DNA from: Pseudomonadota bacterium
GTDB lineage: Bacteria; Bdellovibrionota; FAC87; UBA2466
Assembly: GCA_009927165.1 (NCBI GenBank)
Contig: RFNO01000039.1
Span: forward strand, 1 to 35,471
DNA: 35,471 bases
Direction: 5' to 3'
Below, piece by piece: positions 1-35,471 of this stretch. Under the pieces are notes generated by a model, which did no database searches, was not told the origin of the DNA, and worked only from the letters and a program-made list of their open reading frames with translations. Both the position numbers and the translations under genes were made by a program. The number at the start of each line of letters is the position of its first letter. Position 1 is the first letter of the stretch.

Positions 1-10
1 AATTAGTACT

Positions 11-832
11 ATGGAAAAATTGATTATCACTGCGGCTATTACGGGCGCCGAAGTAGACAAAACGAAATGTCCCGTTTTACCAATAACTCCTGAGGAGCAA
101 GCCCTAGCTGCTAAAGAAGCCGTCGAAGCGGGTGCGTCAGTCATTCATTTACATGTTCGGGATAAAACCGGGAGGCCTTCACAAGAATCGAGCGATTTCA
201 AAGCTGCTGTCGACGCCATCCGTAAAGCTTGCAAGGGCAATGAGCCCATCATTCAATTTTCCACTGGGGGAGCGGTTGGCGAAAAAATCGAGAAAAGAAT
301 TGCACCCTTAACTCTGAAACCAGAAATGGCCTCATTCAATTTAGGAACCATCAACTTCGGAGATGAGATTTTCGTAAACACATTTCCTGATATGCGAAAG
401 TTAGCTGCTGCATTTAAGGATGAGAACGTTATTCCAGAATATGAAGTCTATGATGTTGGGCACTTGGACAATCTCAAGAAATTAATCCGAGAAGGCATAA
501 TTAAAAGCCCGTACCACTGCCAGTTTGTGCTGGGGGTTCCAGGAGCACTCAGTGGTAGTATTTCAACTTTAAATTTTTTGGTGGCTAATTTGCCTGAAAA
601 TTCCCATTGGGCTGTGGCGGGGATCGGAAAAGTGGAGTTGCCACTCGCAGTGCACGCCATTTTGATGGGTGGGCACGTTCGAGTGGGACTCGAAGACAAT
701 ATTTATTACTCAAAAGGGATCGCAGCTAAAAGTAATGCACAACTTGTTGAGAGAATCGTCCGTATCGCGAATGAAGTTGAACGTCCAATCGCCACTATTG
801 CAGATGCCCGAAAACTATTACTGGGAAAATGA
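11..832 (+). CDS. beta-keto acid cleavage enzyme (BKACE / Kce family, DUF849)
   Basis: Members of this family are Zn-dependent enzymes that condense a beta-keto acid with acetyl-CoA, giving acetoacetate and a new CoA ester; the founding member is 3-keto-5-aminohexanoate cleavage enzyme of lysine fermentation. The 273 residues match the usual family length. Visible motifs are an HLHVRD segment with candidate Zn ligands H46 and H48, an STGG loop at about residue 84, and VGLEDN near residue 226, whose Glu (about 228) is the expected third metal ligand. The start ATG is 10 bases from the window edge, so its upstream signals cannot be judged. No other lysine-fermentation gene is nearby, so the actual substrate is unknown; the family is known to act on many beta-keto acids. 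The 3' end overlaps the convergent haem-protein gene by 15 bp. Confidence 0.88.
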   Translation: MEKLIITAAITGAEVDKTKCPVLPITPEEQALAAKEAVEAGASVIHLHVRDKTGRPSQESSDFKAAVDAIRKACKGNEPIIQFSTGGAVGEKIEKRIAPLTLKPEMASFNLGTINFGDEIFVNTFPDMRKLAAAFKDENVIPEYEVYDVGHLDNLKKLIREGIIKSPYHCQFVLGVPGALSGSISTLNFLVANLPENSHWAVAGIGKVELPLAVHAILMGGHVRVGLEDNIYYSKGIAAKSNAQLVERIVRIANEVERPIATIADARKLLLGK

Positions 833-2170
833 AAGAGCTTTGGCTTCTTTTTCAAGAAGCTCGCAGGTCGGATTCAAATCTCCAGTGATACTGAATAAAT
901 CCAAAGAGTAAGCTAGCGGGTCGTTAGTGTGATGATGCGAGCCCTGTTCTGCGGCAGTAGTAAAGGAGAAAGGCGTCTGCTTCAAGGAGACAGATTTTCT
1001 GACAGATTCATTTTCGTTGTAAGCTAAAGGTAAGTAGTGACCTATCAAATTCTCTAAGCCGCTCACACCATCATTAAAATCCAATGAGTTTTTTGCAATA
1101 CTAAGCGCCCACCGATCAAAGTCTAAGGGATGGTTTCGATAGAGCAGAATAAATCGTAGTTTTGCAATTCTCTCGATCTCTGCCTTTCGAAAGCCGAATC
1201 GGTCTGCATGAGGTTCGATAAATGCGTCGCCAACTTGATTAAGTCTACCGATCATTCGAAGCTTTCTTTGATAGTCCTTTTCCATCATTGTTTCAGTCTC
1301 GGATAAAACCGAATCGTAGTTTTGAGAGCTTTGGGCTCTAAGATCGGAAGGAATAAAAGCATCGATCCGTTGCGGACATCCAAGCATTGCTGCGGTCAGG
1401 GCAGGTCGATAACGTGAATGAGATTCGCTTGCGACTATTTTTTTTGCGATCCGGTCTCTATTTAAGAAGTTGAGAAGAATAGATAGAGCCGATCCTGGGC
1501 CGATTCCCCCGTTAGAGAGATAGTAGGTTTTGGTTCCAAAACTATCTTCAGTGGTCATATGGAAAGGACTCGGCAGAAATCGATATCGGGGATGATTTTT
1601 GTAGGTTTTTAAGAATGCCTCAAAGTCATTGTATTCCGTTGTTTTTGGGAGAATTCTGTCGTGAAGACTGCCATACGCCCCTGGCCAAAGACTATAGGCT
1701 TCCCAGTTAGGTTTGGGATCTGAACTGTGGCACCTGATACAGTCTTGTGGATTTACTTCAACTTTTGGTTTTGCTGTTTCGTTGAAATGGATACTGTAAA
1801 ACGAAAATTCCGCTTTCCTCTCCTCATATTCAATCATCTCAATGGTTTCATAATGAGGGTCACTGGGTAATCCTGAGGCAGCAAATAAAAGTTTTGCATC
1901 TGGACCAAAAAAAATAATTCTGGGATGAGCGCGATCCGAGAGATGATTACTGTGGCTATCGTATTGAAGAACAAAGTAGCGTCGATAGGCCTCTGGTAGT
2001 TTAGCGATGATGCTTTCAACCGTCGGTGAACTTAAGGAAGAATCGGTATTAATCCAAGATAAGATTTCTGAAGCAGTAACTGTTGGCTTTTGACTGATAG
2101 CTGGAGGAACAGACGCTAGTAAGGACGTTCCAAAATATAAAAAAATAATGAGTTGCCACGACCATTTCAT
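818..2170 (-). CDS. secreted protein with a single c-type haem motif
   Basis: I do not recognise a named function. The ATG at 2170 is preferred over an upstream TTG at 2194 because it has a GAGGT ribosome site 10 nt upstream and gives a clean signal peptide (MKWSWQ, hydrophobic stretch, cleavage near residue 27). The mature protein is about 420 residues. One CIRCH motif (C144, C147, H148) is a c-type haem attachment site, followed by DPKPNW and a W-P-G-A-Y-G segment. I recall similar CxxCH...DP+P(N/I)W...WPG.YG arrangements in uncharacterised secreted proteins. The rest does not look like a small cytochrome c and no obvious distal Met ligand stands out. It is likely periplasmic, since c-type haem is attached there. 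It overlaps the BKACE gene tail-to-tail. Confidence 0.8.
   Translation of the reverse strand: MKWSWQLIIFLYFGTSLLASVPPAISQKPTVTASEILSWINTDSSLSSPTVESIIAKLPEAYRRYFVLQYDSHSNHLSDRAHPRIIFFGPDAKLLFAASGLPSDPHYETIEMIEYEERKAEFSFYSIHFNETAKPKVEVNPQDCIRCHSSDPKPNWEAYSLWPGAYGSLHDRILPKTTEYNDFEAFLKTYKNHPRYRFLPSPFHMTTEDSFGTKTYYLSNGGIGPGSALSILLNFLNRDRIAKKIVASESHSRYRPALTAAMLGCPQRIDAFIPSDLRAQSSQNYDSVLSETETMMEKDYQRKLRMIGRLNQVGDAFIEPHADRFGFRKAEIERIAKLRFILLYRNHPLDFDRWALSIAKNSLDFNDGVSGLENLIGHYLPLAYNENESVRKSVSLKQTPFSFTTAAEQGSHHHTNDPLAYSLDLFSITGDLNPTCELLEKEAKALSFSQ
843..860. other. stem-loop at a convergent gene junction
   Basis: A perfect 7-bp inverted repeat, GCTTCTT and AAGAAGC, with a 4-nt TTTC loop lies 11 bp past the stop of the BKACE gene and inside the last codons of the opposing haem-protein gene. 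Neither strand has a clean T-run after the stem, so it is not a textbook intrinsic terminator. It could still act as a bidirectional transcript-end or pausing structure. Confidence 0.35.
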
Positions 2171-2258
2171 TTCAACGGGTACCTCAGTGAACAAGGCGGC
2201 ACCATAGCATAAGTTGAGACGCCCAGCACCATCTATAAAGTTGCAATGTTACAGGAAC

Positions 2259-2516
2259 TTAGGCCTTGGATGCTTCAACAAAACGAACTCGAACTTCCGA
2301 GAGTACATTTTCAATCAGCTTGGCTTCTTCTGCGGTAAGGTTGCCTTTAGTTTTTGCTTCTAAAATGGAAAGAATATCAATGTTCTGTTTAGCGAGCTCT
2401 AAGTTCTTATGGGTCTTTCCAGTTTGGGGATCTGGTGCCGCTCCTAAGTTGATGAGAGCACTGGTTGCAAATGAAAGGACCAGAGTAGAAAAGTCGAGTT
2501 GGTGTTGATTCTTCAT
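2259..2516 (-). CDS. DUF1844 family protein
   Basis: A small protein of 85 residues with the DUF1844 pattern: an N-terminal DFSTLVLSFATSALINLG segment, then a region running through NLELAKQNIDILSILEAKTKGNLTAEE (interrupted here only for description), ending in helices. Function of the family is unknown. The ATG at 2516 is chosen because AGGAG lies 9 nt upstream; an alternative TTG at 2522 would be only 4 nt from that site. It follows the 250-residue membrane protein by 12 nt and is probably cotranscribed with it. The amphipathic DFSTLVLSFATSALINLG helix suggests protein-protein or membrane contact, which is inference. Confidence 0.82.
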   Translation of the reverse strand: MKNQHQLDFSTLVLSFATSALINLGAAPDPQTGKTHKNLELAKQNIDILSILEAKTKGNLTAEEAKLIENVLSEVRVRFVEASKA

Positions 2517-2528
2517 ACTCAAGTGCTC

Positions 2529-3281
2529 CTAGGGTTTTTCTACTGGGGCTTTTGCAGCATTGGTTGCTGCCACGAGATCTCTCACAGATTTAACCGGAGT
2601 TTCAGGCTTGGGGGCTGGCGCAGCTGCTTCTGAAGCTGCTTTGGGGGCTGCTGCCGTAGCTGTCGGAGCTGCAGCAGGAGCTGCTGCGGGTTTTGCTTTT
2701 GCTTTTGCTTGTGCCTGAGCCTCTAAATCTTTCAGTTTCTTTCTTCGAACCTGAAGTTCCGAATAATCCAGAGTCAGCACTACTGCTTTGTCTTCCTCAA
2801 TCAACGGTAACTTATTTGAAATTTCTGGTTGGCTTCCAGTTCCTTTGTAAATGCTCTTTAAAGTTTTTGAGGTGATGGTTTTTGCCATAGTGAGTTCCTC
2901 AATGGTCTTGAACTCGACAGTCAGCAGAAATTTCTCTTTTGAATGTTCAATCAGATTTAAGAATCGTTCGGGAACTTTCACTATCTGGATAAAAGATTCG
3001 GTCAGCGGTTTATCAAACGTAACGGTAAAAATCCCCTCTTTTTGAACGCTATAGGGACTAGCAAACTTAAAAAGCAATCGATAAACCTGAACATTGAACT
3101 GACCGGGATCCCAGGTGACCCAAATATTCAACGATCCTCTTACGTCGCCAGGAGAAATTCCCATTCTGGGTTTCGCTTTGGTTCGTTTTCCTTCGACAAG
3201 GGCTGTAATGACGAAATACAGGGAAAAGAACAAACCCCCAGCAGCAAGTAAGGAAAGGATTAAACTGAGTGTGACCGACAT
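2529..3281 (-). CDS. single-pass membrane protein with Ala/Pro-rich C-terminal tail
   Basis: I do not recognise the family. The 250-residue protein has one N-terminal membrane helix (about residues 4-27), then a soluble domain of about 150 residues rich in beta-type sequence, then a low-complexity tail from about residue 185 made of Ala, Lys, Pro and Thr (runs such as AQAKAKAKPAAAP). With the N-terminus in the membrane and no lipobox, the orientation cannot be fixed from sequence. The tail resembles flexible linkers of envelope-spanning proteins. It sits directly upstream of the DUF1844 gene (12 nt), so the two are likely one operon, and downstream of the 79-residue two-helix protein. Confidence 0.75.
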   Translation of the reverse strand: MSVTLSLILSLLAAGGLFFSLYFVITALVEGKRTKAKPRMGISPGDVRGSLNIWVTWDPGQFNVQVYRLLFKFASPYSVQKEGIFTVTFDKPLTESFIQIVKVPERFLNLIEHSKEKFLLTVEFKTIEELTMAKTITSKTLKSIYKGTGSQPEISNKLPLIEEDKAVVLTLDYSELQVRRKKLKDLEAQAQAKAKAKPAAAPAAAPTATAAAPKAASEAAAPAPKPETPVKSVRDLVAATNAAKAPVEKP

Positions 3282-3393
3282 GATTAACCTCTCTGAAAGT
3301 GCCTAGCTCGAAAAAACCTAGAAAGCTAATACTTTAAGCCAGTTCCGCATCAGATTTACCATTTGTGGCAAGGATTTGTCGAGGGGAAGTCCA

Positions 3394-3633
3394 TCAGTGT
3401 AGAGGATTTCCTCTCAAATTATTTAAGATGAATAGAATTCCCGCAAAGAAGAAAAGAGCACCAATAACAAGGTTAAACCCGTTGTTGAACGGTTGGATAC
3501 TGGCTTTGGGATCCTCAGTCCGAAGCTTCTTTACGCCCATAACGGTCTTGTAAATCACTGTGGGTCCCGCAAAAATCAGCCCAATTCCAATAAAAATCAA
3601 AGCAAAGTTTCCCCATTCCATGGGACCTTTCAT
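3394..3633 (-). CDS. small two-helix membrane protein
   Basis: A 79-residue protein of unknown function. It has two predicted membrane helices (about residues 9-28 and 52-70) joined by a charged loop KKLRTEDPKASIQP. The start ATG has GGGAG about 6 nt upstream, which supports it as a real gene. It is encoded ahead of the 250-residue membrane protein with a 112-bp gap, so cotranscription is possible but not certain. The last codons contain a short inverted repeat (AGAGGA, TT, TCCTCT at 3401-3414). Confidence 0.65.
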   Translation of the reverse strand: MKGPMEWGNFALIFIGIGLIFAGPTVIYKTVMGVKKLRTEDPKASIQPFNNGFNLVIGALFFFAGILFILNNLRGNPLH

Positions 3634-3716
3634 AACTTACTCCCTTTGTTGTCCTGCGTCGCGACAGACTGGCCCCATTATGGCCTTTAAGCCGGTCGGA
3701 GAGCAAGGCCCAAGCG

Positions 3717-3725
3717 TGATAAAAT
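3717..3725 (+). promoter_or_regulatory. extended -10 element before the glycosyltransferase gene
   Basis: TGATAAAAT reads as an extended -10 (TG, one base, TAAAAT, 5 of 6 to consensus). The ATG at 3724 lies inside this element, so translation more likely begins at 3742, about 10 nt after the predicted start of transcription. There is no good -35 hexamer, as is usual for extended -10 promoters. Confidence 0.4.
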
Positions 3726-3741
3726 GGTAGAATTAAACTTC

Positions 3742-4911
3742 ATGAATTCGACTCTTTTCATCTTCGATACGCATCCCATCCAATATCGAGCCCCAGTTTT
3801 TAGAGCTTTGGCTAAGCGCTTACCGGGCTTAAAGGTATTTTTTTTCGACTCCGCTTTTGATGGAAAAAAGTGGTGGTTTCAAGAAGTCGATAAAATTCCC
3901 CGTCAGGATTTTGGTCTCCCGTTAGAGGAAGGTTACTCTCACTCCATTTTAGGGACACGAAAGATGGGGTTTTTTCAAAAGTGGGGTACTTTCAAAAAGA
4001 TTCTGACTGCTGAGCGCCCAGAAGCCATCTTAATTTATGGTTACTATCAAGTTGAACATTGGATTTTGAGGATGCTTTCCAATCAACTCAATATTCCCCT
4101 CATTTTTGTGGGGGAAACGTTTGACTGGCGCGGTTCCTTTTTTAGAAAAATGATTAAAAAAGTTTTGATCAGTCGATTTTTTCAGAAAGTTAATGAGTTT
4201 ATTTCTATAGGTAATAAGACTTTTCAGTACTATCAGTCTTGGGGCATTTCCCCAGTCCTAATAACGAAAGCAAACTATTGTACTGATCCTTCCGGGTTTC
4301 TTTTGGGAGAAAAAGAGGCACAATTTGCAAGGGAACAAATAAGGAAACAGCTCAACATTCCCCAAGATGACTTTGTCATGTTATTTGTAGGCCGACTGTT
4401 CGAAAGGAAAAGGCCACATGATCTTTTGCGAATTCATCAACTGTTAGATCGATTTAAAAAGGTCCACACACTAATTGTGGGAAATGGTGAACTGAGCGAA
4501 GAGCTAAAAAAGCAATCGCAAAATCTTTCTCGTGTTTATTTTCCGGGGTTTCAAAATCAAAAAGAGATTAAAAATTTTTACTATGCTGCCGATATTTTGG
4601 TGGTTCCATCCGAGTTTGAAACCTGGGGTTTAGTGGTAAATGAAGCTTTTGCGTGTGGTTTGCCAGCACTTGTAACTTCAACTTGTGGTTCTGCGGAAGA
4701 TCTCGTTATTCCCAATGAAAATGGCGCTATCTTCCCCGTGGGCGACTGCAATTCGGCAAGTCAAACAATCGAAAGATTACTTGTGGAGCCAAATTTAGCG
4801 AGAGTTTGGGGAACTAACGCTCGAAAAAGAGTTTTAGAGAACTATACGCCCAGTCATTTCGCTGCCAGTATTATGACCGCTTTTCAAAAGGCTATTTCAA
4901 AATCAATTTAA
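3742..4911 (+). CDS. glycosyltransferase family 4 (GT-B fold)
   Basis: The product is a retaining sugar-nucleotide-dependent glycosyltransferase. It has the opening IFDTHPIQYRAPVF, typical of one GT4 subgroup, and the C-terminal nucleotide-sugar site VPSEFETWGLVVNEAFACG, with the two Glu of the E-x7-E motif. FVGRLFERKRP marks the start of the second Rossmann domain. I choose 3742 over the in-frame ATG at 3724 because the latter falls within a -10-like element and the family normally begins with residues like MNSTLFIFDTHP. There is no strong ribosome site for either. The gene stands alone, not in a polysaccharide cluster, so acceptor and sugar are unknown. It is likely cytoplasmic or peripheral at the inner membrane. 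It overlaps the opposing regulator gene by 20 bp at the 3' end. Confidence 0.88.
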   Translation: MNSTLFIFDTHPIQYRAPVFRALAKRLPGLKVFFFDSAFDGKKWWFQEVDKIPRQDFGLPLEEGYSHSILGTRKMGFFQKWGTFKKILTAERPEAILIYGYYQVEHWILRMLSNQLNIPLIFVGETFDWRGSFFRKMIKKVLISRFFQKVNEFISIGNKTFQYYQSWGISPVLITKANYCTDPSGFLLGEKEAQFAREQIRKQLNIPQDDFVMLFVGRLFERKRPHDLLRIHQLLDRFKKVHTLIVGNGELSEELKKQSQNLSRVYFPGFQNQKEIKNFYYAADILVVPSEFETWGLVVNEAFACGLPALVTSTCGSAEDLVIPNENGAIFPVGDCNSASQTIERLLVEPNLARVWGTNARKRVLENYTPSHFAASIMTAFQKAISKSI

Positions 4912-5998
4912 GAATGGCTTTTCCGGATTCTGCCTGCATCGGCTGAATTTTACCGCCGTGAGTTTCGATGATCAATTTGGCGATAGCCAAAGATAATCCG
5001 AGATTCTGGTGATGGTGCATTTCCGGCGCTCCTGTTTCAAAAGGTTGGAACGCCTCTAGGGGTAAATGTTCGCCTTGCCAACGAATGTCTAGCGTCAATT
5101 TTTTATCTTCTTTAGCGCACTTCAAATCGATTTGAGTGCCGGAGTTCGCCCGTCCTATAACCGCAGAAAAAATTCTCGTCAGAGCCAAATCCATTTTTTC
5201 CCAATCAAAACTTTCTTCCAGAATTTCAGACTGTTCCAAGCTGAACGCAATGTTCTTGGGTTTGTATTGTGGCGCTAAGCTCAATGTCAGTTTCTGTAGT
5301 TCGGTCCCTAACGAAACACGAGAAAGCCGCAGTTTTCCAACAGATTCCAATCGAGTATAAGTTAAAACTTCACCAACAATGTCCGAAAATCTCTGAACCG
5401 CTCCAGAAAGGGCTTTTACTGATTTCTGCAAGTCACCACTCAGTTCAGATTGAGATTGAGAAAGCAAGGACATGAAAGAGTTCAGCACCGTCAGTGGGGT
5501 ATTGAGCTCATGCGAAACCAGAGACAAAAATCTAGCTTTAGCCTTGTCCAGAAGAGTGAGTTCGGTAAGTGTTTCTTCCAGTTCCCGATTTGTCTTTTCT
5601 AGAGCCGTATTTTTTTCATCTACTTCTTTTCGCAAGGTAAACGCTTCGTTGGCCTGCCTGATTGTTAACTTCAGTTCTTCGGGATCCCAGGGCTTAGCAA
5701 TATACCTATAGATATGTCCCCGATTGATGGCATCAATGACAGATTCGATGTCCGTGTAACCGGTTAAAAGAATTCTAGTGGATAAAGCACTCAGCTTTTT
5801 TACTTTTTCGAGGAGCTCCACTCCCGACATTCCTGGCATGCGTTGATCCGAAATGATGACATGGAAAACCCGTTCTTTTACCATTTTAAGGGCTTCCAGA
5901 GGTGATGTAGTGACCGCAACGTCATACTCGCCTCTCAGCAGCCGCTGGATGGCTTGAAGATTATCTTTTTCGTCATCGACAAGTAGTATGGGATCCAT
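4892..5998 (-). CDS. receiver domain fused to a degenerate histidine kinase
   Basis: The 368-residue protein begins with an intact CheY-like receiver (acidic pair D8-D9, phospho-acceptor D51 in IISDQRMPG, T79, K102). It continues through a coiled coil (about 120-155) into a HisKA helix with H163 in SLVSHELNTPLT. The ATPase domain is abnormal. The N-box region (about 270-288, LALTRIFSAVIGRANSG) has no canonical Asn, and the G1 box (about 304-312, DIRWQGEHLP) lacks the DxGxG Asp. A G2-like LGLSLAIAKLI and the terminal THGGKI remain. No membrane segment is seen, so it is cytoplasmic. Receiver-first, kinase-second proteins often take phosphate from a partner kinase. Whether this one can autophosphorylate is doubtful. 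No cognate regulator is adjacent. Confidence 0.87.
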   Translation of the reverse strand: MDPILLVDDEKDNLQAIQRLLRGEYDVAVTTSPLEALKMVKERVFHVIISDQRMPGMSGVELLEKVKKLSALSTRILLTGYTDIESVIDAINRGHIYRYIAKPWDPEELKLTIRQANEAFTLRKEVDEKNTALEKTNRELEETLTELTLLDKAKARFLSLVSHELNTPLTVLNSFMSLLSQSQSELSGDLQKSVKALSGAVQRFSDIVGEVLTYTRLESVGKLRLSRVSLGTELQKLTLSLAPQYKPKNIAFSLEQSEILEESFDWEKMDLALTRIFSAVIGRANSGTQIDLKCAKEDKKLTLDIRWQGEHLPLEAFQPFETGAPEMHHHQNLGLSLAIAKLIIETHGGKIQPMQAESGKAILKLILK

Positions 5999-6027
5999 TT
6001 GAGTATGTTTTCGTTTGAAACTAGAAT
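5999..6027 (+). promoter_or_regulatory. promoter of acs
   Basis: TTGAGT (5999-6004) and TAGAAT (6022-6027) are separated by 17 bp, giving a good vegetative promoter. The predicted start of transcription is near 6034 and leaves a leader of about 29 nt carrying AAGGAG just before the acs start codon. Confidence 0.5.
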
Positions 6028-6062
6028 CATAGGGAATTCGGTTTAAGCTTTCAAGGAGAGGT

Positions 6063-8000
6063 ATGAGTTTTATCGATACTGTACTGATAGAAAAACGTGC
6101 ATTTCTGCCCAGTAAGCAATTTGCTGCAGAGGCCCACGTTGGAAATCCTTTAGAGTACGAGCCGCTCTGGAATCAATCGCAGAGAGACCCTGTTGCGTTT
6201 TGGGATGAAGCTGCAAGAAATATCACTTGGATTAACCGGTGGAAAAGAACCCTCTTATGGCAAGAGCCCTACGCAAAGTGGTTCGAAGGGGGAACTCTCA
6301 ATGCCGCCTACAATTGTTTGGATAGGCATCTCAAGGAGGGTTTGGGTAAAAAAACGGCAATTATTTGGGAAGGTGAGGATGGTTCTCATCTTACCCTCAG
6401 TTATCAGGGGCTTTTCGAACAAGTCTGTCAGCTTGCTAATTTTCTTGAACGCAAATTAGGACTGAAAGCCGGAGACACAGCCGCTATTTACATGCCGATG
6501 GTTCCTGAGGCGGTAGTGGCCATGTTGGCTTGTGCCAGAATTGGGGTTACTCATAACGTGATTTTTGGCGGTTTTAGCGGTCATGCTATCCGAGACCGTG
6601 TTCAGGATTCGGAGTGCCGAATCATTTTCACTGCTGATGTGGGCTATCGTCGAGGCCAAGAAGTCGAGCTTTTAAAAACCGTAGATTCTGTTTTGTCGGA
6701 AATGCCGACAGTAGAAAATGTAATGGTTCTCAAAAGAAAATCTGAGACACATTTAAAAGAAAAGCAACACGATTGGAGATTAGTTTGTAATCAGGAAGCA
6801 AAAAAGCACGATGCTCGCCCCTTCGATTCTGAACATCCGCTTTTTTTACTTTATACAAGCGGGACCACTGGAAAACCCAAGGGAATTATCCATTCGACTG
6901 GGGGTTACCTTGTGGGGGTAACAACTACTGCTAAATGGATTTTTGATCTTAAATCTACCGATGTTTTCTGGTGTACAGCTGACATTGGCTGGATCACCGG
7001 TCATAGTTACGTTGTTTATGGGTTACTGTCGAATGCAGCTACTATTGTTATTTACGAAGGCGCCCCTTTTCATCCTCATCCTGGGCGCTACTGGGAGATC
7101 ATAGAAAAACATCGAGTAACTATTCTTTATACCGCTCCAACGGCCATTCGTGCTTGCATGAGGGCGGGAAATGATCATCCCAAAAAACACAACCTCAATT
7201 CGCTTCGTTTGCTAGGTTCAGTGGGAGAGCCGATCAACCCTGAGGCATGGATGTGGTATCACACCGAAATTGGAAAAAGTAGATGCCCTATCGTAGATAC
7301 TTGGTGGCAAACCGAAACGGGTTCCATTCTCATTGCGCCCCTACCTGGAGTAACCGCGACTAAACCGGGATCTGCCACTCGGCCCTTTCCCGGGATTGTA
7401 GCAGATATTGTAAATGATGAAGGACGTTCTTGTGCTCCCAATGAAGGAGGCTACTTAGTTATTCGAAACCCATGGCCATCTATGTTGCGCGGAATCTACA
7501 AAAATCCGGAGCGATTCAAAGAAAGCTACTGGAGTAAATTTCCGGGGATGTATTTTACCGGTGATGGTGCTCATCGAGATGAGAGAGGTTATTTCTGGAT
7601 AAAGGGTAGAGTAGATGATGTCATTAACGTATCCGGGCATCGTTTGGGCACTATGGAAGTTGAGAGTGCTTTAGTGTCTCACCCAAAAGTTGCAGAAGCC
7701 GCAGTGGTAGGTCGCCCAGATCCTATAAAAGGGCAAGCTCTGGTTGCGTTTGTTACTCCTCGAGGAGAGGAGTCTGGATTAGACGTGAAGAAACTGACTC
7801 AGGAGTTAAAAGATCATGTTGCCAGAGAAATCGGGGCCATAGCTCGACCTGATGAAATTAAACTCACTCGAACACTTCCGAAAACAAGAAGCGGAAAAAT
7901 CATGAGAAGGCTATTGAAGGAACTCGCTGAGGGCAAAGAACCAACAGGTGATACCACTACGCTAGAGAACTCAACACTCGTCGAAATTATCGGTGAATAA
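6063..8000 (+). CDS. acs: acetyl-CoA synthetase
   Basis: It converts acetate, ATP and CoA to acetyl-CoA, AMP and pyrophosphate in the cytoplasm. The 645-residue length is typical. Motifs in order are LYTSGTTGKPKGI (phosphate-binding loop, about residue 262), TWWQTETGS (about 415), YFTGDGAHRDERGY (about 500), the hinge GRVDDVINVSGHR (about 517), and the C-terminal PKTRSGKIMRRLL (about 606-618), whose Lys is the catalytic and acetylation-controlled residue. The start has a strong AAGGAG site and a recognisable promoter upstream. It is divergent from the receiver-kinase gene with only 64 bp between them, so a shared control region is possible. The 3' end is 3 bp from the opposing dapL stop codon. 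No acetyltransferase or deacetylase gene is nearby. Confidence 0.96.
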   Translation: MSFIDTVLIEKRAFLPSKQFAAEAHVGNPLEYEPLWNQSQRDPVAFWDEAARNITWINRWKRTLLWQEPYAKWFEGGTLNAAYNCLDRHLKEGLGKKTAIIWEGEDGSHLTLSYQGLFEQVCQLANFLERKLGLKAGDTAAIYMPMVPEAVVAMLACARIGVTHNVIFGGFSGHAIRDRVQDSECRIIFTADVGYRRGQEVELLKTVDSVLSEMPTVENVMVLKRKSETHLKEKQHDWRLVCNQEAKKHDARPFDSEHPLFLLYTSGTTGKPKGIIHSTGGYLVGVTTTAKWIFDLKSTDVFWCTADIGWITGHSYVVYGLLSNAATIVIYEGAPFHPHPGRYWEIIEKHRVTILYTAPTAIRACMRAGNDHPKKHNLNSLRLLGSVGEPINPEAWMWYHTEIGKSRCPIVDTWWQTETGSILIAPLPGVTATKPGSATRPFPGIVADIVNDEGRSCAPNEGGYLVIRNPWPSMLRGIYKNPERFKESYWSKFPGMYFTGDGAHRDERGYFWIKGRVDDVINVSGHRLGTMEVESALVSHPKVAEAAVVGRPDPIKGQALVAFVTPRGEESGLDVKKLTQELKDHVAREIGAIARPDEIKLTRTLPKTRSGKIMRRLLKELAEGKEPTGDTTTLENSTLVEIIGE

Positions 8001-8003
8001 AGG

Positions 8004-9185
8004 TTACCGCTTAAGAGCGAGCTCCAATCGGCGAATGGCTTCGTGCAGTTGTTGATTAGGAACTGTTAGCGCCATTCTAAAAAATCCTTCACCTTCTTGT
8101 CCAAAGCCAATTCCTGGAGTTAATACTAATCCTTGTTCGGCAATGAGCCTTTTTACAAAGCTCATGGAAGATTCATTTCCAGGTACTTTTGCCCATACAA
8201 AAAAAGTGGCTCTGGGTTGCAAATACTCAATTCCCGATCGTCGAAGACCGTTCAAAACAATCTCTCGACGCTCTCGATAAACATTTCGAATTGGTTCGGC
8301 AAGCTCATCGGCGTTGTTTAATGCAAACTCGGCGGCTTTTTGCACTGCTAAAAGGGGCCCCGAATCGATGTTAGTTTTTACTCTCAAGAGTCCAGCAATG
8401 AGTGATGGGTTCCCCGCTGCAAATGCTATTCTCCACCCTGTCATGTTGAAAGTTTTGGAAAAAGAATGAAACTCAATAGCAACGTCCATTGCGCCGGGAA
8501 TTTCAAGAATGCTGAGTGGCCTATCTTGGACGTCGTAGTACATTTCACTGTATGCGTTGTCTGCGACAAGAATAGTTCGGTGCTTCCGGGCTAGATCTAC
8601 TATGTCGGTCATTACTTTTCTGGTGCAAACCGCCGACGTTGGGTTACAGGGAAAATTCAATAATAAGTACTTCGGTTGATGAACCAAAATGAGGTTTTCA
8701 AGTTCGTTGAGATCGGGTTGAAAATCATTTTCCCATCGGTGTGGAACAGCGATTGGAATACCTCCCGCTAGCTGAATCGCAGTAGAAAAGATGGGATATC
8801 CAGGCGAAGGGTATAAACACTTATCGCCGGGATTTACAAAGGCTAGGGGAAAATGAGCGATCCCTTCTTTGGAACCGATCAGAGCCAACACCTCATTTTC
8901 TGAATTTAAGGTGACCCCAAATCGATTTTTAAACCATCGTGAAACCGCATTCTTGAATTGAAGAGTGCCCTCATAAGGAGAATAAACATGGTTTTGGGGA
9001 TCTGAAGCCGCCTTTTTTAGTTCCTCAATAATTTTCGTGGGCGTTGGTTGATCAGGGTCACCGATAGCCAAACTCAACAAGTTGACTCCCCGTTTTTGCG
9101 CCTCGGCTTTAATGGCATTTATTTCGCTGAAGATATAGGGGGGTAATTCTAGTAGCCTCTGAGAGTGTTGAAAAACGGTGCTCAT
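8004..9185 (-). CDS. dapL: LL-diaminopimelate aminotransferase
   Basis: DapL converts tetrahydrodipicolinate to LL-diaminopimelate in one step using glutamate, bypassing the succinyl or acetyl intermediates. The 393-residue class I PLP enzyme shows SLAIGDPDQPTP near residue 38, YSPYEGT for the substrate site, NFPCNPTSAV, DNAYSEMYYD, and the PLP lysine in FHSFSKTFNMTGWR. Sequence alone could fit other class I aminotransferases. Its place as the last gene of a dapF-dapA-dapB run, in a cluster lacking dapD, dapC and dapE, makes DapL the best reading. Its ATG overlaps the dapB stop codon (ATGA). Confidence 0.9.
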   Translation of the reverse strand: MSTVFQHSQRLLELPPYIFSEINAIKAEAQKRGVNLLSLAIGDPDQPTPTKIIEELKKAASDPQNHVYSPYEGTLQFKNAVSRWFKNRFGVTLNSENEVLALIGSKEGIAHFPLAFVNPGDKCLYPSPGYPIFSTAIQLAGGIPIAVPHRWENDFQPDLNELENLILVHQPKYLLLNFPCNPTSAVCTRKVMTDIVDLARKHRTILVADNAYSEMYYDVQDRPLSILEIPGAMDVAIEFHSFSKTFNMTGWRIAFAAGNPSLIAGLLRVKTNIDSGPLLAVQKAAEFALNNADELAEPIRNVYRERREIVLNGLRRSGIEYLQPRATFFVWAKVPGNESSMSFVKRLIAEQGLVLTPGIGFGQEGEGFFRMALTVPNQQLHEAIRRLELALKR

Positions 9186-9901
9186 CGTACCTCCACGTCT
9201 TGAAAAGAATAAAGCCCGGGTTTGGATTGCTGAGCGATATATCGAGCAGCAATTAAGGCCCCTTTTGCAAAAACTCTGCGATTATTTACGCGATGGATGA
9301 GCGTCAGTTCTTCGTCATCCGAAAAAAAAGAAACAGTGTGGGTTCCCTTTTCATCTCCCACTCTCGCTGATTGAACTTGGATATTGTTATTGCCCTTGGC
9401 TTCAAGGACTTTAAGAATCGTCTTTAGGGTCCCGCTTGGATCATCCTTTTTATTTTTGTGATGAATCTCTGAAGCAAGAATATCGTATTGGTACTTAGCT
9501 GCCAAAGACGAATGGTTTAGCATAGTGAGCAACATATTCATGCCGGGGCTTGTATTGGCAGTTAGTAAAATAGGTCTAGTCAGCGCATATTTCTGTATGA
9601 TTTTTAGTTCTCTTTCATTGAAACCAGTTGTTCCAATCACCATAGCTTCGTTAGTGGCCTCGAGAAGATTGAGGGTAGCCTCTGGACGACTAAAATCTAT
9701 CCAAACATGTACAGGTTCTCTTGGGGGCTCTTGTAAAGTACGAACTGGGATACCATCGATCGTTGAGATGGAGTGACTACGGGCAACCGCATCCGAAAAC
9801 TCCAAAACATCAGCTTCTATGTTGAAACCAGCTGCAAGAAGCGCTGATATTTCCTGCCCCATACGGCCAGTAGCTCCACAAATTCCCACTTTGTAAATCA
9901 A
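9182..9901 (-). CDS. dapB: 4-hydroxy-tetrahydrodipicolinate reductase
   Basis: DapB reduces hydroxytetrahydrodipicolinate with NAD(P)H in the diaminopimelate/lysine route. The 239 residues begin with the Rossmann motif GICGATGRMGQ. VIGTTGF and TANTSPGMN follow, and EIHHKNKKDDPSGT carries the catalytic His pair and the substrate-binding Lys and SGT. It starts with TTG: the sequence TTGA joins the start codon to the dapA stop (TGA), leaving no nearby ATG. Its own stop overlaps the dapL ATG by 4 nt. This tight packing suggests translational coupling along the operon. Confidence 0.95.
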   Translation of the reverse strand: MIYKVGICGATGRMGQEISALLAAGFNIEADVLEFSDAVARSHSISTIDGIPVRTLQEPPREPVHVWIDFSRPEATLNLLEATNEAMVIGTTGFNERELKIIQKYALTRPILLTANTSPGMNMLLTMLNHSSLAAKYQYDILASEIHHKNKKDDPSGTLKTILKVLEAKGNNNIQVQSARVGDEKGTHTVSFFSDDEELTLIHRVNNRRVFAKGALIAARYIAQQSKPGLYSFQDVEVR

Positions 9902-10785
9902 GTGATCATCTCCAATGATTTTAGCTCCTGGTCTAAAATTGATTGGGTAGCTGGCCTTACGGGGACTAAGGGAAGCCGGAGACAGTTGGCTCCTCGACCC
10001 ATTCTATTTAGGGCGTATTTTAAGGGAGCTGGATTTGTCTCTGAAAAAACAGCGCGAACGAGAGGCAAGAGCCGTTTTTGTAACAGGAAAGCTTCCTTAA
10101 AATTTCCACATTCCAGCAATTGCCCCATCTTTACAAATACAGCGGGGGCAATATTCGCCGTTGCTGAAATGATACCAGTGGCACCTAGAGCAGCTAAAGT
10201 AGCATAAGCATCATCATCTCCTGCGAGAAGAAACCTGTTGGGTTGAAAGCTCTGAGAAGTAAGCTCAAGCCACTGCGAATGGTTTCCAGTTGCCTCTTTT
10301 AATCCAATAATTTGGGGATGATTCCAAAGCTGAGCAACGGTATCTGGGAGTAAATTTACCCCAGTTCGTGAGGGAACATTGTAAAGCACTATGGGAATTG
10401 GCGTATGGTCGGCTAAGAAAAAATAATGAGCTAAAAGACCTTCTTGAGTGGGCTTGTTGTAATAGGGGGTTACCACCAATGCAGCACTGGCTCCTGAATC
10501 TCTTGCCTCCAGAATGGATTGAAGCACCGAAGCAGTTGAATTGCCACCACACCCAGCAATAACTAATTTGTTCAATTTCTGACCGCAACTTGTTGCAATT
10601 TCAATAAGCTTTTTACGTTCCTCAGACTTTAGGGTGGGACCTTCACCGGTGGTTCCACAAGGAACTAAGCCACTGACCCCTTGATCGATAAGATAATCGC
10701 AGTGGCGCCTAAAATTTTCATAGTCGACTGAACCATCTGAGTTGAAAAAAGTGACCGTAGCGACCCATACACCGTCAAGCTTCAT
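9898..10785 (-). CDS. dapA: 4-hydroxy-tetrahydrodipicolinate synthase
   Basis: DapA condenses pyruvate with aspartate semialdehyde, the first committed step to diaminopimelate. The 295-residue TIM barrel shows CGTTGEGPTL (T45 and T46), VLYNVPSRTG (Y135) and GLKEATGN (Schiff-base K163), so the active site is complete. I place the start at the ATG 10785 rather than the GTG 10797 because AGGTGG lies 8 nt upstream, ATGA overlaps the dapF stop exactly, and MKLDGVWVATVT fits the family N-terminus. The 3' end overlaps dapB by 4 nt. Confidence 0.95.
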   Translation of the reverse strand: MKLDGVWVATVTFFNSDGSVDYENFRRHCDYLIDQGVSGLVPCGTTGEGPTLKSEERKKLIEIATSCGQKLNKLVIAGCGGNSTASVLQSILEARDSGASAALVVTPYYNKPTQEGLLAHYFFLADHTPIPIVLYNVPSRTGVNLLPDTVAQLWNHPQIIGLKEATGNHSQWLELTSQSFQPNRFLLAGDDDAYATLAALGATGIISATANIAPAVFVKMGQLLECGNFKEAFLLQKRLLPLVRAVFSETNPAPLKYALNRMGRGANCLRLPLVPVRPATQSILDQELKSLEMIT

Positions 10786-11651
10786 AGGGTGGGCCACCTT
10801 TTTTGGCTGAACAGAAATTGCTTTTCAAAACTTGTCGGGATTTCGGGGACCGTAACCGGAAATACATAATGGGCAGGTCCTTGGAGAAGCAACATTTTAG
10901 AAACCGGACTAATATCGACAACCAACTCTCCTCCGGGAACATCCACTTCGATAGGAAGCGGTTGCATGTAGGTTTCGGAATAGATAATGGCAGCTGCAGC
11001 AGCTCCGGTCCCACAAGCAAGAGTTTCTCCTTCAACTCCTCGTTCAAAAGTGGTGGATCGGATCCGAGGTCCTACCAATCGTTGGAAAAACGTAACATTG
11101 GCTCCCTGTGGACCTACCGCAGGATGGCTTCTTAAATCTTTTCCAATTTGTACAATCGGGTAAGTGGAGAGATCTTTTACTTCAACTACTGCGTGCGGTA
11201 CGCCTGTGTTAATTAAGCATGCTTCCACACTGTAGTTTTCACCCGCGATGATTTTTTGCTCAAATTCAAACTTGTCATAATGATGAGGTGTCAGGGTGAC
11301 TTCGACCATATTGGGTGTTTCAAGAAGTCGTCCTTTGATAATTCCAGATTTTGTTTCAACTGTAATGGGTACATCATGGGGATAATAGTGATCTGCTAAG
11401 TAACGAACTACACAACGGGCAGCATTGCCACACATTTCGGCTTCACTTCCATCGGAATTATAGAAAGTCCATTTGGCATGGTTCTCCTCAGAACGGGAAA
11501 GAACTACTACTCCATCAGCACCCACACCGAAATTTCGATCGCAAAGCCAAGTAATCTCTCTTGGATAAAAGGGATTGGGTTCTCGGACCATTGAATCCAG
11601 GATCAGGAAATCGTTACCGCATCCTTGCATTTTTAAAAAACTGAATTCCAT
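10782..11651 (-). CDS. dapF: diaminopimelate epimerase
   Basis: DapF interconverts LL- and meso-diaminopimelate, giving the cross-linking residue of peptidoglycan and the precursor of lysine. The 289-residue protein has both catalytic cysteines: C74 in EMCGNAARC and C213 in ETLACGTGA. The N-terminal KMQGCGNDF is typical. It lies 2 nt downstream of the small lipoprotein gene and overlaps dapA by 4 nt. The LL-specific epimerase fits the DapL product, so the operon makes meso-DAP without succinylated intermediates. Confidence 0.95.
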   Translation of the reverse strand: MEFSFLKMQGCGNDFLILDSMVREPNPFYPREITWLCDRNFGVGADGVVVLSRSEENHAKWTFYNSDGSEAEMCGNAARCVVRYLADHYYPHDVPITVETKSGIIKGRLLETPNMVEVTLTPHHYDKFEFEQKIIAGENYSVEACLINTGVPHAVVEVKDLSTYPIVQIGKDLRSHPAVGPQGANVTFFQRLVGPRIRSTTFERGVEGETLACGTGAAAAAIIYSETYMQPLPIEVDVPGGELVVDISPVSKMLLLQGPAHYVFPVTVPEIPTSFEKQFLFSQKRWPTL

Positions 11652-11653
11652 GG

Positions 11654-11779
11654 CTATTTTCCCTTGTCCTTCTGCGTGGGTGATGGCTCTTGTACGTAAG
11701 GCACTGGATTCCCTTTTACTCCGCAGCCCAGAACACTTATTAAAATCACTAAATAAAGAAATTTCGTGAGGTTACGCAT
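11654..11779 (-). CDS. lptM: LptM-like small lipoprotein
   Basis: The 41-residue product starts at the ATG 11779 (MRNLTKF). It has a basic N-terminus, a hydrophobic core and a lipobox VLGC with the lipidated Cys at 19. The CGVKGNPVP that follows resembles the CGLKGPLYFP signature I recall for E. coli LptM (YifL), which assists LptD maturation in the LPS-export complex. In E. coli yifL also sits directly upstream of dapF, so both the motif and the synteny agree. Longer in-frame starts up to 11845 would bury the signal peptide. No strong ribosome site is seen. The assignment is by motif and position. Confidence 0.7.
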   Translation of the reverse strand: MRNLTKFLYLVILISVLGCGVKGNPVPYVQEPSPTQKDKGK

Positions 11780-11845
11780 GGAGCAACGTTCTACCATAGT
11801 GACCATCTGACTGCTAGCGTCATGCTGAGGGGGTCCAAGCAACAT

Positions 11846-13051
11846 TTAAGTATTTGAAATTACCTGAATAATCTCGTCTATTCCTCGGTCTAAGTCCGGT
11901 TCTTCTATGGTCAGGGGAGGGGCAATTCGAATGACGTTATCGTGGGTCTCTTTGCAAAGAACTCCTCGAGTTGCCAATTTCTCACAATACTTTCTTGCCC
12001 CACCAGCCGAAGCAGTTAATTCAATTCCAATCAAAAGACCTTTGCCTCTGATTTCTTTTATTAGGGGTGATTTAATAGTCGACAGTTTTGACAAGGTCTT
12101 TTTTCCCATCTCAGCAGCGCGATCCGAAAGACGTTCTTCTCGTAACACTTGAAGTGCGGCTTTTCCCACTGCACAAGCTAAGGGGTTTCCTCCAAAAGTG
12201 GAGCCATGTTGGCCGGGCTTAATCACTTCCATGACATTTTTGGGGCCCACCACTGCAGAAATGGGTAGTAAGCCACCTCCGAGGGATTTTCCCAAAATCA
12301 GCAAATCAGGCTTAATGTTTTCGTGTTGATAACAGAAGTCTGCTCCTGTTCTCCCAAGGCCAGTTTGAATTTCGTCAACCATCAAAAGAATGCCGTGAGC
12401 ATCGCAGAGCTTTCTCAAACTCTTCAAATAACCCTCTTGAGGTATGAGAATTCCGGCTTCTGCTTGAATGGGTTCTAGGAAAACGCCAACCGTGTTTGCA
12501 TCAATGACTTTCTCGACGGCAGAAATGTCATCGAACGGAACTACCGTAAAACCCGGAGTGAAGGGACCAAAGCCATCTCGGTAACAGGGATCCGTAGAGA
12601 ACGAAATGATAGTTACCGTGCGGCCATGGAAGTTGTTTTCCAAACAAATAATATTGGCTTTGTCAGGTTCGACCCGTTTTTTCTCATAGCCCCATTTTCT
12701 TGCAATCTTAATGGCTGTTTCGCAAGCTTCTGCGCCACTATTCATGGCCAAAACCATGTCCAATCCCACAAATCTAGCCAGTTCTTCAGAAAAATATCCA
12801 AATTCTTCGGCATAAAATGCTCGCGAACAAACAGCGAGTTTTTCCAATTGCGTCTTTAATGCGGTAACGATTCGAGGATGTTGATGCCCAAAGTTCAGGG
12901 CTGAGTAGCACGACAGAAAATCCAAGTATGATTTCCCATCCACATCTACCACGTTCGAACCAGAGCCCCGCTGCAGTACTAAGGGAAGGGGGTGATAGTT
13001 ATGGGCACCGAAGGTTTCTACTTTTTCAATGAGGGAGTCTGTTAAGTTCAT
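11846..13051 (-). CDS. rocD: ornithine aminotransferase
   Basis: It transfers the delta-amino group of ornithine to 2-oxoglutarate, giving glutamate semialdehyde and glutamate. The 401-residue class III PLP enzyme has GAHNYHPLPLVL at residue 15, the FLSCYSALNFGH segment whose Tyr (Y49) is the ornithine-specificity position in OAT, NSGAEACETAIK, DEIQTGLGRTG, and the PLP lysine K255 in ILGKSLGGG. These favour OAT over acetylornithine aminotransferase ArgD. It heads the dap operon, 66 bp before the lptM start. One reading is that it supplies glutamate for DapL; that is inference. It has no ribosome site, and its -10 element ends 9 nt before the ATG. Confidence 0.9.
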   Translation of the reverse strand: MNLTDSLIEKVETFGAHNYHPLPLVLQRGSGSNVVDVDGKSYLDFLSCYSALNFGHQHPRIVTALKTQLEKLAVCSRAFYAEEFGYFSEELARFVGLDMVLAMNSGAEACETAIKIARKWGYEKKRVEPDKANIICLENNFHGRTVTIISFSTDPCYRDGFGPFTPGFTVVPFDDISAVEKVIDANTVGVFLEPIQAEAGILIPQEGYLKSLRKLCDAHGILLMVDEIQTGLGRTGADFCYQHENIKPDLLILGKSLGGGLLPISAVVGPKNVMEVIKPGQHGSTFGGNPLACAVGKAALQVLREERLSDRAAEMGKKTLSKLSTIKSPLIKEIRGKGLLIGIELTASAGGARKYCEKLATRGVLCKETHDNVIRIAPPLTIEEPDLDRGIDEIIQVISNT

Positions 13052-13060
13052 AATGGCGGG

Positions 13061-13089
13061 AATCTAGCACTACCTTTTTCAGATGACCA
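13061..13089 (-). promoter_or_regulatory. promoter of rocD-dap operon, possibly leaderless
   Basis: On the minus strand TGGTCA (13089-13084) and TAGATT (13066-13061) are 17 bp apart, and TGC before the -10 makes it an extended -10. Transcription would start about 2-3 nt before the rocD ATG, matching the absence of a ribosome site. Confidence 0.45.
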
Positions 13090-13130
13090 TCCCCCCTTGA
13101 TTTTTACCTCCAGCAATGTGAAAAGGGCGC

Positions 13131-13682
13131 ATGGGTTTCTATTTAGAACTGGTTCCCCAGGAAAATAACACTAGGGAGTTTCGAGAGCTTCCTCCACCTT
13201 CCTCTTTCTGGGTTCTTTATTTGGTGGGTATTTTTGCTCTTTCTTGTATGGGAGCTGCCGCTTACGCGGTTCTTGGGGGATTGTTCTCTCAGGCGAGCCT
13301 TTTGGACGGGATCATTCTCGGGACCATAGCTGGTTTTCTGCTCCTTTTTGCTGCGGTCGGTTTCAAAATGTTGGCGCTAAGAAAGTTTATTCGATGGCCT
13401 GAAAATCGGCTGCAGGTGGGGTTTTTGATTTTTGGCCAACCCTGGATCTTGAAAAGTTTTGTCCGTAGAGAAATAGAGACCGTTGAAGTTGTTAATCACA
13501 AACCTGCGCCCAATCGAGCCCCGGATTTTCATGATGACCCCCAGTACTTTGTGAAGGGCCATTGGCGGCTTATTTTAGTTCTAAAAAACAAGAAAACATT
13601 TGTTTTAGACAAACATGTCGAGCGAGAAGCTATTCAACCCCTTTATAATTTAGTATCTTCTTGGTTTGCTGCAAGAGAGTAG
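13131..13682 (+). CDS. two-helix membrane protein of unknown function
   Basis: The 183-residue protein has two strong membrane helices (about residues 26-50 and 57-80) followed by a soluble C-terminal domain. That domain looks like a PH-like or bPH-type beta fold (pattern RLQVGFLIFG ... IETVEVV ... WRLILVLKNKKTFVLDKHV), but this is only an impression. The start ATG has AAAAGGG just upstream, at short spacing. It is divergent from rocD by 79 bp and ends 4 bp from the stop of the opposing kinase gene. Function is unknown. Confidence 0.7.
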   Translation: MGFYLELVPQENNTREFRELPPPSSFWVLYLVGIFALSCMGAAAYAVLGGLFSQASLLDGIILGTIAGFLLLFAAVGFKMLALRKFIRWPENRLQVGFLIFGQPWILKSFVRREIETVEVVNHKPAPNRAPDFHDDPQYFVKGHWRLILVLKNKKTFVLDKHVEREAIQPLYNLVSSWFAARE

Positions 13683-13686
13683 CTTA

Positions 13687-15999
13687 TTAGGGGGAGGTTT
13701 CATCCAAGCGGACATCATACGGATTGTTCACCCCAGGTTTGACTAAGAAAGTCCGCGTCTGATCGACTCCAAATACTTCGTTCAAGAATCTTATCCGGTG
13801 ATTTTTATTAGCACGTATTTTTTCAATCTCAAAAGGTTTGCCGGGCTCTGCTTCCCCTAACAAGTCAGTTTCACTGTAAACTTTAACTCTTCGATCTACT
13901 GTTATTACCAAATTCCCCTTTTCAATTTTTCTTAAGTTTTTGAATACCATTTTAGTTTTTGCGGTAACAAAAATATTCTCTGCCACCGTTTCAAATTCCT
14001 CGCTTTGCAATGAGTAATTGAGCGAGGAATCACACGGAACCAAAGTGGTTCCGGGGGTCGTGATTTTTTCTGCGCCGTCAATGAGCACTTTGGCTCCCGG
14101 GGGATCCGTTTCAAAACGGAGTTCACAGTTTGTTGGAACAAGGCCAACTTCGGTTCCGGTGGACTGCTTCTTGGACTTTTCCTGAGTATTGCACTTTTTA
14201 TTGATCTTAGGATTGCAATAACCCACGGTTCTAGGATCTTCTACGCTAACTTTAGTGGGAATTACCCCTTCTCCTGAAAACAGAACTATATAAAAATAAG
14301 TAGTGAGAGCAAAGAGGGCAAGTCCGGCTACAATACGCGCTCCAGGGAAAAAGGAATCCTCTTTGCTTGAGACAATATTTTGATTGTCTTCCGTCTCAGA
14401 AGCAGGGGTCTGATTATCAGTGGTAAAGTCCCAGGGTGCCCGTTGAGATTGGCTTCGACTGGAAGTGGGGTCGAGTTCCAGATGGACACTACTTCCATCT
14501 GTTTTTTCTTGTGATCCCCCTAATGTTTTCCTAAAAGTCCCGCTTTGGTCTGGTTTAAGAACTCTAGCAGGAGTTTTGGTAATTTCTTGGAGTCGAAACT
14601 TAGGCGACGAAAGTTCGTTCTTTACTACGTCAGCGGGGTCAAGCTGTTCGACAACTTTGGTTTTTTCCTGTGTTGGGGCTTGCGCCAATTCGTTATCGTT
14701 TGGTTTCAGTGTGGTTTTTGGTTCCGAAGGTTTGTGCTTTTCCCCCAAAGAAGACAACCGGTGCTGCGTTTTTGCTACTGTTGCCGGCTCGGTTTCTGAT
14801 TTATCTGTTTTCAGGGATCTTGAACCCTTGGTTTTGGATTCACTCAAAGCAGCATCTGATTCGGAATCTAGGCTTTCATCTGAGCTGTTTTCATCATCAA
14901 TAAAAGTTACGTGGCTGACCATGTCCTGTTCGGAATTGGTCATGGTTCCTTCGAGGGGCTCCTCAGATTCCTCGACCGAATAGGGTTCGGGATTCTGATT
15001 CGTATTTCCTTGAGAAAACAGAACCGACTGTTTCGAAAGTTGTTCGAAACGTTTTTTATCGTTTTCAATTTCCTCGCTAAAAAGACGTTGCATCATCGTC
15101 GAAACATCTTTTGATCCAAAAGACGGGTATTGTTTATTCAAAAATTCCTGTAGCTGTTTCTGTAAAGCCCCGGCCGATTGATAGCGATGCGAAATCTGCT
15201 TGGAAAGAGTCTTTAAAATAATTTTCTCAAGCTCAGGTGACACTTTGGGGTTAACTGTGGAGGGCTTGGGGATAACACAATCCTGAATGAGCTTTAGCGT
15301 CGCAAAATCGCTTTCCGCAGTAAATAATCTTTTCCCAGTAACAAGTTCCCACAAAATGATTCCGGTGGAAAAAATATCAGTGGCAGAAGTAACGTCTTGT
15401 CCTACGGCTTGCTCTGGGGACATGTATCCAAACTTTCCTTTAATAACCCCCGACTTAGTTTGCTCCAGCTTTCCAATTCCCTTAGCGATTCCAAAATCTA
15501 CGATTTTTACCGCCCCCTCATAAGAAATCATAATGTTCTGAGGAGACATATCCCTGTGAATAATGTTTTGAGGTTGGCCAGTAATATCGTCTCTCTTGCT
15601 GTGAGCGTAGTCCAAGCCTTTACAAGTTTCGTTGATGATATAAAGACAGCACTCTAGGGGGAGAGTGAACTGTAGCTTCTTCAGTTTATTAACGACTTGA
15701 CGGAGATTTTTTCCGTTCACAAACTCCATCACCAATAAGTACGTTTCCCCAAATTGAACAAAGTCTAAGGTCGGAACGATATTTGCGTGCTGTAGACTGC
15801 TCCCCATCCGAGCTTCGCTTTGGAACATGCGTTCGAATGTTTCATCTTCCATGTGATTGGGAAGAATTTTTTTGATGGCTAACCACTTTTCAAATCCACC
15901 GGCCCCCGTTGCTTTAGCACGATACACTTCGGCCATTCCGCCAGCAGCTAGTCTCTCGAGTAAGAGATACTTTCCCATTTTGTAGGGCTTAAAATCCAC
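13687..15999 (-). CDS. transmembrane Ser/Thr protein kinase with periplasmic PEGA domain
   Basis: Numbering is from the GTG at 15999, which has AAAGG 6 nt upstream; an ATG at 15978 and a TTG at 16077 are alternatives. The kinase domain (about 10-290) is complete: LLERLAAGGMAEVYRA glycine loop, LAIKK (K43), IIHRDMSPQN (catalytic D150), KIVDFGIAKG (D168), GYMSPEQ. A long acidic, Ser-rich disordered linker follows (about 330-550). Then come one membrane helix (about 554-574) and an outside region with a PEGA-like domain (about 624-690, ETDPPGAKVLIDG). Four Cys (about 595, 603, 625, 656) lie on the periplasmic side and could form disulfides. Such kinases couple an envelope signal to cytoplasmic phosphorylation. 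Neighbouring mreB is a conceivable partner, unproven. Confidence 0.9.
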   Translation of the reverse strand: MDFKPYKMGKYLLLERLAAGGMAEVYRAKATGAGGFEKWLAIKKILPNHMEDETFERMFQSEARMGSSLQHANIVPTLDFVQFGETYLLVMEFVNGKNLRQVVNKLKKLQFTLPLECCLYIINETCKGLDYAHSKRDDITGQPQNIIHRDMSPQNIMISYEGAVKIVDFGIAKGIGKLEQTKSGVIKGKFGYMSPEQAVGQDVTSATDIFSTGIILWELVTGKRLFTAESDFATLKLIQDCVIPKPSTVNPKVSPELEKIILKTLSKQISHRYQSAGALQKQLQEFLNKQYPSFGSKDVSTMMQRLFSEEIENDKKRFEQLSKQSVLFSQGNTNQNPEPYSVEESEEPLEGTMTNSEQDMVSHVTFIDDENSSDESLDSESDAALSESKTKGSRSLKTDKSETEPATVAKTQHRLSSLGEKHKPSEPKTTLKPNDNELAQAPTQEKTKVVEQLDPADVVKNELSSPKFRLQEITKTPARVLKPDQSGTFRKTLGGSQEKTDGSSVHLELDPTSSRSQSQRAPWDFTTDNQTPASETEDNQNIVSSKEDSFFPGARIVAGLALFALTTYFYIVLFSGEGVIPTKVSVEDPRTVGYCNPKINKKCNTQEKSKKQSTGTEVGLVPTNCELRFETDPPGAKVLIDGAEKITTPGTTLVPCDSSLNYSLQSEEFETVAENIFVTAKTKMVFKNLRKIEKGNLVITVDRRVKVYSETDLLGEAEPGKPFEIEKIRANKNHRIRFLNEVFGVDQTRTFLVKPGVNNPYDVRLDETSP

Positions 16000-16096
16000 G
16001 TTTGGCCTTTCTTTGCCGATTATCTGAAATTGCAAACTTCCAGAATTGTTTTCGGAATTTTCCAGGAAAAAGTTCAATCGACGATCCCATTAGCGA

Positions 16097-16121
16097 GACG
16101 CTTAGCGTCACAGTTGTGACG
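16097..16121. promoter_or_regulatory. two overlapping inverted repeats between kinase and mreB genes
   Basis: GACGC-TTA-GCGTC (16097-16109) and CGTCACA-GT-TGTGACG (16106-16121) share the central GCGTC. The middle segment can therefore pair with either flank but not both. As DNA it could be an operator; as RNA in the kinase leader it could switch between two stems. Confidence 0.35.
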
Positions 16122-16209
16122 GGTTACCTATGAAAAACCATCGATTCCCTTTGAATTCGACGTGACTCAGGATCAAACCACAAGTATAGTGCAGGAGATT
16201 TCTGCCTAG

Positions 16210-17304
<1,095 letters not shown>

Positions 17305-17308
17305 CAAG

Positions 17309-18706
17309 TTATTCAGCGGGACCCCAGTCGGGACTTTTACATTCTTTTCCTTCAGGAGAAATACGCCTTTTAATGCCGCCATCAGCGGTTATTGTAAAAA
17401 TTTGGTAATTTCCGCTTTCATTACTGGCGATAGCAAAATGGCGACCTGTCGGAGCCCACGTTGGATTTTCATGATTAATTTTCCTAGGAGCTTTGTCGCC
17501 AACTGTGAGTCTTTCTAAATTGTTTCCATCGGGCTCAATCATATAGATGTCAAAATTACCGTTAGGAGCTCGTTGGGCTGCAAAAATAATCTTATCTCCT
17601 TTGGGTGACCACGCCGGAGTTGCATTGTATTTGCCTGCATAGGTGATTTGCCGAGCTGTTTTAGTTTCAATGTCAGCAACATAGATCATAGGGTTTCCTG
17701 TCCTTGCGCTCGAAAAAACCAGTTCTCTGCCATTAGGGGCCCAGCTGGCTTCGACATCAAATAATAAATTTGGATTGGTTACTTGGGCCAATGTGCTTGT
17801 CAGTGATTTGAGCTGTAAATTGCGACTAAATGGCTCCGGTTCGCCAGAGCCCGCATTGTCGATAAAATAGAGTTCCGGCTTTCCAGAAAAACTCAAAGTT
17901 ACTACCCCTCTTCCACCATTGGGGCTCCAAGCAGCACCACTATTCATTCCATCACGAAAAGATAATATGGTTCTCGCGCCGGTCGAAAGGTTATGCTTTT
18001 TTAAGACTGTTCCTCGTTTTCGGACGCCTTTAGAGATAAGAAATTCAAATTGGGTATAAGTAATGTGTGTTCCGTCATTCATCCAAGAGGGGCTTAGAGA
18101 AAGCGTGTTGTCGGCAGTTAATTGAATTAAATTGTTACCATCCGCATCTGCTATGTAGATTTCCTTGGGTGGAGATTTTCTTCTGTTTAAGTCGTGACAA
18201 ACCATGAGAATCCGACTTTTGAATAAGCCCTTTTCTCCAGTTAAAGCACGTAAAATAGTTTCAGATACTTCATGAACGAGACGTCTCGCATTGATGGCAG
18301 AGGATTGATAGCTTTGGCCAAGTATACGTTTTTGTCCTGGAATATCGTAAAACTGAACATCTAAAGTCAGTTTTCCAGAGTCGACTCGGTAGCCCAACCG
18401 CAGAGCAAAAGTAGTTCCGAGAGCGGACCATTTGGAGTAGTCCATTTCTCCACCCGATTCCTTATCTGCTTGAATAGCCTTAGAATCCGGAATGAATTCA
18501 AATAAATTCATGAACTCCAGATCATCTAAGAATTGAGAACGAATTTGCGAAGCAAGGTTTGGATCTGTCGAGGAAGCATCACCTAAAGGGCGAATCTCAC
18601 CCATCGATATTTTTGCCCGGCGAACACCTGCTCCCGTTACTGAAAGGTAAATCTCAGCGGGAGAAATTAAGGTGAATGTTAAAAAAATAAATAAAAATAT
18701 TTTCAT
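17309..18706 (-). CDS. tolB: Tol-Pal system protein TolB
   Basis: TolB is a periplasmic beta-propeller that binds Pal and is displaced by TolA during outer-membrane constriction. The 465 residues begin with a signal peptide (MKIFLFIFLTFTLISPAEI) and an N-terminal domain to about 160, then WD-like blades with repeated (S/T)P.W(S/A)P.G motifs such as AWSPNGGR, SWAPNGREL, AWSPKGDKI and TWAPTGRHF. AGGAAG lies 4 nt before the start codon. It ends the tolQRAB run and is not followed by pal or cpoB on this strand. Confidence 0.95.
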   Translation of the reverse strand: MKIFLFIFLTFTLISPAEIYLSVTGAGVRRAKISMGEIRPLGDASSTDPNLASQIRSQFLDDLEFMNLFEFIPDSKAIQADKESGGEMDYSKWSALGTTFALRLGYRVDSGKLTLDVQFYDIPGQKRILGQSYQSSAINARRLVHEVSETILRALTGEKGLFKSRILMVCHDLNRRKSPPKEIYIADADGNNLIQLTADNTLSLSPSWMNDGTHITYTQFEFLISKGVRKRGTVLKKHNLSTGARTILSFRDGMNSGAAWSPNGGRGVVTLSFSGKPELYFIDNAGSGEPEPFSRNLQLKSLTSTLAQVTNPNLLFDVEASWAPNGRELVFSSARTGNPMIYVADIETKTARQITYAGKYNATPAWSPKGDKIIFAAQRAPNGNFDIYMIEPDGNNLERLTVGDKAPRKINHENPTWAPTGRHFAIASNESGNYQIFTITADGGIKRRISPEGKECKSPDWGPAE

Positions 18707-18714
18707 GCGTCTTC

Positions 18715-19524
18715 CTATGGTTTGAAGTTTATGGTGATTTCATCATTAAGCAAGTTTTTGTCCTCAGGAACTGGAAACGGTTGGGCATCATCGATTGCCT
18801 GAAGTACCGCTGAGTCATAGAGCAGGTCTCTTGATGGCTTAACAATCTTTCTCCATTTCACTCTTCCATTAGGTAAGAGCATGAGTTTTACTTCTGCTAC
18901 GAGCCCATTTTTTTGCTGCCAGGAGAAAACATTAAATTGTTGTTTGATGCTTTCCGTGAGAACACCGATATATTTGTCTTTTGCATTTCCAATGGCGCCT
19001 GTAGAAGAGGTGCCTTGAGAAAGTATGTTTCCTTTGATTTTACCTCGTCCCGATTGTCCGGACTTGTTTTGTAAGCTTTTAAGGGCCTGTTCTCTTTTGG
19101 CCTCCTCCAGCGCTGACTTAAGAGCAGCCTCTTGCTCTTTTTTCCGATCTTGTTCGCGTTTTTTTTCCGACTCGCCATTTTTTTGAGCGGGCTTTTTTGA
19201 AGCCTTAGCCTCTTCCCTTATATCTGTATCAGTTTTACTTGTGTTTTTGGTTTCCTCTGTCTGTTGGGAAGGGTTGCTTACTTCTGGCAAAAGAGGGTTT
19301 AGTTTCTGATTGGCAAGTTCATCCGGCAATCCTACGACGTCCACTTGCACGAAACTTTGATACATGTTTTCAGAAAGTTTTTTTGAGGAGAATAAACTCG
19401 AAAGGCTCCCGGCTTTTATCGCGGATAGGGCTAGCACGGTTAACGCAGCTGCTACATGGAGGCCTAAAGATAAGACTAATGCTTTTCTAGGAATTCCAAT
19501 GAACTCGTCTTTAAAGGTTTCCAT
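18715..19524 (-). CDS. tolA: TolA/TonB-type energy transducer
   Basis: The 269-residue protein has one N-terminal membrane helix (about 15-36), a charged Lys/Glu/Ala helical linker (about 85-155) and a C-terminal TonB/TolA-like domain (about 185-269) with LPNGRVKWRKIVKPS and AIDDAQPFPVP. It is well short of E. coli TolA (421 residues) because the helical rod is shorter. It would link TolQ-TolR in the inner membrane to TolB or Pal at the outer membrane. It sits 10 nt downstream of tolR and 8 nt upstream of tolB, so the cluster is one operon. Confidence 0.88.
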   Translation of the reverse strand: METFKDEFIGIPRKALVLSLGLHVAAALTVLALSAIKAGSLSSLFSSKKLSENMYQSFVQVDVVGLPDELANQKLNPLLPEVSNPSQQTEETKNTSKTDTDIREEAKASKKPAQKNGESEKKREQDRKKEQEAALKSALEEAKREQALKSLQNKSGQSGRGKIKGNILSQGTSSTGAIGNAKDKYIGVLTESIKQQFNVFSWQQKNGLVAEVKLMLLPNGRVKWRKIVKPSRDLLYDSAVLQAIDDAQPFPVPEDKNLLNDEITINFKP

Positions 19525-19534
19525 AGCGATTCCG

Positions 19535-19966
19535 CTACTTGAGTGGTTTCGATTTTTCAGTTGCGTCTGTCACCAGACCAATCTTGTTAATGCCGGCATT
19601 TTTTACTGACGCCATTGCCGCAGCTACTGACCCATAAGGTAGAGAACTGTCCGCCCGTATCAGTATTTCCTGTTTTTCTCTTTTTTCAAATACTGATCGA
19701 ATTTTCATTTCCAATTCATTTGAGGGAACTTCTGCTTTCCCTAAAAAAATATGATTGTCTTTAGTGAGTGTTAAAATTATGGGGTCTTCTCCCTGAGGCA
19801 GAGCCTTAGCTGAGGCTTTGGGAAGCTGAATTGGGATCCCAGACTCCATTAAAGGAGTTGCTACCATAAAAATAATCAGAAGAACTAACATAACATCAAC
19901 AAACGGAGTGATATTTATTTCGGAAAGTGGAGCTGAATCGTCCGATTTCGAATTGAAACTTGCCAT
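19535..19966 (-). CDS. tolR: TolR / ExbD family protein
   Basis: TolR is part of the proton-driven TolQR motor. The 143 residues have a single membrane helix containing the essential Asp (INITPFVDVMLVLLIIFMV, Asp at about residue 24) and a periplasmic domain ending in TVNKIGLVTD-type sequence (here GINKIGLVTDAT). It starts 5 nt after tolQ ends and has no clear ribosome site, so translation probably couples to tolQ. Confidence 0.94.
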   Translation of the reverse strand: MASFNSKSDDSAPLSEINITPFVDVMLVLLIIFMVATPLMESGIPIQLPKASAKALPQGEDPIILTLTKDNHIFLGKAEVPSNELEMKIRSVFEKREKQEILIRADSSLPYGSVAAAMASVKNAGINKIGLVTDATEKSKPLK

Positions 19967-19971
19967 AGAAA

Positions 19972-20766
19972 TTAATAGGAAAGAAAATTTCGCTTCACGA
20001 TGTTGAGGAAGTCGCCGGCAAAGTTCTCCATTTGGATCTTTGAGTTTCGGATCTTGTTGTTGAAAAAGTTATAGCCGATGGAAGCGGGTATGGCAGCTAC
20101 GAGCCCTACGGCAGTCGCAATTAATGCCTCCGCTATGCTGGGCGCTACTACTGCCAAGCTTGCTCCTCCCTGAGCCCCAATATTTTGAAAAGCTCCCATG
20201 ATTCCCCAAACGGTTCCGAACAGCCCTATAAAAGGGGCCGTGCTTGCAGTGGTGGCTAAAAAAGTCATCGAGCTTTCCAATTTCAAAATCTCATTTCTGC
20301 TGGCCATGTTGAGTGAACGTTCCAAATTCTGGATAGTGGAAGCTGGAGGAACGAGCTGAGAGGTATCGGTAGCGCCTTCGTTTTTTTCCTTGCGTTGTTT
20401 CTGCCTTTCGAAAATCTTTTGGAGTTCCTTATAACCGGCTTGAAAGATTTTGGCTGTGGGTGCATGAGGATACTTTTTAGATTCACTGTAAATGTGGTCC
20501 ATGCTGCGACCACTCCAAAATACTTCTAAGAATTCTTCAGAAAGAAAAGCGGAGCGACCGATGGTCTTCCATTTCGTCCAAATAATTGCCCAGCTCAAAA
20601 CCGAAAATGAAACTAACAATAATAGCACCGCCAAAACGATGGGTCCCGATTGAAGGACCAAATCCATGGTATTAAAGGACCCTGAGGCCTCTTTAGTAAC
20701 TTCAGCGAATGCAGGTTGAATCCAGAGCATGATTATTAATGATTTAAGCGAGATAAGATTGCGCAA
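19972..20766 (-). CDS. tolQ: TolQ / ExbB family protein
   Basis: TolQ is the proton-channel subunit. The TTG at 20766 gives an N-terminus that resembles a signal peptide (RNLISLKSLII, cleavage after AFA), seen in some ExbB-type proteins. AAAAGGA lies directly against this codon, so the ATG at 20730 or 20667 remains possible. Three membrane helices follow (about 40-64, 165-187, 205-228), with the conserved TAPFIGLFGTVWGIM and AEALIATAVGLVAAIPA. A charged cytoplasmic loop lies between helices 1 and 2. It is divergent from trmFO with 50 bp between them. Confidence 0.93.
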   Translation of the reverse strand: MRNLISLKSLIIMLWIQPAFAEVTKEASGSFNTMDLVLQSGPIVLAVLLLLVSFSVLSWAIIWTKWKTIGRSAFLSEEFLEVFWSGRSMDHIYSESKKYPHAPTAKIFQAGYKELQKIFERQKQRKEKNEGATDTSQLVPPASTIQNLERSLNMASRNEILKLESSMTFLATTASTAPFIGLFGTVWGIMGAFQNIGAQGGASLAVVAPSIAEALIATAVGLVAAIPASIGYNFFNNKIRNSKIQMENFAGDFLNIVKRNFLSY

Positions 20767-20816
20767 TCCTTTTTACGTAGTGTATGAGAGCGATTAAGTA
20801 GCGTCAAGGAGTCACG

Positions 20817-22169
20817 GTGAGTCAGAAAGAAAAAATCACGGTCATTGGTGCCGGCTTAGCGGGAAGTGAGGCGGCCTGGCAAATAGCAAAACGTGGAATT
20901 TCCGTGGATCTATTTGAGATGCGGCCCGTTAAAATGACTCCAGCTCATAAAAGCGGACATTTCAGCGAGTTGGTCTGTAGCAATAGTTTCGGAAGCGATG
21001 CCCCTCACAGTGCCTCTCGAATTTTAAAAGATGAATTGTTGGCTCTCGGTTCACTTACTTTACGTTTAGCTCGCGAGTTTTCGGTACCTGCGGGCGCTTC
21101 TCTTGCCGTTGACCGGGAACAGTTTTCTCAAGCAGTCACCGAAGAACTCAAAAAGTTACCCCAGGTCCAAATAAAAAATGAAGAACTCAAAGAAATTCCT
21201 CCGAAAGGTTTGGTCATTGTTGCAACGGGACCTCTGACTACGTCATCTCTAGCTCAGTCTCTTCAAAATTTTCTTGGGGGAGATTCCCTCTATTTCTACG
21301 ATGCCATTTCGCCAATTGTATCCGCAGACAGTTTGGATTTTTCCAAAATGTTTTTTGGAAATCGTTACGACAAAGGTGAAACCGCCGATTTTTTAAATAT
21401 CCCCCTTACCCAAGAGCAGTATGAGAGCTTAGTTCATGATCTATTGACGGGAGATGTCGTTTTGCCCCACGACTTTGAGGAGGAAAAGTATTTTGAGGGA
21501 TGTATGCCCATTGAAGCTTTGGCGGCTCGTGGACCCCGAACCTTGGCATTCGGACCAATGAAACCTGTCGGTCTAGTTAATCCCCAAACAGGAAAAAGGG
21601 GATATGCCGTTATACAACTGCGAGCAGAAAATAAGCATAAAACTGCATTCAATCTTGTAGGTTTTCAAACTAAGCTACGTTACAAAGAGCAAGAGAGGAT
21701 TTTTAGAAAGTTACCCGGTCTTGAAAACGCGGAATTTTTACGTCTGGGTTCCATGCATCGAAATACCTACATCGATTCCCCCCGGCACTTGCTCCCAACT
21801 CTTCAATTGAAGAGACAGAGTCGCATCTTTATTGCGGGACAACTGACTGGAACTGAGGGCTATCTTGAATCTTCGGCGGGGGGCTTAATTGCCGGGGTAA
21901 ATGCTGCTCGCATCTTTGATGGAGCTAAGCCCCATGTTTTACCTTCTTCCACTATGTTGGGATCTCTGTTAGCTGCCATTACTGACGAGAATCGAAAACC
22001 TTTTCAACCCATGAATGTGAACATGGGAATTCTTCCGCCTTTGAGTGAACCTATTACCCGAGACAAAAAACTGAGAAATGAGCGTTATTCGAATCATTCA
22101 GGCCAAACGCTCAACGAGTGGTTGAGAGTTGGGAGTTGGGTAGAGCCTCGTCAGCGAGGCGGGTTGTAA
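20817..22169 (+). CDS. trmFO: folate/FAD-dependent tRNA (uracil-54) methyltransferase
   Basis: TrmFO makes ribothymidine at position 54 of tRNA using methylene-tetrahydrofolate and FADH2. The 450-residue protein starts with GTG, with AAGGAG 6 nt upstream. The FAD site VIGAGLAGSEAAW is at residue 9. PAHKSGHFSELVCSNS near residue 42 contains a conserved Cys of the family. Later come GCMPIEALAARG, FGPMKPVGL and FIAGQLTGTEGYLES. This folate-dependent enzyme replaces the SAM-dependent TrmA of enterobacteria. It overlaps the next, opposing gene by 19 bp. Confidence 0.96.
   Translation: MSQKEKITVIGAGLAGSEAAWQIAKRGISVDLFEMRPVKMTPAHKSGHFSELVCSNSFGSDAPHSASRILKDELLALGSLTLRLAREFSVPAGASLAVDREQFSQAVTEELKKLPQVQIKNEELKEIPPKGLVIVATGPLTTSSLAQSLQNFLGGDSLYFYDAISPIVSADSLDFSKMFFGNRYDKGETADFLNIPLTQEQYESLVHDLLTGDVVLPHDFEEEKYFEGCMPIEALAARGPRTLAFGPMKPVGLVNPQTGKRGYAVIQLRAENKHKTAFNLVGFQTKLRYKEQERIFRKLPGLENAEFLRLGSMHRNTYIDSPRHLLPTLQLKRQSRIFIAGQLTGTEGYLESSAGGLIAGVNAARIFDGAKPHVLPSSTMLGSLLAAITDENRKPFQPMNVNMGILPPLSEPITRDKKLRNERYSNHSGQTLNEWLRVGSWVEPRQRGGL
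22145..22160. other. stem-loop over the trmFO 3' end
   Basis: GCCTCG and CGAGGC pair perfectly around a TCAG loop. The stem lies in the last codons of trmFO, and its loop contains the stop codon of the opposing secreted-protein gene. There is no T-run next to it on either strand, so intrinsic termination is only a possibility. Confidence 0.4.
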
Positions 22170-22765
22170 GCTTTTGTGGTGAGAGCGTCCAGAGCCGGCG
22201 AACTTAATCCTCTTAGTTTGATTTTCGATGAAATGTTTTGAACTACTTTATTTTTTTCTTGTTGCGCTTGTTGAGCAGTTTGTGATGCTTCTAAATTTCT
22301 TAATAATGCTTGTTTGTCATAAATAATTTGAAGTTGAGCCAATTGATTAAGGGACACAATAATCGAGTCGACAATCTGTGAACTAAAAGAATCTGCTCCC
22401 GATTCTGAATCATTCAGGCGATTAGATGCCGATGTAAAATCTTTTAAAGCAGAAGAATCCTCTGTGACCGTAGGTAGTGATTTGTTGAATTGCTCTGTTA
22501 ATGAGGAGATGTTCTTTTGAAAGTTGTTATTGATTTCCGTGAAACTAAAAGGTGACTGACTTTGGTTGGATGAACCGTTCGATGGGGTTCCAAAAGTGTT
22601 TGAAGGCGAAAAGCCGGTTGTACCGGTAGAGGAAGCCCCTTGGTTGAACAGGCCTCTGTCGGGTTGGTCTAATAAGCGCTTTCTTTCTTCTTGAGTGATT
22701 GGCCCATCAGAATAAGCAACCACGCTGACCAGAGCGATCACATAAATTATTAAGTGCTTGAGCAT
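22151..22765 (-). CDS. secreted Ser/Asn-rich protein with coiled-coil C-terminus
   Basis: I do not recognise the 204-residue protein. It has a signal peptide (MLKHLIIYVIALVSVVAYS), then a low-complexity region rich in Ser, Gly, Asn and Thr (about 40-75), then a helical part with Gln- and Glu-rich heptads (about 130-185, e.g. NLEASQTAQQAQQEKN). No Cys, membrane helix after the signal, or catalytic motif is evident. It is likely periplasmic or exported. It is divergent from the cupredoxin-like/cpaF operon with about 220 bp between start codons. Confidence 0.65.
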   Translation of the reverse strand: MLKHLIIYVIALVSVVAYSDGPITQEERKRLLDQPDRGLFNQGASSTGTTGFSPSNTFGTPSNGSSNQSQSPFSFTEINNNFQKNISSLTEQFNKSLPTVTEDSSALKDFTSASNRLNDSESGADSFSSQIVDSIIVSLNQLAQLQIIYDKQALLRNLEASQTAQQAQQEKNKVVQNISSKIKLRGLSSPALDALTTKAYNPPR

Positions 22766-22986
22766 GCCCTAAGTAATGTGCAGGAAGTCTGCCAAGTTAC
22801 CCGCCCCACTGAGACGAAAAACAATCATAAATACAAAGTCTTATGTGTGTGCACAGCCTGTGTACACTTCGAGAAACGATGATTCTTTAGACAGTTTCCT
22901 AAGCTATTAGACAGATTGAGAAATTCGCATGCGAACTTATGTTTAGGAACTTGGGCAAAAAGGTCGATAAGAAAGTGAGGATATCT
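22766..22986. promoter_or_regulatory. control region upstream of the cupredoxin-like/cpaF operon
   Basis: TTGAGA (22916-22921) and TATGTT (22938-22943), 16 bp apart, form a -35/-10 pair. The spacer contains a perfect 12-bp palindrome, TTCGCATGCGAA (22924-22935). TTAGACAG occurs twice, at 22887-22894 and 22907-22914, 20 bp apart and ending just before the -35. Further upstream are two 8-bp palindromes, TGTGCACA (22848-22855) and GTGTACAC (22860-22867), with centres 12 bp apart. This is more regulatory structure than any other gap in the window. Confidence 0.5.
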
Positions 22987-23811
22987 ATGCGCTCTCAAAT
23001 ATTTATTTTAGCGATGATTGCCTTAGCTTCTTTACCAGGCTGGGCTGAAAACAATAGTCTTGATGTTTTCAATGAGCTCAATGAAGATCCTTCGCTCTTA
23101 CTGGACCCAAATCTCGCCATTTCTGTTGCAACCGTTCCAAAAAGTAACGTCGAATCTTCGACGGAACCAGCGGTCACACCTCTTATCGAAAAAAATCCGA
23201 CTGATATTCCCTTAGAAAAAGTCACAGCAGAAAATACTCCCGTTTTTTTGCAAAAGCCCAAAGCCTTATCTGGTGCCCCTGCTTTCTTAAAATCAGGTAG
23301 CAAGCCACCAGCGTTGCTGTCTTCCGATCAGAAATTCCCCTGGTTGTCAGTGCCGCTTCCTCCCATTGCACCGGCCGTATCCGTTGCTAAAGAAGGAGAG
23401 GAGCCGAAAGGGGAAAGACTTCCAGCTTCCAGTAGCTCGATAGGCCATGGCCCAGTCCCGAACACTACGGAACTCGTTGCTTTACCCGGAATTACTGATT
23501 TCGCAGTCATTTTGTCAGGCAATCAGTTTTTCCCTGCGAAAATCCGCTTACGGGGAGGGGCAAAGTCACGTCTTATTTTTACGACTACGGGAAGAAGACC
23601 TGCTGCCCTTGTATTTGAAAAATTACAAATCAATAGGTGGATTGCCGGAGAAAATGAAAAACCTGCTGAAGTGAGCTTAGCAAAAAAGTTTCAAGAGTAT
23701 CGTGAACTCTCCAGCTCTCGAGTAACTGAAATAAATTTCGACGCAAACCCTGGCACCTATCAATTTTACGATGCTTTGAGTGGTGCTTCGGGTGAATTAA
23801 CGGTTGATTAA
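22987..23811 (+). CDS. secreted protein with cupredoxin-like C-terminal domain
   Basis: The start is the ATG at 22987, which has GAGG 6 nt upstream and opens a good signal peptide (MRSQIFILAMIALASLPGWA, then ENN). An earlier ATG at 22939 lies in the promoter -10. A Pro/Ser-rich linker runs to about residue 165. The last 100 residues resemble a cupredoxin-like beta fold: VILSGNQFFPAKIRLRGG, a middle LVFEKLQI segment, and NPGTYQFYDALSG. In copper proteins the Tyr-x-Phe/Tyr stretch is followed by Cys and His ligands; here Asp and Ala occupy that place, so copper binding looks lost. It lies 14 bp upstream of cpaF and is surely cotranscribed. Confidence 0.72.
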   Translation: MRSQIFILAMIALASLPGWAENNSLDVFNELNEDPSLLLDPNLAISVATVPKSNVESSTEPAVTPLIEKNPTDIPLEKVTAENTPVFLQKPKALSGAPAFLKSGSKPPALLSSDQKFPWLSVPLPPIAPAVSVAKEGEEPKGERLPASSSSIGHGPVPNTTELVALPGITDFAVILSGNQFFPAKIRLRGGAKSRLIFTTTGRRPAALVFEKLQINRWIAGENEKPAEVSLAKKFQEYRELSSSRVTEINFDANPGTYQFYDALSGASGELTVD

Positions 23812-23825
23812 GAGGACGCACACGC

Positions 23826-24947
23826 ATGTCAGTTTTTGCCACATCGGTTCAGGTTTTTCTAGGTCCAGTTCTCCCATACCTCAAAGATGACTCTGTTTCA
23901 GAAATCATGATCAACGGGCCTTCGCATATTTTTATCGAGCGTGCTGGCCATGTTGAACGCATTGATGCCAAATTTGATGATGAACAGGCCTTGATGGCTG
24001 CAGTGAGGAATATTTCTCAATTTGTTGGGAGACCCATTTCCGAAGAAACGCCTTTTCTGGATGCGCGACTTCCCGATGGTTCCCGAATACATGCAGTAGT
24101 GCCTCCAGTTGCTAAAAATGGAACAACAGTTTGTATTCGAAAATTCTCGAAAAAAAAATTGGAACTCAAGGACCTTATCGCGCGCTCCGCTTTAACAGCC
24201 GATGCAGCTCGGTTTTTAGATGTTTGTCTTTACTTGAAGAAAAACATCATTGTTTCTGGTGGAACCGGTTCTGGTAAAACCACCATGCTTAATATTTTGG
24301 CAAGTCGTTGCCAGCCGGAACAAAGAATTGTGGTGTTGGAGGACTCTTCGGAACTCCAAATACATAACCAACATGTTGTTTATTTCGAGGGCCGTCCAGC
24401 CAATGAGTATGGAAAAGGCACAGTTACCCTGAGGGATTTGGTGAAATCTTCCTTGAGACTTCGTCCTGACCGAGTGATTGTGGGCGAAGTTCGTGGTGGG
24501 GAAGCTCTGGATTTGATTAGCTCGATGAATACAGGACATTCGGGTTCAATGGGGACAGTACACTCCAATAATCCCAAAGAGTGCCTTACGCGTTTAGAGA
24601 CTCTTGCGCTAATGACCGATTCGGAAGTGCCTGTTCAGGCAGTTCGGGCTCAAGTGGCTTCGGCAATTCAAATCGTACTACAGCTGTCTCGCTTACAAGA
24701 CGGTTCCAGAAGGGTGACTCATATATCCGAATGTCTTGGCATGGATATTCATGGGAATTATCAAACATCTGATATCTATTTGTTTGAACAGTGGGGCAGG
24801 GACAAAGATGGAAAAATTCTTGGCGCCCTAAATCCAACCGGCATTATTCCGTCTTTCATGAGGGAGATCGAAGTAAATCAACTCCCGTTTCCAAAAGAAA
24901 TGTTCCAGAAAAAAAGCGTCCCAAGCGGGCAAACACAGGCTGCTTAA
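23826..24947 (+). CDS. cpaF: CpaF/TadA-type secretion ATPase
   Basis: This is a hexameric ATPase of the type II/IV secretion superfamily that powers Tad-type pilus assembly. The 373 residues begin almost at the core (SEIMINGPSHIFIE, about 25), so the variable N-terminal domain of longer CpaF proteins is missing. Walker A is GGTGSGKT (145-152). An Asp box DSSEL (173-177), a Walker B-like VIVGEVRGGEA (217-227) and the His box GHSGSMGTVHS (237-247) follow. No tadB, tadC, secretin or pilin gene is adjacent, so the ATPase acts with components encoded elsewhere, or has a different job. It overlaps plsB tail-to-tail by 4 bp. Confidence 0.92.
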   Translation: MSVFATSVQVFLGPVLPYLKDDSVSEIMINGPSHIFIERAGHVERIDAKFDDEQALMAAVRNISQFVGRPISEETPFLDARLPDGSRIHAVVPPVAKNGTTVCIRKFSKKKLELKDLIARSALTADAARFLDVCLYLKKNIIVSGGTGSGKTTMLNILASRCQPEQRIVVLEDSSELQIHNQHVVYFEGRPANEYGKGTVTLRDLVKSSLRLRPDRVIVGEVRGGEALDLISSMNTGHSGSMGTVHSNNPKECLTRLETLALMTDSEVPVQAVRAQVASAIQIVLQLSRLQDGSRRVTHISECLGMDIHGNYQTSDIYLFEQWGRDKDGKILGALNPTGIIPSFMREIEVNQLPFPKEMFQKKSVPSGQTQAA

Positions 24948-27511
24948 ACTAGGATATCAGCCACGCGCATCCTGAGAAGGCGATGAAACTCTATCAGTTC
25001 ATCCAAAGTGGTTTGCGCCTCCGTATTCCAATTCCTTATCTGCAACAGGTTCTTGTCTTTTTCTCTGGTTTGGGAAATCAAACCGAAGTTTTCCATTAAT
25101 TTGAAAGCATTGGTAAAATTTTGTGTCGAAATACATTCCGGCTTAAAAGAACCATTGGATTCCACTCGCAGGACTCCCTCCCGCACCGCTTTTTGAAGAA
25201 GACTCTTGCTTTCGTGGGAGCCTGCCCCTTCTGATTTCAAGACATCGAGTACTATCAGATAACTTTCGACAATATCTCGGGTTAGTCGAATAAATAACGA
25301 TGAGTCCTGAAGTTCAAAAAAACGTTTCTGCATTCCAGCTTGGAACCGATCCTTATCGATGAGATCCCCATCTTTTCCATCGCAAAGAAAAATGAGATTG
25401 TCCCGTATTTCTTTTACAAACTGTTGAGTGGGGCTAAAGAAAAATTCAAACTTGAAAAGGTTTCTTAAAGTGAGAGCTTGTTTGATTACTTCAGCTTCAA
25501 ATTCCGAGATAGCAGTCTTCTTATGAGCAAATGCCCGGCATACCGAGAGCAAAGTGATGCTAGGAATAATAAAACAATGGATTGAATTGTTTTTATAAAA
25601 TGTCAGATTGATACGTTTTCGTGGATCTAACGAATAGGTTACTGGAATTCCTGGTTGGACCAACAGTGAGGAGTCGGCTTGGAGTCGCTTGATGAAAGTC
25701 TCAATTGCGCGTTTAAACTCTAGCTCGGAATCTCCAGCACTCAGCTCGCTCTCTGCCCAGCTAGCATATTGAGCTAACGTGTCTGCGCTCCTTAAGATAT
25801 CCTCCAGTGAAAGAAAGGGCTTTTCATGGGAAAGAAAGATGCTAGATAAAATTGCTTTGGGTGTTATTGGAGTTGAATCATTGATGCATTTACAAATGTT
25901 GAAAGCCATTTTTTGCAACAGTAACGTGGGGTCTAATCCCTGATTGGTGCCCTCTTGGTATTCCTCTTTAATGGAAATGGAAGGAGCGAATCTTACGTAG
26001 ATTTTGCCAATATTCCGCTTGAACAGTTTCCTCGACTGAATGAGGCCCTTGGCAGACTCCTTTTCTTTCTGGGCACCCGCTAATTCCTTTCCATAAGTAC
26101 CTTCTTCCAGAACTTCGTCGTATGAAATAGAGATTGGAACCAAAGCGATATCATCAACCTGCTTGTCTTCGTAAGTCTGAGCCACCATTTTAAGAAGTCC
26201 GTAGGCCGGAGGTAGCATTTTCCCCGTACGGCTTCGAGTGCCTTCAATAAAAAACTTAATGTTGATGCGATTTTTGAGAAGCCATTCCACGTATTCCTGT
26301 AAGCAGACTGCATACAGCGGCTCGCCGCGAAAGGAGCGTCTGATAAAAAATGCCCCCCCCATGCGAAGAAAGGGTCCCACCGGCCAAAAGGATAAATTTA
26401 CTCCCGCTGCGATATGGGGTGTGACGATATCCTCAACAAAAAGCACTCTGGGTACTACTAGGTAATCCAGGTGACTCCGGTGACAGGAAACAAACACAAC
26501 AGCTTTTGTCTTCATTGTCTCACGAAGCTGTTGAATTTGGTTTGGGTCCACCACAATGTCTTCAAAAAGTTTCCCAAAAAGCCAAGTGAGTACCACGTAC
26601 ATCACTTCGACAAACCTAAACTTGTAGTTGGCAGCTATCTCGGTGAGATATTGATAAGCAAGTCCCATCACCTTTTTACGATCGAGATTTTTCTCTTTTG
26701 AAATCTGATCTACGGCTTTCAGTATTTCCGGGTCCTTCATTAAGCTCTCTTTAACTGAGTAGGGAGAGAAATACCTGGGACCAAGAACCACTCGCATTTC
26801 CTGATTTACTTCAACCAAAATTTTCCGACGCATCATTCTGGCCATTCGACTGGCATCCACGCCATCCAACTCATCGCTGGGTTCAGACAGGTCTTTAGTC
26901 CGCCATGAAATCGGCGCAAGTGAGCGAACTGTGCTGTCGGTTCGCTTTCTGGCCAGGTACCAAATTTTTCCAAAAAAGTTTGGTTTTGAGCTTAAGCCAA
27001 AAAAATATTCGGTAAGCTGTCGTGCTGCTCCTCGAACATGCTTTCTCCAGCAAATAAACAAGGGAACGAAGCAAAAAGAAACATGCTGGGAATCCTGCTG
27101 TTCGCGCAAATAAAGCTGGGCAATTAACTCTTCTGTTTCAGTGGGTGTAAAAAGCTGTTTCCTCTCTCCAGGAGGACAAAAAACAAGCCTTGGCCCTTCC
27201 TGAGAAGAAAGAAAAAGGTCAGAGTAGGTTCTCTTCCAAAAAACCACTTGCAGGAAATACAGCGGTTTTGCGAAGAGAAGTATTCGCTTTCGATTGGAAA
27301 TAAGAATTGCTCCCAATCCTTGCTTCCGGCTCCAACTTGAAAGAATCAGCCATTCGATGATTCCGCCGTCGGTAAGCGCGAAAACAAGGCGGCCTTGCTG
27401 GTTGGGTTCACGAATCAGATCAATGGGAATATCAAAACTAAACCTAACAAAAATGAGATTTGAGATGGCCTGCCAAACCTTATCAATCCATTCGTAAAGT
27501 TTATTTAACAT
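24944..27511 (-). CDS. plsB: glycerol-3-phosphate 1-O-acyltransferase
   Basis: PlsB puts the first acyl chain on sn-glycerol-3-phosphate at the inner membrane. The 855 residues are a little longer than E. coli PlsB (about 807). The four acyltransferase blocks are present: HRSHLDY with H344 and D349, GGAFFIRRSFRG (about 385-396), FIEGTRSRTGK (421-431) and ALVPISISYD. A membrane-associated N-terminal region and a long C-terminal helical part flank the core. There is no ribosome site; the start codon is 12 nt after the stop of the GYF_2 protein, so translation may depend on that gene. With PlsB plus the PlsC domain at 33.5-35.3 kb, both acylation steps are represented. Confidence 0.95.
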   Translation of the reverse strand: MLNKLYEWIDKVWQAISNLIFVRFSFDIPIDLIREPNQQGRLVFALTDGGIIEWLILSSWSRKQGLGAILISNRKRILLFAKPLYFLQVVFWKRTYSDLFLSSQEGPRLVFCPPGERKQLFTPTETEELIAQLYLREQQDSQHVSFCFVPLFICWRKHVRGAARQLTEYFFGLSSKPNFFGKIWYLARKRTDSTVRSLAPISWRTKDLSEPSDELDGVDASRMARMMRRKILVEVNQEMRVVLGPRYFSPYSVKESLMKDPEILKAVDQISKEKNLDRKKVMGLAYQYLTEIAANYKFRFVEVMYVVLTWLFGKLFEDIVVDPNQIQQLRETMKTKAVVFVSCHRSHLDYLVVPRVLFVEDIVTPHIAAGVNLSFWPVGPFLRMGGAFFIRRSFRGEPLYAVCLQEYVEWLLKNRINIKFFIEGTRSRTGKMLPPAYGLLKMVAQTYEDKQVDDIALVPISISYDEVLEEGTYGKELAGAQKEKESAKGLIQSRKLFKRNIGKIYVRFAPSISIKEEYQEGTNQGLDPTLLLQKMAFNICKCINDSTPITPKAILSSIFLSHEKPFLSLEDILRSADTLAQYASWAESELSAGDSELEFKRAIETFIKRLQADSSLLVQPGIPVTYSLDPRKRINLTFYKNNSIHCFIIPSITLLSVCRAFAHKKTAISEFEAEVIKQALTLRNLFKFEFFFSPTQQFVKEIRDNLIFLCDGKDGDLIDKDRFQAGMQKRFFELQDSSLFIRLTRDIVESYLIVLDVLKSEGAGSHESKSLLQKAVREGVLRVESNGSFKPECISTQNFTNAFKLMENFGLISQTREKDKNLLQIRNWNTEAQTTLDELIEFHRLLRMRVADILV

Positions 27512-27523
27512 CGACGCTCAAGA

Positions 27524-29005
27524 TTAAAAGTCTTTATTTTCCTTGCTTGGTGAGGAATTGATTGAGCTTGGCAACTCATGCAAGCTTTTGTCAGAAAATT
27601 GTGTTTGAAATTGAGTTTCCAGGTATTGCAACATTCTCGCGGGGCTCATGACAGATGCATTATATCTTTCTCTTGCTACTTGAGCATAGCGTTGTCTCTC
27701 TCGAGTCAAGTTTGTGTCGACGAGATTCCAATGATCGTCAATTAACCAAAATACGAAGTAAATATCTCGAATGCGATCATTGCTAAGAATCACATCTCCT
27801 TGGTAGTGAGCTACAATCCGGAAATCACCGGATGTGGTTTGTTTTACTTCCACCAAAGGTCTTGTCACTAATTTCAACTGAGGGAAGTCAGTTGAAATAT
27901 GCTTCATTACGGTTTCAACAAAATAAAAGGAAAGGCGATTAAAGATATTTTGGATCCTTTGCGGGGTAGGGAGCAAATAGTAGCCATACGGATGGTTAAG
28001 GGCTGGAAAAGTTTTTTCAAAAAGTCTGATACGCTCAGTTGCTAATTCATAGTTTTTCATTGAGTTGAGAAGCAATTGAATATCAGCCAGAAGAAAATCA
28101 GCACTTTCTTTACTTTGAGTTTGTTGAAAAGCGAGAAACAGTGATGTTTCAGCTTGAGGATAAAGGGAGGGTTCTTGGAGAAAAAAACGGGCAGCTTCTC
28201 CTGGTTTTTTTACTTTTAAAAGCAAATCTCCCGCTTTCTGGTATTGATGGTCCTGTCGGTAGTTATCGATGAGAGCTCGAAGCGCCTCAACGCCTACTTC
28301 ATCATTGGGGTTATGGGTAAGGAGGTCATTTAAAGCGATGATGGAAGGGGCTGGTTGAAGCAGTATTTCGCTAAGAGCTTTTGTCAGTTTTATTTTTCTT
28401 TCAGAAAGTACTTCCTCTTTAGTAGCTATTTTCGCAATCGGTTTGACAGCTTCGGGAGGTTTTCCCAAGAAAAGAAAAGCTAGGGAAATAAGCGAGAGAG
28501 CAACAAAAATCCCAACCATGAGAAGTGCGCGGCTCTTTATGGGGCCTTTTTTAACAATCTCAGTTACTGTTAATGGAGCACTATCGAATCGTCCCTCTTC
28601 TTTTGTAAATACCGGCTTTAAGTCAGAGCCCGGGATTGCAAAAGAAGCAAAGATGATATCTTCTTTGATGGGCGGTATTGCTTCCTCTGGCGCTGGAGAA
28701 GAATCTGGTGGAGGTATGTTTTCCATCTCAAATGAGCTGGGCGACAACTCACTAGAGCTGACTGGGGGCTGGGTTGTTAAAGGAGCATCTGACAGACCAG
28801 AGTGCTTACTTAAAAAACTTTGGAAGTCTTTGATGGATTCAATCGATTGCCAAGTAGCCTGGCCGTCCCACCAAATAAGGCTTTGAGTTGAAATTAAGCC
28901 TTTCTGAAGCTTGTCCGCGATATCCTGTCCAGAAAAAGGGCCTGATTGCTCTCCTTCTATGACCAGAAAATAGGATTGATTATCATTAGAATCCAGGAAG
29001 CTCAT
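27524..29005 (-). CDS. membrane protein with N-terminal GYF_2-like domain
   Basis: The 493-residue protein starts with a GYF_2 (DUF4339)-like domain (about residues 10-65: GEQSGPFSGQDIADKL and LIWWDGQATWQS). Next come a Pro/Ser-rich linker, one membrane helix (about 160-180, LLMVGIFVALSLISLAFLFLG) and a helical, TPR-like region (about 200-330). A C-terminal alpha/beta domain ends the protein. GYF_2 domains are thought to bind proline-rich peptides. The role here is unknown. It precedes plsB by 12 nt, suggesting an envelope or lipid link. It lacks a ribosome site, and a TG-TATACT element lies 7 nt before its ATG. Confidence 0.75.
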   Translation of the reverse strand: MSFLDSNDNQSYFLVIEGEQSGPFSGQDIADKLQKGLISTQSLIWWDGQATWQSIESIKDFQSFLSKHSGLSDAPLTTQPPVSSSELSPSSFEMENIPPPDSSPAPEEAIPPIKEDIIFASFAIPGSDLKPVFTKEEGRFDSAPLTVTEIVKKGPIKSRALLMVGIFVALSLISLAFLFLGKPPEAVKPIAKIATKEEVLSERKIKLTKALSEILLQPAPSIIALNDLLTHNPNDEVGVEALRALIDNYRQDHQYQKAGDLLLKVKKPGEAARFFLQEPSLYPQAETSLFLAFQQTQSKESADFLLADIQLLLNSMKNYELATERIRLFEKTFPALNHPYGYYLLPTPQRIQNIFNRLSFYFVETVMKHISTDFPQLKLVTRPLVEVKQTTSGDFRIVAHYQGDVILSNDRIRDIYFVFWLIDDHWNLVDTNLTRERQRYAQVARERYNASVMSPARMLQYLETQFQTQFSDKSLHELPSSINSSPSKENKDF

Positions 29006-29012
29006 TTATTTA

Positions 29013-29021
29013 AGTATATCA
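29013..29021 (-). promoter_or_regulatory. extended -10, likely leaderless promoter
   Basis: On the minus strand TGATATACT is an extended -10 (TATACT, 5 of 6) that ends 7 nt before the start codon at 29005. Transcription would begin at or next to the ATG, and no ribosome site is present. It would separate expression of the GYF_2/plsB pair from the upstream gene. Confidence 0.5.
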
Positions 29022-29028
29022 CTGAGCA

Positions 29029-30231
29029 TTAATCATTTGCCGAAAGTTCACGCCCAAAAACCCGCCGGCGCGCAGCGTCTAATTGCTTGCGTCGGTATTC
29101 CTCGTGGTTGCTTTTCCCAAACACACTGTCTGCGTAGGCTTTTACATCCATAACCTGAACTTCGTACGGAAAAAATCCAAAATCATGAGTGGGGGGAGTG
29201 CTAGGAAAAAGCTCCTGAAGTAATTGCGAACCTCCGGGAATACTCTCGAAATGCGACTGAATAGCTTGATAGATTTTATTTTGGGGATTAGGGACCCGAA
29301 CGAGCTCTCTGCAAGTGAATTGGATTGCTCGATAGTGTTCACTGGAATGAGGATTGAGTAAACTTCGTCCAAGTCTCTTTGTTCCAATTCGGCTTTCTAA
29401 ACGAGCGATCATTTTTTTTACGTAAGGTTGAGTCTCAGTTGTTTTCTTCAAGTGTGTTGAAATCCGTTCCAATTCAAATTTTAAGCGTTGAATATCAATT
29501 AACCGATTTCTGGATCTAGCCGGCCGAATATTCGGTAAACTAATGATGTTCTTTTCGATAAGAAGAGTGACGGCTCGAAGGGCTTCCAGTTTGGTTTCAG
29601 TAACGAGGCGAATCCCGACTCGGTCGTAAATTTCCTCAACTACGCTCTCGGCTTTGTGAAGTAGTTTGATCATTTCACGAGACTTATCTTTTCGCTCCTT
29701 CTTCTTGAAAAATAAAAGCTTGATACCTTCTTCCCCTTCTACTCCTCGTCCCAACGAAGTGACGCCAGTATTAGGATCCACGTGGAGACATTTATCCAGC
29801 CTAGCCAAAACCTGGGTCTGCATTTGCTGGAAAAATTTATGTCGGGGGTCATAGTAAAGGTGAATAAGACCGTGCATGATTCGTAAGATTGCACAGCAAA
29901 AACGTTGTTCTACACTTCCCAACTCACCGGAGGCCATCAACAGAAGCCTACGGATGTCTTTGACCGCATCTCGGCTTCGTAAATGCTCGGGAACCCGGGG
30001 ATACTCAGGATCCGTGAGGGTTTTTTCCAAAAACTGGACGGCTTCATCAAAGAAATCCCAAAGAATGGTGAGATCGCTCTTATTGGTGGGATCGAACCCA
30101 TAGGCTAGAACAAACGAAGTGGCTTCCTCCATGGTTCTCAGTTTTAGACGCGGCACATCAAGAACTGATGTGCCATCGAGCGGAACTTTTAAAGTTGACC
30201 ATGGAAAATCTAAATTTGGAATAGCCGTCAT
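29029..30231 (-). CDS. TIGR04552-like protein with RelA/SpoT-like landmarks
   Basis: From memory this 400-residue protein resembles the deltaproteobacterial family TIGR04552, function unknown. It has no membrane segment. Landmarks match a RelA/SpoT (RSH) synthetase domain in order: a basic helix KKKERKDKSREMIKLLHK (about 176-193) where RSH has the ATP-binding stretch; EEIYDRVGIRLVTET (about 199-213) where RSH has D-x-x-G-x-R; HYRAIQF (about 299) where RSH has GYxSLH; and YEVQVMD (356-362) where RSH has (I/E)EVQIRT; then HEEYR near 376. The catalytic-type Glu (E357) and the Asp (D203) are retained, but RT is replaced by MD. Nucleotide binding or alarmone chemistry is inference. The start has no ribosome site and sits in a 12-bp palindrome. 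Confidence 0.75.
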   Translation of the reverse strand: MTAIPNLDFPWSTLKVPLDGTSVLDVPRLKLRTMEEATSFVLAYGFDPTNKSDLTILWDFFDEAVQFLEKTLTDPEYPRVPEHLRSRDAVKDIRRLLLMASGELGSVEQRFCCAILRIMHGLIHLYYDPRHKFFQQMQTQVLARLDKCLHVDPNTGVTSLGRGVEGEEGIKLLFFKKKERKDKSREMIKLLHKAESVVEEIYDRVGIRLVTETKLEALRAVTLLIEKNIISLPNIRPARSRNRLIDIQRLKFELERISTHLKKTTETQPYVKKMIARLESRIGTKRLGRSLLNPHSSEHYRAIQFTCRELVRVPNPQNKIYQAIQSHFESIPGGSQLLQELFPSTPPTHDFGFFPYEVQVMDVKAYADSVFGKSNHEEYRRKQLDAARRRVFGRELSAND

Positions 30232-30236
30232 GACGG
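30225..30236. repeat. 12-bp perfect palindrome over a start codon
   Basis: CCGTCATGACGG is centred on the ATG of the TIGR04552-like gene. It could be an operator or occlude the start codon in RNA. No second copy was noticed in the window. Confidence 0.4.
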
Positions 30237-30240
30237 GGGA

Positions 30241-30269
30241 AAGATAACATAGGCTCCCCGTGACTCCAA
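30241..30269 (-). promoter_or_regulatory. possible leaderless promoter of the TIGR04552-like gene
   Basis: On the minus strand TTGGAG (30269-30264) and TATCTT (30246-30241) are 17 bp apart. The -10 ends 9 nt before the ATG, so the leader would be about 3 nt. The hexamers are weak (3 and 4 of 6), so this is less secure than the others. Confidence 0.3.
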
Positions 30270-30289
30270 ACAGGGAGCTCAGTTATAAG
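30260..30289 (+). promoter_or_regulatory. promoter of tRNA-Ser
   Basis: GTGACT (30260-30265) and TATAAG (30284-30289), 18 bp apart, would start transcription near 30296, about 9 nt before the mature tRNA. The element overlaps the divergent minus-strand promoter of the TIGR04552-like gene. Confidence 0.45.
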
Positions 30290-30304
30290 AGGGGGGTCAG
30301 TTCA

Positions 30305-30397
<93 letters not shown>

Positions 30398-30399
30398 TT

Positions 30400-31008
30400 T
30401 TAAATTCGTAGTGCCGTGACCGGCTTAAAACAGAAATAAAAGCAGAGTAAGGCTGCCATTTCTAGCAAGTGGTAAAGCGCATTGTGATCAAAGTAGTGAG
30501 GATCAATTCCGATCTTTCTTTGCTGAAAAATTGAAGCCACCAGAGTGGTCAGTCCCGCGATAACTCCCCACCGAGCTTGAGTGTTTGGATGCTTCCAATA
30601 GGATTTTGCGTTGGTAAAGATGAAAAGAGTTAGCGGAAGAAGATAAAAGATTACTGCCACCCAGAATCGGTGATCGATAAAAGATACATAGAAAATGAAA
30701 GCCAGCCAGAGGACCAATGAAATTTTTATAGAACCCGTTAAAAAATGCCAAAGACAGACTGCCGTTCCTCCGATACCGGCGAGAGTACAGATCCAAATCA
30801 AAAAACCGGACGCTGTAGAAGTTTTTAGTGGAAAAAAACCATGGTAAGTGCCACCCAAGAACGCCGAAATAGCAACGGATAAAAAAAATAAAAATGAAAA
30901 AAGCGCACCTTTGTTGTTTTTTGAAAGAACGGCAAAACAAAGGCATTCAGTGCCCACTAAATAATCAGTCAATACTACATCTAGGTCGAGAACAGTCACT
31001 TGAATCAA
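30400..31008 (-). CDS. multi-pass membrane protein, DUF6962-like
   Basis: The 202-residue protein has about six or seven membrane helices. The opening VLTDYLVGTECLCFAV resembles the TDYLL start I recall for DUF6962. A helix contains GGTYHGFF, and the last helix is preceded by HYFDHNALYHLLEM, giving an H-x3-H pattern plus a further His. These His positions recall the CREST hydrolase superfamily (ceramidase/PAQR type), but that is an impression. The start codon is TTG within TTGA, overlapping the stop of the GDPD gene by 4 nt. It is the last gene of a three-gene operon. Confidence 0.75.
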   Translation of the reverse strand: MIQVTVLDLDVVLTDYLVGTECLCFAVLSKNNKGALFSFLFFLSVAISAFLGGTYHGFFPLKTSTASGFLIWICTLAGIGGTAVCLWHFLTGSIKISLVLWLAFIFYVSFIDHRFWVAVIFYLLPLTLFIFTNAKSYWKHPNTQARWGVIAGLTTLVASIFQQRKIGIDPHYFDHNALYHLLEMAALLCFYFCFKPVTALRI

Positions 31009-31910
31009 GATTCCTTATTGAGTTTATCTGCAAGCAGAGGTTCATCCGTGATTACGCCGAAAGGTTTTCTCTTCAAACAGTTTTTGATTTCGGCTTCACT
31101 TTCAGGAGTCCAAAGAAAAATGGGATAGCCTAACTGTTGTAAATGGGTGATCGTTTCTGTTGCTACTTCGTGATTCACACTTAACAAATCCGGCTTTATG
31201 AATTTTCGAATGGCCCGACGAAAGGTTTCGTTTCGAAGAAAGAAGGGCAAAGTAACTAAATCCCCGGCTTTGATTTCTTTAAGAAGTGCCGGATTCCAAT
31301 TAGTGTCCATAAAAATAAAAACAGTTCTGATTTGAGGGTCGAGGCGCTTTAAACGATAGAGAACGAGTGGATTAAATGATGAAAAGAAAACTTGTTCATG
31401 GGCCTTATATTTTTGGACTAAAGCGACTGCTTTCTCTTCCATTCCCGTCGATGCAGCCCCAGGCACTTTTAGTTCGATCATAAGGATCCCTTTCCCTTGG
31501 GTTAAGTGAAGTGCCTCTTCAAAGGTTCCCGGGAAGCTATTCCTGAACCCCTTGCCAAATTTTTCAGCCAAATCGAGTTGCTTTAACTCCGCTAGCGTTT
31601 TTTCTTTCACTCGACCTGTTCCATTGGTAAGTCGGTCCACACTGAGATCGTGAAAAATGACTAATTCCCCGTCTTTGGTCTGCTGGCCGTCCATATCCAC
31701 TCCGGCCATTTTGGCTTCCATGGCAAGGCGTATCCCATCCATGCTGTTGTCGGGTGCACCATTACCAAAACCCCGATGGGAAAAAATCAGTGTCGGATCA
31801 CTATGGGAACCAGAAATCAAACCTCGATACGGAGGATCATAGAAGAAAAGATAGCCACCAATAACAAAAATCAGAGCGAGCATTACTAAAAGCCAATTGC
31901 GTAGTTTCAT
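31005..31910 (-). CDS. membrane-anchored glycerophosphodiester phosphodiesterase
   Basis: It hydrolyses glycerophosphodiesters from deacylated phospholipids to glycerol-3-phosphate and an alcohol. The 301 residues begin with a membrane anchor (about 6-24). The GDPD core contains H45-R46 in FSHRGFG, TKDGELVIFHD with H87, and MIELK with E146. The usual E-x-D metal pair is atypical: the segment reads AGVDMDGQQTKDG, so D72-M-D74 stands where most members have Glu-x-Asp and the loop is about three residues shorter. Activity is therefore likely but not certain. ATGA joins it to the upstream oxidase gene. It may recycle head groups for the acyltransferases nearby. Confidence 0.88.
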   Translation of the reverse strand: MKLRNWLLVMLALIFVIGGYLFFYDPPYRGLISGSHSDPTLIFSHRGFGNGAPDNSMDGIRLAMEAKMAGVDMDGQQTKDGELVIFHDLSVDRLTNGTGRVKEKTLAELKQLDLAEKFGKGFRNSFPGTFEEALHLTQGKGILMIELKVPGAASTGMEEKAVALVQKYKAHEQVFFSSFNPLVLYRLKRLDPQIRTVFIFMDTNWNPALLKEIKAGDLVTLPFFLRNETFRRAIRKFIKPDLLSVNHEVATETITHLQQLGYPIFLWTPESEAEIKNCLKRKPFGVITDEPLLADKLNKES

Positions 31911-33388
31911 GGTTGGGCCACTTCTTTGTAGTGTTCATAAAAAAGACTTGTGAATGTTTCTTTAGGGTCCCACTTGAGTTTTGCTCGAAAAACAGCAGAT
32001 GCTCTCGGGTACGCTCGACTCAATTGCTGTACAGTGGGATAAAGTTGATACGTGAGATAGTAAGATCCTTCATATTTGATCGCCGAATCCACTAATTTCT
32101 GTGTGGTGAGGCGTGCTTTTTCCTGTTCTGAATCGGAAAGACCGACATTACTCATTTGAATAATAGCAAAGCAATTCTCTTTGGGACAATAAGCAAGGTC
32201 CACTTCATCGTTTGCTTTTACGTATCGAATAGTAGAACTGATGACATTCATCCCACTCCCCAAAAGAATCTGCCGAAATTCCTCCATAAAAGGTACAAAG
32301 TGTCTGGTGGGAACATAATATTCTTGAATAATGTCCGTTTGTTTTTCCGAAAAATAATCCAGAAATTTAAGGGGAGTGGCAGGGGGGCGCATTGCGTTGT
32401 TTCTGGAAGTGATAACTGTTTTTCCTGGGCTAGACTCGAACCCTTTTTGCAGTTTCCATCTCAAGTTTTTTCCCCACTGAAATGTCCTTGAGAGATTAAA
32501 AAGGAATCGATCACGGGAAACATGCTCTTCTTGTCCCAACGGGATGACTTCCGCTGGAACACCTGCGTGCTTGTTCCATTGGGTCAATACAATTTCTTGC
32601 ATAAAAGTGTCACTGGCAATGGAAGGGCGTGCTAACAGGAGCGAGACGTTAGGGTTTTTCTTGATATAGCTTTCAAATTCCGTGGGGAAGTCCCGATAAT
32701 CGACAATCTTTGCAGTTCTTTCCAGTACATCGTTGTCAGTTACTTCCAAAGTGACGTCTACGATGACTCCAAATAAGCCATAGCCCCCAACAACCAGCCG
32801 AAATAGTTCAGGTTGGCTTTGGCGACTGACATCGAGAATATCCCCTTTGGCAGTCAGGAATCGAAAGGACCGAACTGTTTCAACTATAGAAGTTTTTTCC
32901 AAATCTCGCCCATGCGCATTGGCACTTAAAGTACCCCCCACAGTAAAAATATATGACGACTGCATGACCTTGATCGCAAGTCCCAAAGGGTTGAGAGCTT
33001 GTTGAATCTCGTCCCACGTGGCCCCACTCTCTACACGAATAGTTTTGTTTTTGGGATTAATTTCCAGAATCCGATTAAACGATCTCATGGCCAGCACGAT
33101 GCTGCCCTTTGAGTAGACCTGGCCGCCTTGGCTGTGACGGCTCCCGGCAATTGAAATTTTCTTTCCGGACTTATTTGCTTCCCGTACGATTTGTTGGAGT
33201 TGTTCCGTGCTGGTTACACTTACCACTTGCTCGACAATCTGGGGATTTAGTCGAGAGACGTCAGTGAAAAAGTTATTTGTTCCATGATTCGAAAGGCTCT
33301 TTGGCGGAAGTGCGAAGGAGCCAATAAAAATAATTGATCCCAGGAAGAGGAAGAGGCTGGTTAGAAGGAGCAGCTTTTTAATTTGCAT
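31907..33388 (-). CDS. FAD-linked oxidase (PCMH / aldonolactone-oxidase type)
   Basis: The 493-residue protein has an N-terminal membrane helix (about 5-25) and an FAD-binding PCMH domain (about 55-230). This domain contains KKISIAGSRHSQGGQ, whose His is where aldonolactone oxidases bind FAD covalently, VESGATWDEIQQAL, GGTLSANAHGRD and GGYGLFGVIVDV. The C-terminal half resembles a sugar-acid or lactone oxidase cap only loosely. Substrate is unknown. It heads an operon with GDPD and the membrane protein, each overlapping by 4 nt. There is no ribosome site; a TG-AATAAT element lies 8 nt before the ATG. Confidence 0.87.
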   Translation of the reverse strand: MQIKKLLLLTSLFLFLGSIIFIGSFALPPKSLSNHGTNNFFTDVSRLNPQIVEQVVSVTSTEQLQQIVREANKSGKKISIAGSRHSQGGQVYSKGSIVLAMRSFNRILEINPKNKTIRVESGATWDEIQQALNPLGLAIKVMQSSYIFTVGGTLSANAHGRDLEKTSIVETVRSFRFLTAKGDILDVSRQSQPELFRLVVGGYGLFGVIVDVTLEVTDNDVLERTAKIVDYRDFPTEFESYIKKNPNVSLLLARPSIASDTFMQEIVLTQWNKHAGVPAEVIPLGQEEHVSRDRFLFNLSRTFQWGKNLRWKLQKGFESSPGKTVITSRNNAMRPPATPLKFLDYFSEKQTDIIQEYYVPTRHFVPFMEEFRQILLGSGMNVISSTIRYVKANDEVDLAYCPKENCFAIIQMSNVGLSDSEQEKARLTTQKLVDSAIKYEGSYYLTYQLYPTVQQLSRAYPRASAVFRAKLKWDPKETFTSLFYEHYKEVAQP

Positions 33389-33396
33389 AAGGGATG

Positions 33397-33405
33397 ATTA
33401 TTTCA
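33397..33405 (-). promoter_or_regulatory. extended -10, likely leaderless promoter of the FAD-oxidase operon
   Basis: On the minus strand TGAAATAAT is an extended -10 (AATAAT, 5 of 6) that ends 8 nt before the start codon at 33388. No ribosome site is visible. Confidence 0.45.
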
Positions 33406-33434
33406 CGAACAAAAAGACTGGAAAATCAAAATGT

Positions 33435-33464
33435 TTGTGACAAAAAGCAGCACTGAAATATAAA
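33435..33464 (+). promoter_or_regulatory. likely leaderless promoter of the MFS-PlsC gene
   Basis: TTGTGA (33435-33440) and TATAAA (33459-33464) are 18 bp apart. The -10 ends 8 nt before the ATG at 33473, placing the transcript start within 2 nt of the start codon. No ribosome site is present. Confidence 0.5.
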
Positions 33465-33472
33465 GTTATCCT

Positions 33473-35338
33473 ATGAGCCAAATCAAACTTCTCAAACAAA
33501 AAACATTCTTTCCGCTATTCCTTACTCAGTTTTGTGGTGCTTTTAACGATAATTTTTTAAAAAATGCGTTTGTTATCCTAGTTACTTTTCACGGCCTTAA
33601 AGTGGCAGGGCTTCCTGAAGGGGTAATGGTTGCCGTTATTGGAGGCTGTTTTATTTTGCCCTTCTTCCTGTTTTCTGCTCAAGCAGGTATTCTTGCAGAC
33701 CGTTGGGATAAGACCCGAGTCATTCGCTATGTAAAAGTCGCTGAAGTAGGGATTATGGGCGTAGCAGGGGCGGGATTGTTGACCCAATCCACTCTCCTTC
33801 TTTTGAGTTCTGTTTTTTTAATGGGAATTCACTCCACTGTTTTTGGACCGGTAAAGTTTAGTATTTTGCCCCAACATCTCAATGAAGACGAAATTGTCGG
33901 TGGTAATGCTTTGATCGAAGCGGGTACTTTTTTGGCAGTTCTCTTGGGAACTATCATGGGCGGAGTGATGATTGAACTCACCGATGGAGCCTTATGGGTT
34001 ACCCTTGGATTGATTCTCGTTTCTGTTTTGGGATTGATATCAAGTTTTCAAATTCCCTCGGCACCCCCTTCGGGTTCCGGAATACCCATGACTTGGAACC
34101 CAGTTTCTCCGACCTGGGAAATATTGAAAAGCACTCGAAAAGTTCCCTCAGTTTTTAATTCTTTAATGGGACTCTCGTGGTTTTGGTTTTTAGGCGCAGC
34201 TTTTTTGACGTTGTTTCCCACCTACGCAAAAGAAACCCTCCATCAGGAACAGGGGGTTGTGACTCTGTTTTTATGCATATTTTCTATTGGAATCGCTGTG
34301 GGGTCACTTTTGTGCGAAAGGCTTTCCCGGCATCATCTTGAATTGGGCCTTGTTCCTTTCGGTTCAATTGGAATGAGTGTTTTCTGTGCCGATCTTTATT
34401 TTGCCGGAGGAGTTGATCCTTCGATGGGAGTTTCGGCTGGTGTTTGGGGTTTTATTCAATCCCCATTGGGCCTAAGAATAGGTCTCGACTTATTTGCATT
34501 TTCGGTTTTTGCAGGGTTCTTTGCAGTACCTTTAAATACTTTGATACAAATTCGGTCGGCCCCCAACGAGCGGTCAAGAGTAATTGCTGCAAATAATATC
34601 ATCAATGCTTTATTCATGGTTTTAGCTGCTATATTTCTGGCGATTTGTGCCAAAGAAAACCTTTCGATACCAGTTATCTTTCTGAGCTTATCTCTGATGA
34701 ACATTGTGGTTGCTGTTTATATTTATCTTCTCATCCCCGAATTTTTGCTCCGCTTTATTGTTTGGGGACTCGCCAACATTGTTTATCGCTTGAAAATAAC
34801 CGGGAGAGAACACATTCCCAAAGAAGGTGCAGCGGTTCTGGTTTGCAACCATGTTTCTTTCGTTGACTGGATGATTGTAGCAGCTGCGATTAAACGGCCT
34901 GTCCGTTTTGTCATGGACCATCATTTTATGAAAGGATTTCTGATAAAGAGATTGATGACTCGAGCAAAAGTCATCCCCATTGCTCCAGGTTGGGAGAATC
35001 CCAGTGTTTTAGAGGAAGCTTTTAAAAGCATTGCCATGGAATTGGCTCAGGGTGAAATCATTTGTATTTTTCCTGAGGGAAAAATCACTAAAGATGGCAC
35101 CATGAATCCCTTTAAACCCGGCATTGAACGGATAGTTCGGGAAACTCCGGTTCCCGTTATTCCCATGGCGATTTTAAATATGTGGGGGAGTTTCTTTAGT
35201 CGGGAAGGGGGTAAGGCGGTTTTCAAAGTACCCAAACGCTTTAGGTCTCGTGTGGGACTTGTTATTGAGAAACCCATTGCTCCAGAGTCGGTCACCGCTC
35301 AAGGATTGTTCGATAAAGTTAAAGCCTTGCAAGCCTGA
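33473..35338 (+). CDS. LplT-like MFS transporter fused to PlsC acyltransferase
   Basis: The 621-residue protein has an N-terminal MFS half (about 1-420, twelve predicted helices, opening FLTQFCGAFNDNFLKNAF as in lysophospholipid transporter LplT). The C-terminal acyltransferase (about 435-621) carries NHVSFVDW (H460, D465), FPEGKITKDG (E535) and VPVIPMAIL. The usual third domain, an acyl-ACP/CoA synthetase of Aas-type fusions, is absent. The stop codon is followed by 133 bp with no continuing frame. The protein would flip and re-acylate lysophospholipids at the inner membrane, or serve as the PlsC that follows PlsB. It is divergent from the FAD-oxidase operon by 84 bp. Confidence 0.9.
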   Translation: MSQIKLLKQKTFFPLFLTQFCGAFNDNFLKNAFVILVTFHGLKVAGLPEGVMVAVIGGCFILPFFLFSAQAGILADRWDKTRVIRYVKVAEVGIMGVAGAGLLTQSTLLLLSSVFLMGIHSTVFGPVKFSILPQHLNEDEIVGGNALIEAGTFLAVLLGTIMGGVMIELTDGALWVTLGLILVSVLGLISSFQIPSAPPSGSGIPMTWNPVSPTWEILKSTRKVPSVFNSLMGLSWFWFLGAAFLTLFPTYAKETLHQEQGVVTLFLCIFSIGIAVGSLLCERLSRHHLELGLVPFGSIGMSVFCADLYFAGGVDPSMGVSAGVWGFIQSPLGLRIGLDLFAFSVFAGFFAVPLNTLIQIRSAPNERSRVIAANNIINALFMVLAAIFLAICAKENLSIPVIFLSLSLMNIVVAVYIYLLIPEFLLRFIVWGLANIVYRLKITGREHIPKEGAAVLVCNHVSFVDWMIVAAAIKRPVRFVMDHHFMKGFLIKRLMTRAKVIPIAPGWENPSVLEEAFKSIAMELAQGEIICIFPEGKITKDGTMNPFKPGIERIVRETPVPVIPMAILNMWGSFFSREGGKAVFKVPKRFRSRVGLVIEKPIAPESVTAQGLFDKVKALQA

Positions 35339-35393
35339 AGAGGTTTAATGAGTCTTCTGGCTCAATCTGTTACTCGCCGCGTAAAACCGGATC

Positions 35394-35471
35394 TCAAAGC
35401 TGTTTTTTAGATGATTTATTTGAATGCAGTTCTCTCAGGTGATAAATAAGCGTTTTGCTGAACTTTCTCTT
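35394..35471 (-). CDS. possible partial CDS running off the window edge
   Basis: On the minus strand one frame stays open from the edge (35471) to a TGA at 35394-35396. It encodes 25 residues ending HSNKSSKKQL, a basic tail plausible for a protein C-terminus. Other frames on this strand stop sooner. The piece is too short to identify. Confidence 0.25.
   Translation of the reverse strand, partial: KRKFSKTLIYHLRELHSNKSSKKQL

Follow-up and report, generated by a model that had tools for sequence, protein, structure and literature searches.

The reverse strand of the window (the whole 35,471-nucleotide stretch of Bdellovibrionota DNA that was analysed) carries at 29029-30231 a gene whose product had been set down as a protein of unknown function with altered RelA/SpoT-like (RSH) synthetase motifs. 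Is this protein a homolog of the RSH synthetases, and if so, what might it make?

Family membership of the gene

The open reading frame at 29029-30231 encodes 400 amino acids, with its ATG at 30231 and its stop at 29029. It is a real gene, and its homologs are uninterrupted. The protein is a full member of the NCBIfam family TIGR04552/TIGR04562 (E 4e-95). It matches TIGR04562 with 319 bits over positions 1-356 of the 356-position profile (curated cut-off 140), and TIGR04552 with 312.7 bits over positions 2-351 of 352 (curated cut-off 125). The family is named but uncharacterised, and its model is without a function. In a literature search of incomplete coverage we found no mention of TIGR04562 and no report that treats small alarmone synthetases and Bdellovibrio together; recognition elsewhere is possible. 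A 'bdRel' subgroup from beta/delta-proteobacteria was listed by Atkinson in 2011 (PMC3153485). When scanned alone against Pfam, the window protein matched no family, including RSH, and carries no Pfam HD hydrolase, TGS, or ACT domain.

Resemblance to RSH synthetases

The relatives of the protein are more informative. Scanned singly, 53 of 63 matched PF04607 (RelA_SpoT) at E<=0.1, the best at 3.7e-9, while any other Pfam family was matched by two relatives at most. One relative matched TIGR00691 (spoT_relA) at 2e-4. Moreover, a blind, phylum-wide RelA_SpoT search recovered family members from genomes G042 (28.1 bits) and G035 (27.1 bits) above the curated cut-off of 27, and others from G034 and G053 just under it. 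The family profile built from a broader alignment (A2) found RelSeq, YwaC (RelP), mycobacterial Rel, and RelA as its best matches among PDB sequences (E 0.005-0.5); the narrower alignment (A1) gave weak unrelated matches only. A six-frame search of 39 whole genomes with the profile gave 17 matches outside the family, of which 15 fell within canonical rel, either in the E-x-Q tail or in the D-x-x-G-x-R stretch, with the window's own genome included. These are single weak scores (E 0.4-10) from partly related genomes in which the same gene recurs, and rel was placed through the RelA_SpoT search loci or else by the length of the open frame and the place of the match in it. A profile of Bdellovibrionota Rel scored at least 10 bits in 8 of 62 real family sequences, as against none of 1,200 reported shuffles and none of 42 reversed sequences. 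Alignment of the family to 24 Bdellovibrionota Rel synthetase domains with hhalign gave probabilities of 22-39% (P 0.0003-0.001) and was confident in the EVQ tail only, a weak result that we attribute to the shallowness of the Rel alignment (Neff 2.8).

An AlphaFold2 model from 63 aligned sequences has a mean pLDDT of 90.5 and a pTM of 0.85. In a Foldseek search of the PDB, matches 1 to 48 are all RSH synthetase chains, ahead of the first unrelated protein. The top match is Staphylococcus aureus RelP (E 3e-3, probability 1.00), and RelQ, RelSeq, Rel, and CapRel are also among the 48. None of the E-values reaches 0.001, in keeping with a match to only half of the query, and the TM-scores, at about 0.5 against SAS chains, are modest. 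RelA/SpoT and Tas1 entries are also near the top in a viral structure library.

On this evidence, the protein is almost certainly a homolog with the RSH synthetase fold. The first-pass annotation would have given up its reading had no nucleotidyltransferase-type RSH fold emerged; such a fold is indicated by the predicted structure and by three independent profile tests. The silence of Pfam on the window protein itself, and the modest size of every single E-value to an RSH profile, might suggest chance or convergent motifs in an unrelated fold. That explanation is extremely improbable and already contradicted by the predicted fold, the 48 consecutive RSH chains, and the genome-wide ranking. Chance likeness of the motifs is ruled out by the landmarks conserved in the 63 relatives, the PF04607 matches, and the shuffled controls.

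Candidate active site and possible product

The gene and the features that we recognise in its product are as follows.

29029..30231, minus strand: whole gene, 400 aa, TIGR04562/TIGR04552 family (319 and 313 bits; cut-offs 140 and 125)
29734..30231, minus strand: N-terminal helical domain, residues 1-166, with invariant S22, Y44, G45, H120, and H124; no known fold found and no HD motif
29653..29700, minus strand: basic stretch K178-K193; K181 and K189 correspond to S. aureus RelP (SaRelP) Lys80 and Lys88, and residue 185 to Ser84
29608..29625, minus strand: D203-R-V-G206-I-R208 (YDRVGIR), the putative Mg2+ Asp and an Arg, corresponding to SaRelP Asp107 and Arg112
29506..29523, minus strand: P237-A-R239-S-R-N242 strand motif, proposed counterpart of RSH P-G-R-F-K-D from the model (strand 235-242), conservation, and PGRSRN in Eremiobacterota paralogs
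29356..29505, minus strand: insert 1, residues 243-292, two helices predicted by the model; reduced in some Eremiobacterota paralogs
29308..29355, minus strand: N293-R308, remodelled G-loop and next strand; Y300 corresponds to SaRelP Tyr151, and Q304 lies at the RSH His position
29176..29307, minus strand: insert 2, residues 309-352, two helices predicted by the model; far shorter in a few members
29092..29175, minus strand: residues 353-380, P-Y-E357-V-Q-V-M-D...G372...H376..Y379-R; E357 corresponds to the Mg2+/catalytic Glu174 of SaRelP, and the tail is in long-RSH register

The N-terminal domain, when modelled alone (pLDDT 83), has no PDB match. An HD hydrolase origin for it is unsupported, as it has neither an HD motif nor an HD-like match in the PDB.

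Conservation was compared in 63 family sequences, with a mean column identity of 35%. Residues were paired with those of SaRelP by profile alignments and spacing, and in the middle region by motif, strand order, and spacing. In SaRelP, the ATP phosphates are held by Lys80, Ser84, Lys88, and Arg91, the adenine is stacked by Arg78 and Arg112, Mg2+ is held by Asp107 and Glu174, and guanosine is bound and stacked by Tyr151 (PMC5794853). K181, K189, D203, E357, and Q359 are present in all 63 sequences. The Asp and Glu among them were thought at first reading to occupy the metal and catalytic positions, and their invariance and pairing bear this out. Residue 185 is Ser in 51 sequences and Arg in 12, including the branch of the window protein, and H192, at the Arg91 position, is kept in 59 of 63. 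Residue 179, which pairs with the adenine-stacking Arg78, is variable (E, P, A, S, and D all occur). R208 is Arg in 57 sequences and Lys in five, and at Y300 there is Tyr in 57 sequences and Phe in the other six.

The acceptor side has diverged further. RSH P-K-x-N-G-Y-x-S-L-H becomes N-P-H-S-S-x-x-Y-R-[A/S]-I-Q in the family; the PKxNGY G-loop motif is gone, and the His of YxSLH is replaced by Gln in 60 of 63 sequences. The Arg and Thr of RSH EVQIRT have become M/L/V and Asp. Beyond E357, a Gly at +15, a His at +19, a Tyr at +22, and a Lys or Arg at +23 reproduce the long-RSH spacing exactly.

The RSH-like landmarks first noticed in the window protein, K178-K193, D203-R208, Y300-T306 (YRAIQFT), and E357-D362 (EVQVMD), thus hold up, occurring in RSH order and nearly all conserved across the relatives. 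The proposed tail stands in part: H-x-x-Y-R is sound (H376 and Y379), but the Ala-Asp is not, as A367-D368 lies two residues out of the RSH Ala-Glu register and is not conserved. An insertion between the second and third landmarks had been put at about 60 residues; it is about 50, with 97 residues from D203 to Y300 versus 44 from Asp107 to Tyr151 in SaRelP. The first-pass annotation lacked both the second insert, of about 34 residues (57 from Y300 to E357 versus 23 in SaRelP), and the P237-x-R239-S-[R]-N242 landmark. In Eremiobacterota paralogs the first insert is much shorter and the motif reads P-G-R-S-R-N, so that its likeness to RSH P-G-R-F-K-D is easier to see. In the TIGR04562 paralogs L155, L156, L157, and L158 (genomes G374 and G370), which occur in several copies in one genome, insert 1 is largely missing and Phe stands for Y300.

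Judged by these residues, the protein retains the putative metal and triphosphate side and lacks the adenine-stacking Arg78, and its acceptor (G-loop) region is remodelled, with two inserts around it. Our best explanation, to which we give a probability of roughly 0.6, is a divergent cytoplasmic enzyme of the RelA/SpoT superfamily that would bind ATP-Mg2+ and move pyrophosphate to the 3'-OH of a purine nucleotide, yielding an alarmone. ATP-Mg2+ would be bound through K181, K189, R208, D203, and E357. The beta,gamma-pyrophosphate of ATP would then pass to this 3'-OH, with the purine nucleotide stacked on Y300, and the resulting alarmone would be of (p)ppGpp or (p)ppApp type. Both inserts, together with the helical N-terminal domain, may form or control the acceptor site. 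An active ATP-dependent 3'-pyrophosphotransferase is thus the most likely reading, with an alarmone as the most likely product and tRNA or another acceptor as possible alternatives. Taken on its own, catalytic activity as a pyrophosphotransferase seems likely, while a purine alarmone as the product would be about an even bet. The protein probably works like a (p)ppGpp synthetase. We do not class it as one, because the adenine-stacking Arg (SaRelP Arg78) and the K-x-N-G-Y G-loop with YxSLH are missing; the Tyr is retained (Phe in six).

In Bdellovibrio sp. NC01, a 1-nt deletion in a 'TIGR04552 family protein' exceeded 75% in one evolved line; the experiment had six lines, and each gained starvation survival (PMC9888234). 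This suggests that the gene is dispensable in this strain and that its loss may be favoured, although it concerns one line and hitchhiking is possible. Such seeming dispensability, the lost adenine-stacking Arg, and the altered YxSLH and EVQIRT motifs would suit a nucleotide-binding protein that descends from an RSH synthetase and is catalytically dead or regulatory. We consider this quite unlikely, since strict invariance of the two metal ligands and the two phosphate lysines, in a family of such low overall identity, is unusual in a pseudoenzyme; these invariant, presumably catalytic residues favour an active enzyme.

Distribution, gene neighbourhood, and comparison with known systems

The TIGR04552/TIGR04562 gene is present in 318 of 369 genomes of the phylum and in 219 of the 235 good-quality ones, nearly always in one copy, and is normally chromosomal; a plasmid search found no copy. 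In addition, we identified it in 17 of 98 sampled Eremiobacterota genomes, with up to three copies, and in contigs titled Myxococcales, Sericytochromatia, and Armatimonadetes. The window's genome also encodes a separate, complete Rel with HD, synthetase, TGS, AH/RIS, and ACT domains. Two genomes, G014 (listed as 95% complete) and G373, have the gene and no RelA_SpoT match, where either missing contigs or a true absence of Rel is possible. A full-length homolog with 32% identity lies at MW495066.1:123525-124625, in a record titled 'Microcystis phage MaAM05'. This is the sole phage record matched and reflects either phage carriage or a misassigned contig.

Two genes follow in the window.

27524..29005, minus strand: GYF_2-domain protein with a hydrophobic (TM-like) stretch, beginning 23 bp past the stop; a neighbour conserved in the window's family of genomes
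24944..27511, minus strand: PlsB-type glycerol-3-phosphate acyltransferase, third gene of a probable operon

The order TIGR04552, GYF_2 protein, PlsB is that of the window's family of genomes. In many other genomes, the TIGR04552 gene overlaps a flavoprotein-like gene, which is followed by an iron-sulphur oxidoreductase, and PgpA lies upstream on the opposite strand. The overlapping gene of many Bdellovibrionota (L060:7187-8476) is without a Pfam match and starts like a nucleotide-binding flavoprotein; the next conserved operon partner (L060:8476-10401) encodes an Fe-S protein (Fer4, Fer2_4, Fer2_BFD). PlsB is a known target of inhibition by ppGpp in E. coli. The PlsB and PgpA neighbourhoods are in this light suggestive at most. 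Phospholipid genes are clustered at 24944-35338 of the window, where PlsB is joined by a GDPD-type phosphodiesterase and an MFS-acyltransferase fusion resembling acyl-ACP-phospholipid acyltransferase.

No small antitoxin-like partner is conserved beside the gene among open reading frames of at least 90 aa, and contexts vary among relatives. PADLOC and PHROGs searches gave no match for the protein. A toxin-antitoxin or defence reading was dropped, there being no partner, no mobility, and no defence-model match. These results also bear on an active 3'-pyrophosphotransferase whose acceptor would be an RNA 3' end, as for FaRel2 and CapRel on tRNA CCA, or another metabolite, and which would serve in housekeeping modification and not as a toxin. 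The kept ATP side, the remodelled acceptor side with its inserts and extra basic residues (K193, R239, R241, and R308), and the presence of CapRel among the structural matches are consistent with such an enzyme, and toxSAS chemistry on tRNA is established (PMC11559606). However, no structural match prefers CapRel to RelP, toxSAS are mostly smaller and patchy in distribution whereas this is a phylum core gene, and neither a partner of at least 90 aa, nor a plasmid copy, nor a PADLOC or PHROG match was found. We consider an RNA or metabolite acceptor doubtful.

Other RelA_SpoT proteins were encountered. Genome G032, of the same phylum, encodes a 453-aa protein (L141:749-2110, minus strand; 32 bits) that begins much like a signal peptide and contains a long insert; it may be an exported alarmone synthetase like those in PMC12691689. 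L148:733-1890, L149:98-1237 (47 bits), and L150:739-1905, from genome G374, encode proteins of 380-390 aa, several to a genome, whose N-termini are rich in Pro. L151:305-1324 (20.5 bits, E 6e-4) and L152:695-1717 represent a very divergent RelA_SpoT-like group of 340 aa with E-V-Q-V-Q, and with G-W-[QK]-A-M-K at the position of RSH G-Y-x-S-L-H.

What is new here is the link of the TIGR04552 family to RSH and the remodelled acceptor site; the kind of system is itself already known. A family known by model number only is now tied to the stringent-response enzymes. If the protein is active, a second pyrophosphotransferase would be a core gene of Bdellovibrionota, which bears on starvation handling and growth control in predatory bacteria. 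The Bdellovibrio frameshift sweep (PMC9888234), the one published trace that we found, can now be interpreted and put to the test. With the acceptor site altered, there is a chance of a new nucleotide or RNA product. More tentatively, and with less than even expectation, this near-universal second RSH-fold enzyme, with its remodelled acceptor site and novel N-terminal domain, may make something non-canonical, either a new alarmone or an RNA or metabolite pyrophosphorylated at the 3' position. A largely predatory phylum would then possess, alongside ordinary Rel, a nucleotide-signalling or RNA-modification pathway of its own.

Among known systems, the protein does not differ from the NCBIfam family TIGR04552/TIGR04562, both scores being well past the cut-offs. 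It shares the fold with toxSAS/CapRel (tRNA CCA pyrophosphokinases), Tas1, and the exported alarmone synthetases, which likewise have a remodelled acceptor side; unlike these, its gene is near-universal in the phylum, and no antitoxin-like partner of at least 90 aa, plasmid copy, or defence-model match was found for it. With the long RSH (Rel, RelA, SpoT) it has in common D-x-x-G-x-R, the P-x-R-x-[R/K]-[N/D] strand, and the register of the E-x-Q...G...H..Y[K/R] tail, but not the HD, TGS, and ACT domains, and a complete Rel is encoded separately in the genome. RelP/SAS2 and RelQ/SAS1 differ from it in length (about 200 aa versus about 400 aa with the N-terminal helical domain and two inserts), in possessing the adenine-stacking Arg and the PKxNGY G-loop, and in their patchy distribution. 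Nevertheless, these are its top structural matches, and they share with it the K, S, K and D-to-R spacing, the Mg2+ Asp/Glu pair, and the position of the guanosine-stacking Tyr.
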